Assembly (NCBI RefSeq): GCF_017875315.1
Contig: NZ_JAGGMM010000001.1
Location: 620,001 to 684,000, forward strand
DNA from: Methanomicrobium sp. W14
GTDB taxonomy: Archaea > Halobacteriota > Methanomicrobia > Methanomicrobiales > Methanomicrobiaceae
Direction: 5' to 3'
DNA length: 64,000 bases
Shown: positions 1-64,000 of the stretch, in pieces
How the letters are laid out: the number at the start of each line of letters is the position of its first letter
Numbering within the stretch: the stretch's first letter is position 1
The notes under the pieces: model-generated
Told to the model about the DNA's origin: nothing
Database searches by the model: none
What the model saw: only the letters and a program-made list of their open reading frames with translations
Position numbers and translations under genes: made by a program

Positions 1-347
1 CACTGATTATTCTCGGTGCAATTTCTCTTTTGTTTCCGGAAATATTCAGTTCTACGTGGATAATTCTGATAGGTATAATAACCGCGCTTTTCTCTGCAGG
101 GGCATCAGTTTTTATCTACAGCAGAATTACTGCAGAAAGCAGTGTTCCATATACCACAAGCAGGGACTCTCTTGTAGGAAAAACAGGAATTGCAACCAAA
201 AAAATTGAACCTGACAATATCAGCGGCAAAGTTGAAATTGATAATGTTGAATGGAGTGCAAAATCTTCTGAAAATACCATTGGAAAGGGGAAAAAAGTCA
301 GGGTAATTGCTTCAAAAGGAGTTCATGTAATTGTTGAGGAGGCATAA
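1..347 (+). CDS. NfeD-family membrane protein, 3' part only
   Basis: This is the C-terminal part of an NfeD-like protein. The frame is open to the left edge, so the true start lies outside the window. The visible part has a hydrophobic helix (about the first 35 codons, rich in Ile, Leu and Gly) followed by a compact beta-rich domain with the pattern VGKTGIATKKI and a terminal VIASKGVHVIVEE, which matches the OB-fold domain of NfeD. NfeD proteins sit in the membrane next to stomatin/SPFH partners and are thought to work with them in membrane quality control. The next gene starts 3 nt after the stop and is exactly such an SPFH protein, which supports the call. The protease domain found in long NfeD proteins is not visible here. 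Confidence 0.8.
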   Translation, partial: LIILGAISLLFPEIFSSTWIILIGIITALFSAGASVFIYSRITAESSVPYTTSRDSLVGKTGIATKKIEPDNISGKVEIDNVEWSAKSSENTIGKGKKVRVIASKGVHVIVEEA

Positions 348-350
348 ATA

Positions 351-1442
351 ATGGTTCTTTTAGGAATGGACAATACCGTGGTTACAATAATTCTTGTACT
401 TGCGATTGTCCTTATATTTGCAAAAGGTGTTGTAATAATTCAGCCTTATGAGCAGGCTCTTCAGATAAGACTTGGTCAGTACATAGGAAGACTTAACCCG
501 GGCTTCAGGTGGGTTATTCCGTTCATCACAGAGATCAAAAAAATTGACCTGAGGACACAGGTTATGGACGTGCCCAGGCAGGAAGTAATAACAAAAGACA
601 ACTCACCAACAAATGTTGATGCAATTGTCTACGTAAAAATTATTGATCCTGAAAAATCCTATTTTGAGGTCTCCAATTACCGCATGGCAACAGTTGCCCT
701 CGCACAGACAAGCTTAAGGGGCATCATCGGTGATATGGAGCTTGATGAAATCCTGTACAACAGGGAAGTCATAAACAACAAGCTGAGGGATATTCTCGAC
801 AGGGAAACCGACCAGTGGGGAGTCAAAGTTGAAAGAGTAGAAATTAAAGAGGTCGACCCTGTAGGTGCGGTTAAACAGGCAATGACTGAACAGACCGCTG
901 CTGAAAGGGAGAGGCGTGCTGCAATACTAAGGGCTGACGGTGAAAAGAGATCCGCGATTCTTACGGCAGAAGGAAAAAGGCAGTCCATGATACTTGAAGC
1001 CGAAGGGGACAGGCAGAGCAAAATACTTCGTGCCGAAGGAGACAGAAAGTCAAGAATCCTTCAGTCTCAGGGTGAAGCGCAGGGATTAAGAATCCTGTCA
1101 CTAGGGGCAAGGCCTCTTGACAAAAAAGCGATTACGGTATTGTCTCTTGATGCACTAAAGCAGATGTCTGATGGTCAGGCTACAAAAATCATATTCCCGT
1201 TTGAAATTTCAAGCCTCATAAAACAGAGTGCCAGGTTCCTCGGAGCTGAAGAGGAAGACTTAACAGATGAGAGCTGGAGAGAGACAAAACTTGACGATTC
1301 TATTCTCGGCAAGTCTCCTGCAGAAGAAGATATCGGAGATGCATCCGAATATGTAAAAGATATCGAGAAAAAGATTAAAGGACTTGAGGACCCGACAACA
1401 CCAGTTGAGAACGGGAATAAAGAAGAAGACACTGAAACATAA
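351..1442 (+). CDS. SPFH/Band 7 (stomatin-prohibitin) membrane protein
   Basis: A 363-residue slipin/stomatin-type protein. Residues about 8-30 form one membrane helix, followed by the SPFH core (IIQPYEQALQIRLGQY, then RTQVMDVPRQEVITKDN, and EVDPVGAVKQAM near its end). A long charged coiled coil follows (about 175-245) with repeated AEGDRQSKIL-like units. The tail is acidic and probably disordered. SPFH proteins form large oligomers on membranes and organise proteases or channels. It forms an operon with the upstream NfeD gene: the ATG lies 3 nt after the NfeD stop, with a strong GAGGAGG ribosome-binding site. The repeats in the coiled coil are normal for the family. The exact partner protease is unknown. 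Confidence 0.9.
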   Translation: MVLLGMDNTVVTIILVLAIVLIFAKGVVIIQPYEQALQIRLGQYIGRLNPGFRWVIPFITEIKKIDLRTQVMDVPRQEVITKDNSPTNVDAIVYVKIIDPEKSYFEVSNYRMATVALAQTSLRGIIGDMELDEILYNREVINNKLRDILDRETDQWGVKVERVEIKEVDPVGAVKQAMTEQTAAERERRAAILRADGEKRSAILTAEGKRQSMILEAEGDRQSKILRAEGDRKSRILQSQGEAQGLRILSLGARPLDKKAITVLSLDALKQMSDGQATKIIFPFEISSLIKQSARFLGAEEEDLTDESWRETKLDDSILGKSPAEEDIGDASEYVKDIEKKIKGLEDPTTPVENGNKEEDTET

Positions 1443-1450
1443 TAAACAGT

Positions 1451-1466
1451 GTTTTGCCGGCAAAAC
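1451..1466. terminator. Palindromic hairpin after the SPFH gene
   Basis: A perfect 16-bp palindrome (GTTTTGCCGGCAAAAC) starts 8 nt after the SPFH stop and is followed about 18 nt later by a T-rich run. It could fold as GTTTTG-CCGG-CAAAAC and act as a transcription end. The T-run is not adjacent, so an operator role cannot be excluded. Confidence 0.4.
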
Positions 1467-1541
1467 TCATGAAAATATTTCTTTTTTATTGAAATCTGAT
1501 TTGATTTTGAAAAACTAACTGTATATTCCTGTTATTACCAA

Positions 1542-1556
1542 AGTCAAAATTTGACT
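1542..1556. promoter_or_regulatory. Inverted repeat AGTCAAA-a-TTTGACT
   Basis: Two perfect 7-bp arms around one central base lie in the gap before the GTTACAT operator array. The size fits a dimeric transcription factor. Nothing else in the 1443-1664 stretch looks coding. Confidence 0.35.
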
Positions 1557-1664
1557 CTCACCTGGCATACCTTTTACCGGATTGCAGGATATAGCAATAC
1601 ATTAGGATTCTGAAACTAAAAATTTCATAAGTAAATGTTGTCAGACTCGCATATGCAGGATAGG

Positions 1665-1746
1665 ATGTTACATTTTGAAACATCCCCCGATTATGGTCGT
1701 TACATATAGTAACATATAACTGCCGGTATGTTTCACAATGTAACAT
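1665..1746. promoter_or_regulatory. Operator array of GTTACAT/ATGTAAC half-sites
   Basis: Two 19-bp elements, at 1665-1683 and 1728-1746, are reverse complements of each other with one mismatch (ATGTTACATTTTGAAACAT against the complement of ATGTTTCACAATGTAACAT). Each is itself an imperfect palindrome. Between them, 1699-1713 is a perfect palindrome, GTTACATATAGTAAC. The last element overlaps the A and T of the start codon at 1745, so a bound protein would block transcription or translation of the 59-codon gene. The layout suggests autoregulation by that small protein; this is inference. Confidence 0.65.
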
Positions 1747-1924
1747 GTCTAAAGTTGTAAGGGTTCAGGAAGACGCAATAGAAATTACGTTAAAATACGG
1801 AAATTCGGTAAGTGAAGGAATAAGGACAATGAATAAACTCTTAAAAAAAGAGAAACACGGAATAGACCCTGAAGACATAAGGACTGTAATCAGGGAAGAA
1901 CTCGAAAACCTTGGGAGATATTAA
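1745..1924 (+). CDS. Small protein, possible ribbon-helix-helix regulator
   Basis: A 59-residue ORF starting at ATG 1745. Its layout is a short beta-like segment (VVRVQEDAIEITLKYG), a helix containing SVSEGIRTMNKLLKK and a second helix (DPEDIRTVIREELENL). That order and size resemble ribbon-helix-helix DNA-binding proteins or antitoxins, but I cannot assign a family. The start codon lies inside the last arm of the palindromic array at 1665-1746, which is what an autorepressor would show. Its stop is 3 nt before the TTG start of the phosphoesterase gene, so the two are probably co-transcribed. An antitoxin-like partner role is possible but unproven. Confidence 0.6.
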   Translation: MSKVVRVQEDAIEITLKYGNSVSEGIRTMNKLLKKEKHGIDPEDIRTVIREELENLGRY

Positions 1925-1927
1925 TTT

Positions 1928-3208
1928 TTGCAGTATAACGTCACACTGTCCCTGAACCTTTCACCGGCACTTGAAAAATTCAGCGACAGAATTGAAGAGA
2001 TCAAATCAGCTGCACCGTACTTTAAATTTCCTTCACATACCGAAATTGAGCTGTCTGATATAACACTCCCCGACAAAGACAGGCTGAAGACTTTTTTAAA
2101 AGCTGTTGAAAATTCATTTGACAGCATCGATTACCTCTCTTTTAATTCATGCGGGTGGAGAAAGAACAGGTCAAATAATATATCCAGGCTTTATTTCTCC
2201 GTCGAACCGCTGAACGAAAATTCCGATATCGCAAAAGCATTAATAAAACAGATTGCCATATCAGGACTTAAGGAGAGTCATGTAATGATAAATTCCAAAA
2301 ATTACTATGACATTCCCGCGGCGGAAAGTAAAGGCATTGCCGAATTTAAAAACCTGTGGAGTGTGACCGGAGGGAAAAACGAACTCTTTTCAAAAATTTT
2401 GTCAAAAACAGTCTTCGCAGGTTATCACCGTCCGCTGTACTCACCACGTATCCTCTGCCTTCATTTTGATGTTCTTTTTATAGATATTCGCGTAGATAAA
2501 AATGTCTACAAAACTTTCAGCATCCCGTGCAAAGAATGGCTGAGACCAAAAGATGACGCAGCCAGGAAAAAAGCCTTTGAAAAATACAGGATATTAAAAG
2601 GATATCATGCAGAAGTAAATTCTGATAAGAAAAAAGAAGAAGAAAACAAAAGCAAAATATATCTCTGCTCTGACCTCCACCTCGGCCACACTGGAATAAT
2701 AAGTTCTGCCGCACGCCCGTTCATAAAAAACGACACTAAAACAATGGACAATGTTCTGATTTCAAACTGGAACAATACGATAGGAAATAAAGACAGCGTG
2801 ATATTTACCGGAGACCTCACATACGGCCAGGAAAGTAAATCCGCACAGAAATGCCTTGACAGACTCAACGGGAATATAATATTTGTAAAGGGAAATCATG
2901 ACACTGTAAAATGCAGTGTTTACGACAATTATGAACTCAGATACAAAGGTTATTCCTTTTTTTTCATCCACGATCCGAAAAAGGCCCCTGAAAATTATAA
3001 AGGGTGGATTGTTCACGGACATACGCACAACAGCAGAATGAACAAATTTCCGTTTATTGATTTCGAAAAAAGACACGTGAATATTTCATGCGAACTCACG
3101 AAGTATTGTCCAATAGAGATTGACAAACTTGTAAAAATTCTGGATATTTACAAAACTTCCGGGTATAAACAGATTTACAGTCTTGACGAAGTTCACCAGA
3201 ACATCTGA
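1928..3208 (+). CDS. Two-domain calcineurin-like metallophosphoesterase
   Basis: A 426-residue protein. The C-terminal part (about 240-400) is a calcineurin-like phosphoesterase: DLHLGH near 248, FTGDLTYG near 294, GNHDTVK near 322 and HGHTHNSRM near 364 supply the usual metal ligands. The N-terminal 240 residues are not recognised with confidence. Their spacing of strands and helices, and the segment with LHFDVLFIDIRVD, recall 2H/LigT (2'-5' RNA ligase-like) phosphoesterases, but clear HxT/S motifs are absent. The start is a TTG 3 nt after the stop of the small gene upstream, with no strong ribosome-binding site, so translational coupling is likely. The substrate is unknown. Confidence 0.75.
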   Translation: MQYNVTLSLNLSPALEKFSDRIEEIKSAAPYFKFPSHTEIELSDITLPDKDRLKTFLKAVENSFDSIDYLSFNSCGWRKNRSNNISRLYFSVEPLNENSDIAKALIKQIAISGLKESHVMINSKNYYDIPAAESKGIAEFKNLWSVTGGKNELFSKILSKTVFAGYHRPLYSPRILCLHFDVLFIDIRVDKNVYKTFSIPCKEWLRPKDDAARKKAFEKYRILKGYHAEVNSDKKKEEENKSKIYLCSDLHLGHTGIISSAARPFIKNDTKTMDNVLISNWNNTIGNKDSVIFTGDLTYGQESKSAQKCLDRLNGNIIFVKGNHDTVKCSVYDNYELRYKGYSFFFIHDPKKAPENYKGWIVHGHTHNSRMNKFPFIDFEKRHVNISCELTKYCPIEIDKLVKILDIYKTSGYKQIYSLDEVHQNI

Positions 3209-3223
3209 TTATGTTCAAAAAAA

Positions 3224-3948
3224 TCAGCATCTGGTTCTCCAGTACCTGTTTGGGACAGATATTTCAAATACTGCCCCAACGTGATATTTTCCGGTCTCCT
3301 CTATGGTAATACCGGTAATATCAAGAATCTTCTTTGTAAAGTAAAGTCCAAGACCCGCATTTGATCCACCTCCTTTTTCAAAAACAGCCTTTTTCATATT
3401 ATCGGCAACACCTTCCCCGTTGTCTTCTATAAACATAACTCCACAGTTTTCCTTCAGAGAAAAAGAGATCCTTATTTCCGTTGTATTTTTGCCATGACGA
3501 AGCGAGTTTTCAAAAATATTATAAATGACTTTGTTTAGCATAGAGTCAGCATAAACCTCAATCCATGGGATATCCGGAGTAAACCTGATTTTGTTAAAAA
3601 TGTCATTCCGGATTACCCTGTTTATTATATCGTTTATGTCCTGCCATGATGCAGACTCAGATCCAGCATTTTTTCATTGGTATACCCAAGAGACCTGCAA
3701 ACAGCGTTATTTGCATAATATATAGAACCAGAATCATCAGTGAAATAAATTTCTTCAGGGTCAGTGTCTATTGAATGTTTTGTCAGTAAAAGTTCTTTTT
3801 CAGCGGTTTTTTGTTTAATCCTAAGGAAGACAACAATTACAGGCACATAATAAATATGCGGGAATATGATGCTTACTCCTCTGCTGAGACATACGAAAGA
3901 GACAAATACTGTGGTAATGCCAGATAAAAGCGTCCAAAAACCAGAATA
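3224..3948 (-). pseudogene. Remnant of a PAS sensor histidine kinase
   Basis: Reading on the minus strand, 3948 to about 3660 encodes a hydrophobic segment (LSRGVSIIFPHIYYVPVIVV) and the first half of a PAS domain (EIYFTDDSGSIYYANNAV, then RSLGYTNEKML). The frame then breaks. From about 3658 to 3224 a second frame encodes the end of a kinase: SWQDINDIINR, then the ATPase N box IFENSLRHG, the G1 box EDNGEGV and the G2 box GLGLYFTKKIL. The rest of the PAS domain and the phospho-accepting His helix are missing, so a deletion with frameshift has joined the two pieces. The 5' end also runs into a stop (TAA at 3949-3951) with no start codon. It cannot make a working kinase. Confidence 0.8.
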
Positions 3949-4043
3949 TTATTATTAGCAAAAATTTTTAAAAAGCCGTAACTGCTTTTTTTAGTACCCT
4001 GAATAAAAAATTATCAGTAAATATATTGATTCACAATCAGTAA

Positions 4044-5057
4044 TTACATTTTATTATTTATACCTACAACGGCATTTATGACATTTTCACAGATGTCTTC
4101 GGAATAATCGGCAACCCTCTTTATGCTGTCGGAAATATTTACGACATTTATGGCAACAGACGTCTCAAAGTCCATAGAGCAGGCATTTAATTTTTTGCAG
4201 TGCTCTTCAATATATTTTGAATCGATAATGGTCTGGTTCGCTCTTATTATATCAGCGTTAAAAAATGCCTCCATAGCAGAATGGAATATCTTTAATGAGT
4301 TTGAGCTTACATCCTCAATATTTGCCACAATCTCCGTGGGTATCTTTTTATCAGACAGTCTTTTTACATTTTTTGCAATTTTACTCGCGTGATCTCCCAC
4401 ACGCTCTATAATTCTACTTGTAAGGAAGAAATGCACTGCGTCATCTGCAGAAATTCCCATCTTACGTGAAAGATTTACGTCATTCAGGATAAGATTTGCC
4501 TGCCTTCCTATAAGCCAGTGAAGTCTGTCGACATCATTGTCCCTTGATATTACATTTTCGGAAAGTACAATGTCATTTTCCTTAAGGGCCAGAAGAGCGT
4601 CCTGGTGCATTTTAATTACAATTACCGACATCCTTGAAATTGTATTAGAAAGAGGCATCTCGGACGGATTAAGAAGATCTTTTATGACAACAGTGTTCTC
4701 TGTCTCTTCAACAACCTCCTGCCCGATTGCCATATTGGTAAACTCACGTATAACCTCCATTGCAAAGGAAGGAAGCCTGCCATGGGCCCATATTTTCATA
4801 GAGGTATAACCGGAGATATAAGCTCCTATCATGCACCTTAGGAAGAATGTCCTGTCAGTTGAGGCACTGACCTCGCATTCCCATATTTTCTGAATCTGGT
4901 CACCACTTGTATTCGGGGTTATAAGAAGTGTTCCGTCATCCTGAATTATAAGACCTACAGGGTCATTTTTTTCTATTTTGCTCTTTTTAACCCAGTTTTT
5001 CGGCAGAGACACTATATATGACGATCCGCCGCTCATCTGAACTTTTCGAATATCCAT
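4044..5057 (-). CDS. AbrB-PhoU phosphate regulator
   Basis: A 337-residue archaeal phosphate-response protein. Residues 1-48 are a SpoVT/AbrB-type DNA-binding domain (QMSGGSSYIVSLPKNWVKK, typical of archaeal versions). Residues about 110-330 hold two PhoU three-helix bundles with the metal-binding style motif ERVGDHASKIAKN and a second copy, IKRVADYSEDICENV. Proteins of this architecture are thought to tie transcription to the state of the Pst importer. It is divergent from pstS across a 137-bp gap with a perfect palindrome at 5102-5113. A TATA-like element (complement of 5081-5090) lies about 28 nt from its ATG, so its mRNA may be leaderless. The DNA target is inferred, not shown. Confidence 0.85.
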   Translation of the reverse strand: MDIRKVQMSGGSSYIVSLPKNWVKKSKIEKNDPVGLIIQDDGTLLITPNTSGDQIQKIWECEVSASTDRTFFLRCMIGAYISGYTSMKIWAHGRLPSFAMEVIREFTNMAIGQEVVEETENTVVIKDLLNPSEMPLSNTISRMSVIVIKMHQDALLALKENDIVLSENVISRDNDVDRLHWLIGRQANLILNDVNLSRKMGISADDAVHFFLTSRIIERVGDHASKIAKNVKRLSDKKIPTEIVANIEDVSSNSLKIFHSAMEAFFNADIIRANQTIIDSKYIEEHCKKLNACSMDFETSVAINVVNISDSIKRVADYSEDICENVINAVVGINNKM

Positions 5058-5101
5058 ATGTAATGGTTTCTATAGTTTAACATATAAAAGATATTTTAAT
5101 C

Positions 5102-5113
5102 ATATCCGGATAT
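5102..5113. promoter_or_regulatory. Palindrome ATATCCGGATAT in the phoU-like/pstS divergent promoter
   Basis: A perfect 12-bp palindrome lies between two outward TATA-like elements: 5081-5090 (for the minus-strand regulator) and 5151-5158 (for pstS). Its position fits an operator serving both genes. The AbrB-PhoU protein encoded alongside is the obvious candidate to bind it; that is inference. Confidence 0.45.
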
Positions 5114-5194
5114 ATATAGTCGTAATCCATGTATTTTATTTCGGGAATTCATTTATATGCACTTTACAATTTTTATAGTGGTGAATTAAAACCA

Positions 5195-6082
5195 ATGAAT
5201 TCAGGAAAGAAATTTGGTCTGACTACTGTTGCACTGGCAGCAGTCGTGGTTTTTGCAGTGTTTATATGTGGATGCACCGGGGAAGGCAGTTCATCAGCAA
5301 CACCTTCTTCTACAACAGGCGCAACAAACGCTGTGTCAGGTACGCTGACAGTCACAGGCTCCACAACAGTTCTGCCTATTGCACAGGCCTCAGCTGAAGA
5401 GTACATGAGTGAGAACCAGAATGTTGACGTTCAGGTATCAGGCGGAGGTTCAAGCGTTGGTGTTCAGGCTGTCGGAGAAGGCACAGCTGATATCGGTATG
5501 GCATCACGCGAACTGAAAGATTCGGAAAAAAAGCTTTATCCAAACCTTGTCCGGCACGTAATTGCAAGGGACGGAATAGCACTTGTGGTATACCCGGGTA
5601 ACACTGTGTCTGACATTACATTGGATTCTATCAAAAAGATCTACACCGGTGAAATAACCAACTGGAAAGAACTCGGCGGCGACGACATGACTATAGTAGT
5701 AGTCGGCCGTGACAGCTCGTCAGGAACAAGAGAGTTCTTCTCCGAAAAAATAATGGGTGAAGATGACTTCGTCTCAACAATGCTTGAAAAGAATTCAAAC
5801 GGTGCAGTTGCACAGACAGTTGCACAGACACCGGGTGCCATAGGTTACCTCAGTATGGGATACCTTGATGGTTCCGTTAAAGCCCTGAACATTAACGAAG
5901 ACGGAACGATTATAAAAGCTAACATTGACAACGTGTTAAACGGTACCTATCCGATTGCAAGAGGTCTGAACATGTTCACAAACGGTGAAGCGACAGGTCT
6001 TGCAAAAGATTACATTGACTTCATTCTTGGATCAAAAGGACAGGCAATTGTAACGAAAGAAGGTTACGTGACAGTAGCCTAA
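5195..6082 (+). CDS. pstS: PstS phosphate-binding lipoprotein
   Basis: The extracellular phosphate-binding protein of the Pst ABC importer, 295 residues from ATG 5195, which follows a GGTGA ribosome-binding site. An in-frame earlier ATG at 5129 would add 22 residues before the signal peptide and is unlikely. The signal peptide (to about residue 27) ends in ICGC, a lipobox-like site anchoring Cys27, and a Ser/Thr-rich linker follows. The PBP-like domain then shows TGSTTVLPIAQASAEEYM, QVSGGGSSVGVQAVGEG, DIGMASRE and VVGRDSSSGTREFF, which form the phosphate site. A TATA-like element at 5151-5158 would place the transcript start just before the ribosome-binding site. Confidence 0.93.
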   Translation: MNSGKKFGLTTVALAAVVVFAVFICGCTGEGSSSATPSSTTGATNAVSGTLTVTGSTTVLPIAQASAEEYMSENQNVDVQVSGGGSSVGVQAVGEGTADIGMASRELKDSEKKLYPNLVRHVIARDGIALVVYPGNTVSDITLDSIKKIYTGEITNWKELGGDDMTIVVVGRDSSSGTREFFSEKIMGEDDFVSTMLEKNSNGAVAQTVAQTPGAIGYLSMGYLDGSVKALNINEDGTIIKANIDNVLNGTYPIARGLNMFTNGEATGLAKDYIDFILGSKGQAIVTKEGYVTVA

Positions 6083-6174
6083 ACCGGCACCGGATGGTGC
6101 AATGTCTGACTGAGTAAGAACATGTTATTAAAAAGTGCCGGAAGATTACTAAAAGATAATATTCAAACACCATT

Positions 6175-6206
6175 TTTTTATGGCACCTTTTTATAAGCCA
6201 TAAAAA
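6175..6206. terminator. 10-bp inverted repeat between pstS and pstCA
   Basis: TTTTTATGGC at 6175-6184 and GCCATAAAAA at 6197-6206 form a perfect stem with a 12-nt loop. With the flanking T-run (6173-6179) it could end part of the pstS transcript or protect its 3' end, giving more binding protein than permease. A second, shorter hairpin (GCACC-GGAT-GGTGC) lies just after the pstS stop. Confidence 0.5.
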
Positions 6207-6267
6207 TTCCATTTAATGAAATTATCTGAAAATTTCACGGCATTTTTTATTTAGGATTTTGAAAAAA

Positions 6268-8223
6268 ATGAGCAGTATAATAAGGTCTGCAGGTACATAT
6301 GGCGGAACAGGCCGGTTCAAAAATTTATCTGAAACCTCAATAAGGGCAGTGCTTTTTATAACCGCAATTTTTGCAGTTTTAACTGTCTTTTTTATTCTGG
6401 TGTTTCTGTTAAAGGATGCTGTTCCTGCATTCCATACTATTAACCTATTCGAATTTTTGTTTGGGGGAGTATGGAATCCAACGGGGTCTAATCCCAGTTA
6501 CGGGACAATGCCTTTATGGGTCGGAACGATTCTTGTGACAATCGGTGCGATGGTTATTGCAACGCCGCTCGGGATAGGGAGCGCCGTATATTTGTCCGAA
6601 ATCGCTCCATTGAAAGTTAAAAAGATTGCCAAACCTGTAATTGAGCTTCTCGCAGGAATTCCGTCGGTTGTTTACGGCTTCTTCGGGCTTGTCGTCCTTA
6701 CGAACTGGATAAGAATTACTTTTGACGTCCCTTCTGGAGAGTGCTGGCTCGCGGGGTCAATTCTTCTGGGAGTTATGGCTCTGCCTACAATAATCAGTGT
6801 TTCCGAGGATGCCATCAGCGCCGTTCCTTCATCATACAAGCACGGTTCACTGGGCCTTGGCGCAACACACTGGCAGACAATAAGCAAAGTCCTGATTCCT
6901 GCTTCAATTTCAGGTATAACGGCAGCGGTGATCCTTGGTATGGGAAGGGCCATAGGAGAGACGATGGCGGTGCTCATGGTCACAGGTAATGCAGGAATTA
7001 TACCTGACCCGATAACAAATATCCTGTCGCCTGTAAGAACACTTGCCGGGACACTTGGTATCGAAATGGGTGAAGTCGCTGTAAACAGCGAACATTATTA
7101 CGCCCTCTTCGGCGTTGCGGTCCTTCTGCTTGCTATAACCCTTATAGTAAATATAGGCGCCAGAAATATCCTGAAAAAACTGAACAGCTCTTCTTCAGGA
7201 ACAAACACAAAAAAACATAACATTCTGAAAAAATGTCTGTCAAATGTAAATATAAATAAAAATCAGATTCAGTCTGTATTTTTTGTTGTTTCCGTAATTC
7301 TCGTTATACTGCTGTTCGGGATATCTACCGCTATTGCATACTGTGCGGTGGTTGCTGCAGCATATATTCTTCATAACAGGCTGAGTCCGTCAGCTTCACA
7401 AAAAATAGCTTTCATTTTGCTTTACCTGTCTATTGCAGTCGTCCTCCTGGTTCTTGCAATAATACTTTACGACATAGTCTCAAAAGGCCTGCCGGCATTG
7501 TCATGGGAATTTTTAACACAGTCACCCAGAGACCTTGGAAGAGAAGGCGGAATATTCCCTGCAATTGTAGGCACACTGTACCTTGTTGCAGGATCAATCA
7601 TCTTTGCCCTTCCGGTTGGTGTAGGTGCGGCCGTATATCTTGTCGAGTATACAAAGGAGAGCAGACTTACCGCAATAATACGTTCGGGTGTCGACCTATT
7701 AAACGGGACTCCCTCAATTGTTTTCGGTCTGTTCGGCTTTGCCTTCCTCGTAATTTACCTGAACCTCGGAGTATGCCTTCTTGTAGGACAGATTACTCTG
7801 GGACTTATGATTCTTCCTACCATAATCAGGACTACAGAGGAAGCCCTTAAGAGCGTACCCCAGTCAGTCAGGCACGGAAGCCTTGCTTTAGGGGCGACAA
7901 AATGGCAGACAATAAGAAAAGTTGTTCTTCCTCCCGCGTTTCCGGGAATAATAACAGGAACAATTCTTTCAATAGGAAGAGCGGCAGGAGAGACTGCACC
8001 GATTATGTTTACGGCAGTTGTATTCTCCACAAAATATCTGCCTTCATCCGAATTTGATCCCGTTATGGCGCTGCCTTATCACCTGTACATTCTTTCAACC
8101 AATATTCCGGGGGCCAGGACAAACCAGTACGGAACGGCGCTTGTTCTTGTCGGGTTCGTAGTGATAATATACCTCATTGCAATTGCTCTAAGAAATCATT
8201 ATCAGAAATCTATAAAGTGGTGA
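6268..8223 (+). CDS. pstCA: PstC-PstA fused phosphate permease
   Basis: One unbroken frame encodes both membrane subunits of the phosphate ABC importer. Residues 1 to about 300 are PstC, with the ATPase-contact loop [20 protein letters not shown] and [10 protein letters not shown]. After a polar linker rich in Ser, Asn and Lys (about 305-325) and two extra helices comes PstA, with a second contact loop, [20 protein letters not shown], and [10 protein letters not shown]. Most organisms carry pstC and pstA as separate genes. ATG 6268 is chosen because AGGA at 6252-6255 is better spaced for it than for the TTG at 6259. The stop overlaps the ribosome-binding site of pstB. No stop or frameshift separates the halves. 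Confidence 0.9.
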
Positions 8224-8228
8224 CAAAA

Positions 8229-8993
8229 ATGGTCGATGCAGAAACGATACTTGAAACAAAGAATTTAGATCTTTATTACGGCGAAAAAAAAGCCCTGAAT
8301 GAGGTTAACATAAAGATTTACAAAAACAGGGTCACAGCCCTTATAGGCCCTTCGGGATGCGGAAAATCAACTCTTCTCCGCTGTTTCAACAGGATGAACG
8401 ACCTTGTTGACGACTGCAAAATAACAGGAGAGATTCTGTACCACAAAGAAAATCTCTACTCTTCAGGGGTGGACGTTGTAAATATGAGAAAGAAGATAGG
8501 GATGGTTTTTCAGCACCCGAATCCTTTCCCAAAGACCATATATGACAATATTGCATACGGCCCGCGTGTCCACGGAATAAAGGATCGCAAAACCCTTGAT
8601 GAAATCGTGGAAAAATCCCTTGAAAGGGCAGCATTGTGGAAAGAAGTCCATGACAGGCTGAACGACTCTGCGATGGGACTTTCAGGAGGGCAGCAGCAAA
8701 GACTATGCATCGCAAGAACCCTTGCCGTGGAACCCGAAGTGATCCTGATGGATGAACCGTGTTCGGCACTGGACCCCATAGCAACAGCCAAAATAGAATC
8801 CCTGATAGACAAACTGAAAAAAGAGTACACAGTCATAATCGTTACCCACAGCATGCAACAGGCGTCAAGAGTCAGCGACTATACCGGGTTCATGTATCTC
8901 GGAGAGCTCATTGAATTTGGGGATACTGAAAAGATATTCTCGTCACCGGATGAGGAACTTACAAACAATTACATTACAGGCAGATTCGGATAA
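8229..8993 (+). CDS. pstB: PstB phosphate importer ATPase
   Basis: The ATP-hydrolysing subunit of the Pst importer, 254 residues. It shows Walker A (GPSGCGKST), the Q-loop region ([18 protein letters not shown], typical of PstB), the ABC signature LSGGQQQR, Walker B ([12 protein letters not shown]) and the switch His ([10 protein letters not shown]). ATG 8229 is 5 nt after GGTGA formed by the end of pstCA. Upstream in-frame GTG codons at 8217 and 8220 lie inside that site and are not preferred. The fused permease supplies both membrane contacts, so two PstB copies should pair with one PstCA chain. Confidence 0.95.
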
Positions 8994-9009
8994 AAAAAGG
9001 AGGCAAAAA

Positions 9010-9660
9010 ATGTCTGAAAAATTTCATGAGGAGATTGATTCACTAAAAACGCTTACTGTGGAGATGGGGCACTTTTCAATACACATGTTCTCCGATTCCC
9101 TTAAGGCTTTGAATACACTCGACGACAAACTCGCAGAAGACGTATACTCAAGAAAAAGAAAACTTCATGACTACAACAAAAAAATAGATGACGAAATAAT
9201 GAGAATTTTGTCTCTATTCCAGCCTGTAGCCGATGACCTCAGGACGATTACCTGCATAAGCCAGATGAACACATCTTTCTACAGGGTAGGAAGAAACGCT
9301 AAAGAAATAACGAATTTCGTTGATCTCCTGCCGCAACTGTCACATCTGGGAATAATGAATTCAATCTGCCATATGGCTGAATGTGTCGTTTCAATGCTTT
9401 CTGACTGCGTCAATGCATTTGAGAACAATGATGCAGATATTATATGCACCTTCTCCAAACGCGAAGAGGATATTGACAACCTTCAAAAGACAATATTCCG
9501 GGAGAGCATCACCTACATGATGGAAGACAACAAGAACATATCCGCATGTATAGAGTACGTAATGGCATCACGATACCTCGAAAGAATGGGAGACCATGCA
9601 TGCCTTATGGGTGAAAAGATATACTACATGATTAAAGGCAAAAATATTGAAATAAATTAA
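9010..9660 (+). CDS. phoU: PhoU phosphate-uptake regulator
   Basis: A 216-residue PhoU of two three-helix bundles. The C-terminal bundle carries the family motif SRYLERMGDHACLMGEKI; the N-terminal bundle is more diverged. PhoU proteins restrain Pst transport and signal phosphate sufficiency. It follows pstB by 16 nt, with AGGAGG at 8999-9004 fixing the ATG at 9010; a longer reading from 8911 would overlap pstB by more than 80 nt and is rejected. This is the second PhoU-type protein in the cluster, and unlike the one at 4044-5057 it has no DNA-binding domain. It is probably transcribed with pstS-pstCA-pstB and ppk1. Confidence 0.92.
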   Translation: MSEKFHEEIDSLKTLTVEMGHFSIHMFSDSLKALNTLDDKLAEDVYSRKRKLHDYNKKIDDEIMRILSLFQPVADDLRTITCISQMNTSFYRVGRNAKEITNFVDLLPQLSHLGIMNSICHMAECVVSMLSDCVNAFENNDADIICTFSKREEDIDNLQKTIFRESITYMMEDNKNISACIEYVMASRYLERMGDHACLMGEKIYYMIKGKNIEIN

Positions 9661-9689
9661 TTTTGTTTTAAAATAAAAGGTAGATAACT

Positions 9690-11801
9690 ATGCCCACAGA
9701 AGATTCCGGTGACAACAAACTCTTTATAAACAGAGAATTATCCTGGATTGAATTCAATCTCAGAGTTCTGGAAGAGGCAAAAAACGAAAACCATCCTTTG
9801 CTTGAAAGGATAAAATTTTTGTCAATTTTTTCAAGTAACCTGGATGAATTCATGATGATACGTGTATCCGGGCTCAGAAGACAGATAAAAGGAGGTGTTC
9901 TGGAATCCCCCCCGGACGGTCTTACTCCTACGGAACAGTTAACAGAGATAAGAAAGGAGGTAAAGCTTCAGATTCGTGAGGCCGATACTTTGTGGCGTGA
10001 CACTCTTGTAGAACTGCTCTCTGAAGAGAAGATAAACATTCACAAATACAAGGACCTTTCAAAAAAACAGAAAAACTGCATGAGAGAATATTTTGAAAAA
10101 GAGGTATTCCCGGCACTAACGCCCATGTCTTTTGATGTTGGAAGACCATTCCCTTTCATTTCAAATTTAAGCCTGAATCTTGCTGTTATCATAAATGATC
10201 CTGATGCCGGAATGATCTTTTCAAGAGTTAAAGTCCCAAGAGATGCATTCAGACGACTGATACAGGTTCCGCCCGAAAACGTGCACTGTCATGGCCTTGA
10301 CAAAAACGGAAAAGAATTCAATTTTGTATTCATTGAGGATTTGATAGCATCGAACGTCGATCTGCTATTCCCCGGAATGGATGTCGTAAACTGCTACCCT
10401 TTTGTTGTAACAAGGGATGCTGACATCGAAATAGAAGAGGATGAGGCATCTGACCTTTTGACTGCTATAGAGGAAAGTGTCGGCCTCAGAAGAACCGGCC
10501 TTCCTACACGCCTTGAAGTAAACAGATCAATGCCCAAATGGGTGAGAATAATCCTTGCACAAAAACTCTCACTCTCAAGCACTGATGTATATACAAACGA
10601 CGACCCGCTAAAAAAGTCCGACCTGATGGAGTTTATGGACATTGACAGACCGGATCTAAAGGACAAACCTTATCTTCCTTTTTACCCGTGCGGTTTTGAA
10701 GATGAAAATAAAGATATTTTCCAGACTATAAAAAACGGGGACATTCTTTTTTATCATCCTTATGACAGTTTCAACCCGGTAATTAACCTGCTTAAACAGG
10801 CAGCAGATGACCCCGATGTTATTGCGATAAAGCAGACCCTATACAGGGTAGGCAAAAATTCCCCGGTTGTAAAATACCTTATGAGGGCAAGGGAGAACGG
10901 AAAACAGGTATCCGTCATGGTAGAACTGAAAGCACGCTTTGACGAGGAAAACAATATTGAATGGGCAAAAAAACTTGAACAGTCCGGTGTTCATGTAGTC
11001 TACGGAATTGTCGGAATAAAAGTCCACGCGAAACTCTGTATGATTGTCAGGCGCGAAAAAGAAGGGATGACCACTTACGTTCATTTCGGGACAGGAAACT
11101 ATAATCCCATCACTGCAAGAGTCTATACGGATTTTGGCATAATGACCTGCGACAGTGCAATAGGATGTGATGCAGCCGACCTTTTCAACGCTCTGACAGG
11201 GCATTCCGGAAAAATAAAATATGACTCCCTGCTGGTCTCCTTTGGGAAAACAGGCACGATGAGAGAAGAAATTATTGGTTACATTCAAAATGAAATAAAT
11301 AACCAGAACATAAACGGCAACGGGTATATTGCACTAAAGATGAACCAGCTTGTTGACCCGTATGTTATAAAGGCATTATACGATGCCTCGCAGAACGGTG
11401 TCAAAGTAGATCTTCAGGTAAGAGGCATATGCTCCCTGCGCCCGGGAATTCCCGGCGTAAGTGATAACATAAAATGTACTTCAATAGTAGGACGTTTCCT
11501 TGAACATACCAGACTGTATATGTTTGGCAACAACGGCGACCCTGTTCTTCTTACCGGAAGCGCCGATATGATGCCCAGAAACCTGAACAGAAGAGTAGAG
11601 ATACTGGTCCCTGTAAAAGATAATAACATCAAAAAAGACCTTATTAAAATTTTAAATATTCATTTCGCGGATAACGTAAACTCAAGAATGCTTCTTTCAG
11701 ACGGTACATATGTACGTGTAAACAGAAATGATGACAAGCCGTGTGATTCACAGAAATGGATGATAGAACACCGGGGAGAATGGAACGAAAATCATCCCTG
11801 A
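9690..11801 (+). CDS. ppk1: Polyphosphate kinase 1
   Basis: PPK1 makes inorganic polyphosphate from ATP, reversibly. At 703 residues it matches full-length bacterial PPK1 with N, head, C1 and C2 domains. The start has the family sequence FINRELSWIEFNLRVLEEA and SSNLDEFMMIRVSGL. The first catalytic His lies in GIKVHAKLCMIVRR near residue 447, followed by HFGTGNYNP; the second conserved His is in LEHTRLYMFGN near residue 604. The RNRRVE-type motif appears as NLNRRVEILVPV. AAGGTAG precedes the ATG. It sits 29 nt behind phoU, so phosphate import and polymer synthesis are probably co-expressed. Confidence 0.95.
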   Translation: MPTEDSGDNKLFINRELSWIEFNLRVLEEAKNENHPLLERIKFLSIFSSNLDEFMMIRVSGLRRQIKGGVLESPPDGLTPTEQLTEIRKEVKLQIREADTLWRDTLVELLSEEKINIHKYKDLSKKQKNCMREYFEKEVFPALTPMSFDVGRPFPFISNLSLNLAVIINDPDAGMIFSRVKVPRDAFRRLIQVPPENVHCHGLDKNGKEFNFVFIEDLIASNVDLLFPGMDVVNCYPFVVTRDADIEIEEDEASDLLTAIEESVGLRRTGLPTRLEVNRSMPKWVRIILAQKLSLSSTDVYTNDDPLKKSDLMEFMDIDRPDLKDKPYLPFYPCGFEDENKDIFQTIKNGDILFYHPYDSFNPVINLLKQAADDPDVIAIKQTLYRVGKNSPVVKYLMRARENGKQVSVMVELKARFDEENNIEWAKKLEQSGVHVVYGIVGIKVHAKLCMIVRREKEGMTTYVHFGTGNYNPITARVYTDFGIMTCDSAIGCDAADLFNALTGHSGKIKYDSLLVSFGKTGTMREEIIGYIQNEINNQNINGNGYIALKMNQLVDPYVIKALYDASQNGVKVDLQVRGICSLRPGIPGVSDNIKCTSIVGRFLEHTRLYMFGNNGDPVLLTGSADMMPRNLNRRVEILVPVKDNNIKKDLIKILNIHFADNVNSRMLLSDGTYVRVNRNDDKPCDSQKWMIEHRGEWNENHP

Positions 11802-11813
11802 TTTTCGTTTTAT
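11786..11813 (+). terminator. Hairpin with T-run over the ppk1 stop codon
   Basis: CGAAAATCA at 11786-11794 pairs exactly with TGATTTTCG at 11799-11807 around a TCCC loop, followed by TTTTATG. The stem includes the ppk1 stop codon. It marks the likely end of the pst-phoU-ppk1 transcript; a TATA-like element at 11829-11838 follows and probably starts the ppk2 unit. Confidence 0.6.
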
Positions 11814-11828
11814 GTCTTTACAGGAAGT

Positions 11829-11838
11829 ATTTATATTA
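11829..11838 (+). promoter_or_regulatory. TATA-like promoter element of the ppk2 unit
   Basis: ATTTATATTA lies about 50 nt before the ppk2 ATG, directly after the ppk1 terminator. With the usual spacing, transcription would start near 11860, leaving a leader of about 25 nt that contains GGGAATAAGTGA as a possible ribosome-binding site. Confidence 0.45.
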
Positions 11839-11885
11839 TATCCCATCTTTTCATTAAATGTCAGCCGGGAATAAGTGAAAACAAT

Positions 11886-13370
11886 ATGCTCAAAAATGTG
11901 AATCCTGATCTAAAAATTTCAAAGCATGATTACAATGAAGAGATTGACTCCCTTAAGTTAAGACTGGGAGAACTTCAGCGTGAACTCAGAAATTCGAAAA
12001 TACCTGTGATTATAGTTTTTGAGGGATGGGACGCAGCAGGAATCGCAAAAGTATGCAATAAAGTCATCCGCTCATTTGATCCCAGAGGTTACACTCTTTA
12101 TCACATCGGAGACCCGGGCACTGCCGAAAAGTCTATGCCTTTGTTCTGGAGGTTCTGGAAAAGAATTCCGTCTAAAGGCAATATTGTCATTTTTGACAGA
12201 AGCTGGTACAGCAGGATTCTGCATGAAGACATAAGGATTTCAAGGAAATGCAGGGTGTCGATAAATTATTCCGGCATATTTGAAAGGCAGCTTTATGACG
12301 ACGGTTATCTTATCATAAAATTATTCCTGCATATCTCAAAGCATGAGCAGAAAAAAAGATTCAAAAATCCGGATGACGATCCGTGCCTGAAGTATTACAT
12401 CAAAAACACCGACTGGAACCCGAATGACGACTATGACAAATACTACCCTTATATCGACGACATCCTGAATGAGACAGACTATGATTTCGCTCCGTGGAAC
12501 ATTATCGAATCGGATGACCCAAATTTTGCCGTAATAAAGACATACAGACTGCTGATTAAGTATGCTGAAGACTTTCTTTCAGCAAGAAAAACTTCAGACA
12601 GCCAGTTTGCCCGCCTTAAATATATCCCCGCTCCTGAAAGATTCACGCTTCCTGATGCAGAGCCGGACAATCCCCTTAACAGAGATGATTATTTAAAATT
12701 AAAAAAGAAGCACGGAAAAGAGATCCAAAAACTTCAGGCCGAACTGTACAAAAAAAGAATTCCACTGATATTACTTTTCGAAGGATGGGATGCATCGGGA
12801 AAAGGCGGAGCTATTGTCAGGTTTACTGAATACCTCAATCCCAGAGGATACAGGATAATACCCATATCCGCACCCAGCGACGCTGAACTTAAGTACAATT
12901 ACCTGTGGAGGTTTTATAAGGAACTCCCGATACCGGGAATGATAAGAATTTTTGACAGGAGCTGGTACGGCAGGGTCCTCGTTGAAAGAGTTGAAGAACT
13001 GTGCTCTGACTATGAATGGCAGAGGGCATACCATGAGATCAATGAGCTTGAAGAGCAGCTTTTGGAATGGGGGGCTGTTGTCATAAAATTCTGGATGCAC
13101 ATCGATAAAGACGAGCAACTCAGAAGGTTTCGTGAACGCCAGAACAACCCTTACAAGCAGTGGAAAATTACCGAAGAAGACTGGCGCAACAGGTCAAAGT
13201 GGGACAAATACGAACTGGCAGTATCGGATATGGTAAGGCTTACCAGTACAGAGAAATGCCCCTGGAACATAGTCCTTGGAAACAACAAATACAATGCAAG
13301 AATTCAGACACTTTCAACTATTGAAAACGAAATAAAATCTAAAATCCAGGAGATAAAAAATGAAAGCTGA
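11886..13370 (+). CDS. ppk2: Two-domain PPK2 polyphosphate:nucleotide phosphotransferase
   Basis: A 494-residue class II (two-domain) PPK2, a family that moves phosphate from polyphosphate to nucleotides, classically AMP to ADP. The C-terminal domain (about 270-490) is complete: Walker A GWDASGKGGAIVRF, lid NPRGYRIIPISAPS, and FDRSWYGRVLVERVE. The N-terminal copy (about 18-240) has lost the P-loop lysine and glycines (GWDAAGIAKVCNKV) but keeps FDRSWYSRIL. In known two-domain members the C-terminal half is the active one, so this pattern is expected. The next gene starts 11 nt inside its 3' end. AMP preference is inferred from the architecture. Confidence 0.9.
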   Translation: MLKNVNPDLKISKHDYNEEIDSLKLRLGELQRELRNSKIPVIIVFEGWDAAGIAKVCNKVIRSFDPRGYTLYHIGDPGTAEKSMPLFWRFWKRIPSKGNIVIFDRSWYSRILHEDIRISRKCRVSINYSGIFERQLYDDGYLIIKLFLHISKHEQKKRFKNPDDDPCLKYYIKNTDWNPNDDYDKYYPYIDDILNETDYDFAPWNIIESDDPNFAVIKTYRLLIKYAEDFLSARKTSDSQFARLKYIPAPERFTLPDAEPDNPLNRDDYLKLKKKHGKEIQKLQAELYKKRIPLILLFEGWDASGKGGAIVRFTEYLNPRGYRIIPISAPSDAELKYNYLWRFYKELPIPGMIRIFDRSWYGRVLVERVEELCSDYEWQRAYHEINELEEQLLEWGAVVIKFWMHIDKDEQLRRFRERQNNPYKQWKITEEDWRNRSKWDKYELAVSDMVRLTSTEKCPWNIVLGNNKYNARIQTLSTIENEIKSKIQEIKNES

Positions 13371-15351
13371 AGATAATGCAGGAGGTGACCCTGGTTACTG
13401 CCTTTATGCTGCACAGACTATCCTTCCGCTTTTAAACGCACTAAGCGCCGAGACTGACGGCGTTAAAGCATCATCTGACATTGAATATGTTCACAGGTGC
13501 AGGGTTGCCACAAGAAGAATCCGTGCGGCCCTTCCGCTGTACAGCGAATGCTTCGACGGCAAAAGCCTGAAAACCTGGAAAAAAAAGATCCGTTCCCTTA
13601 CAAAAGCGTTAGGGGAGGCAAGGGACAAGGACGTTCAAATAGATTTCCTGAATAAATACATTGACGGAATTTCAGAAAGGGACTTTCCTGTTCAGAAATC
13701 CCTGTTTGCCCCCGAATCTCCGGTTGACACTGTCAAAAACACCAGTGAAACTACTGTTATCGTAGCTGCAGAACCTGAAGAGGCAGCAGAAAAAGAGAAG
13801 ACCGGCTTTTTCCAGAGAATTATAACATACCTGTCAAATGTATTTAAGAAAAACACAAAATCTCCTGCATTAAGTGATAAAAACGAACCTCCTGTATATT
13901 TCCCCGTAACAAATCCGCTTCTGCCCGGTCTGGAGTGCCTTAAACTCAGGCTGAAACAGGACAGAAAATCACTGCAGCCGTACGTCATCAAAGAAACGGA
14001 GACCCTTGAATCGTCAGGAATAGTCGATGAAATGGCTGAAAAACTCCAGAAAATAATTGTCAGATCAAAAATTGAAAATATTGACATCCATTCACCCTAC
14101 GCTTTTGAAAAGGCATTCTATGGGATTTCAATGAAAATGGAGGGTCTGTTCTGGTACGAAAGGTATGTCAGTGATCCTGAAAACAAAAGGATGCACCACG
14201 AGATGCGGATCGCTGCGAAAAGGCTGAGATACACAATGGAAGCTTTCTCAGATCTGTATGACAACGATATGAAAGACCATATAAAGTCCGTAAAAAGGCT
14301 GCAGGACCTCCTGGGAGAAATACATGACTGCGATGTATGGTCTGAATTTCTGACGCAGTTTCTTGAACAGGAGAAAAGAAGAGTCCTGGCTTTCTTCGGA
14401 AATATGGACTTCTGCAATGTGATAATCCCCGGCATAGAGCACTTAAGAGAAGACAGAATTCTTAAAAGGAAATCACTGTATGATGAATTTACGGAGTACT
14501 GGGATGAATTAAAGAAAAACAACGAATGGGAGTCCGTAAGAAAAACCATATCGATTCCTCTCCAGATTTCTGAAAACTATATTGCATCCTCTGGAAAGAT
14601 TGAAAATGTTAAGATTGCCCTTATAGGTGACATCCATGCGAATCTTCCCGCACTCAAAGCCGTACTTGCGGATGCCAGGGAAAGAGGGGCCGGAATCATT
14701 ATAAATACTGGAGACTTTGTCGGATACGGTGCCTTTCCAGAAGATGTTGTATCCTGTCTTAGAAAAGAGCATGCCATCAGTGTCATAGGAAATTACGATA
14801 TATCAGTCTTAAATCAGAAATCCAAAAAAAAGAAGAGGAAAAACAGGAACAGATACAAACAGCTCGCCATGTCATGGGCATACAAAAATCTTTCCGGTGA
14901 CAGCAGGAGATACCTGAAGTCCCTGCCAAGGTACATAAGGCTCAGTATTGAAGATAAATCACTGTATATTACTCATGGAAGCCCTGAATCGATTAAGGAA
15001 TATATCGATGAAGACACACCTGTTCCAAGACTGGAAGAATTCCTCAAGGAAACAGGGGCTGACATAATTGTATCCGGGCATACTCATCTGCCTTTTGCAA
15101 AGGAAATCAATGGGAAATGGTTTATAAATACAGGAAGTGTCGGACGTCCTGAAGACGGTGACCCACGAGCCTGCTATGCTCTTCTGACGGTCAAACCGTT
15201 TTCACTTTACCATGTTAGAATTCCCTATGACATAGAAAAAGCAGTAAAGGGAATTTATCAGAATAATCTTCCTGATGCTTTTGCAAGAATTTACAGGGAG
15301 GGAAAACCCCTGGACATAATCAGGCACGCCGGAGATGAACAAAACTTATGA
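13360..15351 (+). CDS. CHAD domain-metallophosphoesterase fusion
   Basis: A 663-residue fusion. Residues about 10-400 are a CHAD domain, a helical bundle with conserved His and basic residues that binds polyphosphate. Its two halves show YVHRCRVATRRIRAALPLY near 43 and MHHEMRIAAKRLRYTMEAF near 275; a charged, low-complexity insert (about 120-190) splits them. Residues about 418-650 are a YfcE/MJ0936-type calcineurin-like phosphoesterase: GDIHANLPAL, NTGDFVGYG, GNYD, THGSPES, SGHTHLPF. The ATG overlaps the ppk2 end and follows AGGAGAT. Pairing a polymer-binding domain with a hydrolase inside a polyphosphate operon suggests action on, or localisation to, polyphosphate. The substrate is not known. 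Confidence 0.85.
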   Translation: MKAEDNAGGDPGYCLYAAQTILPLLNALSAETDGVKASSDIEYVHRCRVATRRIRAALPLYSECFDGKSLKTWKKKIRSLTKALGEARDKDVQIDFLNKYIDGISERDFPVQKSLFAPESPVDTVKNTSETTVIVAAEPEEAAEKEKTGFFQRIITYLSNVFKKNTKSPALSDKNEPPVYFPVTNPLLPGLECLKLRLKQDRKSLQPYVIKETETLESSGIVDEMAEKLQKIIVRSKIENIDIHSPYAFEKAFYGISMKMEGLFWYERYVSDPENKRMHHEMRIAAKRLRYTMEAFSDLYDNDMKDHIKSVKRLQDLLGEIHDCDVWSEFLTQFLEQEKRRVLAFFGNMDFCNVIIPGIEHLREDRILKRKSLYDEFTEYWDELKKNNEWESVRKTISIPLQISENYIASSGKIENVKIALIGDIHANLPALKAVLADARERGAGIIINTGDFVGYGAFPEDVVSCLRKEHAISVIGNYDISVLNQKSKKKKRKNRNRYKQLAMSWAYKNLSGDSRRYLKSLPRYIRLSIEDKSLYITHGSPESIKEYIDEDTPVPRLEEFLKETGADIIVSGHTHLPFAKEINGKWFINTGSVGRPEDGDPRACYALLTVKPFSLYHVRIPYDIEKAVKGIYQNNLPDAFARIYREGKPLDIIRHAGDEQNL

Positions 15352-15935
15352 AAAATAACCAAAAAGACAGAATTATAGATTTATTATATGACAACTCAGC
15401 AGATCTAAGGCACCCTCTTCACGTTACATACCTTTCAGAGAGACTTTTTGATGAATTAAAGCCCCTGCACAACTTAGGTGAACATGAAAAAGACCTTCTT
15501 ATATATGCCTCAATGCTCCATGATACCGGACTTTTGCTTTCATCAAAGGAGCATCATAAATTTTCAGCCAGATTTATTCTAAAAACGGACATTGCACATG
15601 TAAATGACAATGACAAATACATAATCGCAAATATAGCAAGGTATCACAGGAAGGCACTTCCGTCCGATAATCACAAAATATACAATAACCTCAGCGAAAA
15701 TGACAAAAAAACAGTAGATATCCTTGCTTCAATCCTAAGAATTGCAGACGGACTTGACAGAACGCATCTCTCCCTGATAAAGGATATCAAAATAAAAACA
15801 GAAGATAATAAAATCAATATATACTACTTGTCGCCAAAGAGGTTTCTGCCTGAGGAAGTAGCTGCACTTAAAAAAAGCGATCTGTTCGAAAAAATTTTCA
15901 AACGAGAGGTGAGTGTGGATTGGCAGAAGGCCTAA
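15348..15935 (+). CDS. Stand-alone HD domain protein, Ppx-tail type
   Basis: A 195-residue HD protein. It has His residues near 22-25 (RHPLHV), the central LLIYASMLHDTGLLL with HD at 58-59, HHKFSARFIL after it, a YHRKALP segment and LRIADGLDRTH. This same string of motifs appears in the C-terminal part of the exopolyphosphatase encoded next (YLHDIGQFI, YHRKKMP, LRMAEHMERSH), so it looks like a detached paralogue of that domain. In Ppx/GppA enzymes the HD part helps bind long polyphosphate. It overlaps the previous gene by 4 nt (ATGA) and the next by 16 nt. It may be a separate hydrolase or a binding subunit of Ppx. Confidence 0.8.
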   Translation: MKNNQKDRIIDLLYDNSADLRHPLHVTYLSERLFDELKPLHNLGEHEKDLLIYASMLHDTGLLLSSKEHHKFSARFILKTDIAHVNDNDKYIIANIARYHRKALPSDNHKIYNNLSENDKKTVDILASILRIADGLDRTHLSLIKDIKIKTEDNKINIYYLSPKRFLPEEVAALKKSDLFEKIFKREVSVDWQKA

Positions 15936-17485
15936 AAGAAAAAGTAGTAGCTTTCATAGACCTTGGTACCAATTCAGCAAGACTTCTGGTAGTACGCCTG
16001 AATCCAAACTATTCCTATTCCATTTTAAGAAGGCAGAAAGAGACCGTAAGGCTTGGACAGGGTGAATTCAGCCACAGATACCTTGACAACTCAGCAATAG
16101 AAAGGGCTGTTCTTGTATGCAGACAATTTTGCGAGACTTCAAAAAGTTTTGGTGCAGATGAGATTATTTCAGTAGCGACATCTGCAACAAGAGAAGCTCT
16201 CAACAAGGATTTGCTCCTGCAAAAAATTAAAACCGGGGCCGGCCTCCCAATAGAGGTTATCTCAGGAACTGAAGAGGCACGTTTAATCTACCTTGGGGTT
16301 TCTAGCGGGGTACATATAGGAAACGGGAAGTACTTTTTCATCGACATCGGCGGCGGCAGCACTGAAATAATAATAGGGGACCAGTTCAATTATTATCTTC
16401 TTGAAAGCCTCAAACTTGGCGCAATAAGAACTACAAACAAATTTTTCACGGAAAATTACCAGGGAACGGTATCAGCCGCCCGGTATGAACAGATCAAAAG
16501 ACACATCCTCAGTAAAATTGTTTATGTATCAAAGAATATCAAAAAATTTGAACTTTCAGGAGCAATAGGCAGTTCAGGAACTATTCAGGCGCTTGCAGAT
16601 ATAAAAAATCATGTAATCCAGTCAAAAAACAGTTCAGGCAGTGACTATCTCACGCTTGATGAACTGCATTATCTCATCGAATACCTGTGCAAAAAAAATC
16701 TTGACGAAAGAAAGAATATTCCCGGAATTAACCCTGAACGTGCCGATATAATCGTTGCAGGAGCCATAATCCTGTACACTATTCTCAACGAGGCAGGCAT
16801 AAAAGAGATTAAAATTTCTGACAGGAGCTTAAGAGACGGAATGCTTTTTGACTACCTTTCCAAACTTCCCGGGTTTCCGCATGCAGAGCAGATGCCTGTA
16901 AGAGAAAGAAGTGTACAGCAGCTAGGAAAGTCGTGCAGAATAGATGAAACTCATGCCAAAAACGTAATCCGCCTGTCACTGGGCCTGTTTGATTCGGGAA
17001 AAGAGACCGGCTTTCACAGCTTTGGTGACAAGGAAAAGGAGATACTCAGGTACGCAGCATACCTGCACGATATCGGTCAGTTTATTTCCTTTTCACAGCA
17101 CCAGAACCATTCGTATTATGTCATCACAAATGCTCCCCTTCTAGGTTTCAACGAAAATGAGGTTGAGATAATCGGTCTTATCACAAAGTATCACAGGAAA
17201 AAGATGCCTAAAAAGGACAGTCCTGTATTCAGCAGGCTTAATGAACACGACCAGAATGCCGTTATTATTCTGTCTCTTTTTTTGAGGATGGCTGAACATA
17301 TGGAAAGAAGCCATGACGGAAGAGTTGAAAAGGCGTATTTTTCAGATTTAGGCGATGACTATTCACTTAACCTAGAGTCTAAAAGTGAATGCAATATAGA
17401 ACGGTGGTCGCTGGAGGAAGACGCAAAAATATTCAAAAGAGTTTTTGGAAAAAAACTGAACTTAAATTTTATATGCCCTGATTAG
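15920..17485 (+). CDS. ppx: Exopolyphosphatase, Ppx/GppA family with HD domain
   Basis: A 521-residue Ppx/GppA phosphatase that cleaves terminal phosphates from polyphosphate, and possibly pppGpp in bacteria. The actin-like ATPase fold shows FIDLGTNSARLLVVR at the start, TSATREA near 95, SGTEEARLIYLGV near 115 and FIDIGGGSTEIIIG near 145; SGAIGSSGTIQALA closes the fold. From about 320 comes the HD domain typical of long Ppx enzymes. The start is TTG 15920 with a good GAGGTGAG site 7 nt before it. It ends the polyphosphate unit and is followed by an inverted repeat. Archaea are not generally credited with ppGpp, so polyphosphate is the likely substrate. Confidence 0.92.
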   Translation: MAEGLKEKVVAFIDLGTNSARLLVVRLNPNYSYSILRRQKETVRLGQGEFSHRYLDNSAIERAVLVCRQFCETSKSFGADEIISVATSATREALNKDLLLQKIKTGAGLPIEVISGTEEARLIYLGVSSGVHIGNGKYFFIDIGGGSTEIIIGDQFNYYLLESLKLGAIRTTNKFFTENYQGTVSAARYEQIKRHILSKIVYVSKNIKKFELSGAIGSSGTIQALADIKNHVIQSKNSSGSDYLTLDELHYLIEYLCKKNLDERKNIPGINPERADIIVAGAIILYTILNEAGIKEIKISDRSLRDGMLFDYLSKLPGFPHAEQMPVRERSVQQLGKSCRIDETHAKNVIRLSLGLFDSGKETGFHSFGDKEKEILRYAAYLHDIGQFISFSQHQNHSYYVITNAPLLGFNENEVEIIGLITKYHRKKMPKKDSPVFSRLNEHDQNAVIILSLFLRMAEHMERSHDGRVEKAYFSDLGDDYSLNLESKSECNIERWSLEEDAKIFKRVFGKKLNLNFICPD

Positions 17486-17515
17486 ACCCTCTAAAAATCA
17501 GATACGTAAAAAAAT

Positions 17516-17590
17516 AAAAAAAGCTCAACATTATTAAAATCCGGTTTTAAACAGAAATAAAACGGCGTACCTGCAAAATAAGCTTTTTTT
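17516..17590. terminator. Inverted repeat between convergent ppx and RNase III-like genes
   Basis: AAAAAAAGCT at 17516-17525 and AGCTTTTTTT at 17581-17590 are exact reverse complements 55 nt apart, in a gap where two genes converge. Each strand ends in a T-run, so the pair could serve as a bidirectional transcription end. Confidence 0.4.
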
Positions 17591-17594
17591 GGGA

Positions 17595-18074
17595 CTAATA
17601 TTTTTTCACTGAAAAAAATCCTGTGCCCTCAAGAAATTCACGGACTGAATCAATTCCGCCGTCGATATATAAGGCACCTGAAATTGATTCCACACATTCG
17701 GCGAGTACACGCCCCGAGGTCCAGATATGCTGTCTCTGTTCTCCTTTACCCCAAAGAACATATTTTTCAAGCTCCATAGACTCGGCAAGACTGCGAAGGC
17801 TGCTCATATTCACAAGATCCGCTTTTTTTGCCGAAATTACTCCCTTCTCATGTTCTCCTTCATTTATCAGGTACGAGATTGCAACAACATCTATAACGGC
17901 ATCACCAAGAGTCGCATATGCATCCATATAATCGGAATCTTTCAGGCTGTTCTCTTTTGCGTATGCATGGCGGGTTAAAGCCCTTAAAAGAAGGTTTCTG
18001 TTCCTGAATTTATAGCAAATTTTTCTCTCTAGATCATCTGCATCTGAATTATACACCAATCTGGATTCTGTCAT
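17595..18074 (-). CDS. RNase III-like domain protein
   Basis: A 159-residue protein with the RNase III fold and no double-stranded RNA-binding domain. Visible family parts are FRNRNLLLRALTRHAYAKEN, the signature region YATLGDAVIDVVAISYLI, KKADLVNMSSLRSLAESM and the closing helix LAECVESISGALYIDGG. In the signature the usual ERLEFLGDA is DAYATLGDA, so one acidic residue is lost; the second acidic pair reads E-x-x-E rather than D-x-x-E. Activity is therefore uncertain. ATG 18074 has AGGATGAT 7 nt before it; the ATG at 18086 overlaps that site. Mini-RNase III enzymes also consist of this domain alone. Confidence 0.8.
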   Translation of the reverse strand: MTESRLVYNSDADDLERKICYKFRNRNLLLRALTRHAYAKENSLKDSDYMDAYATLGDAVIDVVAISYLINEGEHEKGVISAKKADLVNMSSLRSLAESMELEKYVLWGKGEQRQHIWTSGRVLAECVESISGALYIDGGIDSVREFLEGTGFFSVKKY

Positions 18075-18159
18075 AATTTGTATCATCCTGTAAATTTACA
18101 GCTTATATTACGTTTAAAATTCACGGTAAAAAAAGATACGAGTCGCCACCAGCCGGATT

Positions 18160-18549
18160 TCATGCATAGCCTGTTATTTCATAATCAATAGCAGATGACT
18201 TTTCAGCGCACTCATGCCCGTTCTCAATCATGTCATCTACCATCTTCCTAAGCATTGCGGGGTATACTTCACCTACAATATCCGCAACAGGTTTTCCCCT
18301 GCAGTAAAACTTAAATGTAGGCGTTGACATTATTCCATAACGTTCTCTTATCCAGACATTTTTATCAACGTCCAGTCTGCCGAAGATTACGACATCACGA
18401 TACTCTTCTGACATTTTTTCAAAAAAAGGCATCATATTACGGCAGTGCGAACAGCTGTCACTGTAAAACATTACAAAAACCGGTTTTATGCTCTTTTCCA
18501 CCTTTGTTTCCCAGTTCAGGTCTTTCAGGTCTGCAATCATCTTTTCCAT
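18160..18549 (-). CDS. Thioredoxin-like protein with CSHC active site
   Basis: A 129-residue thioredoxin-fold protein. After a short N-terminal helix comes VFVMFYSDSCSHCRNMMPFF, where the active site is CSHC rather than the usual CGPC, then RLDVDKNVWIRERYGIMSTPTFKFY with the cis-proline of the family. The C-terminus carries about 20 residues beyond the fold. It probably acts in cytoplasmic disulfide exchange, since no signal peptide is visible. ATG 18549 is chosen over the overlapping TTG at 18552. The substrate is unknown. Confidence 0.8.
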   Translation of the reverse strand: MEKMIADLKDLNWETKVEKSIKPVFVMFYSDSCSHCRNMMPFFEKMSEEYRDVVIFGRLDVDKNVWIRERYGIMSTPTFKFYCRGKPVADIVGEVYPAMLRKMVDDMIENGHECAEKSSAIDYEITGYA

Positions 18550-18646
18550 CAATAGACGCCCCCGTTATCCAGAGAATATAGATTTAATATATATTTACTT
18601 TTTGCAGGCCGTAATGCGCAATACAAAATCTAAAATAATTATAGAA

Positions 18647-19123
18647 TTATTTGTTTTTCAGGGCTACTATATCAGTAACTCCGGTAAGCTTCCAGATATT
18701 TGATCTCTCTTCTGTTGCAATAGATTCCAAGGGTTCTGACGGCTCATGACCAAGTGCTGCAAGAATATTCTGGGAAAGATTTTTATCCCTGATCATATTG
18801 ATAAATTCTTTTCTTATACGTTTTTTTGTTATGGCGTCATTCTCCTGGATAAGGTACCCCTGAAGAGTCACAAAATTATAACAGGACAGATCACCGGAAT
18901 AACGCTCAATTTCAACAGAAACATGCGGATTCAGCCTGTAAAGATCATTTTTTCTTCCATATTTCGTAGAAAGGAAATAAAGGAATTTGCCGTCAAAAAC
19001 GTATAAAAAGGGCGCCAGATAAGGATATTTCTCCCCCTGAAAGGCAATCCTGCATACATATCCGTCCTGAATAAGTCTGTTATACTCCTCAACTTCCATC
19101 TTTGGTATTTTAACAATATCCAT
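18647..19123 (-). CDS. Pyridoxamine 5'-phosphate oxidase-related flavin-binding protein
   Basis: A 158-residue split-barrel protein of the PNPOx-like, FMN-binding group found in many archaea. It shows MEVEEYNRLIQDGYVCRIAF, YPYLAPFLYVFDGKFLYFLS, LYRLNPHVSVEIE and NFVTLQGYLIQEND, which make the flavin pocket. These proteins are often annotated as nitroimidazole-resistance (NimA-like) or F420/FMN-dependent reductases; the substrate here cannot be told. ATG 19123 is used; a TTG at 19168 would add 15 residues with no family match. Confidence 0.78.
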   Translation of the reverse strand: MDIVKIPKMEVEEYNRLIQDGYVCRIAFQGEKYPYLAPFLYVFDGKFLYFLSTKYGRKNDLYRLNPHVSVEIERYSGDLSCYNFVTLQGYLIQENDAITKKRIRKEFINMIRDKNLSQNILAALGHEPSEPLESIATEERSNIWKLTGVTDIVALKNK

Positions 19124-19290
19124 AAACCCACAACCTTTTGTTTTTTGAATCGTCGCGTTCAACGGCAATAAACATTTCCTTATTATTTCAAAAAATAAAA
19201 ACCGGATATCCCTATTCCTTTAACATAAACAGGATGACCCGGATTTTTGTCCAGGCTAAAAAAATTGTTGACCTTGTTCACAGAGGGTAC

Positions 19291-20472
19291 TTATTTATTG
19301 ATATGAACAACCTTTGCAGGAGGAAAACCATTGAAATACGTAGATGAGGCATGAGAATAGGCCCCGATATTTTCAGAGTATACCAGGTCTCCGATTTCGA
19401 GAGGCGGAAGTTCGGCAGATAGGGTAATTGTATCGAATGCATCACACGTCGGGCCAAAAACAGCCGAGATCTGCGGCTCTCCCTCCTTGAAAGAGCATAC
19501 GGGATAGGTGCAGTGATCAAAGACCTGTCCTGAATAAGTATGATATACACCATCGTTTATGTAATAGCAGGGTTTTCCATCCCTAAACGCCTTTCCTACA
19601 ATTTTTGCAACGACAGTGCAGGCATTCGCCACAAGGAATCTTCCCGGTTCTGCCATAATCTGGATGCCTGAAGGCAGAATGCGTTCAAACTCTTCATTAA
19701 GCTGCTTTGAAAGGTCTTTTATGGACTTTACACCGGGATGATATTTTACCGGGAACCCGCCTCCGATATCCAGCAGATTAATTTTTTCACCGGTTCTTGA
19801 TTCTACTTCAGCCAGGATATTTGCAGAAATTTCAAGTGCCTGAATGTAGTTTTCAAAATTTGTGCACTGGCTCCCTACATGGAAACTGAGTCCCTCAACT
19901 ACAAGCCCCATTTCAAAAGCCGTGACAATAAGGTCTGCTGCATCGCACGGGTCTACACCGAATTTCGAGGACAGCTCCACCATTGATCCTGTATTCGGAA
20001 CCCTTAAACGAAGAACAAGGCCCGCATGTGGTGCATATTTCTTAATCTTTTTCAGCTCCTCAATATTGTCAAATGTGACAAGAGGCTGGTAATGATCAAG
20101 CGCCTGAAGCGTTTCGGCAGGTTTTATGGTGTTTGCATAAATTATCTTATCATAAATCCAGTCCAGCTGCTCATTTTCCGGCAAGTGCTTTATGTTTTCA
20201 TAGACTATCATGAATTCAGGCATTGAGGCAACGTCAAAACTGCAACCCAGTTCATACAGCGTTTTTACAATTTCAGGATTTGAATTTGCCTTTACTGCAT
20301 AATATATCTGAACATCCGGCAGGCGCTCTTTGAATTCCCTGTAATTTTGCCTAATCTGCTCATGATCTACAACAAAAATCGGTGTTCCGTTTTCTTTTGC
20401 AAGATTCTGAAGCAGGTCCTTTCTTTCTGCATCGATGTGATGCACCCCGACGCTACGCCCGTCAGTTTTCAT
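19291..20472 (-). CDS. Type III PLP amino-acid decarboxylase (ornithine/lysine-like)
   Basis: A 393-residue alanine-racemase-fold decarboxylase. YYAVKANSNPEIVKTL carries the PLP lysine; SFHVGSQCTNFENYI, LLDIGGGFPVKY, AEPGRFLVANACT and the C-terminal FGPTCDAFDTI with its active-site cysteine and aspartate point to the ornithine/lysine decarboxylase branch rather than diaminopimelate decarboxylase. The product would be putrescine or cadaverine. ATG 20472 follows AGGAAGTGA; the GTG at 20481 lies inside that site. A pyruvoyl arginine decarboxylase, which makes agmatine, is encoded at 56033-56536, so both polyamine routes may exist. Substrate choice is inference. Confidence 0.82.
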   Translation of the reverse strand: MKTDGRSVGVHHIDAERKDLLQNLAKENGTPIFVVDHEQIRQNYREFKERLPDVQIYYAVKANSNPEIVKTLYELGCSFDVASMPEFMIVYENIKHLPENEQLDWIYDKIIYANTIKPAETLQALDHYQPLVTFDNIEELKKIKKYAPHAGLVLRLRVPNTGSMVELSSKFGVDPCDAADLIVTAFEMGLVVEGLSFHVGSQCTNFENYIQALEISANILAEVESRTGEKINLLDIGGGFPVKYHPGVKSIKDLSKQLNEEFERILPSGIQIMAEPGRFLVANACTVVAKIVGKAFRDGKPCYYINDGVYHTYSGQVFDHCTYPVCSFKEGEPQISAVFGPTCDAFDTITLSAELPPLEIGDLVYSENIGAYSHASSTYFNGFPPAKVVHINK

Positions 20473-21242
20473 TTCTTTCACTTCCTATTTTTTAAATTAT
20501 GCCGCATATAAATTGAAAGATAAAATTCCTGTGACTTCAGACAGGAATTTTATATTCTGTTTTGTCAATTCTGTTTTTGCAATTACATTGAGATGCGGTT
20601 TTTACTTTTTCAATCAGATTTTACAGCACAATTTTTGCAAACGCTTAAACTGTTGCATGATAGATTATCAAAAGAATAATTCCTCACAGAGTTAAAAAAC
20701 TATTTAATGGAATATATTTTATTTTTTATGAGATATTGATTGCCGGGATTAATATTTGCAACAAGAAATTCATACAAATTAAAACTATTTAAATCAGCCA
20801 TTTTTGCACAAATTAAATTCAAAATAGTCAGAACCTTAAATTATTCAAAGTTCTTTTCCATTATTGAACATCCAAATAAAATAATTGTTTTTATAAGTTT
20901 GTTTCAGATAAAAGCTTTACAATGCTTGTATAATATATAAATAAATATAAAATTGTTGATAAATTTGCCGTTTAAAAAAACAATTTTAATTAATTATTTT
21001 TTTTAGAATATATATTTCTCACCTTGCAATGCGCATATTTTCAGATTCCGACAACTCCAAAAAAACCCGGATCATGCTTGTTTTAGGACATCTAAAAATA
21101 CCCCCCCATACAAAATTCTTAAATTGTGGAACTTTTGCTGAAACATCACATGTAAATTTTGTTTTACAATCACCAGCAGGTCTTAAAGAGAACAAAGTTT
21201 CAGGCAAAAGTAAAAATTAACGAAAAAAAATTTCAGGATTTT
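20473..21242. other. AT-rich gap with no convincing gene
   Basis: About 770 bases, the longest gene-free stretch in the window, lie between the decarboxylase start and the site-2 protease stop. Most of it is very AT-rich and holds only short, compositionally biased reading frames. The part from about 21022 to 21200 is richer in G and C than its surroundings and follows a TATA-like GAATATATATTTC at 21006-21018. It contains a short inverted repeat, TGTAAA with TTTACA, near 21150-21168. An untranslated RNA is possible, but I recognise no RNA family. Confidence 0.4.
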
Positions 21243-22547
21243 TCATACCATAGACAGATACGGCACAACAAGAATTGAGATTACAACAAGTATCATAAAC
21301 CAGCTTATAGCAGCGACCACAAGGTTTGCGTATTTTCCGGGAAGGTTTCTCTTTTCAAAAAATTTTTTTACACCTTCCTGCATAATGTATCCTCCGTCAA
21401 GGGGGACAAAAGGAAGTGCATTAAATGTCGCAACAGCAAAATTGAGCCAGAACATCCAGAAAAATACCTGAACGACAGTCCAGAACCCGATGAAGGGAAC
21501 CTGCCATGCCACGGAATCAGGAGAATCAAACGCCAGAATTCCAAGACCGAGGCTGTCGTCTTCCATAACCGCATTTATAGGAACATATACTAAAAGAAGC
21601 GGCCCGAGAGGGCTTTTTATAATCTTATCATAGACATTTTTTACAGAGGTCGCATCATAATAATATACACCCATAAATCCTGAACTTTTTTGTCCGAGCT
21701 CTTCCGGCCATTCATCCAGAATAACTGTATAATCCTTAAGCTGACTATTCTTATTTATCGTAAGAGTAACAGTGTCCCCGGGACTTGTTTTGTTCAGAAT
21801 GTCGGTAAGCTGACTTCTTGAATCTATGTGGATTCCGTTTATTGCAACAATAACCGAGTTTGCAGGTATCCCTGCATTCTGTGCAGGGTAGTCCTGATAT
21901 ACACCTTTTAAATACGGAGTATCAGAAGGCACTGCAAAACTCATCATACCTACAAGAATAATAAAACTCAAAAAAGCCACAAGAATATTGTTGGTAATAC
22001 CCGCACCAAACATTCTTATCTTTGACATTGGCTTTGCACTTTCCACGTCCTCTTCATCAGGTTCAACAAAAGCACCTATGGGTACAACAAAAAATAAAAG
22101 TCCTGTACTTTTGACTTTCATACCCTCGACCCTTGCAAGAATCCCATGACCACCCTCGTGCACTACAAGAGTCATCACAAATGCAAACAGTACAGCAAAA
22201 GACAAAGGCAGGAATTCATTAATTCCAGGTATTGCCAGTATGTTCTGCGGTTCATATATCCCTGTAGGCGAAGGCGGCGATGCAATTGATCTCTGAAGTG
22301 TCAGTATAAGCATCAGCGACATTATAACCGAGACCACAACCACCATTAGAGCTCCAGCAGTTCCATAAACCCTGAAAAAACGTGAATATGGAATGAACCT
22401 GTCAAAAAATCTGACGTTATCGGTTTTAAGAGCAAGAATCGGCCCGTAAAATGTCACATAATCTTCCCAGAGATTATTTGCCTTAATATAGCCTGCTATT
22501 AAAATATATAGTGCCACACAAAAAAGCACCACTAAAAGCAATTCCAT
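21243..22547 (-). CDS. Site-2 intramembrane metalloprotease with PDZ domain
   Basis: A 434-residue M50-family protease that cuts membrane-embedded substrates. Several membrane helices are visible. The zinc motif is VVHEGGHGILAR (HExxH) near residue 130, and the third ligand region is ALPFVPLDGGYIM near residue 390. Between them a PDZ-like domain (VYQDYPAQNAGIPANSVIVAI) should recognise substrate tails. This is the archaeal RseP/SpoIVFB-like type. It stands alone, with divergent or distant neighbours, so its substrate cannot be inferred. Confidence 0.9.
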   Translation of the reverse strand: MELLLVVLFCVALYILIAGYIKANNLWEDYVTFYGPILALKTDNVRFFDRFIPYSRFFRVYGTAGALMVVVVSVIMSLMLILTLQRSIASPPSPTGIYEPQNILAIPGINEFLPLSFAVLFAFVMTLVVHEGGHGILARVEGMKVKSTGLLFFVVPIGAFVEPDEEDVESAKPMSKIRMFGAGITNNILVAFLSFIILVGMMSFAVPSDTPYLKGVYQDYPAQNAGIPANSVIVAINGIHIDSRSQLTDILNKTSPGDTVTLTINKNSQLKDYTVILDEWPEELGQKSSGFMGVYYYDATSVKNVYDKIIKSPLGPLLLVYVPINAVMEDDSLGLGILAFDSPDSVAWQVPFIGFWTVVQVFFWMFWLNFAVATFNALPFVPLDGGYIMQEGVKKFFEKRNLPGKYANLVVAAISWFMILVVISILVVPYLSMV

Positions 22548-22702
22548 CTGACTAATAATATCGCCTGCACCAAAGATGAAATTTCTCTATAGAATTATCT
22601 CTCATACCCTGCCGGCATTAAAAGATATATATACCAAAAAATGACGAGATTTAATTTGTGCAGATGCAAAAAAAACGGGTACACGGCAGGTTAAAAGAAG
22701 GA

Positions 22703-23344
22703 TTAATAATATTCCAGAATACTTTTCTGCTGTATATTTTTTTTCATATTTAGAGCAGTTTTCCAGCTTTTGCGGCAGAAAACAGGACATTCTCCGGATT
22801 TTTCAATATAATCCCTTAAATATCCTATTGTTTTTGGATCAGAAGGATAACCGCTTCCGATATCTCCATACTCCTCAGACAGCCTTTCAATAAGCCTGTC
22901 ACGTGTAACCTTTGCAACAATCGACGCGGCACCGACAACTGCATATCTATCGTCAGCCTTATGCTCAGAGATTACTGTTAAGGGTCTTTTGAGATACTCA
23001 TGAACACATGCCCCGTAACGCTTCTCATTCACATCACATGCGTCCACATATGCCGTATCGGGACCGAGGTTATCTATTGCACGCGCATGTGCCTTTGCAA
23101 CAATTATGTTCATAGAAAGGTGCATGCGATAATCGTCGATTTCATGCGCTTCAATAACAACTGAAGTCGCCTGAAATGAAGAGACTATATCATCGTACAT
23201 TGCCTCACGTTTTGAAGGAGTCAGTTTTTTTGAGTCCATAAAACCTTTTTCTTCAAAATCAGCCAAAGAAGATCCGGATACACCCCCAATTACCATAGGA
23301 CCAAAAACAGAACCTTTTCCGGCTTCATCAATTCCACATATCAC
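22703..23344 (-). CDS. rnhB: Ribonuclease HII
   Basis: A 213-residue archaeal RNase HII, which removes ribonucleotides and RNA from RNA/DNA hybrids during replication and repair. The first motif is ICGIDEAGKGSVFGPMV with the catalytic Asp-Glu; the third Asp lies in AYVDACDVN, followed by EHKADDRYAVVGAASIVAKVTRD with the fourth acidic residue. Length and motif order are standard. The start is GTG 23344 because the frame begins directly with the catalytic strand. It is divergent from the TrkA-type gene. Confidence 0.94.
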   Translation of the reverse strand: MICGIDEAGKGSVFGPMVIGGVSGSSLADFEEKGFMDSKKLTPSKREAMYDDIVSSFQATSVVIEAHEIDDYRMHLSMNIIVAKAHARAIDNLGPDTAYVDACDVNEKRYGACVHEYLKRPLTVISEHKADDRYAVVGAASIVAKVTRDRLIERLSEEYGDIGSGYPSDPKTIGYLRDYIEKSGECPVFCRKSWKTALNMKKNIQQKSILEYY

Positions 23345-23404
23345 TTAAAAGTATTATTGCATTTCATAAATTATATGTATAGCTGTGTTTGATACGTGAT
23401 TAAA

Positions 23405-24094
23405 ATGTATATTATCATCATAGGTTTAGGAGGAATCGGAAGGAATCTTGCTGCAATTGCTGCCGAACACGGTGACAGCGTCGTCGTAATCGACAAAGAT
23501 GAATCCCGATGCAATGAAATACTCGAACACTATGACGTCATGGCGATAACAGGAAACTCAACCGAGAGATCAATACTTGAAGATGCAGGTATAGACAGGG
23601 CTGATGCACTTGTTACGACTACAAGCGATGATGCCGTAAATCTTATGACATGCTGGCTTGCAAAACGTCTCAACGTCAAAAATCTGGTCTCTATTGTCAA
23701 CCAGATAGAGCATTCGGATTTATTTAAGGAAGTCGGGGTAAGAATAAGTGAGAACCCTGATGAACTTGTTGCAACCAGGCTTTATTACTGGTCTGAAAAT
23801 CCGGATATGCAGCAGCTTGCAATGATACCGGGCGGTGCAATCTTTGAAATAACAGTGGATGAAAATGCTCCTTTCGTCGACCACGAGATAAAGGAGCTTG
23901 ACGTGAAAGACTTTGTTTTCATCGCAATCAAAAGGACGGGCAAGGAGATAATAATCCCGAGCGGTACAATAAAAATAAAGCCAAACGACAAAATAATAGT
24001 TTTTACGAAGAAAGATGCCGAAGAAGAATGCCTGAAGACACTGAACAACCAGCTTAAAAATCCGAAACAACCAGGCAATAAAAATATATTTTAA
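23405..24094 (+). CDS. trkA: TrkA-type potassium uptake regulator
   Basis: A 229-residue KTN/RCK protein that binds NAD(H) or ATP and gates a TrkH/KtrB potassium channel at the membrane. The Rossmann motif is MYIIIIGLGGIGRNLAAIA, with the acidic end DKDESRC; TGNSTERSILEDAGIDRADALVTTT is typical of TrkA_N. From about 140 comes the TrkA_C domain, ending ITVDENAPFVDHEIKEL and IIVFTKKDAEEE. ATG 23405 is chosen; GTG 23396 is an in-frame alternative. No channel subunit is encoded next to it. Confidence 0.88.
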   Translation: MYIIIIGLGGIGRNLAAIAAEHGDSVVVIDKDESRCNEILEHYDVMAITGNSTERSILEDAGIDRADALVTTTSDDAVNLMTCWLAKRLNVKNLVSIVNQIEHSDLFKEVGVRISENPDELVATRLYYWSENPDMQQLAMIPGGAIFEITVDENAPFVDHEIKELDVKDFVFIAIKRTGKEIIIPSGTIKIKPNDKIIVFTKKDAEEECLKTLNNQLKNPKQPGNKNIF

Positions 24095-24107
24095 AAATCA
24101 GGATATC

Positions 24108-24132
24108 AAAAGTATTCATTCAAAATACTTTT
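24108..24132. terminator. Bidirectional terminator between trkA and geranylgeranyl reductase genes
   Basis: AAAAGTATT at 24108-24116 pairs exactly with AATACTTTT at 24124-24132 around a 7-nt loop, overlapping the stop of the minus-strand gene. Each strand leaves the stem with a T-run, fitting the convergent arrangement. Confidence 0.55.
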
Positions 24133-25315
24133 TCAGCCCTGAAAGCTCTTTTATAAGTCTTGGATTCAGCTTGATTATCTCTTTAATCAGTGTAAGAGTC
24201 GAAAACTCCTTCATTACAAGATTGCTTACCGAGTCCAGAATTGAGTTAAGCTGTTTGTCAGACAGTTTTACAAATATTTCCTTAATCTGGTAGTTTCTTT
24301 CAAGGGCTTTCCCGAGTCTGGAGGAACGCCAGATGGTATCATATTTCATAAGCGCTTCTTTGCTGCAGTCTGTGGATGCAATGCACTCAGACGCAACCTG
24401 ACCCGCAAGGCGGCCTGTGTACATCGCATTGTAAATTCCTCCTCCAGTAAGAGGGTCACTCAAACGTGCGGCATCTCCGATTATTATAAGATTATCGGCA
24501 ACAGTGCATTCAAGAGGCTCGCATACAGAAACTCCGCCTACAATAAGTTCTATTGTCTTTCCTTCGGGGAAGTTTTTACTGACAAATTTATCAAGATAAT
24601 CTTTTGCCCTGCTGCCGTCCTTTGACTCCGTACCCGAGATACCTATACCGACATTCGCCGTCCTGTCCCCTTTCGGGAATATCCAGATATAACCCTCGGG
24701 GCTTATCTCGCGGCCTACGTAAAAGACGGTAACCCCTGGTTCAATGTCGATATCAGTCATCAGGTACTGTGCACATGTCTCAATCTCTCTCAAAGGAACA
24801 GTCGTATCAACACCGCAGTAGCAGGCAAACTTTGACTCCACACCGTCTGCTGCAATCACCACTTTTGCACGAATTTCCTTTCTTTCCCCGAAATATTCTA
24901 TTATAGCACCTTTTACGGCGCCGTCCTCCATTATAGCTTCAACTGCTCTTGCCTTAACGTAGCACTCGGCACCTGCTTCTACAGCCTGCCATACAAGGTC
25001 ACGGTCAAAGAATTTTCTGTCAAGAACATACCCTACTTCGTTTCCGGCCATCTCGGGGTTGAGATAAAAACAGTTCCCGTCAGGTGCTATTATCTTTGCA
25101 CCATTTATTTTTGCTGAGATCCATTTCGGGTTAAGCTCGTCAAAAAATTCTCCTATAAGGTCCTCGCCGATACCTTCGGCGCAACGCACAGGTGCTCCTA
25201 TTGCAGGCCTCTTTTCGACAATACATACAGAGAGACCTTCCTCCGCACAGGTTTTCGCCGCAAGAGCACCCCCTGGTCCTCCGCCAATCACCAGAACATC
25301 ATACTCACTCTTCAT
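24116..25315 (-). CDS. Geranylgeranyl reductase family flavoprotein
   Basis: A 399-residue FAD enzyme that saturates the isoprenoid chains of archaeal membrane lipids. The FAD-binding motif is [17 protein letters not shown] followed by [16 protein letters not shown], the pattern of digeranylgeranylglycerophospholipid reductases. The second FAD motif is [17 protein letters not shown] near residue 280. ATG 25315 has a strong GGAGGAGG site before it; a longer reading from 25339 would start inside the ferredoxin gene. It overlaps the ferredoxin gene end by 11 nt. Reductases of this group in methanogens take electrons from a small ferredoxin, which the neighbour can supply. Confidence 0.92.
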
Positions 25316-25487
25316 CTGAAACCTCCTCCAGTGCACCAAGAGGACAGACCCTCACACAAATCTTGCAGTGTCTGCAGATGTTGTTATCAACTGAAAGGTA
25401 CGCATCAATAAGTTCTATTGCTTTTTCAGGGCATACCGAAACGCATGCACCACAATAACCGCATACCTCTCTACGAACTTTAATCAT
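25305..25487 (-). CDS. 2[4Fe-4S] ferredoxin
   Basis: A 60-residue ferredoxin with two complete cluster motifs, [18 protein letters not shown] and [19 protein letters not shown], each CxxCxxCxxxCP. It lies directly upstream of geranylgeranyl reductase on the same strand, and the reductase start lies within its last codons, so the two are translationally coupled. The likely job is to pass low-potential electrons to the reductase for lipid saturation; this follows from context. Confidence 0.93.
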
Positions 25488-25637
25488 TATTTATTTATTT
25501 GGCCGATTCGCACTTTAACCTTTACTAACTTAAAAAATTTACAGATTAATACCTGTAATCTTTTTATTTTGCCTAAATGTAATAATCAATTCAATCATAT
25601 ATCATAAGGAATTAAAGTTAACCTAATATATTCAGGT

Positions 25638-26171
25638 ATGACTATGGGTCTAAAAGGCGGTCCCACGCAGGATGAAGTTATGGCCGTATCGCTTTTCAAG
25701 CTTGATTTAAGCGAAAGCGACATCATCGCCGATATCGGATGCGGCACCGGAAAAGTTTCAATAGCTGCTTCCAGGATATGCAGAAAAGTTTTCAGTATAG
25801 ACAAAAGAGAAGAAGCAGTGGAATATGCACAAAATGAAATAAAAAAATCAGGACAGACAAATATCGAGATTTTGCACGGGAAAGCAACGGATATTTTAGA
25901 AAACATTGATTACCTTGATTCAGCATTCCTTGGAGGATCAACCGGTATAGAGGGTATCCTGGATATTTTGTCAACACGTGTCCACAAAAAAATCGTTGTG
26001 AACGCAGTTCTTTTAGGAACTGTTGAAAAGACTGTCCGGAAAATGAAGGAACTCGGAATATTCAGTGAGGTAGTTTATCTGCAGGTATCACGCTCATATG
26101 AACTTACAGGAGATATTATGCTAAAACCTATAAACCCCGTTTATATAATCGTCGGGAGCGTGACAGAATAA
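25638..26171 (+). CDS. cbiT: CbiT cobalt-precorrin C15-methyltransferase (decarboxylating)
   Basis: A 177-residue SAM methyltransferase that methylates C15 and decarboxylates the side chain in the anaerobic corrin pathway. It opens with GLKGGPTQDEVMAVSL, diagnostic for CbiT, and has the SAM motif ADIGCGTGKVSIAAS followed by VFSIDKREEAVEYA. It is the first gene of an eight-gene corrin cluster and is followed by cbiL with no gap. ATG 25638 sits very close to an AGGT; the ATG 6 nt later is an equally likely start. CbiE, its usual partner, is the last gene of the cluster. Confidence 0.93.
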   Translation: MTMGLKGGPTQDEVMAVSLFKLDLSESDIIADIGCGTGKVSIAASRICRKVFSIDKREEAVEYAQNEIKKSGQTNIEILHGKATDILENIDYLDSAFLGGSTGIEGILDILSTRVHKKIVVNAVLLGTVEKTVRKMKELGIFSEVVYLQVSRSYELTGDIMLKPINPVYIIVGSVTE

Positions 26172-26780
26172 ATGCTAATCGCAGTGGGAATCGGACCCGG
26201 AGACCCGGAGCTTCTGACAGTAAAGGCCGTGAAACTGATTAAAGATGCTGATCAGGTATTTGTTCCCGGAAACGTTGCAAAAGATATAATCTCACCCTAC
26301 AGAAAAGACCCTGTGGTCTTGTCTTTTCCAATGACATCTGATGAAGGGTATATCAGGGAATGCATGCACAAAAATGCTGATCTGATAGCCCCGGTTGCAG
26401 AAAAAGGGCTTGCCGTATTCTGCATATTAGGTGACCCGAATTTTTACGGAACATTCGGGAGACTCTGCGGAATAATCGATGAGAAGTACCCGTCGGTTGA
26501 ATACGGAACAGTGCCCGGTATAAGTTCAATCACATCTTTTGCATCCGCTGCCGGTGTCAGTGTCAACGGTGGCATATTCATAACAGACGGGTCTCCCGAG
26601 AGCTCCAGGATTTTTCTGAAAGTCAAAGAGCCGCGAAAAGTCATTGAGTCCCTCAAAACGGAAGGTTTCAGGGAATTTGTTCTTGCAGAAAAAATATTTA
26701 TGAAAGATCAGAAAATTTACAGAAATGAGAAAATCCCTGAAAAAAGTGCATATTTCAGCGTAATGTTTGCAAGGAAGTGA
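26172..26780 (+). CDS. cbiL: CbiL cobalt-factor II C20-methyltransferase
   Basis: A 202-residue tetrapyrrole methylase. VGIGPGDPELLTVKAVKLI is the family SAM/substrate loop, and DADQVFVPGN is typical of the C20 branch; GDPNFYGTFGRL and VPGISSITSFASAAG form the active-site walls. It adds the C20 methyl early in the anaerobic pathway. Its ATG directly follows the cbiT stop. It is a little shorter than typical CbiL (about 230 residues), mostly at the C-terminus, but ends in the normal strand. Confidence 0.9.
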   Translation: MLIAVGIGPGDPELLTVKAVKLIKDADQVFVPGNVAKDIISPYRKDPVVLSFPMTSDEGYIRECMHKNADLIAPVAEKGLAVFCILGDPNFYGTFGRLCGIIDEKYPSVEYGTVPGISSITSFASAAGVSVNGGIFITDGSPESSRIFLKVKEPRKVIESLKTEGFREFVLAEKIFMKDQKIYRNEKIPEKSAYFSVMFARK

Positions 26781-26783
26781 AAA

Positions 26784-27500
26784 ATGTATACTGTATATAT
26801 TGTCGGTGCCGGCTGCGGAGACCCGGAACTTATAACCGTAAAAGGAAAAAAGCTGCTTGACAAAGCCGATGTTCTTATTTATGCCGGCTCTCTTGTAAAT
26901 CCTGCTCTTGTCGATGAATGCCCGGCAGAGGAGAAATACGACAGCTGGGGAATGAAGCTTGAAGTGATGACAAAGATAATGGCTGATGCGGCAAAATCAG
27001 GAAAAACCGTAGTAAGGCTTCATTCAGGCGACCCTTCACTTTACGGTGCTATAATCGAACAGGTAGCGCTTCTTGAAAAGGACGGCATTAGAACTGAGAG
27101 AGTTCCTGGTGTTTCGTCAATGTTCGGTGCAGCAGCGGCGCTTGAAACTCAGCTGACACTGCGTGGAGTATCCGAATCCGTAATTGTGACAAGACCTGCC
27201 GGGACGACACTTAAATCCGACCAGATAACCGAGATGTCAAGGCTCGGCCAGACTATGGTTATCTTCCTGGGTACCGAGCATATGGAGGAAATTTTTGAAA
27301 AAGTCGAGTGCCCTCCCGATACTCCTGCCGCAGTCGTATACAGGGCGACATGGCCTGACCAGAAAGTAATAAAAGGCACTGTCTCTGACGTCGCGGAAAA
27401 GGCACGTGTGGCAGGCATAGAAAAGACGGCCCTAATAATAATCGGGAACGTTGTTGACGCGGTTAATTCCGGTTACGTAAACTCATACCTTTACAAATGA
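26784..27500 (+). CDS. cbiF: CbiF cobalt-precorrin-4 C11-methyltransferase
   Basis: A 238-residue tetrapyrrole methylase. VYIVGAGCGDPELITVKGKK and ADVLIYAGSLVNPALV are the hallmarks of CbiF/CobM. HSGDPSLYGAIIEQ and VPGVSSMFGAAAAL complete the active site, and TRPAGTTL and FLGTEHMEEIF follow. It methylates C11 before ring contraction is completed by CbiG. The ATG lies 3 nt after the cbiL stop, with AAGGAAGTGA before it. Confidence 0.94.
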   Translation: MYTVYIVGAGCGDPELITVKGKKLLDKADVLIYAGSLVNPALVDECPAEEKYDSWGMKLEVMTKIMADAAKSGKTVVRLHSGDPSLYGAIIEQVALLEKDGIRTERVPGVSSMFGAAAALETQLTLRGVSESVIVTRPAGTTLKSDQITEMSRLGQTMVIFLGTEHMEEIFEKVECPPDTPAAVVYRATWPDQKVIKGTVSDVAEKARVAGIEKTALIIIGNVVDAVNSGYVNSYLYK

Positions 27501-27504
27501 AGAA

Positions 27505-28380
27505 ATGAAGGAAACAGTTGTAATCTCTCTAAAACAGTTCAGCGAAGATTCGAAGAACCTTGCAGGCTCTATTAATGCAGATTATCTCCCCTACAAAAAG
27601 GAAGTCTTTATAGAGGCATTCGGGAAATACAAAAAAATTGTAGCTGTTATGTCTGCAGGAATAGCAGTCAGGGGAATTTCAGGACTCCTTAAGGATAAAT
27701 GGACAGACCCGTGTGTTGTCGTCGTAAGCCCTGACCTGAAGTTTGCAGTCCCAATCCTGGGCGGTCACCACGGCGGAAACGAACTTGCAAAAGAGATGTC
27801 AGAACTTGGGATTATACCTGTTATCACAACGGCGACCGAGACCAGGGGGCTTATGTCTGTGGAATCTGTTGCTGAAAATATAGGTAGGCAAGTCCTGAAC
27901 AAAGACTCAACACGTGAAGTAAATGCGGCAGTCCTGAAAGGGACGATTCCAAAATATGTGCTTACAGGTCCGGCAATAGCCCTAGTTGAACCGTCAGTCT
28001 CCGTTCTTTTAAGAAAAGGAGAATACATAGCAGGTGTCGGGTGCAGAAGAGGAGTCACAGAAAGTGAAGTCCTTGAAGCACTAAACAGGGCTTTTGAAAT
28101 TTCCGGTGTAAAGCAGGACGAGATATTCGCCTATACAACTACAAAGCTAAAGGAGGACGAAAAAGGTCTTATATCAGCAATCGGGAAAACCGGAGGTACT
28201 CTTGTTTTTCTTGATGATGATATCATAAATGCGGAAAAGCCGGAATCGCCCTCAAGGGCATCGGACAAAATCGGCCTCAACAGTGTAGCCGAGTCGGCCG
28301 CACTTGCATTATCAAAAAGAAAGGAAATAGTTATGAAAAAACATATCTTCGGGAGGGTTACAGTTGCAATCGTCAGGTAA
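27505..28380 (+). CDS. cbiG: CbiG cobalt-precorrin-5A hydrolase
   Basis: A 291-residue CbiG, which opens the delta-lactone and releases the two-carbon unit as acetaldehyde in the anaerobic pathway. The N-terminal part has VAVMSAGIAVRGISGLLKDK and ILGGHHGGNELAKEMSE with TTATETRG; the C-terminal domain shows YIAGVGCRRGVTESEVLEAL and ends with the expected Rossmann-like fold. Both parts are present though the protein is shorter than many bacterial versions. It overlaps the start of cbiH by 17 nt. Confidence 0.93.
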   Translation: MKETVVISLKQFSEDSKNLAGSINADYLPYKKEVFIEAFGKYKKIVAVMSAGIAVRGISGLLKDKWTDPCVVVVSPDLKFAVPILGGHHGGNELAKEMSELGIIPVITTATETRGLMSVESVAENIGRQVLNKDSTREVNAAVLKGTIPKYVLTGPAIALVEPSVSVLLRKGEYIAGVGCRRGVTESEVLEALNRAFEISGVKQDEIFAYTTTKLKEDEKGLISAIGKTGGTLVFLDDDIINAEKPESPSRASDKIGLNSVAESAALALSKRKEIVMKKHIFGRVTVAIVR

Positions 28381-29137
28381 AGGTAAATTATACATTGTAG
28401 GCACAGGTCCGGGAAGCATCCCATATCTTACAAAAAGAGCCATTGAAGCGGTAGAGGAATCAGAATATATTATAGGAAACGACTTCTACCTGAATCTCAT
28501 AAAAGACAGGCTTGAAGGCAAAGAAGTAATCTGGAGCTCAATGGGAAAGGAAGTTGAAAGGGCCAGAAAATGCATTGAGATTGCAAAGGAGCATGTCATA
28601 TCGATGGTAAGTGGCGGGGACCCCGGCATCTACGGCATGGCGGGAATCGTACTCGAGGTGCTTGAGCATGACGGGACTGACATTGAATTTGAAGTTGTAC
28701 CTGGCGTAACTGCTGCAACCGCAGCGGCGTCAAGGGTCGGCTCACCGCTTTCCGGCGACTATGTCACGATATCACTGTCAGACCTTCTGACACCTCTTGA
28801 AGTTATAGAAAAAAGGCTTGAACTGGCTTTTCAGATGGATATCCCAGTCGTTCTCTACAACCCGAAAAGCCGCGGCAGACCCGACAACCTCTCGATAGCA
28901 CTTTCAATAGCTCTGAAATACAAAAAAGAGGAAACGCCGGTTGCTGTTGTCAAAAACGCATGCAGGGAGGGTGAAGAGACCACCTACATCACTCTGAAAG
29001 GACTTTTTAATAACAACAGTTACGTTGACATGCACTCTGTTGTTATAATCGGAGGAGCCAAGTCACGCTTCATGAATATAGGAGAAAGAAAAGGAATTAT
29101 AACACCGAGGGGCTATGAAAGAAAATACGTATATTGA
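28364..29137 (+). CDS. cbiH: CbiH cobalt-precorrin-3 C17-methyltransferase
   Basis: A 257-residue tetrapyrrole methylase that methylates C17 with ring contraction. LYIVGTGPGSIPYLTKRAIEA, SEYIIGNDFYLNLI, SGGDPGIYGMAGIVLE and VPGVTAATAAASRVGSPL are the family signatures; the C-terminal LYNPKSRGRPDNL is typical of CbiH/CobJ. It begins with TTG at 28364, 17 nt before the cbiG stop, so coupling is likely. No extra domain is attached. Confidence 0.93.
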   Translation: MQSSGKGKLYIVGTGPGSIPYLTKRAIEAVEESEYIIGNDFYLNLIKDRLEGKEVIWSSMGKEVERARKCIEIAKEHVISMVSGGDPGIYGMAGIVLEVLEHDGTDIEFEVVPGVTAATAAASRVGSPLSGDYVTISLSDLLTPLEVIEKRLELAFQMDIPVVLYNPKSRGRPDNLSIALSIALKYKKEETPVAVVKNACREGEETTYITLKGLFNNNSYVDMHSVVIIGGAKSRFMNIGERKGIITPRGYERKYVY

Positions 29138-29750
29138 TCCGGGAGCAGACACAAAAGAAGGTTACAAAATCTCCTCGACAAGCAGGGGTATAGCCAGAAG
29201 CATCATCGGAAACAAAACACCTGAAGACAGGATAAGACAAAGGTGCGCCATATCCGTCGGGGATTTTATAATGGCTGACCTGATGGAGTTCAAAAACGAC
29301 CCCATAAAAGCAGGACTGAAAGCCCTTGAAAACAAAGCTCCGATAATAGCCGACATAAGAATGGTGCAGACCGGAATAAGGAAAAAAGAGCATGAAAGTG
29401 AAGTTTTGTGTGCACTTGACTTCGGTTCCGGCATCTCGTCAGAGAAGGGAATCACCAGAAGCTCGGCCGGGTTCATCGCGTTAAAGGAGAGGCTTAACGG
29501 GTCCATTATCGTTATAGGAAACGCACCTTCCGCACTGATATCTGTCTGCAAAATGATAGATGAAGGTATTAAACCCGCACTTATTATAGGAAGCGCCGTA
29601 GGGTTTGTCAATGCAAAAGAGTCAAAAGAGCTTCTCAGGACAAAGGACGTCCCTTCAATATCAAACCGGGGGACAAGAGGAGGAACGCCCCCTGCAGTCG
29701 CTGCACTGAACGAAATCATAACAATGTACATCGAAAAAAAATCCGCATGA
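29115..29750 (+). CDS. cbiC: CbiC cobalt-precorrin-8 methylmutase
   Basis: A 211-residue CbiC, which moves the methyl group from C11 to C12. The family pattern is RGIARSIIGN, then ADLMEFKNDPIKAGLKAL, DIRMVQTGIRKK, GNAPSALISVCKMIDEG, and SNRGTRGGTPPAVAALNEI at the end. At residues 43-50 the sequence is RCAISVGD, where bacterial enzymes have R-V-x-H-A-T-G-D-like residues with the catalytic His; here an Ile stands in that place by simple alignment. Either another group does the job or the archaeal branch differs. It overlaps cbiH by 23 nt after a GAGGGG site. Confidence 0.9.
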   Translation: MKENTYIDPGADTKEGYKISSTSRGIARSIIGNKTPEDRIRQRCAISVGDFIMADLMEFKNDPIKAGLKALENKAPIIADIRMVQTGIRKKEHESEVLCALDFGSGISSEKGITRSSAGFIALKERLNGSIIVIGNAPSALISVCKMIDEGIKPALIIGSAVGFVNAKESKELLRTKDVPSISNRGTRGGTPPAVAALNEIITMYIEKKSA

Positions 29751-29751
29751 T

Positions 29752-30765
29752 ATGGTAACAGATCCTGTAACCGGATATAAATACCCGGAAGAATGGGAAA
29801 AAGCATGCAAAAACCCGGAAAGTCTTGAACTTGTAAGAAGAGGTCTGGGAGTCCTGACCTCAAAAGGTGAAGTGCTTAAAAGGGGATTTACAACAGGGAC
29901 AACAGCCGCCGCGGCATGCAGGGCGGCAGTATTGTCACTGAAAGATCCGGTAGACTCGGTTATGATAACCCTGCCGTGCAGTCTTTCCTTCAGTGTAGAG
30001 GCACAGGGAAGAAACGGGACAGGCAAAAGCCTCAAGTACTCGGGCGACTATAAAAACGATATCACCTCAGGTATTCTTTTCTGTGCAAAAGCAAGTCCTT
30101 CAGACTGCGGCATAAAAATAAATGCCGGAGAAGGGATAGGAAGGCTTGACAGGGACACTCCTAGATACAAGAAGGGTTCACCTGCAATAAGCAAAACCGC
30201 GATGGACTGCATTGTTTCATCTGTCAGGGAAGCAGTGGCAGATACAGGCCTGAAAGGAGTAACGGTTACCCTTACCATTCCAAAAGGAAAAGAGACCGCA
30301 CAAAAGACACTCAACCCGAAAATAGGAATACTTGGGGGAATATCGGTTCTCGGGTCAACAGGTCTTGTCGAACCGTGGGACGACCACCTGACGGAATCGG
30401 TTGCAGAGAGAATAAAAGGGCATGACCTTATCGTTATAACAACAGGACGTGTCGGCCTGAGAGTTTCAAGACTTCTCTTTCCTGACTATGAGACAGTACT
30501 AGTAGGCAAATACATACAGAAAGGAATAGATGCAGCGTCAGAGTCAAAAGAAATAATTATCTGCGGTCTGCCTGCCCTCATCATCAAGTTCATCGACCCC
30601 AACATCCTGAAAGGTACTGATTACAGGACAGTGGAAGAACTCAGCATGTCCCCGGAATGGGACATGCTGTCACAGAAGGTCCTCCACAGATACAAAAAAG
30701 AAAAGCCATATATAAGAGTGGTTATTGTAAACCGTGAAGGTCATATAATTGGTGATTCGGGATGA
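29752..30765 (+). CDS. cbiD: CbiD cobalt-precorrin-5B C1-methyltransferase
   Basis: A 337-residue CbiD, which methylates C1 and is structurally unrelated to the other corrin methylases. GFTTGTTAAAACRAAVLSL is the family fingerprint; INAGEGIGRLDRDTPR, NPKIGILGGISVLGSTGLVEP and a C-terminal GDSG follow. The first 40 residues (MVTDPVTGYKYPEEWEKA) are an archaeal-type extension. The ATG is 1 nt after the cbiC stop, and the stop overlaps the cbiE start (ATGA). Confidence 0.94.
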   Translation: MVTDPVTGYKYPEEWEKACKNPESLELVRRGLGVLTSKGEVLKRGFTTGTTAAAACRAAVLSLKDPVDSVMITLPCSLSFSVEAQGRNGTGKSLKYSGDYKNDITSGILFCAKASPSDCGIKINAGEGIGRLDRDTPRYKKGSPAISKTAMDCIVSSVREAVADTGLKGVTVTLTIPKGKETAQKTLNPKIGILGGISVLGSTGLVEPWDDHLTESVAERIKGHDLIVITTGRVGLRVSRLLFPDYETVLVGKYIQKGIDAASESKEIIICGLPALIIKFIDPNILKGTDYRTVEELSMSPEWDMLSQKVLHRYKKEKPYIRVVIVNREGHIIGDSG

Positions 30766-31346
30766 AAATTATTGGTGCAGGGTGCGGGCCCGGACTTCTC
30801 ACGGAAGAGGCCATAGAAAACATCCGTAATGCAAATCTCATATACGGCTCGGGAAGGGCAATAGATATCTGCAGGAAATATATAGGTCCAAAATGTGAGG
30901 TCCACGAGATAACAGATTATAAAGGCCTTAAAACACTCCCTGAAAATGCCGTAGTGCTTTCCACGGGAGACCCGATGCTTGCAGGCCTGGGGTATCTCAA
31001 AGGTGAAATTGTCACAGGCATATCCTCAATGCAGTATGCATTTGCAAAACTGAGGATTTCCCTAACAAAAGCGGTTGTCGTGAATGCTCACGGAAAAGAC
31101 CACGAAGAAGCAATGAAGAATGCTGAAGAAGAGATTGAAAGAGGACACATCGTATTTCTTATAGCCGACCCGGATTTTGATACAAAAAGACTGTGCAAAA
31201 AATTTACGGAATCAGGTAAAGATGGTATAAAGGTCTCGGTATGTGAAGACCTTGGATACGAAAACGAAAGAATTTCCACGGGTTCGGCAGAAAGCCCGCC
31301 TGAACCTAAAAGCAGTCTTTATGTGCTTATAGCCGGCAGATACTAG
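30762..31346 (+). CDS. cbiE: CbiE cobalt-precorrin-7 C5-methyltransferase
   Basis: A 194-residue tetrapyrrole methylase acting at C5 as partner of CbiT. It starts KIIGAGCGPGLLTEEAIENI and NANLIYGSGRAIDI, then LSTGDPMLAGLGYL and the active-site strand GISSMQYAFAKL. Length matches stand-alone CbiE. It overlaps cbiD by 4 nt and ends the cluster, converging on cbiO after about 25 nt. Genes for the C6A reductase (CbiJ) and the chelatase are not in the window, so they must be elsewhere or absent. Confidence 0.92.
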   Translation: MKIIGAGCGPGLLTEEAIENIRNANLIYGSGRAIDICRKYIGPKCEVHEITDYKGLKTLPENAVVLSTGDPMLAGLGYLKGEIVTGISSMQYAFAKLRISLTKAVVVNAHGKDHEEAMKNAEEEIERGHIVFLIADPDFDTKRLCKKFTESGKDGIKVSVCEDLGYENERISTGSAESPPEPKSSLYVLIAGRY

Positions 31347-31371
31347 ACGCCAAAAAAAATATTATACTATT

Positions 31372-32550
31372 TTATTCCCGGGGTACTTCGCAATCAACAA
31401 GCGAGATTCCCATCAGACTTTCCCTGTTGAATTCAGCAATTCTTTCATGAACTCTCTTAACCATTCCTCCTGAAGTTATTATCATTGAATTTTTATGATT
31501 TATGGACTTCAGGAGACACTTGTCAATAACACCGTACGTAAAGTCAAGATCTATATTTTCTATACCGGCCATCATCTTTGCCCCTGAACCCATTGCCCCT
31601 ACAGCCGAAATGCCGTATCCGGATATCATGGGTTTTATGTCTCCGGTGTCAATTTTGTCGGAATTAAGAAGATAAATAACTCCACAGTCCTCCTTTGCTG
31701 TCTTTTCTCCTGCATAGCCGTTTACCGTTAAGGCATGTATAAAATCAAGGACAGACTTTGGCAGATTTTCAGACTGCGGCATTCCTCTCTCGACAAGGCC
31801 TTCGTAAAGCTCAAGAAGAATAGGCATTGACAGTTTTGCGGATTTAATAAGTTTTTTGTCTTTGAAGACCTCTCCCGGAGCCCCCATTGAAATAACTGCA
31901 CCACTTTGCATGAGAATAATCCTGTCAGCCCACGGGTATGCGAGTTCAACATCATGGGTTGAGATTATAATTGTCCGGCCTTCGATGTGCATCTCGTCCA
32001 GAAGCTCCATAATGTCCTCGGAGCCCGCCGGGTCAAGAGCACTCGTAGGTTCGTCGAATACCAGGACGTCCGGGTTCATCGCAAGTATGCCGGCCATCGC
32101 AACACGCTTTTTTTCACCGCCGCTTAACTGTTGCGGAGGGCGCCTCTCAAAGTCTTTCAGCCCGACACTTAAAAGAGAATCGCTGACGGCTTTTTTAACC
32201 TCATCACCCGGCATCCCAAGGTTGACAGGGCCGAATGCCACGTCCTGAAAGACTGTCGGCGCAATTATCTGGGTATCAGGGTTCTGAAAGACGAAACCCA
32301 CTCTTTGTCTCAGTTCACGGAGATTTTTTCTGTCGTAGCATACCGGCTCGCCGTTGAATAAAATCTCTCCGGAACCAGGTTTCAACATGCCGTTTAGCAT
32401 CAGCAAAAGAGTGGACTTTCCGGCTCCGTTCGGCCCGACAAGGGCTACTTTCTCACCTTTATTCACGCTGAAACTTACATTATCAAGCGCTTTGGGTCCA
32501 CGGGAATATTTGTAGCTGACGCCTTTTAATTCAATTATGGGACTATTCAT
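31372..32550 (-). CDS. cbiO: CbiO cobalt importer ATPase with extra C-terminal domain
   Basis: A 392-residue energy-coupling ATPase of the CbiMNQO cobalt importer. Residues 1 to about 245 are the ABC domain: VALVGPNGAGKSTLLL, GFVFQNPDTQI with PTVFQDVAFGPVNLG, the signature LSGGEKKRVAMAGIL, Walker B VLVFDEPTSALD and STHDVELAYPWADRI. The remaining 140 or so residues are unlike ordinary CbiO: GVIYLLNSDKIDTGDI, AVGAMGSGAKMMAGIENI, VIDKCLLKSINHKNSMIITSG and RVHERIAEFN. I do not recognise this domain. It may sense cobalt or a corrinoid. The gene follows cbiQ by 3 nt. Confidence 0.9.
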   Translation of the reverse strand: MNSPIIELKGVSYKYSRGPKALDNVSFSVNKGEKVALVGPNGAGKSTLLLMLNGMLKPGSGEILFNGEPVCYDRKNLRELRQRVGFVFQNPDTQIIAPTVFQDVAFGPVNLGMPGDEVKKAVSDSLLSVGLKDFERRPPQQLSGGEKKRVAMAGILAMNPDVLVFDEPTSALDPAGSEDIMELLDEMHIEGRTIIISTHDVELAYPWADRIILMQSGAVISMGAPGEVFKDKKLIKSAKLSMPILLELYEGLVERGMPQSENLPKSVLDFIHALTVNGYAGEKTAKEDCGVIYLLNSDKIDTGDIKPMISGYGISAVGAMGSGAKMMAGIENIDLDFTYGVIDKCLLKSINHKNSMIITSGGMVKRVHERIAEFNRESLMGISLVDCEVPRE

Positions 32551-32553
32551 AAA

Positions 32554-33351
32554 TCAGTTCACTCCAAAAACAGTATAGCCTGACGTTGCAACAGCTATGG
32601 CAATTACAACTATAAGGTATATTATAACGCACACAAACGAGGAATACGAAAATTTAACGTCATCATCAAGAAGCGCGAATTTCCCGTCATAACACCTTGA
32701 ATCCATGGCTCTCAGCAGATTCTCTCCTGCATCCCACGTATTTATAAACAGTGCTCCCGACATCATACCAAAGCAGTCTATTCCTTCCTTAAGATTTCCG
32801 TACCCAAGCCTCATAACCTGCGCATTGTATATCTGTTCAGCCTGCTCGATGAAAACAAAAATAAACCTGTATATAAGCATTGAAAGATCAATAAGCTCAT
32901 TAGGAATATGGCATTTTGCCGCAAGCTGGAAAGTTTCAGTTACAGGAGTTGTAAGCGAAATAAAAAAGAGTGAACACATTCCGGCAAAAACACGCGACAA
33001 TATCAGAAGACTCTCGTTAATGCTTCCTGTTGATACTGTCAGAACAATACTGCCAAACAGAGGATAGCTGAAAACAGTATCTCCGCTGTTTCTCATAAAC
33101 AATATTACAAGAACGCCTATTACAGCAAAACCTACAGGAATCATAAGAAGTTTTCTGTAGAGACCAACATCTATTCCGGCAAGAAATATCGTGGCAAAAC
33201 TTATTGTAAAAACAATGAACAATGGAGCTATAATGCTTTGTGACGACACTGCTATAAGAATACAGCCGAGTCCGAGAATTATTTTAATAACAGGATGAAC
33301 GTCACGCAACCTGTTTGTCTGTGCAACATCCTCAAGAAACTCATAATACAT
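32554..33351 (-). CDS. cbiQ: CbiQ cobalt importer membrane subunit
   Basis: A 265-residue EcfT-type transmembrane protein. Five or so hydrophobic helices are visible; the ATPase-contact segments include AQVMRLGYGNLKEGI and AGENLLRAMDSRCYDG, the latter the A-R-S/G-like coupling motif found in CbiQ. It joins CbiM/CbiN to the CbiO ATPase in the membrane. It lies between cbiN and cbiO in the order cbiM-N-Q-O on the minus strand. Confidence 0.92.
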   Translation of the reverse strand: MYYEFLEDVAQTNRLRDVHPVIKIILGLGCILIAVSSQSIIAPLFIVFTISFATIFLAGIDVGLYRKLLMIPVGFAVIGVLVILFMRNSGDTVFSYPLFGSIVLTVSTGSINESLLILSRVFAGMCSLFFISLTTPVTETFQLAAKCHIPNELIDLSMLIYRFIFVFIEQAEQIYNAQVMRLGYGNLKEGIDCFGMMSGALFINTWDAGENLLRAMDSRCYDGKFALLDDDVKFSYSSFVCVIIYLIVVIAIAVATSGYTVFGVN

Positions 33352-33364
33352 TTGCTAAAAAAAA

Positions 33365-33676
33365 TTAGTTGGAGTTTTTCTTAAGTCTTCTTTCAGCTCC
33401 CCATGCCCCAAATACGTATCCTATAAGAAGGCCTCCGAATGCTGCCTGAAGCGCAAAAAGACATGACTCTATTTCACCTGACGGGGGAACAAACGTGTAG
33501 TCAGAGTTATCAATCCACGGATGATAGCCAAGTGACTCAATCATCTCTGATCCGACGTCATCTGAACCTGCCCAGCCTTCTACTCCTTCTGCACTCATCT
33601 GGGCGTTCAGATAGGCAAACATAGCTATGAAAATAATCACAGCTACCAAAGTGAGGATCTCGATTTTATATTTCAT
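33365..33676 (-). CDS. cbiN: CbiN cobalt importer accessory membrane protein
   Basis: A 103-residue protein with two membrane helices (about 8-26 and 76-95) separated by an extracellular loop containing GWAGSDDVGSEMIESLGYHPWI, the typical CbiN sequence. CbiN helps CbiM load cobalt. It overlaps the cbiM stop by 4 nt and is followed by cbiQ. Confidence 0.93.
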   Translation of the reverse strand: MKYKIEILTLVAVIIFIAMFAYLNAQMSAEGVEGWAGSDDVGSEMIESLGYHPWIDNSDYTFVPPSGEIESCLFALQAAFGGLLIGYVFGAWGAERRLKKNSN

Positions 33677-34377
33677 TCTTCAATTTCCCCCTGCAGTTCC
33701 TTCATCTTTTCCTCTGAATACACATGGAGCTTCAGGAAAAGTTCAGGCTTAAGAATAATGATGTACTTGAATATCAGAACGAATACAAGACCTTCAATGA
33801 TAGCAAGCGGTACCTGCGTAACTGCGTATATTCCCAAAAATGCGCAGAAAGAAGCCACGAATCCTCCGGCTGCTGCAGGGAATGCAATTGCAAGCTCAAA
33901 TGAAGTGACGCAGTACGTTACCAGGTCACAAAGAAAAGCTGCTATAAAAACATTCACAAAGAAGTTGACGTTTAACTTGTAAAGGCCCTTGTAAACCCAG
34001 TAACCTACAAAGGGACCGACAATCGCCATTGACATTGCATTTGCGCCAAGTGTTGTAATACCACCATGTGCTAAAAACAGAGCCTGGAACAAAAGCACTA
34101 TTGCACCGATTACAGAAGTCACCCACGGTCCGAATGAAATTGCTGACAAAGCAGTTCCGGTCGGGTGTGAACAGCTCCCTGTAACCGACGGAAGCTTCAG
34201 CGACGACAGGACAAATATAAACCCGCCGGCAACCCCTAAAAGGGGCAAGTATTCACGGTTTTCAGCAAGAATTTTTCTTAACTTATAAAAACCGTAAATA
34301 AGGCACGGTAATGCCAGAATCCACCATATCTGCCACCAAGGTGATGGCAAAAAACCTTCCATTATATGCATTTGCAA
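33673..34377 (-). CDS. cbiM: CbiM cobalt-binding importer subunit
   Basis: A 234-residue substrate-binding membrane protein. The N-terminus MQMHIMEGFLPSPWWQIWW carries the His that, with the amino group, binds Co(II) in CbiM. SVTGSCSHPTGTALSAISFGPW and LFLAHGGITTLGANAMSMA are the family core loops. The second residue is Gln rather than the short M-H-I start of many CbiM, so the ATG at codon 1 would put the metal-binding His at position 4; a start at the internal ATG (codon 3, 34371) would give the classical MHIMEG. I consider that internal start likely. The first gene of the uptake operon, divergent from cbiA. Confidence 0.9.
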   Translation of the reverse strand: MQMHIMEGFLPSPWWQIWWILALPCLIYGFYKLRKILAENREYLPLLGVAGGFIFVLSSLKLPSVTGSCSHPTGTALSAISFGPWVTSVIGAIVLLFQALFLAHGGITTLGANAMSMAIVGPFVGYWVYKGLYKLNVNFFVNVFIAAFLCDLVTYCVTSFELAIAFPAAAGGFVASFCAFLGIYAVTQVPLAIIEGLVFVLIFKYIIILKPELFLKLHVYSEEKMKELQGEIEE

Positions 34378-34397
34378 GAATCTCCTTTTTTAATACT

Positions 34398-34504
34398 GTT
34401 AAGACAAAATTTGAGTTGGATTAACGACACCAACATAAAAATTATTTAAGTTATTACTATTTAACTTTGGTCTTCTTAACCATATTACATTTAGTTAAGA
34501 CAAA
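34398..34504. promoter_or_regulatory. GTTAAGAC repeats in the cbiM/cbiA divergent promoter
   Basis: The 11-mer GTTAAGACAAA occurs twice in direct orientation, at 34398-34408 and 34494-34504, 96 bp apart. A related inverted copy, GTCTTCTTAAC, is at 34470-34480. Between them, 34415-34434 holds GTTGG and CCAAC arms. The 214-bp gap drives cbiM leftwards and cbiA rightwards, so the repeats are candidate operators for metal- or corrinoid-responsive control. I see no cobalamin riboswitch. Confidence 0.45.
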
Positions 34505-34591
34505 TAAATCACATAATTGAATTTGATAACTAACATCATACATAACAGATAGAATTTTGAAAAAAACAGACAATTATTAAAAGGCACTCAG

Positions 34592-35926
34592 ATGATTCCG
34601 ACAATAATTATAGCAGGGACACACAGCGGATGTGGAAAAACAACGATTGCAAGCGCACTTATGTCTGCCCTCTGCAAAAGAGGGCTTAAGGTACAGCCGT
34701 TCAAGGTGGGCCCTGATTTTATAGACCCGTCGCACCACACGGCAATCTGCAAAAGGTACTCGAGAAACCTTGACCCGTATATGATGGGTGAAAACGGAGT
34801 CAGGGAAACTTTTTTAAATGCCAGCAAAGGAGCTGACATAGCTGTTATCGAAGGTGTAATGGGTTTTTATGACGGACTTGACGGCGCAGACACAGGAAGT
34901 ACTGCCCATGTCTCAAAGATACTGAAGGCACCTGTTATACTTGTAATAGATGCAAAAGGATCGTCGAGAAGCGTCAACGCAGTAGCAAAGGGATTTGCCA
35001 CCTTTGACCCTGAAGTGAATATAGCAGGAGTAATTTTCAACCGGACAGGAAGTAAAAGACACTGTGACATGATTAAAGAGTCTCTTGAACTTCCTTCAGT
35101 AGGGTGGATCCCAAACCGAACTGACAAATCTGTTGAAAGCAGGCATCTCGGGCTTAAAATGGCACACGAAACAAGTTCAATGTCTGAATTCTCGGAAGTC
35201 CTGGAGGAAAATGCGGAAGTCGATGCAATTCTGGAAATAGCCGGAAAAACTGTGGATATTCCCATAAAACATGTGATAACAGGCAATTATGAAAATTCAG
35301 ATAAAGGAAAGATCACCATTGGAGTAGCCTGTGACGAAGCATTCAACTTTTACTACCAGGATAATTTTGACAGGCTGAAAAAGCACGGAGCAGAATTAAA
35401 ATTCTTCAGCCCAATGAATGAACCCCTCCCCGATGCCGACGCATTCTATTTTGGCGGCGGATACCCGGAGCTTCATATGGACAAACTGGAGACTTCAAAA
35501 TGCCGGTATCAGGTGAAAAAAGCAGCGGAAGACGGAAAAATCATATATGCCGAATGCGGAGGCCTTACATATCTGTGCGAGAGGCTTACATCCGAAGGAA
35601 AGACTTCAAAAATGTGCGGTGTAGTCCCTGCTGATGCAATTAAAATGAAAAGATTTCAGGCCCTTGGATACGTCGCGGCGCAGTGCGCAACAAATAAGTG
35701 CATACTTCCTGCAGGCATCCGCTACAGGGGCCATGAATTTCATTATACAAAACTGAACTATGGAAACGATGCAAGATTTGCTTTAAGGCTCTCAAGAGGA
35801 AGGGGCATAGACGACGGCTTCGACGGAATATACGTCAACAACGTCCTTGCAGGTTATACCCATGCATATTTTACCGAGGAATTTGCGGAGAATTTTATTC
35901 TTAAAATAGTGCAGCAAAACAAATAA
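34592..35926 (+). CDS. cbiA: Cobyrinate / Ni-sirohydrochlorin a,c-diamide synthase
   Basis: A 444-residue glutamine-dependent amidotransferase. The ATP-binding half has IAGTHSGCGKTTIASAL, FKVGPDFIDPSHH and EGVMGFYDGLDG. The glutaminase half has FYFGGGYPELHMDKL, the nucleophile Cys in YAECGGLTYL near residue 330, and a terminal RGHEFHYTKL with HAYF. In methanogens two close paralogues exist, CbiA (corrin) and CfbB (nickel tetrapyrrole for F430). The adjoining cobalt importer and corrin genes favour CbiA, but sequence alone does not settle it. Divergent from cbiM. Confidence 0.9.
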   Translation: MIPTIIIAGTHSGCGKTTIASALMSALCKRGLKVQPFKVGPDFIDPSHHTAICKRYSRNLDPYMMGENGVRETFLNASKGADIAVIEGVMGFYDGLDGADTGSTAHVSKILKAPVILVIDAKGSSRSVNAVAKGFATFDPEVNIAGVIFNRTGSKRHCDMIKESLELPSVGWIPNRTDKSVESRHLGLKMAHETSSMSEFSEVLEENAEVDAILEIAGKTVDIPIKHVITGNYENSDKGKITIGVACDEAFNFYYQDNFDRLKKHGAELKFFSPMNEPLPDADAFYFGGGYPELHMDKLETSKCRYQVKKAAEDGKIIYAECGGLTYLCERLTSEGKTSKMCGVVPADAIKMKRFQALGYVAAQCATNKCILPAGIRYRGHEFHYTKLNYGNDARFALRLSRGRGIDDGFDGIYVNNVLAGYTHAYFTEEFAENFILKIVQQNK

Positions 35927-35982
35927 AACAAGTAATTTTAGTAAATTTATTTGTTTCCAAAAGATAAACTAGAAATAAGCAA

Positions 35983-36168
35983 ATGATCTCAAACAGGATT
36001 CTCGAAGACAAAGATACTTTTTTCCTTCTTATACAACTGACTGATATAGCGACTGCTGCGCATGAAAGAGGCGACTACGAGACGAGAGACAAGGCACTTG
36101 AAGAGATTAAAGAGATCAGGAAACAAATTCTCGGGCAGATTACAGAAAGCTATGACAAAAAAGACTAA
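35983..36168 (+). CDS. Small helical protein of unknown function
   Basis: A 61-residue ORF after cbiA, predicted mostly helical and charged (TFFLLIQLTDIATAAHERGDYETRDKALEEI). I do not recognise a family. It has its own ATG 56 nt after the cbiA stop and overlaps the end of the EndoQ gene by 4 nt on the other strand. Codon use looks normal, so it is probably real, but no function can be inferred. Confidence 0.55.
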   Translation: MISNRILEDKDTFFLLIQLTDIATAAHERGDYETRDKALEEIKEIRKQILGQITESYDKKD

Positions 36169-37280
36169 AGATCAAATGAACCGTACATCCCACCGCCACC
36201 GGGATGAAGCACAATTTTTTCTTCCCTGAACTTATCTATAGCCATACCCACATCAGGACTTATTCCGGATATATCTTTTATGGAAACATCTGTTAATACT
36301 GATATTTCGTTTCCCAGTTCTTCAATAAGCTGAAAATACAGGTTTTTGCACTTTTTTGCCGATACCGAGGATAAACCCAGAACTTCTCTTATAATATCCA
36401 GGAGGGGCATTATATGAAGATACGGAGGTCTCAAACTTTTTTCTCCGGTACTCTTGAACTGCGACCTGTCATAAACGCCCTCCTTAATAATTCCGCTGTC
36501 AACAGTACACCTCCAGCCGTATTTTTCAGCCTCATCAAATGAATAGTGCCTGTAGCACCTAGTACAGGCTGTCCTGTTGTATTTTCCCTCTTCAGGGAAG
36601 AACCCGGCATTAAGGACAATGCTTCCTGAAAGGACTGCATTTATTACATCTACAGGACTTTTGGATTTTGAGTCGATCCTGTTGAACTCCCTGCCAAGTT
36701 TATCAAGCAGAGGGCTGTGGGCATCAGAATTGGAAATAAAAGGAATACCGTTTAATTCAGGTATCCTGTCGCCATACGAAGTATCCGCCGAAAGACCGAG
36801 TTCGAGGAAATCAGGTGCCTGTTCACCGTAGCATTCATGAAGACTCTTAAACCTGCCGTACATTCCGGTCCACGGTGTAAATGCATGTGCAGGACCTACA
36901 TATGCCCCGCAGTCATGAACAATTTCTGCAATCTTTTCTCCGCCGGCTGCAATATTAGGCCTTCCGGCTTTTTTAAGATTTGAGCTGTAAGGTTCAAGCT
37001 TTTCGGATATCTCTTCGGCCTGCGAAAAATCATCCATCAGAACAAGATGGTGCACCTTGCTCTTTCCTTCAACCTCAGCTGTGGGGACAATGGAAATGCT
37101 TTCCGGGATGTCTGTACAGTTTTCCCACATTTTGCGCCAGACAGGATGCAGGGCATCTCCACTTCCCAGAATATCGATACCCTTAATGCTGCATGAATAG
37201 AGAAGAGATTTTGGCGTTGTCTTTTTTGACGCTGCCATTGAAAAAGGAGAATGTATATGAAAATCTGCGTTAAGAATCAT
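36165..37280 (-). CDS. Endonuclease Q-like PHP-domain DNA repair enzyme
   Basis: A 371-residue EndoQ-type protein, which in Thermococcales nicks DNA 5' of deaminated bases such as uracil and hypoxanthine. The PHP motif opens the protein (LNADFHIHSPFSMA), with SGDALHPVW, AHAFTPW and NSDAHSP supplying further metal ligands. Near residue 230 a zinc-binding segment, CTRCYRHYSFDEAEKYGWRC, follows. The C-terminus resembles a helix-hairpin region ending LHPGGGGMYG. It is the last gene of a conserved information-processing cluster, 1 nt after the PAC2 gene. Confidence 0.87.
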   Translation of the reverse strand: MILNADFHIHSPFSMAASKKTTPKSLLYSCSIKGIDILGSGDALHPVWRKMWENCTDIPESISIVPTAEVEGKSKVHHLVLMDDFSQAEEISEKLEPYSSNLKKAGRPNIAAGGEKIAEIVHDCGAYVGPAHAFTPWTGMYGRFKSLHECYGEQAPDFLELGLSADTSYGDRIPELNGIPFISNSDAHSPLLDKLGREFNRIDSKSKSPVDVINAVLSGSIVLNAGFFPEEGKYNRTACTRCYRHYSFDEAEKYGWRCTVDSGIIKEGVYDRSQFKSTGEKSLRPPYLHIMPLLDIIREVLGLSSVSAKKCKNLYFQLIEELGNEISVLTDVSIKDISGISPDVGMAIDKFREEKIVLHPGGGGMYGSFDL

Positions 37281-37281
37281 A

Positions 37282-38028
37282 TTATCCGATATAGTTTAAT
37301 TCCTCTTCTGAATTTGCTTTCTCGGACTCCTTTACTCTTTCAACAAAATTTTCCATTTCATCTGCCCTTTCTTTGAGTTTTGTGGCGTCAACGGACACCC
37401 CCGTAAGTTTTGAAAGAACTGAGAGTACCTGGTTTGCACTAATTGGGTCTACAAGATAACCGGAAGTCTCACCCATCAGACAGATTCCCTCAAAACCTTT
37501 TTTGACTCCCATACCAAGAAGAAGGCCTGAAGCACCTATAATACCTCCACCGGGCTCACCTGTTGTAAATACGGCACCGGCTGCTTCAACTTCATCTTTT
37601 AATTTCCCGTCGCTCACCGCAGCGAGAACACGGATATTGTCTACGAGATGACCAACACCGTAGCCTCCAAGAGTATACACCCTTTTAACGCCGGCCTTCT
37701 GGGCAAGATCAAGATATGTATCGGCCAGAAGGTAATGTCCCTCCGGTGAAGAACTCTGGAAGTCTCCGACAAGAAACATTATGCTGATATTTTCCCCTTC
37801 ATAGCGGTAAATTTCATTTTTTGGAAGACGGGCCACTCCCTCTTCATCCATTAGAACCTGAGGGGGGAAAAATATTGAATGAACCTCTGCTATCTTCTCT
37901 GCATTAAGCTCTTTAATCATGTGTTCAGCTACAAGCTTTCCTACCTGACCAACCCCGGGGAGACCTTCTATAAGTATATCACAGGAGGAGGAGCTCTTTT
38001 CAAAAAAATCAACGTCTATATTATGCAT
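37282..38028 (-). CDS. PAC2-family proteasome assembly chaperone-like protein
   Basis: A 248-residue archaeal PAC2 protein. The start region is DILIEGLPGVGQVGKLVAEHMI, then AEVHSIFFPPQVL, GDFQSSSPEGHYLLAD, TLGGYGVGHL and GEPGGGIIGASGLLLG, all typical of the family. Archaeal members (PbaB) act as proteasome-related chaperones. Its start overlaps the end of nop10 by 8 nt, the usual archaeal order. The C-terminal coiled segment (ERADEMENFVERVKES) is common. Confidence 0.9.
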   Translation of the reverse strand: MHNIDVDFFEKSSSSCDILIEGLPGVGQVGKLVAEHMIKELNAEKIAEVHSIFFPPQVLMDEEGVARLPKNEIYRYEGENISIMFLVGDFQSSSPEGHYLLADTYLDLAQKAGVKRVYTLGGYGVGHLVDNIRVLAAVSDGKLKDEVEAAGAVFTTGEPGGGIIGASGLLLGMGVKKGFEGICLMGETSGYLVDPISANQVLSVLSKLTGVSVDATKLKERADEMENFVERVKESEKANSEEELNYIG

Positions 38029-38179
38029 CTTTTTTCATCAACCTGCGGAATTTTCCATATCTGTCCTGGGGAGAATAACGCGGAGGATGAGCAGATCTTG
38101 TCTTTTCCCCGCATAAAGGACATTCCGAAAAGAGAGTATAGGTGCCGTCTTTCGGACAGCACTTTATTTTTCGGCTCAT
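38021..38179 (-). CDS. nop10: H/ACA ribonucleoprotein Nop10
   Basis: A 52-residue protein read on the minus strand from ATG 38179 to TAA 38021. The sequence starts MSRKIKCCPKDGTYTLFSEC and continues PLCGEKTRSAHPPRYSPQDR, with the four zinc-binding cysteines and the SAHPPRYSPQDRYGKFRR segment that are diagnostic of archaeal Nop10. Nop10 supports pseudouridylation by H/ACA guide RNPs. It lies between aIF2-alpha and PAC2 as in other archaea. Confidence 0.95.
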   Translation of the reverse strand: MSRKIKCCPKDGTYTLFSECPLCGEKTRSAHPPRYSPQDRYGKFRRLMKKDA

Positions 38180-38188
38180 TTAATTCAT

Positions 38189-38974
38189 CTAATTTTTACC
38201 GGTACGCTGTTTTCTGACGAAACTGCCTTCGCCTTCTGCACGCTCCATAACTCCGATAGCTGCATTGGCAACTTTGTTTATAGTTTTTTCAGCCGATTTA
38301 TAATCAGGAGCTGTTACTTTTACCCTATATTTTGGAGCACCTACATAAAAAAGTTCAATCTCCACGTCTTCAACGTTGGGCTGGGCACTTCTAAGAGCCC
38401 TTCTTATGACATTTACTCCGTCAGGCTTGTTTGAAGTCAGAATCAAAGTTCCGGAAATTGTGACTTTTGGGAGTTTTACGTTTTCGTTTGCGATGTTTAC
38501 AAGTGCTTTTGCAACAGGCTCCTCAAGATCAAGCTTTTTTAAAGTTGCAGCCTCATCTATAAGAATATCCTCAAATACAGGAAACAGCGCCCCATAGTCC
38601 TGGTAAAATCTGGATTTCAGAAACTCTTCCGAAACACCGGAAGATTCAGCTATAAAACCGATCCATTTTGTGGCTTTCTGCTCATTCTTCCATTCGTGTA
38701 TTTTCTCTTTGCGCTGATGATCATTGACATCTTTAAGAGAGAGATCAATATGACCACGGCTAGTATTTACATGAAGGACTTTACACACTACCTTCTGGCC
38801 TTCACGAACAAAATCACGGATATGCTTTATCCACCCTCGCGCAACTTCCGCGATAGGGATAAGCCCTTCATGGTTGTCATATTCATCCAGAGTTACAAAT
38901 GCAACAAAATCTTTTACATTTGTAACAGTACATACAACCAGTTCTCCCTCTTCAGGCCACTCTCTCTCAGTCAT
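38189..38974 (-). CDS. eif2a: Translation initiation factor aIF2 alpha subunit
   Basis: A 261-residue aIF2-alpha. The N-terminal S1 domain reads EGELVVCTVTNVKDFVAFVTL and EGLIPIAEVARGWIKHIRDFV with GQKVVCKVLHV; the helical middle contains FIAESSGVSEEFLKS; the C-terminal ferredoxin-like domain binds the gamma subunit (ISGTLILTSNKPDGVNVIRRAL). Together with the beta and gamma subunits it delivers initiator tRNA to the small ribosomal subunit. It sits between S27e and nop10 in the standard archaeal order. Confidence 0.95.
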   Translation of the reverse strand: MTEREWPEEGELVVCTVTNVKDFVAFVTLDEYDNHEGLIPIAEVARGWIKHIRDFVREGQKVVCKVLHVNTSRGHIDLSLKDVNDHQRKEKIHEWKNEQKATKWIGFIAESSGVSEEFLKSRFYQDYGALFPVFEDILIDEAATLKKLDLEEPVAKALVNIANENVKLPKVTISGTLILTSNKPDGVNVIRRALRSAQPNVEDVEIELFYVGAPKYRVKVTAPDYKSAEKTINKVANAAIGVMERAEGEGSFVRKQRTGKN

Positions 38975-38985
38975 AACAATATAAT

Positions 38986-39174
38986 TTACTCGTTTTCAGC
39001 AATAATTTCTGCCTTTATGTCTGCATTTCCACCCTTAGGTTCTGCAAGAACCTTTCCGCAGACAACGCACTCTACAACCGTGCTTGCCCTCTGGAAGATC
39101 TTCTGCTCATTTTCGCAGTCAGGGCACTTTACCGTATAAAACTTTGTTCTGTTTTCTCTGTTTACGCGAACCAT
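38986..39174 (-). CDS. rps27e: Ribosomal protein S27e
   Basis: A 62-residue small-subunit protein with a C4 zinc ribbon (VKCPDCENEQKIFQRAST and CVVCGKVL). ATG 39174 gives the usual MVRVNREN start; the frame extends to a GTG at 39183 that overlaps the L44e stop and is not needed. It follows L44e by a few nt, so the two are transcribed together. Confidence 0.95.
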   Translation of the reverse strand: MVRVNRENRTKFYTVKCPDCENEQKIFQRASTVVECVVCGKVLAEPKGGNADIKAEIIAENE

Positions 39175-39179
39175 TATAA

Positions 39180-39458
39180 TCACTCTGTAAGTTCAAATTT
39201 ACCTGCTTTTACACCACTTCTAAGGTGAGCCTTCCCGCATACTGTACAACGGTATCTGACGTTAATCCTCTTTGTAGGCTTGTCTCCTCCCGGAACCTTT
39301 GAGAATTTACCCATATTGCCCACTTTGCTTCTGCGCCCTTTCTGGCGGTCAATCCAGTGAAGGTGAAGGTCGCGGCCTTTCTTAACTCTCTCTACCTCAT
39401 GAATCTGATGTGTTCTGCAGTACGGACAGTATGTTTTAAACTTTGTTGGCATTTTCAT
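39180..39458 (-). CDS. rpl44e: Ribosomal protein L44e
   Basis: A 92-residue large-subunit protein near the tRNA exit site. [45 protein letters not shown] and the second cysteine pair [13 protein letters not shown] are standard. The ATG is preceded by AAAGGGGC about 11 nt away. The 107-bp leader between it and the GINS gene upstream contains a strong inverted repeat (39489-39518). Confidence 0.96.
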
Positions 39459-39488
39459 GAAACGTATAGCCCCTTTGATTTGTATGCT

Positions 39489-39518
39489 GGCCGGCGAATA
39501 ACTCGCATTAAACCGGCC
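39489..39518 (-). promoter_or_regulatory. Leader hairpin before L44e
   Basis: GGCCGG at 39489-39494 pairs with CCGGCC at 39513-39518, enclosing a GCGA/TCGC pair that would compete with it. It lies 30-60 nt upstream of the L44e ATG in a short leader, where ribosomal protein operons often carry autoregulatory structures. A role in mRNA control, or as terminator for the GINS gene, is inferred. Confidence 0.4.
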
Positions 39519-39565
39519 CTATGGAAAACAGCCCTGACGGGAAGTCTTCACAATAAATCTCATTA

Positions 39566-40294
39566 TTATTTGCCAACCCTGATATTTAAGGCTATGTTGC
39601 GTCCGCAAAGAACTGATGCATTCCGGGAGGGAAGTGTTACGATATCTTCGGCCGACAACGAATATATATGCCCGTCAAGGCCCATAAACGGATCAATGCT
39701 CTCTTTTAAGTAAACTATATCATACCCGATAAGTTCTTCTTCATCAGGATTCTCATCGCCGGTTTCAGCCGGCTCAACAGGATAATCTTCGCAGGTCTCA
39801 CATGGCAAATCAGGGCTTCCCGTTATAAACCTAGATGATACATCAGGAGGCATTTCACGCTGGACCGCAGGTGAAATCTTAGCTTTTTTGGATGACGCGG
39901 TTTTTGACAGTTCGTTTTCCCTGTATGCACCGGCCAGTTTGTCCCTACACTTGCCAATTGCGCATAATATCTCATCAAACATCTCCTGTTCCGCAGGCAA
40001 AAGCATTTTAAGTTCAGCTTTGTCAACTTTGCCGCTCCCTACCTGGTTTTCTGCAAGACGTATTATCTTCTTGAACCTCTGGTCAATTATTGTCTGCAGA
40101 ACGGACTGAACACTTTCAATTTCGTCAATAAGCTCACTGCCCCTCTTTGTCATAAAATGATCAATAGATTTGGCTTCCTCGTAAAGCTCGGAAAGGTAGT
40201 CGGAGGCCATCTCGAAAGTATCCGGAGAAATTGAAGAAAGCTTTCCGCTTTCCAGCTCATCAAATGAAATAAGTCTCAGGTATTCAAAATCCAT
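39566..40294 (-). CDS. Archaeal GINS complex subunit (Gins51/15-like)
   Basis: A 242-residue GINS protein. The N-terminal helical A domain (residues about 5-110) contains DFEYLRLISFDELES, ELYEEAKSIDHFMTKRGSELI and VLQTIIDQRFKKIIRLAE; a charged linker with Ser, Pro and acidic residues follows; the small beta-rich B domain is at the C-terminus (IGYDIVYLKESIDPFMGLDG and VTLPSRNASVLCGR). The order A then B is that of Gins51. GINS activates the MCM helicase. Its partner gene, priS, lies 5 nt upstream, a conserved archaeal pair. Confidence 0.85.
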   Translation of the reverse strand: MDFEYLRLISFDELESGKLSSISPDTFEMASDYLSELYEEAKSIDHFMTKRGSELIDEIESVQSVLQTIIDQRFKKIIRLAENQVGSGKVDKAELKMLLPAEQEMFDEILCAIGKCRDKLAGAYRENELSKTASSKKAKISPAVQREMPPDVSSRFITGSPDLPCETCEDYPVEPAETGDENPDEEELIGYDIVYLKESIDPFMGLDGHIYSLSAEDIVTLPSRNASVLCGRNIALNIRVGK

Positions 40295-40299
40295 TTTCC

Positions 40300-41439
40300 C
40301 TATTCCCCACCGGCATATTCAGCTATCCCTCTGGCACAGAGAAATACTGCAAGAGCTTCAGGCACTTTGTTTATTCCTTTTTCAAGAGAATATTTTTTCC
40401 CTTTAAGAGGCATTTCAAGCTTAAACGCAAGGTCTATTTTTACAGATTCATCACCAAAGACAACAGCGTCAACAAGAGGATCAAAATCTTCAAACTCTTT
40501 GAACGAGAGGGACATTACCTTAAATCCGCTTCCTCCGTGAAGTGATCCTGGCATTCTTATAAGACGCTTAACATCCGTTGTTACAGGTTCATCCGTCAGC
40601 GCAGCCCTTTTTTTTATTTCCTTATAAAAATCGCTGTCCTCTCCCGCAAGAATTGTTTTCAACACGCGGCTGACCAGAATATTTTTTTCTGGTTTTTTCA
40701 GTCTTTTTAAAAGGGCGTCAACCGAACCGTAAAACTCCTGTGCTGACTGACTACTTACACCTTTCAGGGAAGCTACCTTTTTTGATCCATCATCAGGACC
40801 GAGTTTTTTCAGGCCAGAAAGATATTCTGAAAGCGCCTCCCTGTACCTGCCCGGCCACCCTGTAAGCTTTCCGCTGTTTTTTCTGCCTTTAAGCATAATT
40901 TCCGGGTCAAGACCTGTCCCGCAGACATAATCCACAATTTCTCGCCTTTCCGCGCTGGACCAGTTCAAAACCTCAAGATTTCTTATGTGAATATGATAGC
41001 CACGGCCTCCGGAAAACACAATGTGCATGTCCCTGCGTGAAAACCCAAGCTCTTCCGTAAGCATGGATATCATTTTCTGTGTCTCTTCATGGACACGCAC
41101 AAGCATTTCATCGTATGCACACCTGACTATATGATCGGCGTCCAGGTCGAATATAAGGTCTGCACCGGACCACAACTTGTCCTGCATATTTCCGGCAGAA
41201 GGGAGGGCATAATATGCCGTTGAATAGTATGCATGCCTGGGGACCATGGACTTAATATAGTTTTCAACCTCCTCTCTGGAGCTAAACGCTATATGTCTTT
41301 TCATCCTGGAAGCATCGGGGGAATCAAAAAGTATAAACCCCCATTCGCGCTGCTCAAGAGATGAGGGAACCTCAAAAAAAGCCTTTTTATAGTATCCTGA
41401 GAATTTTTTCTTCAGGTATTCATTTGTTGCCGCATTCAT
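40300..41439 (-). CDS. priS: DNA primase small (catalytic) subunit PriS
   Basis: A 379-residue archaeo-eukaryotic primase. The catalytic metal motif is DLIFDLDADHIV near residue 96, and the second motif is VFSGGRGYHIHI near residue 155; TDVKRLIRMPGSLHGGSGFKV carries the third active-site Asp-Arg region. PriS synthesises primers with PriL, which is not encoded here. The gene overlaps elp3 by 4 nt and lies just upstream of the GINS gene. Confidence 0.95.
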   Translation of the reverse strand: MNAATNEYLKKKFSGYYKKAFFEVPSSLEQREWGFILFDSPDASRMKRHIAFSSREEVENYIKSMVPRHAYYSTAYYALPSAGNMQDKLWSGADLIFDLDADHIVRCAYDEMLVRVHEETQKMISMLTEELGFSRRDMHIVFSGGRGYHIHIRNLEVLNWSSAERREIVDYVCGTGLDPEIMLKGRKNSGKLTGWPGRYREALSEYLSGLKKLGPDDGSKKVASLKGVSSQSAQEFYGSVDALLKRLKKPEKNILVSRVLKTILAGEDSDFYKEIKKRAALTDEPVTTDVKRLIRMPGSLHGGSGFKVMSLSFKEFEDFDPLVDAVVFGDESVKIDLAFKLEMPLKGKKYSLEKGINKVPEALAVFLCARGIAEYAGGE

Positions 41440-43028
41440 GCAATTTCCTTGACCATATACGGTCCGCGCCTTTCATAGCCACGTTTACTGTAATAAGGTC
41501 TGACTCCGATTCCGCTCATGACTGCAACGCTCCCGTACCCTTTCTCTTTTGAGATATCTTCTGCAATCTTTAAAAGACGATCCCCGAAACTGCGGTGCTG
41601 CCAGCGATTGCCAAAACCTTTCTCCGACATCGGAACAACCGAACCGTACACGTGAAGTTCACGCACAAGCGCTGCCCCTTTGAGCTCCTCCCTCCAGGGA
41701 TCAAACGGAAGCCTGAGCCTTGAAAACCCTATCAGGGAATCGTTTGCAACAGCCTGTATGAAATATTCTGTGCCGCCGCAGCACCCGTATTCAATTATTT
41801 CTATGTGTGGCTCTTCCGTAATCTCGTTTCTCCCGGCTTCACGACACCGTATGCACCTGCACTTCTTGCCCTGCTGAAGAAGTCTCTCCTTTGCAAGTTG
41901 CCTGAAGTTGCTGTAATGCGAACCCGCGACAATAAGCTTTGCGGGAATATCACGCTGAACCCTCTGGAGACGCACATATTCGGGAAGTCTGGACTTCCCG
42001 TAGGCTACAAGGTCAATCAGATCGTCCTCATCGTAAACACTGTATTCCCCATTTTTCCAAAGCTCCTCTATTTCAGAACCCGGCGTGACCAGAGTAGGAT
42101 AAATCTTTATGAAGTCGGGACAGAACCGCTCATCCGTAAAAAGGGTGTCAAACATCCTTTTGTCGTCCTCTATCGTAGATGACGGGAGATTTGGCATTAC
42201 GTGAAAACCTACCTTGATCCCTGAATCCCGCAGGTAAAGGTTTGCGAGATGTGAGTCCTCGACAAGGTGACCACGCCTGTTATACTCAAGAATTTTGTCA
42301 TCAAGCTGTTGAACACCGAGTTCAACCTTTGTAACTCCAAGAGAAAGCATTCTGTCGATATGCTCCTTTCTGCACCAGTCTGGCCTTGTCTCAAAAGTTA
42401 CTGCAATACAGCGCACCCTGGAACGCTCATTTTCGCGGCACAGTTCTTCGAATGTGAAATTGTCACCCCTGTCCTCCATGCCGTACTCATTCATTGCACG
42501 TATGCATGACCTCATGAACCATTCCTGGTATTCAGGCTCACGGGCTGTCATTGTCCCGCCCATTACGATAAGCTCGGCTTTTTCAATGTGATGACCAAGC
42601 TCCTCGAATTGTCTTAGACGCGCCTGGACCTGCACATACGGGTCATATTTCAGCTGCCTTGCCCTCAGTGCCGCTGGTTCTTCGCCCGTATAGCTTTGCG
42701 GAGACCTGAACAGGGGGTTCTCAGGCCCTCCGGGACATGGAAGGCACTTCCCGTGCGGGCATACATGAGGGGACGTCATCACGGCAACAGGCGCCACTCC
42801 GGAGATGGTGCGTGAAGGCTTTACCTGCACAAATGAACGGAGTTCCTCCTTTTCCTCTTCAAGAGCGGCGGAGAATATATCCGAATTCCGCGGAAATGAG
42901 TCCAGAGAATACTTTTTAGCAACAGAAGCCTTTATCTTCTGGACATCAGAGGGAGATCCCGCTTCAGATAAAATGCGGGAAATTATCTCCCTTAAAATAG
43001 AATGATAATCTGCCGCTTCAGTTTTCAA
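41436..43028 (-). CDS. elp3: Elp3 radical SAM tRNA U34 modification enzyme
   Basis: A 530-residue archaeal Elp3. The radical SAM cluster motif is CPHGKCLPCPGG, preceded by ISGVAPVAVMTSPHVC; the N-terminal segment and the linker CIRCREAGRN with its cysteines are typical; the GNAT acetyltransferase domain occupies the last 130 residues (ALVRELHVYGSVVP and YGSVAVMSGIGVRPYYSKRGY). It adds the carboxymethyl group at wobble uridine. A TTG at 43028 with GAGGT before it is the likely start, overlapping the end of the UPF0058 gene by 11 nt; the ATG at 43079 would lie deeper inside that gene. Confidence 0.92.
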   Translation of the reverse strand: MKTEAADYHSILREIISRILSEAGSPSDVQKIKASVAKKYSLDSFPRNSDIFSAALEEEKEELRSFVQVKPSRTISGVAPVAVMTSPHVCPHGKCLPCPGGPENPLFRSPQSYTGEEPAALRARQLKYDPYVQVQARLRQFEELGHHIEKAELIVMGGTMTAREPEYQEWFMRSCIRAMNEYGMEDRGDNFTFEELCRENERSRVRCIAVTFETRPDWCRKEHIDRMLSLGVTKVELGVQQLDDKILEYNRRGHLVEDSHLANLYLRDSGIKVGFHVMPNLPSSTIEDDKRMFDTLFTDERFCPDFIKIYPTLVTPGSEIEELWKNGEYSVYDEDDLIDLVAYGKSRLPEYVRLQRVQRDIPAKLIVAGSHYSNFRQLAKERLLQQGKKCRCIRCREAGRNEITEEPHIEIIEYGCCGGTEYFIQAVANDSLIGFSRLRLPFDPWREELKGAALVRELHVYGSVVPMSEKGFGNRWQHRSFGDRLLKIAEDISKEKGYGSVAVMSGIGVRPYYSKRGYERRGPYMVKEIA

Positions 43029-43284
43029 CGGCAACCTCTTCCGAAACTGCACCGGAAGAATACTCAACAGCCGGAACATGCGTGTGCTGTATATATCCCA
43101 CCAGTTCTTCTCCCAGCGTCAAAATAGCTTCTTTATGGCATATTTTGTTCTTATGAATATGGACAGGTGAAATATTCAGTCTGTCATATTTTTCCGTAAC
43201 AATCTCTTCATTATCAATCGATTCATAATACTTCTTTACCTGAACAAGAAGCATATGCAGATGAAGTAATTCCTCCTTTTGCAC
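43018..43284 (-). CDS. UPF0058 family protein
   Basis: An 88-residue archaeal protein of the UPF0058 family, recognised by MQKEELLHLHMLLVQVKKYYE at the start, the HKNKICHKEAILTLG segment and HTHVP near the C-terminus, with several conserved His. No function is known. It starts the elp3-priS-GINS unit, divergent from the ADP-ribosylglycohydrolase gene across about 50 bp. Confidence 0.85.
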   Translation of the reverse strand: MQKEELLHLHMLLVQVKKYYESIDNEEIVTEKYDRLNISPVHIHKNKICHKEAILTLGEELVGYIQHTHVPAVEYSSGAVSEEVAVEN

Positions 43285-43334
43285 TAGATCACCAATCCTT
43301 AAAAAATACTACAATCCTAACAAGATATAATTTA

Positions 43335-44216
43335 TTGGTGATCTTTATATTTGATTATTTGCGGGGAGCAGGAACATTAATCGGACTTGCTACAGGAGAC
43401 GCTCTTGGCGCGCCTCTGGAGGGGCTTAAAGCAAAAAAGGAGGTATATTCCGAAATGATATCCGGAGGTCTGCATTACACGGGTGCCGGGGGCATAACTG
43501 ATGACACTTTGTCAGCACTTGCAATCTGTGAATCGCTTATCGAAAACGAGGGATTCTCTCCTGAAGATATAGCATTCAGAATATGCAGCGAATTTCTGAT
43601 GCACCCGCAATTTTTCGGGCCGACATCAGCAGAAGTTTTCATCAGCATGCTTAAGGGCAAAAATCCGTTCGAAATTTCAAAAAGGATTGGAGAGAGGGGA
43701 GGAGGAACAACCAACGGGAGCGTCATGCGTGGAGCCCCGATAGGAATTTTTTTTCCTCCGGATAAAACAAGAATGCCAAGCATAGTCTGCTCACGGATAA
43801 CCCATTACAACCCCGTCTCATGTGAATGCTCCGCCTTTGTTAACAATATGATAAGCAGAATGTGCAGGGGGGAGGACAGGAATACTGCTTTTACTAAGGC
43901 GTTTTCGGAATGCGAGATCAAAAGAACCCAAAAAATCCTTTCACAGTATAAAAAATACCCCATGATACCCTCCCTTGATTCCCTCCAGGCAACACACTGC
44001 GCGCTGTCAGTATTCATGGAATCCAAAAATTTTGAGGAAATGCTTATACTGGCTGTAAACATGGGAGGAGATACCGATACAATAGGTGCTGTATGCGGCG
44101 CTATGGGTGGTGCACTCTGGGGCTGCAACGAAATTCCCTTAAGATGGAGAGGGGCTCTAAAAGAGTCGGGAAGAATAGAAAATGACGCATTCAGACTTGC
44201 AGATGTCTCCCTCTAA
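43335..44216 (+). CDS. ADP-ribosylglycohydrolase family protein
   Basis: A 293-residue DraG-like hydrolase that removes ADP-ribose from proteins or related molecules, using two Mg ions. Metal-binding motifs are GGITDDTLSALAIC near residue 52 and MGGDTDTIGAVCGAMGGALWG near 246, with GLATGDALGAPLEG at the start. TTG 43335 or GTG 43338 could be the start; no clear ribosome-binding site decides. It converges with the UPF0179 gene, overlapping by 4 nt. No ADP-ribosyltransferase gene is nearby. Confidence 0.88.
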   Translation: MVIFIFDYLRGAGTLIGLATGDALGAPLEGLKAKKEVYSEMISGGLHYTGAGGITDDTLSALAICESLIENEGFSPEDIAFRICSEFLMHPQFFGPTSAEVFISMLKGKNPFEISKRIGERGGGTTNGSVMRGAPIGIFFPPDKTRMPSIVCSRITHYNPVSCECSAFVNNMISRMCRGEDRNTAFTKAFSECEIKRTQKILSQYKKYPMIPSLDSLQATHCALSVFMESKNFEEMLILAVNMGGDTDTIGAVCGAMGGALWGCNEIPLRWRGALKESGRIENDAFRLADVSL

Positions 44217-44668
44217 TCATCCAGAGGACTCAGCTCCACTTTTTTGAGAGTTTTTCCCCTGAGACATTCAAAACCCTGACTGTCTGAAACCGATGATACA
44301 AGGTAGCGTTCACCTTCCGAGAGCCCTTCTGCAAGACAAAGGTCATAGTTTTTGCACCCGGCTTCAGTACAGGAAGGTTCATACGAGATTTCCGAGTTTA
44401 ATATTGCTTTTTTTGAGTCAACGAGAGCTGCAACGGGAGCTTCGACCACTTCAACTGCACAGACTCCGCCATAATGGATGTTACACGAATGCACGGTATC
44501 ATTTTTAAGTCCGGTAACCCTGTAGCGTCTTTTCGGGACAAGGTTATTGCATACCTTAAACATCCTGCACCCTTCGCATTCGGGCAGCTCTCCTTTGTAT
44601 ATGAATTCAAGGCCCGGTTTTGAGAGTAATTTACCTATAAGAGTTATACGTGTCTGATTCTCTGACAT
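44213..44668 (-). CDS. UPF0179 family cysteine-rich protein
   Basis: A 151-residue archaeal protein with the family pattern ITLIGKLLSKPGLEFIYKG, CEGCRMFKVCNNL, and a second cysteine set (PSCTEAGCKNYDLC). The two clusters, of the type CxxCxxxxxC, suggest metal or iron-sulfur binding. No function is known for UPF0179. It follows egsA by 6 nt on the same strand. Confidence 0.87.
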   Translation of the reverse strand: MSENQTRITLIGKLLSKPGLEFIYKGELPECEGCRMFKVCNNLVPKRRYRVTGLKNDTVHSCNIHYGGVCAVEVVEAPVAALVDSKKAILNSEISYEPSCTEAGCKNYDLCLAEGLSEGERYLVSSVSDSQGFECLRGKTLKKVELSPLDD

Positions 44669-44674
44669 CCTTCA

Positions 44675-45754
44675 TCACTTCATGTAGAGCATTTTTACCA
44701 GCTTTCTCGCGCATTTATCTTCGAGTCCCATATCAAGAATTGTAAAACGCTCAGGTCTTATGTTTTTTGCCATTAACATGGCTTTTACAGCAGTTTCATC
44801 ATCAATTCCTATTTCAGCAGGTGTCGTAGGTGCGCCAATATCTTTCAGGGATTTTCTGATGCCCCTCCAGTCTCCGCCGTGAAGGTACATCGTCATGATA
44901 GAACCAATGCCACACTGCTCGCCGTGAAGGCCCTTGTTTGGCGCAATAACATCCAGCGCGTGGCTGAATTTGTGCTCTCCGCCTGATGCAGGTCTTGAAG
45001 AGCCTGCTATACTCATCGCAACTCCGGAGGACACAAGAGCCTTTATCACCATCCATGCCCCCTCTTCGGAGCCCGGATACATGAAGCTGGAATTTTTGAC
45101 AAGAATTTCCGCTGTCATTCTTGACAGTGCCGCGGCATATTCGCTTATCGGCTCCCCTTTTATCCTGTGAGACAGTTCCCAGTCAAGGATTGCGGTATAG
45201 TTGGATATTACGTCCGCACACCCTGAAGCCATGAGCCTGTGAGGGGCTCTGGCAATTATCTCTGTATCGGCTACTACTGCATGGGGAGGATGCGCATCAA
45301 GAGACACACTACCGTTTTCAGTAGGAACGGAGGCCCGTGAAGAAGCAATGCCGTCATGCGAGGCCGCCGTAGGGACGCTGATAAACTGGCTGTCAGTGTT
45401 GTAGGAGACAACCTTTGCCAGGTCAATTACCTTACCGCCGCCTACACCCACAAGAAAGTCAAAATCATGCGCGATTTTCTCCACTTTTTCGATTGTGGGA
45501 ACAGAGATGTTGTCCGCAAGAAAAACGTCCACATCATATTTCTCCCCGAGGAGATCACGTGCATGGCCACCGGCAGCCTTTATTGTATTTTTGCCGGATA
45601 TAACGAGTGCAGACTTTCCAAGATGCAGGTCTTCGCAGACTTTCGGGAGCTGTTCTATAATTCCGTGGCCTATAAGAACGTCCCTTGGCATCTGAAGCCA
45701 TTTTGATTTGTCGAACCGTGGTGTTTTGAGTACTTTTATACTATCTGCGCTCAT
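44675..45754 (-). CDS. egsA: sn-glycerol-1-phosphate dehydrogenase
   Basis: A 359-residue enzyme that reduces dihydroxyacetone phosphate to glycerol-1-phosphate, setting archaeal lipid stereochemistry. The NAD(P) site is FLVGVGGGKVIDLAKVVSY, followed by ISVPTAASHDGIASSRASV. Zinc ligands lie in MASGCADVISNYTA, GGEHKFSHALD and LHGEQCGIGSIM. Length and motifs are standard. It diverges from the DUF63 gene with only 14 bp between start codons. Confidence 0.96.
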   Translation of the reverse strand: MSADSIKVLKTPRFDKSKWLQMPRDVLIGHGIIEQLPKVCEDLHLGKSALVISGKNTIKAAGGHARDLLGEKYDVDVFLADNISVPTIEKVEKIAHDFDFLVGVGGGKVIDLAKVVSYNTDSQFISVPTAASHDGIASSRASVPTENGSVSLDAHPPHAVVADTEIIARAPHRLMASGCADVISNYTAILDWELSHRIKGEPISEYAAALSRMTAEILVKNSSFMYPGSEEGAWMVIKALVSSGVAMSIAGSSRPASGGEHKFSHALDVIAPNKGLHGEQCGIGSIMTMYLHGGDWRGIRKSLKDIGAPTTPAEIGIDDETAVKAMLMAKNIRPERFTILDMGLEDKCARKLVKMLYMK

Positions 45755-45768
45755 TGTTTTATCAATAA

Positions 45769-46614
45769 ATGATAGGGGATTTTATATACAAATATTACGT
45801 CGGTCCGATTATTAACGGAGGGGCGTATACAGTAGTCGATACACTCACCTATGCCGCAATTCTCATTATTGCCGTATATCTTGTATACAGGTGGCTTTTG
45901 AAAGCCAATATCTCAATAGATCACGAGTTTGTGCTTTCACTTATTCCCTATGTTGTTCTCGGCGGCCTTCTGAGAGTTGTTGAGGATACAGGAATAATAC
46001 CATACCCCTGGTACGTGCTCCTTATAACGCCTCTGATTTATTTTGTAATATTTTTCTATGCGATATCCGCACTGGTAATCTCGCGGATTCTGGAAAGAAA
46101 AAAGATAATTGAACGATACAGCAGGGGATTTAGCATTGCGGGAATATTCGCATGCGTAGTATCCCTTATACCGCTTTTATACGTAGGGATAACGGAGACA
46201 CAGATAAACCTTTTTGTAATGATGTCCATTCTTGGAATGGCATCCGTAACATCCCTTCTTGTATGGGGATTTATCAGGCATATCCTAAAATGGGAGTATG
46301 TATCAGACATTCTCTATAAACTACTGATATTCGGGCATATGCTTGATGCCAGCGCGACAAGTTTCGGAATAGACCTTCACGAACTACATTACGTCGAGCA
46401 ACACGTTGTGGGTTCCGCGCTTATAAACTCTACCGGAACCGCATTTTCAATGTTCGCACTGAAACTTATTGTGATAATCCCCGGAATATATATCCTTGAA
46501 ATGTACAGAAAAGAGGGAAGCCAGCCGTTATGGCACCTTATACTCTTTGCAATGATAATGGTCGGCATGGCCCCGGGTATACGTGATATGGTCAGGATGA
46601 TTCTTTATGTTTAA
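45769..46614 (+). CDS. DUF63 family membrane protein
   Basis: A 281-residue protein with about seven membrane helices, recognised as the archaeal DUF63 family by VPYVVLGGLLRVVEDTG-like sequence near residue 65, GHMLDASATSFGID near 190 and YVEQHVVGSALI near 208. No function is known. Start ATG 45769 is 14 bp from the divergent egsA start, so its promoter must overlap egsA coding sequence. It overlaps the SpoIIM-like gene by 8 nt. Confidence 0.88.
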   Translation: MIGDFIYKYYVGPIINGGAYTVVDTLTYAAILIIAVYLVYRWLLKANISIDHEFVLSLIPYVVLGGLLRVVEDTGIIPYPWYVLLITPLIYFVIFFYAISALVISRILERKKIIERYSRGFSIAGIFACVVSLIPLLYVGITETQINLFVMMSILGMASVTSLLVWGFIRHILKWEYVSDILYKLLIFGHMLDASATSFGIDLHELHYVEQHVVGSALINSTGTAFSMFALKLIVIIPGIYILEMYRKEGSQPLWHLILFAMIMVGMAPGIRDMVRMILYV

Positions 46615-47173
46615 TAACAGGCTTTCACTTGCAATACTTCTTTCAGCGGCAATTTTTATTTTTTTCTGCTTTGTCGGCGCTTATTCGATTGCACAGGACG
46701 AAGAAACTGCTGAAAAGCTTATTTCTTCGATACAAAGCGAGATGTATGCATATGTTGCCGATGATAACTCCGCAGTGCTTTCACTGAAGCTTTTTTTAAA
46801 TAACCTTGAGGCCTCGGTTTTATTGTTCATCGGCGGAGCGACGTTCGGAATAGTGACACTTTTTGTCCTGATGTCAAACGGCGTAATAATAGGGTTTGTC
46901 ATAAGCTATGCATCAGGCAGGGAAGGTCTGCTTCCTATTGCCGCTTCAATAATCCCACACGGGATTATGGAGATACCTGCATTTCTTATTGCGGCAGGTC
47001 TCGGACTTATGCTCTCGGAATCCCTCTGGGCTGAACTTCACGGAAAAGGTGACAGTGCCTGCGATGCAAAAAAACTCGCAAAGAAATTTATAACTATCGT
47101 AATTCCCCTTCTTGCGCTTGCAGCAGTTACAGAGGCATTTATTACGCCCCAAATCATAGATCTAGTACTTTAA
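46607..47173 (+). CDS. SpoIIM-like (stage II sporulation M) membrane protein
   Basis: A 188-residue integral membrane protein of the SpoIIM/DUF95 family. After the first helix and a short outer loop come FLNNLEASVLLFIGGATFGI, NGVIIGFVISYA and the signature SIIPHGIMEIPAFLIAAGLGL. In archaea these proteins are not connected with sporulation. It overlaps DUF63 by 8 nt and precedes proS, so the three may form a unit. Confidence 0.88.
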   Translation: MFNNRLSLAILLSAAIFIFFCFVGAYSIAQDEETAEKLISSIQSEMYAYVADDNSAVLSLKLFLNNLEASVLLFIGGATFGIVTLFVLMSNGVIIGFVISYASGREGLLPIAASIIPHGIMEIPAFLIAAGLGLMLSESLWAELHGKGDSACDAKKLAKKFITIVIPLLALAAVTEAFITPQIIDLVL

Positions 47174-47188
47174 GGAGTCTAAAAATCA

Positions 47189-48622
47189 ATGGCAGAAGAC
47201 AGCGGAGCACTCCCGTCAAAAAGCAACTTCAGTGAATGGTACAATGAGATACTCTGGCGTGCGGAGATTATGGACGTACGCTACCCGGTAAAAGGACTTT
47301 ACGTCTGGTTTCCCTTCGGCTTTTCCCTGAGGCGCTCAACTTATACAATACTTCGTGAACTAATGGACAGGGACCACGAGGAGACCCTGTTCCCACTCCT
47401 GATTCCTGAAAACGAATTCATGAAAGAGGCTGAACATATAAAAGGGTTTGAAGAGGAGGTCTACTGGGTTACACACGGGGGGTCAACAGAGCTTGACGTC
47501 AAACTGGCCTTAAGGCCTACAAGCGAGACCGCCATTTACCCTATGTACGCATTATGGGTGCGTTCCCATGCAGATCTGCCTTTAAAGCTCTACCAGATTG
47601 TCAACACCTTCCGCTATGAAACAAAGCACACACGTCCCCTGATAAGACTGCGTGAAATTACGTCCTTTAAGGAAGCCCACACCGTTCATGCCACATGGGA
47701 TGAGGCAAAAGAGCAGGTTGAAGAGGCTATTAGGCTTTACAGGGAGTTTTACAGCAGAATCTGTGTCCCGGTAATATTCTCAAAACGCCCCGAATGGGAC
47801 AAATTTCCCGGCGCAGACTATACCATGGCAGCCGATGCCATAATGCCTGACGGAAAAACACTTCAGGTAGGAACTGTTCACCACCTGGGAAACAACTTCT
47901 CAAAGACTTTTGACCTGAAATATGAGGACGAAAACGGCGAGCAGAGACTTGCATACCAGACATGCTATGGCATATCGGAAAGATGCATTGCAGCTCTCAT
48001 CAGTATCCACGGCGACGACAAAGGCCTTGTTCTTCCGCCTGAAATTGCTCCGGTTCAGGTTGTAATTGTGCCGATTCTTACAAAGAAAAACACCGGTGAA
48101 ATAACAGAAGCCGTGAAAAAACTTGAATCAGATATAAAGACCGCAGGTCTGCGGGTAAAAACTGATTTCAGGGCGCTTCGCCCCGGGGCGAAATATTATC
48201 ACTGGGAGATGAGAGGTGTTCCGTTAAGAGTCGAAATAGGCCCGAGAGATCTCGAAAAAGGTGTTATTACTGCCGTAAACCGCTACGGCCGGAAAGTGCA
48301 GATTGATATCAGTGATGCAGTCACAGGTATCAGGGAGCAGCTTGAGACATTCAGGCAGGAAATGACAAAAAACGCCTCTGAAAAAATCAAAACCCAGATA
48401 AAGCCCGTTTCTTCGCTTGAAGAAGCAAAGGAAGCTGTTTCAAAAGGAGTAGCCGTTGTCCACTGGTGCGGATGCAGGGACTGTGCTGATGCAATCGAAA
48501 AAGAGATGGATGTAAGCGTCCTCGGAAGTGAAATAAGGTCCGAGTTCATTGAAGAGAAAGACGGGAAATGCATAATCTGCGGAAAGCCCGCAAAACCTGC
48601 TCTTGTAGCAAGGACTTACTGA
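47189..48622 (+). CDS. proS: Prolyl-tRNA synthetase, archaeal type
   Basis: A 477-residue class II synthetase. Motif 1 ([19 protein letters not shown]), motif 2 ([19 protein letters not shown]) and motif 3 ([19 protein letters not shown]) are complete. The anticodon domain follows near residue 290, and the C-terminal zinc-binding domain ([15 protein letters not shown] and [17 protein letters not shown]) marks the archaeal/eukaryotic form. AAGGAG lies before the ATG. Confidence 0.96.
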
Positions 48623-48850
48623 AATAATAAAACAATAAAACAAAAAAACTATTTCTCCCTGAAATCTTTTTTTGCAGATTCCTGAATTCCCCGGAAAAAT
48701 ATTATAATTTCTCAGTATACAACCCAAAAAACCGCACCTTCAGGGTCAGTCCGTATATGCTTAAATCCGCGATTCCGGACATCCACTTTAAACTATATTT
48801 ATCGGGAAACTACGCTGATATTATAACATAAAAAGGATAAAGAAGCAAAA

Positions 48851-49462
48851 ATGAAAATGAGCGAAGAAGAAAGAATTTATGCAGGAAAACTTTTTGATGC
48901 ACGTTCACAGGAGCTGCGTGACATAAAACACAAAGCCCATGAACTGTGCCGGAAATTCAACTCCCTTGATGAGTATGATGAAAAACGCCTTCCGATTATT
49001 AAGGAATTTATCGGCTCGATAGGTGAAAAATACTATTTTCAGGGGCCTGTACAGTTCAATTACGGCTGCCACACGTACATCGGTGAAAATTTCTTTGCTA
49101 ATTTCAACACCGTGATTATGGACGACGGAAAAGTTTTCATTGGGGACAACGTTATGTTCGGACCCAACGTTTCACTGATGGCAACAACACACCCGCTGCT
49201 CTCCAAAGAAAGGACTGCCATGAAATACGAAGACGGACACGTCTCAATGTCGGAATATGCAGGTGAAATACATATAGGAAACAATGTATGGATTGCGTGC
49301 AATGTAGTCATCTGCGGGGGAGTGCATATAGGAGACAACTCGGTAATCGGAGCCGGAAGCGTCGTAACAAAAGACATCCCAAAAAATCATCTTGCATTCG
49401 GAGTCCCGTGCAGACCGGTCCGCCCGATAACGGAAAAAGATTCTAAAATGAACCTGCTGTAA
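48851..49462 (+). CDS. Hexapeptide-repeat sugar O-acetyltransferase
   Basis: A 203-residue left-handed beta-helix acetyltransferase of the maltose/galactoside (LacA/Maa) type. The N-terminal helix pair (KLFDARSQELRDIKHKAHEL) is the sugar-binding domain; the helix includes YIGENFFANFNTVIMDDG, the catalytic His in MATTHPLL, and IGDNSVIGAGSVVTKDIPKN with NHLAFGVPCR at the end. The acceptor is unknown. It stands alone, with a TATA-like ACTATATTTATC about 55 nt upstream and AAGGAT before the ATG. Such genes are often horizontally acquired from bacteria. Confidence 0.88.
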   Translation: MKMSEEERIYAGKLFDARSQELRDIKHKAHELCRKFNSLDEYDEKRLPIIKEFIGSIGEKYYFQGPVQFNYGCHTYIGENFFANFNTVIMDDGKVFIGDNVMFGPNVSLMATTHPLLSKERTAMKYEDGHVSMSEYAGEIHIGNNVWIACNVVICGGVHIGDNSVIGAGSVVTKDIPKNHLAFGVPCRPVRPITEKDSKMNLL

Positions 49463-49664
49463 AATATAAACTGGCTGTATACTTCCCGGAAAAGCACAAT
49501 TTATTTAATTATATTTATTTTTTTAAGCAGTCACTTTTTCGAATACTAATTTTATTATCAGAGTGACATGATTAAAACGTAAGAAATATCTCCAATAAAT
49601 ATTTATTTTCACTTCCCTGAAAGGTAACTATCAGCCATACGAAACTCTATGAAGGTAATCACAA

Positions 49665-51446
49665 ATGCAAAAATGGAGATGCAGAGTCTGCGGGTATATC
49701 TACGATGAAGAAAATGGAGAGCCTGCAACAGGAACAAAACCAGGTACACCATTCAGAGACCTTCCAAAAGACTGGAAATGCCCCATATGCGGAGCTGACA
49801 AAAATTCATTCAGTGTCGCGGACCCTGAAATGGAAAAAGAAAAAAGCGGCGGTAAAACAGTATCCGATCTTATCATATCAGAACTCCTGGACTGGGGAGT
49901 AAACGTTGTCTTCGGGCTTCCCGGAACATCCTCTCTGGGTCTTGTCGAGGCAATCAGAAAAAACAGTAAGATGCAATATATTGTCGTAAGACATGAGGAG
50001 AACGCAGCTATGGCGGCTTCGGCATACAACAAATATACAGGCAAAATCGCAGCATGCCTTACAATCGCGGGACCGGGAGCAACAAACCTTGCAACAGGAC
50101 TTTATGACGCAAAAGAAGACCATGCATCAGTTATATCAATCAACGGTCAGGTGAAGTTTCAGTATACAGGCCCGGGAGGCATACAGGAGATAGACCTGGA
50201 CGCATTTTTCAGACCGATAACGGTCTATAACAACACGATTTATGACAGCCACACGGCGCTTCTTATTCTTACAAAAGCCCTGAAATCCGCCATAATAAAA
50301 AAAGGAGTCGCACAGGTCTCGATACCTAACAATATACAGAAAGAATACATCGGGGAAGAACTATGCTGCCGTGAAAACTGCATAAAAGACTTCAGAATAA
50401 TACCTGGTACTGAAGAACTGGAAAAAGCGGCGTCTCTTATAAACAATTCAAAAAACCCTGTTATTATAGCAGGTTTCGGATGCAGAAATTCAGGTGACAA
50501 GGTAATTGAACTTGCAAAAAAAAACGGTTCTCCTATTGTTACGACATTCAGGGCAAAGGGAATAATCCCGGAATACGAAAAGCTAAACCTGGGAATCTTA
50601 GGCTCTGTAGGAACACCGCATGCAAGGGAATTTGTAAACGGTTCCGACCTTCTTATTGCAGCAGGAGCCGGATTTTCCCAGTTCACGAACATTCCTGTTG
50701 ACAAAAAAATAGTCCAGATAGACCTTGACCCGATGAAACTTGAGAAAAGTACTCAGGGAATATCCCTGTGGGGCAACTGCGACCTTGTATTACCCTTGCT
50801 GACAGAGAAAGTCAAAAGTAGAAAATACTCTGAAAAACTTGAAAAAATTTGTAATTTAAAGAAAAAATGGTATGAAAAACTTGAAATGGAGGCTGATGAT
50901 ACAATGACACCCATAAGGCCCCCTTATATTATGAAGATACTTTCGGAAACAATACCGGAAGATGCCCTAATAGCTCTTGATGTCGGTGAAAACCAGTGGT
51001 GGTTCGGCAGAAACTTCAGGATGAAGAATCAGCTCTTCGCGATGTCGGGTTATCTCGGAACCATGGGATTCGGGTTTCCCGCCGCGATTGCCGGAAAGAT
51101 TGCATATCCTGAAAAGGACGTATTCTGCATAACAGGTGACGGGGGATTTGCAATGGCAATGGCCGACTTTGTGACTGCCGTAAAATACAATCTTCCTGTA
51201 ATTGTGGTGATTCTTTCAAACAGACAGTTTGGCATGATACAGGTTGAACAGATGATGGAAAAATACCCAAATTACTCCACAGAACTTCTTAATCCGGATT
51301 TTTCTGCATATGCAAAATCATGCGGAGGCGACGGGATAAGAGTTGAAAAACCAAAAGACCTCGGGCCTGCACTAATCAAGGCCATAAAATCCAAAAAACC
51401 TTTCATAGTTGATATCGACACAGACCCAAGAAGGTTTACAACTTAA
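49665..51446 (+). CDS. Rubredoxin-TPP enzyme fusion (pyruvate oxidase/acetolactate synthase-like)
   Basis: A 593-residue fusion. Residues 1-53 are a full rubredoxin: [13 protein letters not shown] and [13 protein letters not shown] give the two CxxCG iron ligand pairs. Residues about 65-593 are a thiamine-pyrophosphate enzyme: [16 protein letters not shown] and [17 protein letters not shown] with the catalytic Glu, the middle Rossmann-like domain ([14 protein letters not shown]), and TPP binding by [12 protein letters not shown] and [14 protein letters not shown] plus a downstream Asn. Family members are acetolactate synthase, pyruvate oxidase, oxalyl-CoA decarboxylase and others. A fused rubredoxin points to electron transfer, so an oxidative decarboxylase is more likely than plain acetolactate synthase. 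The substrate is unknown. GAAGGTAA precedes the ATG. Confidence 0.85.
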
Positions 51447-51468
51447 ATAAACCAAAAAATAAAATAAT

Positions 51469-53061
51469 TTATTCTGAGATAATCCTTTTTATCTCATCTA
51501 TTATCTCATAAAATGCCGTTTCATCCGGTTTTCCCTTTGCAAATTCCACATCCGAACATTTTAAAAGTATCTCACGGATTTCGTTTTTGTTAACGTGCCC
51601 GGAAGGAAGAACCTTTATTATCTCCTCGTTGGTCTTTTCGGTTTTATCCCCGTATTTATACGTAAGATAGAGCCTCAAAGCCTGACCGGTCCTCGAATAA
51701 GCCTGTATATACTCTTCTTTTTCGAACAGTGATACTGCCTTTTCAAGAAGGGACATGGCCTCTTTGTACGGGTCTATAATTCTAGGCGGAACGAAAGGCT
51801 CTTTTATGGCATCAGGTTTTTTTATGAGATATTTCTTCAGGTATTTCCTGTATACTGCATATATGATTATAATCCCTGAAACAACTATAACCAGAAGCAG
51901 CAGCAGTCCGGGGACTGAATTTTCATCTTTACTTATCGTATATCCAAACGATTCAAGACTTGAATTAGGGAAAAATGTCGCATTGAGATAAGCTCCTTTG
52001 CCTTTCTCATCGGAATACCATACCTGAAGATACGACCCGTTGTAGGTCGCATTTATCTGCGTTCCAAAAGAACTGTAATTACCTTTCTCCAGAAGGCCCG
52101 CAAATTTTTTGTAGGTCTCATTTTCCGTAAGGCTGTCAGGAAGGGTAGTGGACATGTTTGTTGTCTGAAGTATATACGAGACATTTCCCGAATCAACATA
52201 GCCGTCTACCGACACATTCCCGGAATCTGAACCAGTACTGTAGAGTTTTCCGAAAGAACCGGTATCTTCGGAGGACGGAGATACCGAAAGTTCACCCGGT
52301 GTAAATCCCTGACCGGTCAGGCTCTGGTTCACGGACATATAAAGAGTGTTATTCTCGATTATAGCTGCAAGAGAACTCTTCTGCCGGTTTTTCTCGGCAC
52401 TCTTCTCCTCCATCTGTTTTTTCAGCGCCGATGTATCCTGTGACATCTGGTTGTTCTGTAGTGCCTGCTTCGAAGACTGTCCCTGACTTGGATATAATGA
52501 CGAAGAATAGCCGGAATCAGAACTTCCCTGCGACATCATACTCTGAATTATCTGCTGCATCTGGGAGGATGTGCCGGAATTAGAAGAGGAAGAAGACGCC
52601 TTTGATTCTGTGCTTGTCTGCGAATTTCCTGAACCACTGCTGCCGTTTTGTCCGTTGTCAGAAACAAAATGTATGTATATCGGGTTTAATGAAGCAACGT
52701 AACTGTCAGACTCTGTATACTTAAACGACAGTGTCACCTCTATTGTTTTCTGGCTGTCAGAAGTCCCGGCACTTATAGTGAAGCTGCTGTTTCCTTTTGG
52801 TATCACAATGTTCTGTGAATCAGAGCTGGACGAAGAGTATGAAAATCCCTGTGACCGGGTGGTCTCAGATGTCGTATAGGACAAAATTCCAGAGACATTG
52901 TGGCCTAAACTGTTATCGGTAAATACAGGGACATAAGCCTCGTCACCTGTTTCGAAGTAATAATCAGTATGCTCTGTCTCAAGGCTTATTCCCGCAGCCG
53001 AGACCGGAACGGCAATGAAAAGAAGAAAAATAAGAAAGAGCATCAGATAAGAGCCTTTCAC
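51469..53061 (-). CDS. BatD-like membrane protein, Ser/Gln-rich
   Basis: A 530-residue protein with an N-terminal signal peptide (LFLIFLLFIAVPVSAAG), an immunoglobulin-like outer region, a low-complexity stretch rich in Ser, Gln and Gly (about 145-215), one membrane helix near residue 400 (PGLLLLLVIVVSGIIIIYAV) and a cytoplasmic helical tail of about 110 residues. The tail (AMSLLEKAVSLFEKEEYIQA) resembles tetratricopeptide or DUF4129-like segments. Position after MoxR, DUF58 and VWA genes matches BatD of the Bat aerotolerance operon, though overall similarity is weak. It overlaps the VWA gene by 4 nt. Confidence 0.65.
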   Translation of the reverse strand: MKGSYLMLFLIFLLFIAVPVSAAGISLETEHTDYYFETGDEAYVPVFTDNSLGHNVSGILSYTTSETTRSQGFSYSSSSSDSQNIVIPKGNSSFTISAGTSDSQKTIEVTLSFKYTESDSYVASLNPIYIHFVSDNGQNGSSGSGNSQTSTESKASSSSSNSGTSSQMQQIIQSMMSQGSSDSGYSSSLYPSQGQSSKQALQNNQMSQDTSALKKQMEEKSAEKNRQKSSLAAIIENNTLYMSVNQSLTGQGFTPGELSVSPSSEDTGSFGKLYSTGSDSGNVSVDGYVDSGNVSYILQTTNMSTTLPDSLTENETYKKFAGLLEKGNYSSFGTQINATYNGSYLQVWYSDEKGKGAYLNATFFPNSSLESFGYTISKDENSVPGLLLLLVIVVSGIIIIYAVYRKYLKKYLIKKPDAIKEPFVPPRIIDPYKEAMSLLEKAVSLFEKEEYIQAYSRTGQALRLYLTYKYGDKTEKTNEEIIKVLPSGHVNKNEIREILLKCSDVEFAKGKPDETAFYEIIDEIKRIISE

Positions 53062-54008
53062 TGTATAATCCTCCTTGCACCGTACCTGAAGTAGATCTCA
53101 GCGAACATGGATATGATGGACAGGACGATGAATACCCAGCCTATCGATGTCTCTTCCTTTTCCCTCTTAATCTCGGAATTCAGGTTTGAATAAATATCAG
53201 AGAGGGTCTGACCGTTAACGGAGCGGAAGTACTTGCCTCCCGTGTTCTCTGCAATCTCCTTTAAAGTGTCCTCGTCAAGCTGTGCATACTGCGGATTTCC
53301 AAACCAGTCATAACCAAGGACGACAGGTTCGGTTGAACCCATACCTACAGTGAACACCTGGATACCACTGTCTTCTGCAAACTGTTCAGCCTCTTCAGGT
53401 GAGATTACTCCGGCGTTTGAGACACCATCGGAAAGAAGCACGACGACTTTCTTTCTGTTTGGAATGGAATCCGCCATATCAATACCAAGGGAAAGACCGT
53501 CACCAAGAGCGGTCTGACCGTTTTTAGCCTCGATGTTTTCCAGTTTTCCTATAACGCCGTCTTTGTCGGGAGAAAGGTACGCAGCGGTTGTAGCGCCTGA
53601 CTCAAACACTACTATACCACAGTAGTCTTTCGGGTCCAGACTGTTGATCAACTGCTTGGCGGCACTTTTTGCGGCTTCAAGTCTTGTAGGCTGATAATCG
53701 GTAGCCTGCATACTCCCTGAGTCATCAATGACAAGGACCACATTGACACCCTCTTTCGTCTGCTCAAGAGGAATATGCGGGTCTGCCAGACCTACAAACA
53801 GAAGACCCAGAGCAAGGAGCGCCAGTATAAATAAATTCATGGGTCTTTTCGACTTTTTTGAGTCTCCTAGTGCGGTTTTAAGTATTGCGACCCTTGAAAA
53901 GGCCATTGCTGACTGTTTCCTTTTCTTTAATGAATACTGGTAGTAATACCACAAGACCGGAAGAGTCAGAAGCCCCAGAAGCCACAGAGGATGATAAAAT
54001 CCTGCCAT
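53058..54008 (-). CDS. BatA-like von Willebrand A-domain membrane protein
   Basis: A 316-residue protein with membrane helices near the N-terminus (two, within 1-78) and at the C-terminus (about 288-308). Between them is a VWA domain with an intact metal site: VVLVIDDSGSMQATDYQPTR, then TALGDGLSLGIDMA and LLSDGVSNAG (DxSxS, Thr and Asp of MIDAS). The fold and layout match BatA. VWA partners of MoxR ATPases are thought to work in chaperone or maturation systems. It lies in the MoxR-DUF58-VWA-BatD-like unit. Confidence 0.88.
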   Translation of the reverse strand: MAGFYHPLWLLGLLTLPVLWYYYQYSLKKRKQSAMAFSRVAILKTALGDSKKSKRPMNLFILALLALGLLFVGLADPHIPLEQTKEGVNVVLVIDDSGSMQATDYQPTRLEAAKSAAKQLINSLDPKDYCGIVVFESGATTAAYLSPDKDGVIGKLENIEAKNGQTALGDGLSLGIDMADSIPNRKKVVVLLSDGVSNAGVISPEEAEQFAEDSGIQVFTVGMGSTEPVVLGYDWFGNPQYAQLDEDTLKEIAENTGGKYFRSVNGQTLSDIYSNLNSEIKREKEETSIGWVFIVLSIISMFAEIYFRYGARRIIQ

Positions 54009-54010
54009 AA

Positions 54011-54910
54011 TCAGAAACCACCTCCCTTTATTTTACCGTTAAAAAAAATATTCAGCGGTTTTACAAAAGATTCCGTGTTGTCTATGCTTATTACTCCGGC
54101 CCTTCCTTTTCTTAACTTTGAGACTACGGATTCGTCCGCCTGTCTGCACAGTCTGGTATAATTCTCCCTAAGCTGTGCATCCGAAGTATCGATTAAGATC
54201 TGCTCTCCGGTCTCAGGGTCTTCAAACTCAACTAGTCCCACGTCTAAAAGCTCAGTCTCCCTGATGTCTGAAATTTTCACGGCAATTACCTCGTGATGCC
54301 GGCTCTTCAGAATCTTAAGGGATTTCTCGAAATCAGGGGACATGAAATCTGAGATTACTACAAATGACGACCTTTTGCTCACTCTTCTGGAAAGATATTC
54401 AAATGCGGCTGAAACATCTGTGCCGGTATCTGCCGGCTTATGAACAATCATCTCATTTATAAGCGAAATCACATGGGTCCTTCCTTTTTTTGCCGGAACA
54501 AACCTTTCGACTTTGTCCGTGAATATGCACAGGCCTATCCTGTCATTACTCCTTACGGCGGCAAACATAAGTGAGGCTGCAATCTCAAGCATTTTCTCAA
54601 ATTTTGAATTATCGGAACCGAAAAATCCCGAACCCGAATAGTCCAGAACAAAATAAAATGTCTGATCCCTCTCTTCTATAAACTCCCTGACAAACGGACG
54701 GTTCTGGCGGGCGGTAACATTCCAGTCTATAGCGCGTACATCATCACCTGGAACATACTCACGGATATCCGTAAATTCAATGCCATGTCCCTTAAAGACC
54801 GATATGTAGTAGCCGCTCTGAAGACCTTCCACGAGTGCACGGGTAGAGATGTCAACACGGCCGATCTTTTTGATGAGGTCTTTTTTATCCTGTAGCAAGT
54901 CCACCACCAC
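54011..54910 (-). CDS. DUF58 family protein
   Basis: A 299-residue DUF58 protein, marked by HGIEFTDIREYVPGDDVRAI and WNVTARQNRPFVREFIEERD near residues 40-80, with a VWA-like fold after it (FVLDYSGSGFFGS and FVVISDFMSP). DUF58 genes nearly always follow moxR. The product is probably cytoplasmic or membrane-associated. Start GTG 54910 is 3 nt after the moxR stop. Biochemical function is unknown. Confidence 0.9.
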   Translation of the reverse strand: MVVDLLQDKKDLIKKIGRVDISTRALVEGLQSGYYISVFKGHGIEFTDIREYVPGDDVRAIDWNVTARQNRPFVREFIEERDQTFYFVLDYSGSGFFGSDNSKFEKMLEIAASLMFAAVRSNDRIGLCIFTDKVERFVPAKKGRTHVISLINEMIVHKPADTGTDVSAAFEYLSRRVSKRSSFVVISDFMSPDFEKSLKILKSRHHEVIAVKISDIRETELLDVGLVEFEDPETGEQILIDTSDAQLRENYTRLCRQADESVVSKLRKGRAGVISIDNTESFVKPLNIFFNGKIKGGGF

Positions 54911-54913
54911 GGT

Positions 54914-55900
54914 TCAGGGAATTTCAACGGAGTGAAGAACACTGTCTATTATCGTATCTGTCGAAACTTCATCGGCTTCAGCCTCGTATGTCCTGATAAT
55001 TCTGTGCCTTAAGACATCATGGGCGACCTGCTTTATATCGTCAGGGACAACGTAACCCCTCCCCGAAAGAAGAGCATAACCCTTGGCGCCCAGAATAAGA
55101 TATATTGAAGCACGCGGGGATGCTCCGTAAGAGATGTATCTTCCTGCTTCTATTCCGTATTTTTCAGGATTTCTTGTTGCATCCACAATACGTGCGGCAT
55201 AATTTTTCACTTCACTTTCCGCATATACTGATTTTATAAAGGACTGAATTTCAAGAATTTTTTCAGAAGATATGACCACGGACGGGCTCATATCTGCCTG
55301 ATCTGTAAACCGGTCCAGAATTTTTACTTCATCCTCTATTGACGGGTAAGTCATCATTACCTTAAACATGAACCTGTCAGTCTGGGCTTCGGGAAGAGGA
55401 TATGTGCCCTCGGACTCTATCGGGTTTTCCGTTGCAAGAATGAAAAAAGGTTTATCAAGCTGATACGTATCTCCCTGGATAGTCACCTGCTTCTCCTGCA
55501 TAGCTTCAAGAAGTGCGGACTGAACTTTGGGCGGAGCCCTGTTAATTTCATCCGCAAGAACGAAACTGTTGAAAATCGGCCCTTTTAACGTCGTAAATAC
55601 AGAGTCATTGTGGTTGTAGATTTTCGTTCCTGTAATGTCCGCCGGAAGAAGGTCAGGTGTAAACTGAATTCTTGAAAATGTACACCCCACGCATTCCGAC
55701 AGAGTTTTTATCAAAAGAGTTTTGGCAATACCGGGCACACCTTCAAGAAGAACATTTCCTTCTGCGCAGATTGCAACAAGAAGACGCTTTACAACGTCGT
55801 CCTGACCGACAATAACTTTCTGGACCTCGTTTTTAACATTATCAAGATCATGAGAATATTCCTTTGCCTTACCGTTCAAAAACTCGATATCGTTATCCAT
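54914..55900 (-). CDS. MoxR-family AAA+ ATPase
   Basis: A 328-residue AAA+ ATPase of the MoxR branch. Walker A is LLEGVPGIAKTLLIKTL, Walker B FVLADEINRAPPKVQSALLEAM, and sensor 1 lies in FFILATENPIESEGTYPLPEAQ; the lid region follows (YGASPRASIYLILGAKG). MoxR ATPases work with VWA proteins as maturation chaperones. It is the first gene of the four-gene unit. An AT-rich spacer separates it from the arginine decarboxylase gene, which converges or lies upstream on the same strand. Confidence 0.94.
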   Translation of the reverse strand: MDNDIEFLNGKAKEYSHDLDNVKNEVQKVIVGQDDVVKRLLVAICAEGNVLLEGVPGIAKTLLIKTLSECVGCTFSRIQFTPDLLPADITGTKIYNHNDSVFTTLKGPIFNSFVLADEINRAPPKVQSALLEAMQEKQVTIQGDTYQLDKPFFILATENPIESEGTYPLPEAQTDRFMFKVMMTYPSIEDEVKILDRFTDQADMSPSVVISSEKILEIQSFIKSVYAESEVKNYAARIVDATRNPEKYGIEAGRYISYGASPRASIYLILGAKGYALLSGRGYVVPDDIKQVAHDVLRHRIIRTYEAEADEVSTDTIIDSVLHSVEIP

Positions 55901-56032
55901 TTAAAATTCTCCTTTTTCAAATTAATTTATAGTACAACAGCTCTTCATTTTTTCAAACTATGAAATATAAATGATTTGGATAAATAAAGTTAAAGAATAT
56001 AACCAAAAGAAAAAAGTAAAAAAATTACAGAT

Positions 56033-56536
56033 TTATAGTATAAACACTGCGGCCGCTATTGCAGTGGTCCATTCCCCGTTATCCGGGACGACAGCAGATT
56101 CGGTAACGTTCATCGTTTTCTGGGGGGTCTTGTCCGATATGCTCGTATACATATTATAGGCGATATCCTCGGAGTATTTCCCGGCCTGCTCTTTCGTCTC
56201 GAAAAAAGTGTGATATTCAGCAAAATAACCCCATTCCACCTCAGGGTTCTTGGGAATTGCCATTCCGACGGAAGCCGTAACTCTCTTTCCTATCTCGTTC
56301 GAAGATATTCTTGACATTACCGTAAATACTATGCTTCCCGGAAAAAGTTCCTTTAAACCGTCATGTTTTGATATTATCTGACATTTAGGAGGAAGAATAG
56401 AACTTACTTCAACCAGATTATAACATTCGATAGAGGCTTTTCTAAGAGCCATTTCAAAGGATGTCAGTCTGTCCTGATGAGAGCCTGATCCGGATGTAAA
56501 AAAAACCTTTCTTGGTACAAAATTACCTGCTGCCAA
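56033..56536 (-). CDS. pdaD: Pyruvoyl-dependent arginine decarboxylase
   Basis: A 167-residue proenzyme that makes agmatine from arginine, the first step to polyamines in many archaea. Self-cleavage between Ser45 and Ser46 in VEVSSILPPKC gives the beta chain and the pyruvoyl-bearing alpha chain; VFFTSGSGSHQDRLTSFEMAL precedes it and the Glu-containing EVEWGYFAEYHTF follows. TTG 56536 with AGGTGA 5 nt ahead is the best start; a GTG at 56545 lies inside that site. No agmatinase gene is nearby. Confidence 0.93.
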   Translation of the reverse strand: MAAGNFVPRKVFFTSGSGSHQDRLTSFEMALRKASIECYNLVEVSSILPPKCQIISKHDGLKELFPGSIVFTVMSRISSNEIGKRVTASVGMAIPKNPEVEWGYFAEYHTFFETKEQAGKYSEDIAYNMYTSISDKTPQKTMNVTESAVVPDNGEWTTAIAAAVFIL

Positions 56537-56837
56537 TATTCTCACCTAAATTTATGACTTTTATTTCACTTCAGTATTCTTAAAACTATATGAATTGCAA
56601 AAAGTGAAAGGAAAAATATAATCATTATTTTAAATGCTTTGACCTTTTTTGAGTAATATTTATATCAAACAATATATGTCCCGAAATAAACATACGGGAT
56701 ATCAAAAATTTTACAGGCAGTACAAATCCCCGTGTCACGAGTAAAAGAATCTCCAGAAAAATCAGAAGAAATAAATACCGCGTGGATAACTCAAAGAAGA
56801 ATTATTTAAGATTTATAAATCAAACATTAAAGTTACA
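56537..56837. other. Promoter gap between pdaD and the aminotransferase gene
   Basis: About 300 bases with no coding signal. It holds an imperfect inverted repeat (ATATGTCCCG near 56674 with CGGGATAT near 56695) and, for the plus-strand gene, ATTTATAAAT at 56811-56820, only about 24 nt before the ATG. That spacing places the transcript start at or next to the start codon, so the aminotransferase mRNA is probably leaderless; no ribosome-binding site is visible there. Confidence 0.5.
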
Positions 56838-58019
56838 ATGAAATATGGTTTTTCAGCAAGAATACAGAAGACACCAAAATCATTTATAAGGGAAATCCTG
56901 AAGGTGACACAAAAGCCAGAGGTTATATCCTTTGCAGGGGGGCTGCCAAATCCTTCACTTATAGATACGGAAAAAATTCTTGAAGCCGCTGAGGAGGTAA
57001 TCTCAAAAGACGGCAGGAACGCTCTGCAGTATTCAACAACAGAAGGCTACCTGCCGCTACGGAAATACATAGCAGAACGATACAGCAAAAGGTACGGCAT
57101 TAAAGCTGACCCTGACGAAATTCTTATTACAAACGGGTCGCAGCAATGCCTTGACCTCATAGGCAAAATTTTTATTGACAAAAATGACGGAGTAGTAATC
57201 GAAAGGCCAGGATACCTTGGCGCTATACAGGCGTTTTCAATATTTGAACCAGAATTTTTCCCTGTAAATCTTTCAGGCGAGGGCCCTGATACAGAAGAGC
57301 TTGAAAGAATAGTCAGCTATGAAAATCCTAAATTATTCTATGGAATACCCAACTCACAAAACCCGTCGGGAATAACCTATTCCAAAGAGAAGAGAAAAGA
57401 AATTAGTGATATCCTTTCAGGCACCGACACAGTCTTTGTAGAGGACGACGCCTACGGGGAACTGAATTTTTCCGGCAAAACACTGCCCCCGGTGAAAAAA
57501 TATCTTCCGGAACTCGACATAATGACAGGATCGTTTTCAAAGATCGTATCTCCGGGAATGAGAATGGGCTGGATATACGCACCTGAAGAAATTTTAGATA
57601 AAATTTCAACCGCAAAACAGGCGTCTGACCTGCATTCCAACTACCTCTGCCAGAGAATAATTGCAGAGTACCTCCTGTCAAACAACATCGATGATAATAT
57701 CAAAAGAATAAGGGAAGAATACAAAAAAAGGTGCACTTATATGATTGACCTGATGAATGAGAAGTTTCCCGAAAGTGTGTCGCACACAAATCCTGAAGGC
57801 GGGATGTTCATATGGCTGACTCTTCCGAAAGGGTACTCATCGATGACTCTTTTTGATAAAGCAATGGAGAAAAATGTCGCAATTCTTCCCGGAACCCCTT
57901 TTTACTGCGACGGGGGAGGAGATAACACAGCAAGAATCAATTTTTCAAACTCAGATGAAAAAGATATTGAAAAAGGCATTGAAGTCCTTTCGAAAATATT
58001 TTCCGAATGGAAAATTTAA
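56838..58019 (+). CDS. PLP-dependent aminotransferase, class I/II (LysN-like)
   Basis: A 393-residue fold-type I aminotransferase of the 2-aminoadipate/valine-pyruvate-like group related to LysN and the MocR tail. Visible parts are VISFAGGLPNPSLIDTEK, LQYSTTEGYLPLRKYIA, ITNGSQQCLDLIGKIF, YGIPNSQNPSGITYS, VFVEDDAYGELNF and the PLP lysine in GSFSKIVSPGMRMGW. The amino-acid substrate cannot be told. No biosynthetic neighbour helps. The mRNA is probably leaderless. Confidence 0.88.
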   Translation: MKYGFSARIQKTPKSFIREILKVTQKPEVISFAGGLPNPSLIDTEKILEAAEEVISKDGRNALQYSTTEGYLPLRKYIAERYSKRYGIKADPDEILITNGSQQCLDLIGKIFIDKNDGVVIERPGYLGAIQAFSIFEPEFFPVNLSGEGPDTEELERIVSYENPKLFYGIPNSQNPSGITYSKEKRKEISDILSGTDTVFVEDDAYGELNFSGKTLPPVKKYLPELDIMTGSFSKIVSPGMRMGWIYAPEEILDKISTAKQASDLHSNYLCQRIIAEYLLSNNIDDNIKRIREEYKKRCTYMIDLMNEKFPESVSHTNPEGGMFIWLTLPKGYSSMTLFDKAMEKNVAILPGTPFYCDGGGDNTARINFSNSDEKDIEKGIEVLSKIFSEWKI

Positions 58020-58023
58020 TTTT

Positions 58024-59013
58024 TTAGAAAATATATGACATAACGCTTAAAAAAACAATCATTACGAAAATCATAACCGAGGTTCTCTGAATAAATTTTT
58101 TTGCAACTTTTGTCTCCCCGGAATTTCTGGGAGCTATACCTAAAAGCAGGGTTGAAATGAGCGCTCCTGCCATAAGTCCTATGACATTGTCCATAACAAG
58201 AAGGGCAGAACCAACAAAATCGGCAGGAAGCATCACAACAGAAATTCCTGCAACGACTGTAGGAGGAAGAAGTGCTGCTGCCACGGCAACACCTGCTATA
58301 AACTCGGCAGAACCTCTCGTAAGAGCTATTATCGAAGCCATTCCCAGAAGTATCGCCATAACGATATATATGGGGCTTGAAGAAGTCCTTGAGATGATTT
58401 CGGATGTTATTGCAAGAGACACTGACGTTGAAGGAATAAACAATATCAGATAATTCAGAAGATATGTTGCTATTGCAGACACCATGAAAACCGATCCAAG
58501 AAGAATCGCAAGGACTCTTATGCTTCTTAAGGCGTCATTCGCTCTCCCTAAAGCGGCATAAATGGTAAAGGAATGTATCGGGCCGAGGATTGGTGATAAA
58601 AGCATAGCCCCGATGATAATTGCAACATTATTTAAAAACAGCCCTATAAGGGCAATAAGACCTGCAATTGCCGTAAGAGAAATGCTCCAGTAGTCTATTC
58701 TCACATAATCCCTTGCACTGTCAAGGAGCTGTTCGACAGGCGTTTTCTCAGAAGTTTTAACGCTTTTTTCAGCCCTGTTAAGAGAAGATGATATAACGAA
58801 ATCAGGAGATGACACCTCAATAAGAGTATCCCTGTACCTCATATCAAGAGTCTCTCTGAGTGCATCGATTGTACTGTTTACCGATGCATCCGGAACAAAA
58901 AGCGTTATCTGGACAAAATCTTTCTCGTTGATATCTATATGATAACATTTTTCCAGAAGAAGTTTCAGATTGTTATAATCCTCATGCCTTGCATGGATGA
59001 GAATTTTCTTCAT
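58024..59013 (-). CDS. DUF389 family membrane protein
   Basis: A 329-residue protein of the TIGR00341/DUF389 family. The N-terminal 110 residues are a soluble ferredoxin-like domain (KILIHARHEDYNNLKLLLEKC); six or so membrane helices follow, with the family signature IGAMLLSPILGPIHSF near residue 145, RSIRVLAILLGSVFMV, and AAALLPPTVVAGISVVML. Function is unknown; transport has been suggested. ATG 59013 is chosen because the ferredoxin-like domain begins there; 59034 is an in-frame alternative. Confidence 0.88.
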   Translation of the reverse strand: MKKILIHARHEDYNNLKLLLEKCYHIDINEKDFVQITLFVPDASVNSTIDALRETLDMRYRDTLIEVSSPDFVISSSLNRAEKSVKTSEKTPVEQLLDSARDYVRIDYWSISLTAIAGLIALIGLFLNNVAIIIGAMLLSPILGPIHSFTIYAALGRANDALRSIRVLAILLGSVFMVSAIATYLLNYLILFIPSTSVSLAITSEIISRTSSSPIYIVMAILLGMASIIALTRGSAEFIAGVAVAAALLPPTVVAGISVVMLPADFVGSALLVMDNVIGLMAGALISTLLLGIAPRNSGETKVAKKFIQRTSVMIFVMIVFLSVMSYIF

Positions 59014-59126
59014 TAATATTAATTGACATAACAATATTTGAGATTTGTCAACTAAAAAAAGATGACCGGAATTCCTGGCAGGCCGGCACTCCGTATATTT
59101 TATATAAGATCTCTCTGCAAGATGAC

Positions 59127-60608
59127 TTACGAATCCGGGCTTCCGGAGTGCAGGTATACATTTACAGCAGCGGTTATCGCAGCCGCCTGCTTCCCGTGTC
59201 TCAAAGACGCTGCAAGAGTCTGCATTCTTGCCTCATCGTCCCTGAGGAAACGCGCCAGGTTCTTTTTTATGTGCTCTTCCTTCAGGAAATGCGTATGGGT
59301 ATTCCCGGCTATAAATTCCTTGTTGTTCATAATAGCGTGATGCAGGGGCAGGGTTGTCCTTACGCCGATTATGACATATTCATAAATAGCGCGCCTCATC
59401 CTCTCGATGCACTCCTGCCTGTCAGCACCCCATGAACACAGTTTTGAGATCATCGAGTCATACATTGGAGGAATCGAATATCCCATGTGAATACCTGAAT
59501 CAACCCTTATCCCCGGCCCTCCGGGAGACCTGTACCTTAAAATTTTACCAGGGTCAGCGGTGAAATTGTTAAGCGGGTCCTCGGCATTTATCCTGCACTC
59601 CATAGCATGACCATGGACAGAAATATCATCCTGCGAAAGTGTCAGGTCTTCACCTGCCGCCACTTTTATTTGCTGACGGACGATATCAATTCCCGTTATC
59701 ATCTCGGTCACTGTGTGCTCTACCTGAAGCCTGGTGTTCATCTCCATAAAGTAGTAATTTCCATTTGAATAGAGAAATTCGACAGTGCCGGCGTTGTAGT
59801 AGTTAGAGACTTCAGCTACCTTAAGGGCCGATTCCGACATCCTCTCTCTCAGTTCGTCGGTCATAATCGGGCACGGGGCCTCTTCGACAAGTTTCTGGTG
59901 TCTTCTCTGGATTGAACACTCCCTGTCATAAAGATGCAACCTGTTTCCGCTCTTGTCACAGAGCACCTGAAACTCGATATGTCTCGGTTTTACAAGATAT
60001 TTCTCGATGAAAACCGTTGAATCACCAAATGCAGACTGTGCAATTCTCATACCTTTTTCAATTGCTTCCTCAAGGGCCTCTTCGGTCTCAACAATCTGCA
60101 TTCCTATACCCCCTCCTCCGGCACTGGCCTTGACGATTACAGGATATCCTATATTTTCCGCGACTTTTTTTGCCTCGTCAATGGAAGTTACCCCGTCATG
60201 CGTATAGGGAAGCACCGGGACACCGGCCTTCTCCATCATATGCTTTGAACCGAGTTTGGAGCCCATTGCGGCAATTGACTTCCATGAAGGTCCGATAAAT
60301 GTTATACTTTCTTCCTCGCATAATTTTGCAAAATCCGCATTTTCAGCAAGGAAACCATAACCAGGATGTATAGCGTCTGCTCCTGCCTGGAGAGCCGTTT
60401 TAACGATTTTTTCCTTGTTAAGGTAACTCTTTGAAGGATGAGCTTCTCCGACAGAATATGCTTCGTCAGCATACTTCACATGAAGGGAATTCTTGTCAGG
60501 TTCCGAGTATATGGCAACGGTTTCGATTCCAAGCTCCCTGCATGCACGCATTATCCGTATTGCTATCTCGCCGCGGTTTGCAACAAGTATTTTATCGAAG
60601 TACTTCAT
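59127..60608 (-). CDS. pycA: Pyruvate carboxylase subunit A (biotin carboxylase)
   Basis: A 493-residue biotin carboxylase that charges biotin with bicarbonate and ATP. Motifs: [35 protein letters not shown], the glycine-rich ATP loop [25 protein letters not shown]-type sequence (here [17 protein letters not shown]), [14 protein letters not shown] and the C-terminal [13 protein letters not shown]. With PycB it makes oxaloacetate from pyruvate, the anaplerotic entry to the incomplete reductive TCA path of methanogens. It overlaps the pycB start region by 4 nt; note the order is pycB then pycA on the minus strand. Confidence 0.95.
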
Positions 60609-62341
60609 TCAATCACCAGCAAAACGTCGCCGTTTTGCACAGTATCTCCGGCGTCCACAAAAATCTGGGTCACTTTGCCGTCCTTTACGGACTTTATCGG
60701 ATTTTCCATCTTCATCGCCTCAAGCACAACAAGAGTGTCTCCGGATTTTACCTGTGCGCCGACATTTGTCTCCACTTTCAGCACCATTCCCTGCATATTG
60801 CTTTTGACCCCGCCTTTGATATCACGCGGAATTCTCTTTGCTCCAATCGAGTCCACGGACTTGACAGCACTGCCTTCCACAGAGAGAATACGAACACCGA
60901 AGACCTCTCCGTCAACCTCAACCTCCATGCAGCTCGGAACCTCTGAGGCAGGTGCAGCGTACTTTGAGGCCGGCTGGGGAATCGGTTCTGCCTTTCTTTC
61001 CCCTTTCAAAAAGGACGGTGCTATAGCAGGATAAAGGATGTATGTCAGGACATCCTCATCTTTCTTTACAATCCCTTTTTCCTGCGCCTCTTCTGCCATC
61101 TTACAGTATAAAGGCTCCAGAAGGTCGCCCGGGCGTCCGGTATACGGCTTCTGGTCCCCGATAATCTTTTTTACTATCTCCTCAGATATTCTGCCGGGCG
61201 GCCTGCCATAAAGACCTCTCACATAATCCTTGACTTCCTGCGTTACGTTTGAGTATCTTTCCCCGTTCATAAGTACATTTAAAACCGCCTGTGTACCAAC
61301 AATCTGGCTTGTAGGCGTTACAAGGGGAGGATAACCGAGGTCTTTTCTGACAAGTGGTATCTCCTGGTGAACAGCTTCCAGTTTGTCCAGTGCATTCTGC
61401 TCCTTCAACTGCGAGACAAGGTTTGAAATCATTCCTCCAGGGAGCTGATAGACTAAAACGTCACTGTCAACACGCTCTGATATCGGATCTATCAGACCTG
61501 CATATTTATCCCTCATTGAAAGACACTTGTTTTTGATTTCCCTTAATTCAACAAGGTCTATGCCCGTATCCCTTTCAGTCCCCTTAAGGCTTGCAACCAC
61601 ACTTTCCGTAGGAGGCTGGGAAGTTCCGAGAGCGAAAGGAGACATTGCCGTATCAAGAATATCCACGCCAGCCTCAATCGCCGCCTGATAACTCATGGAA
61701 GCTATCCCGCTTGTGGAGTGGGAATGAAGACCTACCGGGATGTCAATTCTTTCTTTTATTCCGGCAATCAGTTCTCCGGCTGCCTTTGGCATTATAAGAC
61801 CCGCCATATCCTTTATACAAATCGAATCGCTGCCATTTGAATACAGATCCTCGGCAAGCTCAATAAACTTCTTTGTGGAGTGCACGGGGCTTGTAGTATA
61901 GCTTATTGTCCCCTGGAGATGGGCACCTATGTCCTTTACAGACTCCATTGATTTCTGCATGTTCCTTATGTCATTTAAGGCGTCGAAAACACGGAAAATA
62001 TCCACACCGTTTCTCCCGGCAGCTTCAATGAACTTTTCGACAACATCATCAGGGTAGTGTTTGTAACCGACCAGATTCTGACCTCTCAGAAGCATCTGTA
62101 CAGGAGTATTCTTAAGAACCGACTTTAAATCACGAAGTCTCTGCCACGGATCATCATTCAGATACCGTATGCAGCTGTCAAAAGTGGCGCCACCCCAGGC
62201 CTCTACGGAAAAAAAACCTGCTTTATCAATTTCACGGGCGACAGGGATCATGTCCTCAGTCCTCAGGCGGGTTGCAATCAAGGACTGGTGTGCATCCCTT
62301 AGGGTAGTATCTGTTATTTTCAAAGGATTGATCACACTCAT
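60605..62341 (-). CDS. pycB: Pyruvate carboxylase subunit B
   Basis: A 578-residue carboxyltransferase with a biotin carrier domain. The start [21 protein letters not shown] has the metal-binding Asp of the TIM barrel; [22 protein letters not shown], then [15 protein letters not shown], and [15 protein letters not shown] follow. The last 80 residues are a biotinyl domain with [11 protein letters not shown], biotin on the Lys. It precedes pycA, with ATGA-type overlap. The transporter genes upstream (62418-64000) may supply biotin. Confidence 0.95.
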
Positions 62342-62417
62342 AAATTACCTCCGAAAGGGCGGTCTAAATATTGCGATAATTAAAGTTATTCAGTCTCTAT
62401 TTACTTTCTCGCCGGAA

Positions 62418-63059
62418 CTATAAATATGTCACTAAGTAGAAAACAGATAATAAAAATATCGCAATTGAAAAAATGGATGGTATAAAGTCTTTTTTTGATT
62501 TTTTAAAAACAGGATGCATACTCCCGCCTAAAGTATACCCCCTGAGCGCAAGAACCCTGCTCTGATAATTTGAGTCACGCAGAGACCATATCAGAAGATT
62601 TCCGATAACTGGGATTAACTCTTTCAGTTTATACCGGCTGTTTTTCATTTTCAGGGCAATTTTTGCCCGTGAATAATCTGCTGAAAAAACCTTCATACGG
62701 TTCAGTGCTATGGCCGATACAAGGCCGGCTTCAAAACCTGCCTTCTGACCGAAAAGCCACGTTAAAGTGTTGAGAAGATCGGATGATGAGATTTCGGTAT
62801 AAGCCCATCCTGCTATGAGGAGAACAGCAGTCATTCTTATCAGGTATGACAAACCTGAAAGATGCCTGTATTCCATTATAAGAGATACAATTCCAATAAA
62901 AACAAAAAATACAGCAAAAACCTTCACCGACGGCATACTGTTACGTCTTTTTGAAAAAAGAACCCACCATAAAAACACGGCTATAGCACCTGCCACACTT
63001 GCGAATGCAGTTACTGACAACAGGAACACAGTCAGAAGCTTCAGCCTTGCGTCCTGCAT
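62418..63059 (-). CDS. EcfT-type transporter membrane subunit
   Basis: A 213-residue membrane protein related to CbiQ/EcfT, with four or five hydrophobic helices and the coupling segments AKIALKMKNSRYKLKEL and ALRGYTLGG (the A-R-G style motif). EcfT joins two ABC ATPases to a substrate-binding S component. It follows the ATPase gene (overlap 19 nt) in a unit running leftwards to pycB-pycA. The substrate is not shown by the sequence; biotin is suggested by the neighbours. Confidence 0.82.
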   Translation of the reverse strand: MQDARLKLLTVFLLSVTAFASVAGAIAVFLWWVLFSKRRNSMPSVKVFAVFFVFIGIVSLIMEYRHLSGLSYLIRMTAVLLIAGWAYTEISSSDLLNTLTWLFGQKAGFEAGLVSAIALNRMKVFSADYSRAKIALKMKNSRYKLKELIPVIGNLLIWSLRDSNYQSRVLALRGYTLGGSMHPVFKKSKKDFIPSIFSIAIFLLSVFYLVTYL

Positions 63060-63739
63060 AACGCCTCCACGGTATCACTAAACCGTATATTTTTTGGAAT
63101 GACTCCTTTTTTTAGTGCAAATATGATATATTCCGGAGCATCATCCCATTCATGCAGGCATTCAGGTATTTTCCCGACGAACCTGAGTTTTCCCCCGGTA
63201 ATTTTCCAGATGTAATCAGCCTTTGGCATTACGGACCGCTCATGTGTAAATATTACCGTAATACTGCTTCTGGAAAAAGAAAAGGTGCACAATTTTTCTT
63301 TCCATACAGGATCAAGTGCACTGAACGGTTCGTCAAGGATAAGAAGATCTGCCTTTTTTGAAAGAACACATAACAAATGCAGGCGTTTTAACTCTCCACG
63401 GGAAATATTCATAGGATCGCAGTGCATTTTGTTTTGCAGACATGCAGCCTCTAATACTTTTTCAGGAGACAAACCCCATGACTTTATCTCATTCTCTACC
63501 GTCAGCTTCGTCAGGTGATACTCGGGAAACTGCATGGACAAAAGGGTGCTTCCTATCCCAAAAAAACTGATTTTCCCATTTTGAGGCTTTAAAACACCTG
63601 AAAGAGCCATAGAAAGAGTAGACTTCCCCGCTCCCACCGGACCTGTTACAACATGAACTCCGCTCCTGAAGACGCCGTCTGAAAAGGACACAAAGTCCCC
63701 TTTCTTTATTACAAGGTTGTTAAGAACTATCTCCGGCAA
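63041..63739 (-). CDS. ECF-type ABC transporter ATPase
   Basis: A 232-residue ABC ATPase. Walker A is VTGPVGAGKSTLSMAL; the Q-loop sits in STLLSMQFPEYHLTKLTVENEI-like sequence near residue 70; the signature is NISRGELKRLHLL, with RGE in place of the usual SGGE; Walker B is LLILDEPFSALD and the switch His lies in VIFTHERSVMP. The altered signature is common in one member of an EcfA/EcfA' pair. It overlaps the next ATPase gene by 20 nt and the EcfT gene by 19 nt. Confidence 0.87.
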   Translation of the reverse strand: MPEIVLNNLVIKKGDFVSFSDGVFRSGVHVVTGPVGAGKSTLSMALSGVLKPQNGKISFFGIGSTLLSMQFPEYHLTKLTVENEIKSWGLSPEKVLEAACLQNKMHCDPMNISRGELKRLHLLCVLSKKADLLILDEPFSALDPVWKEKLCTFSFSRSSITVIFTHERSVMPKADYIWKITGGKLRFVGKIPECLHEWDDAPEYIIFALKKGVIPKNIRFSDTVEALCRTQG

Positions 63740-64000
63740 ATTCTTTTATCCTCCACAAACATGGCAAAAACAAAGTATTTTCAAGTTTTTCAAAGACTTC
63801 CCCCGGTAATCCTGAATATTTTACCATTCCCTTTTCCATAAAAATAAGATTGTCCGCTTTTTCTGCATAATCCATGTTCTGTGTACAGTGCATTATATAA
63901 TCTACACGGGAATTTCGCAGAAACCTGTCCAGTACCCTGGAAGAATCAGGGTCCATATGGGAGTCAGGCTCATCAAGTACAAGGATTAAAGGTTCTGCTG
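63720..64000 (-). CDS. Second ECF-type ATPase, 3' part only
   Basis: The C-terminal third of an ABC ATPase; the gene runs off the right edge. The visible part starts in Walker B (LILVLDEPDSHMDPDSSRVL) and then has YIMHCTQNMDYAEKADNLIF, where a Cys-Thr pair stands in the place of the usual switch Thr-His, and ends with MVKYSGLPGEVFEKLE, typical of ECF ATPases. The missing His at the switch suggests a degenerate site paired with the downstream ATPase. Walker A and the signature lie outside the window. Confidence 0.8.
   Translation of the reverse strand, partial: AEPLILVLDEPDSHMDPDSSRVLDRFLRNSRVDYIMHCTQNMDYAEKADNLIFMEKGMVKYSGLPGEVFEKLENTLFLPCLWRIKEFAGDSS

Follow-up and report, generated by a model that had tools for sequence, protein, structure and literature searches.

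A rubredoxin fused to a pyruvate oxidase-like ThDP enzyme in Methanomicrobiales: a candidate 2-oxoacid:rubredoxin oxidoreductase

The window, a 64,000-nucleotide stretch of the 2.54 Mb genome of Methanomicrobium sp. W14, carries a gene (49665–51446, plus strand) whose 593-residue product joins an N-terminal rubredoxin (Rd) to a ThDP enzyme that, judged by its sequence, is closest to the pyruvate oxidases (POX) and not to acetolactate synthase (AHAS). We propose, with a probability of roughly 0.6, that this Rd-POX protein is a soluble oxidative 2-oxoacid decarboxylase of the POX type, dependent on ThDP and probably on FAD, which possesses a built-in outlet for single electrons. The more specific proposal of a pyruvate (2-oxoacid):rubredoxin oxidoreductase, in which a core working without O2 or quinone has been kept and its carrier swapped (Rd in methanogens, Rieske in halophiles), stands at about even odds. 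That an oxidative 2-oxoacid decarboxylase hands its electrons to Rd had been suggested in the earlier note, and this is now the best-supported reading, based on a POX-type signature, the lack of a membrane or quinone tail, the repeated association with Rd and the replacement of Rd by a Rieske domain.

The open reading frame runs from an ATG to a TAA codon, and all features below lie on its plus strand. Residues 1–51 (49665–49817) form the rubredoxin domain (PF00301), with the CxxCG motifs C6-R-V-C9-G and C39-P-I-C42-G at residues 6–10 and 39–43; the Pfam match at residues 3–49 spans the entire profile (1–47 of 47; 8.9e-22, 77 bits against a cut-off of 23), bearing out the earlier claim of a complete Rd with two CxxCG pairs at the head of the enzyme. 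A linker at residues 52–64 (49818–49856), which differs among relatives and is modelled with a pLDDT of ~58 at residues 51–60, leads into a complete ThDP enzyme in the same frame (about residues 62–593). This part consists of a PYR domain at residues 65–178 (49857–50198; PF02776, TPP_enzyme_N), a central, flavin-type domain at residues 252–376 (50418–50792; PF00205, TPP_enzyme_M) and a PP domain at residues 439–584 (50979–51416; PF02775, TPP_enzyme_C), each of which exceeds its Pfam cut-off. The ThDP-activating Glu, E111 (codon 49995–49997), occupies an invariant alignment column, and the GDG...N motif is formed by residues 491–493 and N519 of the PP domain, where D492 and N519 are the predicted Mg/ThDP ligands in the alignment site table. 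The protein therefore has everything expected of a COG0028-type ThDP decarboxylase, namely all three domains (N, M and C), the catalytic Glu and the GDG...N motif; the Glu and TPP motif are intact, as had been stated, and its placement in the acetolactate synthase/pyruvate oxidase family is correct, with POX closest. The C-terminus that follows is very short (residues 585–593; 51417–51443). The gene probably stands alone, its upstream neighbour, a hexapeptide acetyltransferase gene, being ~200 bp distant and its downstream neighbour lying on the opposite strand. A sigma-70-style promoter scan at this gene was discarded as not meaningful for an archaeal host.

Among curated families, the pyruvate oxidase model PRK08611 scored highest (492 bits), followed by other pyruvate oxidase or dehydrogenase models (395 and 350 bits) and acetolactate synthase (345 bits); no curated POX or AHAS model reached its own cut-off with the fusion protein (742 bits for PRK08611; 350 against 638 for SpxB; 343 against 538 for the acetolactate synthase model TIGR00118). 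The Bacillus-type POX of this top family (L112) shares 39% identity with Rd-POX and differs from it in having a 37-residue tail and no Rd. The best PDB match by sequence was the POX of L. plantarum (1pox), which is phosphate- and O2-dependent and makes acetyl phosphate, whereas the host of Rd-POX is an anaerobic methanogen. In the alignment, D353 is conserved together with the Gly-rich positions of the central domain, and FAD is bound by the characterised families nearest to Rd-POX, so that FAD binding is conceivable here. The closest characterised relatives also use pyruvate, which speaks against the alternative that the Rd outlet is kept and the physiological substrate is another 2-oxoacid; we consider this unlikely, if by no means negligible, given that active-site position 88 varies over the clade (Thr, Ser, Asp or His) and that no gene neighbourhood fixes the substrate.

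Position 528 (codon 51246–51248), which we take to correspond to Glu483 (E483) of the L. plantarum enzyme, carries Glu in each of the 49 clade members compared, as it does in the aligned POX sequences of bacteria. The AHAS hallmark, a Trp for the second 2-oxoacid that we presume to match plant W574, is absent at this position from those 49 members. In plant AHAS, pyruvate touches W574 (PMC9188596). These data make it improbable that the protein is an AHAS-like or other carboligating ThDP enzyme in which Rd merely adjusts or senses the redox state of the flavin: the second-substrate Trp has given way to Glu in every relative, the host genome already encodes a separate AHAS (L002, 34% identity) that has the Trp, and scores favour POX, as do the trees, in which the POX clade adjoins bacterial POX and is set apart from L002. 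Such a carboligase would nevertheless have the same fold, the AHAS models do reach 345 bits, and position 524 is Met, as it is in AHAS and in Bacillus-type POX. At the position of F479 in L. plantarum POX, the fusion protein has Met and some relatives have Asn or Lys, which, like the score below the POX cut-off, speaks against our main reading. Truncated E. coli PoxB (3eya) was the top VIA-align chain for the AlphaFold model (mean pLDDT 83.7; Z 43.1, rmsd 2.5, 513 residues), with an HKA synthase tied at <1 Z and HKA synthase 8x3z and AHAS 6bd3 lying ~2 Z or less from PoxB. The fold search was consequently rejected as a family discriminator, since HKA synthases, AHAS, HACL and oxalyl-CoA decarboxylase all lie near PoxB, and with several families within a few Z, structure alone cannot pick among them.

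The quinone-dependent enzymes PoxB of E. coli, PQO of C. glutamicum and CidC of S. aureus are likewise three-domain ThDP enzymes (~28% identity), and PoxB, the best structural match, agrees together with PQO at the positions of E111, D492, N519, K298 and E528; Rd-POX differs from all three in having an N-terminal Rd and no C-terminal lipid or membrane tail. PoxB, PQO and CidC are lipid-activated and reduce membrane quinones, and in PoxB the binding of lipid by the C-terminal helix enhances TPP-to-FAD transfer, an activation thought to help transfer to membrane electron carriers (PMC7245740). Across the clade of Rd-POX, 4–12 residues follow the conserved D587 (6 in the fusion protein), compared with 37–50 in those bacterial POX relatives whose C-terminal ends are established, and the lipid-activation/membrane region of the PoxB/PQO/CidC type is absent from every clade architecture in the alignment. 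The forms that carry an iron domain at the N-terminus thus have no membrane-docking end. Loss of the tail is not tied to the fusion, because solo POX forms are also without it; these may use free Rd.

In the mechanism that we propose, E111 would activate ThDP and a 2-oxoacid, most likely pyruvate, would be decarboxylated to yield the hydroxyethyl-ThDP carbanion, from which two electrons would pass to FAD in the central domain. FADH2 would then deliver single electrons to Rd, which hangs on a flexible tether and would take them up at its [Fe(Cys)4] site, and reduced Rd would pass them to a soluble acceptor, e.g. a flavodiiron protein or rubrerythrin, with acetate and CO2 as product, as in PoxB. 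What we show are the domains, the conserved ThDP residues, E528, the lack of a membrane or quinone tail and the recurrent linkage or exchange of the carrier domain; the use of FAD and of pyruvate, the product formed, the way in which electrons run and where they end up are inferred, the acceptor being a guess based on genome content. Conversion of pyruvate to acetate and CO2 has a potential of ~ −0.7 V and Rd one of ~0 V, so that flow from pyruvate to Rd would be irreversible and would squander energy, as suits a stopgap source of electrons better than energy conservation. Pyruvate oxidation is thus strongly exergonic towards Rd, making outflow the natural direction, and the presence in the same slot of a Rieske domain, whose potential is usually higher, also fits an acceptor. 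On these grounds it is decidedly improbable that electrons run in reverse or that none turn over, with Rd feeding electrons to the flavin or acting as an O2/redox on-off switch, even if some relatives are without a linked Rd and other Rd-containing proteins of the host, a GltB-like fusion and an Rd-flavodiiron run (described below), probably receive or relay electrons.

Within the order Methanomicrobiales, 84 of the 150 genomes sampled carry the enzyme, and 84 of 393 in the phylum sample pass the strict cut-off; bacterial coverage comprised the phyla touched by a plasmid search and a scan of close relatives. When inclusion of Rd was judged by query coverage (a match beginning at query residue 1–4), 43 of the 84 enzyme-bearing genomes had matches that include Rd, 37 had none in the same frame and 4 had fragments. 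The fusion is thus widespread, and its recurrence in 43 genomes argues that it is no assembly accident. Five architectures occur among the relatives: Rd-POX, seen in several families, among them a distant branch with ~41% identity; Rd-Rd-POX, exemplified by L010 with two Pfam Rd stretches; overlapping Rd and POX genes; POX alone; and Rieske-POX. In the tree the split forms make up one clade and the Rieske forms another, and the clade that holds all five architectures is likely, not certain, at a support of 94/90. Neither a Rd in the protein nor one within 4 kb was found for the POX of L067–L069, L104, L096, L106 and L097–L100, which means that several lineages can do without an Rd that is covalently attached or encoded nearby. 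The separate genes come from five loci of family f4, in each of which the 3' end of a short Rd gene reaches into the beginning of the POX gene, the two being read in different frames. Their overlap, 14–20 bp where measured (L071, L072, L073, L103), probably reflects translational coupling, and a programmed frameshift yielding the fusion is possible; in those pairs that were worked out, the frame offset is constant. L093 was ruled out as a split gene, Rd and POX being fused there. Its Rd-POX open frame (minus strand, around 9740) has no ATG, GTG or TTG ahead of Rd, possibly as a result of a CTG or other start codon or of an assembly error.

Pfam Rieske domains are N-terminal in the haloarchaeal proteins L094, L095, L110 and L113 and in L109 from a plasmid of Mycobacteroides abscessus (1e-11 to 1e-19), all belonging to a type annotated 'thiamine pyrophosphate-binding protein'. 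The Rieske form is uncommon: in the class to which L094 belongs, 5 of 116 genomes have it. Rieske-POX resembles Rd-POX in its short C-terminus and N-terminal one-electron iron domain and falls in the same, not conclusively supported clade; it differs in that the domain is a Rieske [2Fe-2S] and not a rubredoxin. Because L109 clusters in the tree with the Rieske-POX of haloarchaea, its transfer between domains of life is likely. On the plasmid, L109 (3842–5743, NC_021278.1) adjoins a DUF4331 gene. The replacement of Rd by Rieske suggests what may be a real way of wiring an old enzyme family. Zn can sit in Rd-like folds and solo POX forms exist, but that the domain is a structural metal knob without redox role is very improbable, as it is a canonical Rd matching all 47 profile positions, is duplicated in some species and a separate gene in others, and is elsewhere replaced by an unrelated redox domain. 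Rubrerythrin, flavorubredoxin and archaeal Rd-GltB also use Rd as a built-in relay, but with a partner that is no ThDP enzyme.

The further suggestion of the earlier note, a role in oxygen or peroxide detoxification, is plausible and has gained no more than that, there being no conserved neighbourhood to support it. Two standalone Rd genes (56 and 52 aa) lie directly upstream of an FprA-type flavodiiron gene in the host genome (G000:C1 902558–904090; L003 127–1659, minus strand), which also has two rubrerythrin-family matches; these provide a circumstantial link to oxygen defence. The proposed check for co-occurrence with rubrerythrin or flavodiiron genes hence finds both in the host, although the rubrerythrin pattern is uninformative: 149 of the 150 Methanomicrobiales genomes have rubrerythrin, with or without the Rd-POX gene, and against 84 of 150 for the enzyme the test has no power. 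Among the compared loci, clusters around Rd-POX were local to close relatives and no neighbour was conserved, and operon or neighbourhood logic for function was dropped. UPF0179, Fe-ADH-like and tRNA-synthetase-like genes (window spans 44213–45754 and 47189–48622, the latter tRNA-synthetase-like) recur near Rd-POX in L074, L075 and L081. Elsewhere in the genome, L005 (1495–3009, G000:C2) encodes a GltB-like protein of the glutamate synthase type (504 aa) that bears an N-terminal rubredoxin-like domain and, judged by its sequence, appears to be a second Rd-flavoenzyme fusion of this host.

In the open-access literature we found no description of a fusion of Rd with either POX or acetolactate synthase, and the passages retrieved from papers on methanogen genomes or aerotolerance discuss rubredoxin, rubrerythrin or flavodiiron proteins and make no mention of the Rd-POX enzyme. 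The architecture may already be listed in domain databases; it is widespread and, as far as we found, uncharacterised in the literature. Carried by over half of the Methanomicrobiales genomes sampled, this type of enzyme is a common unstudied one and no curiosity. If our reading is correct, the pyruvate oxidase family would have a third kind of electron acceptor, and methanogens would gain an irreversible, ferredoxin-independent drain for pyruvate that could feed the reduction of oxygen and peroxide. The exchange of Rd and Rieske on one core would then constitute a natural experiment in redox-domain swaps between anaerobic and aerobic lineages.
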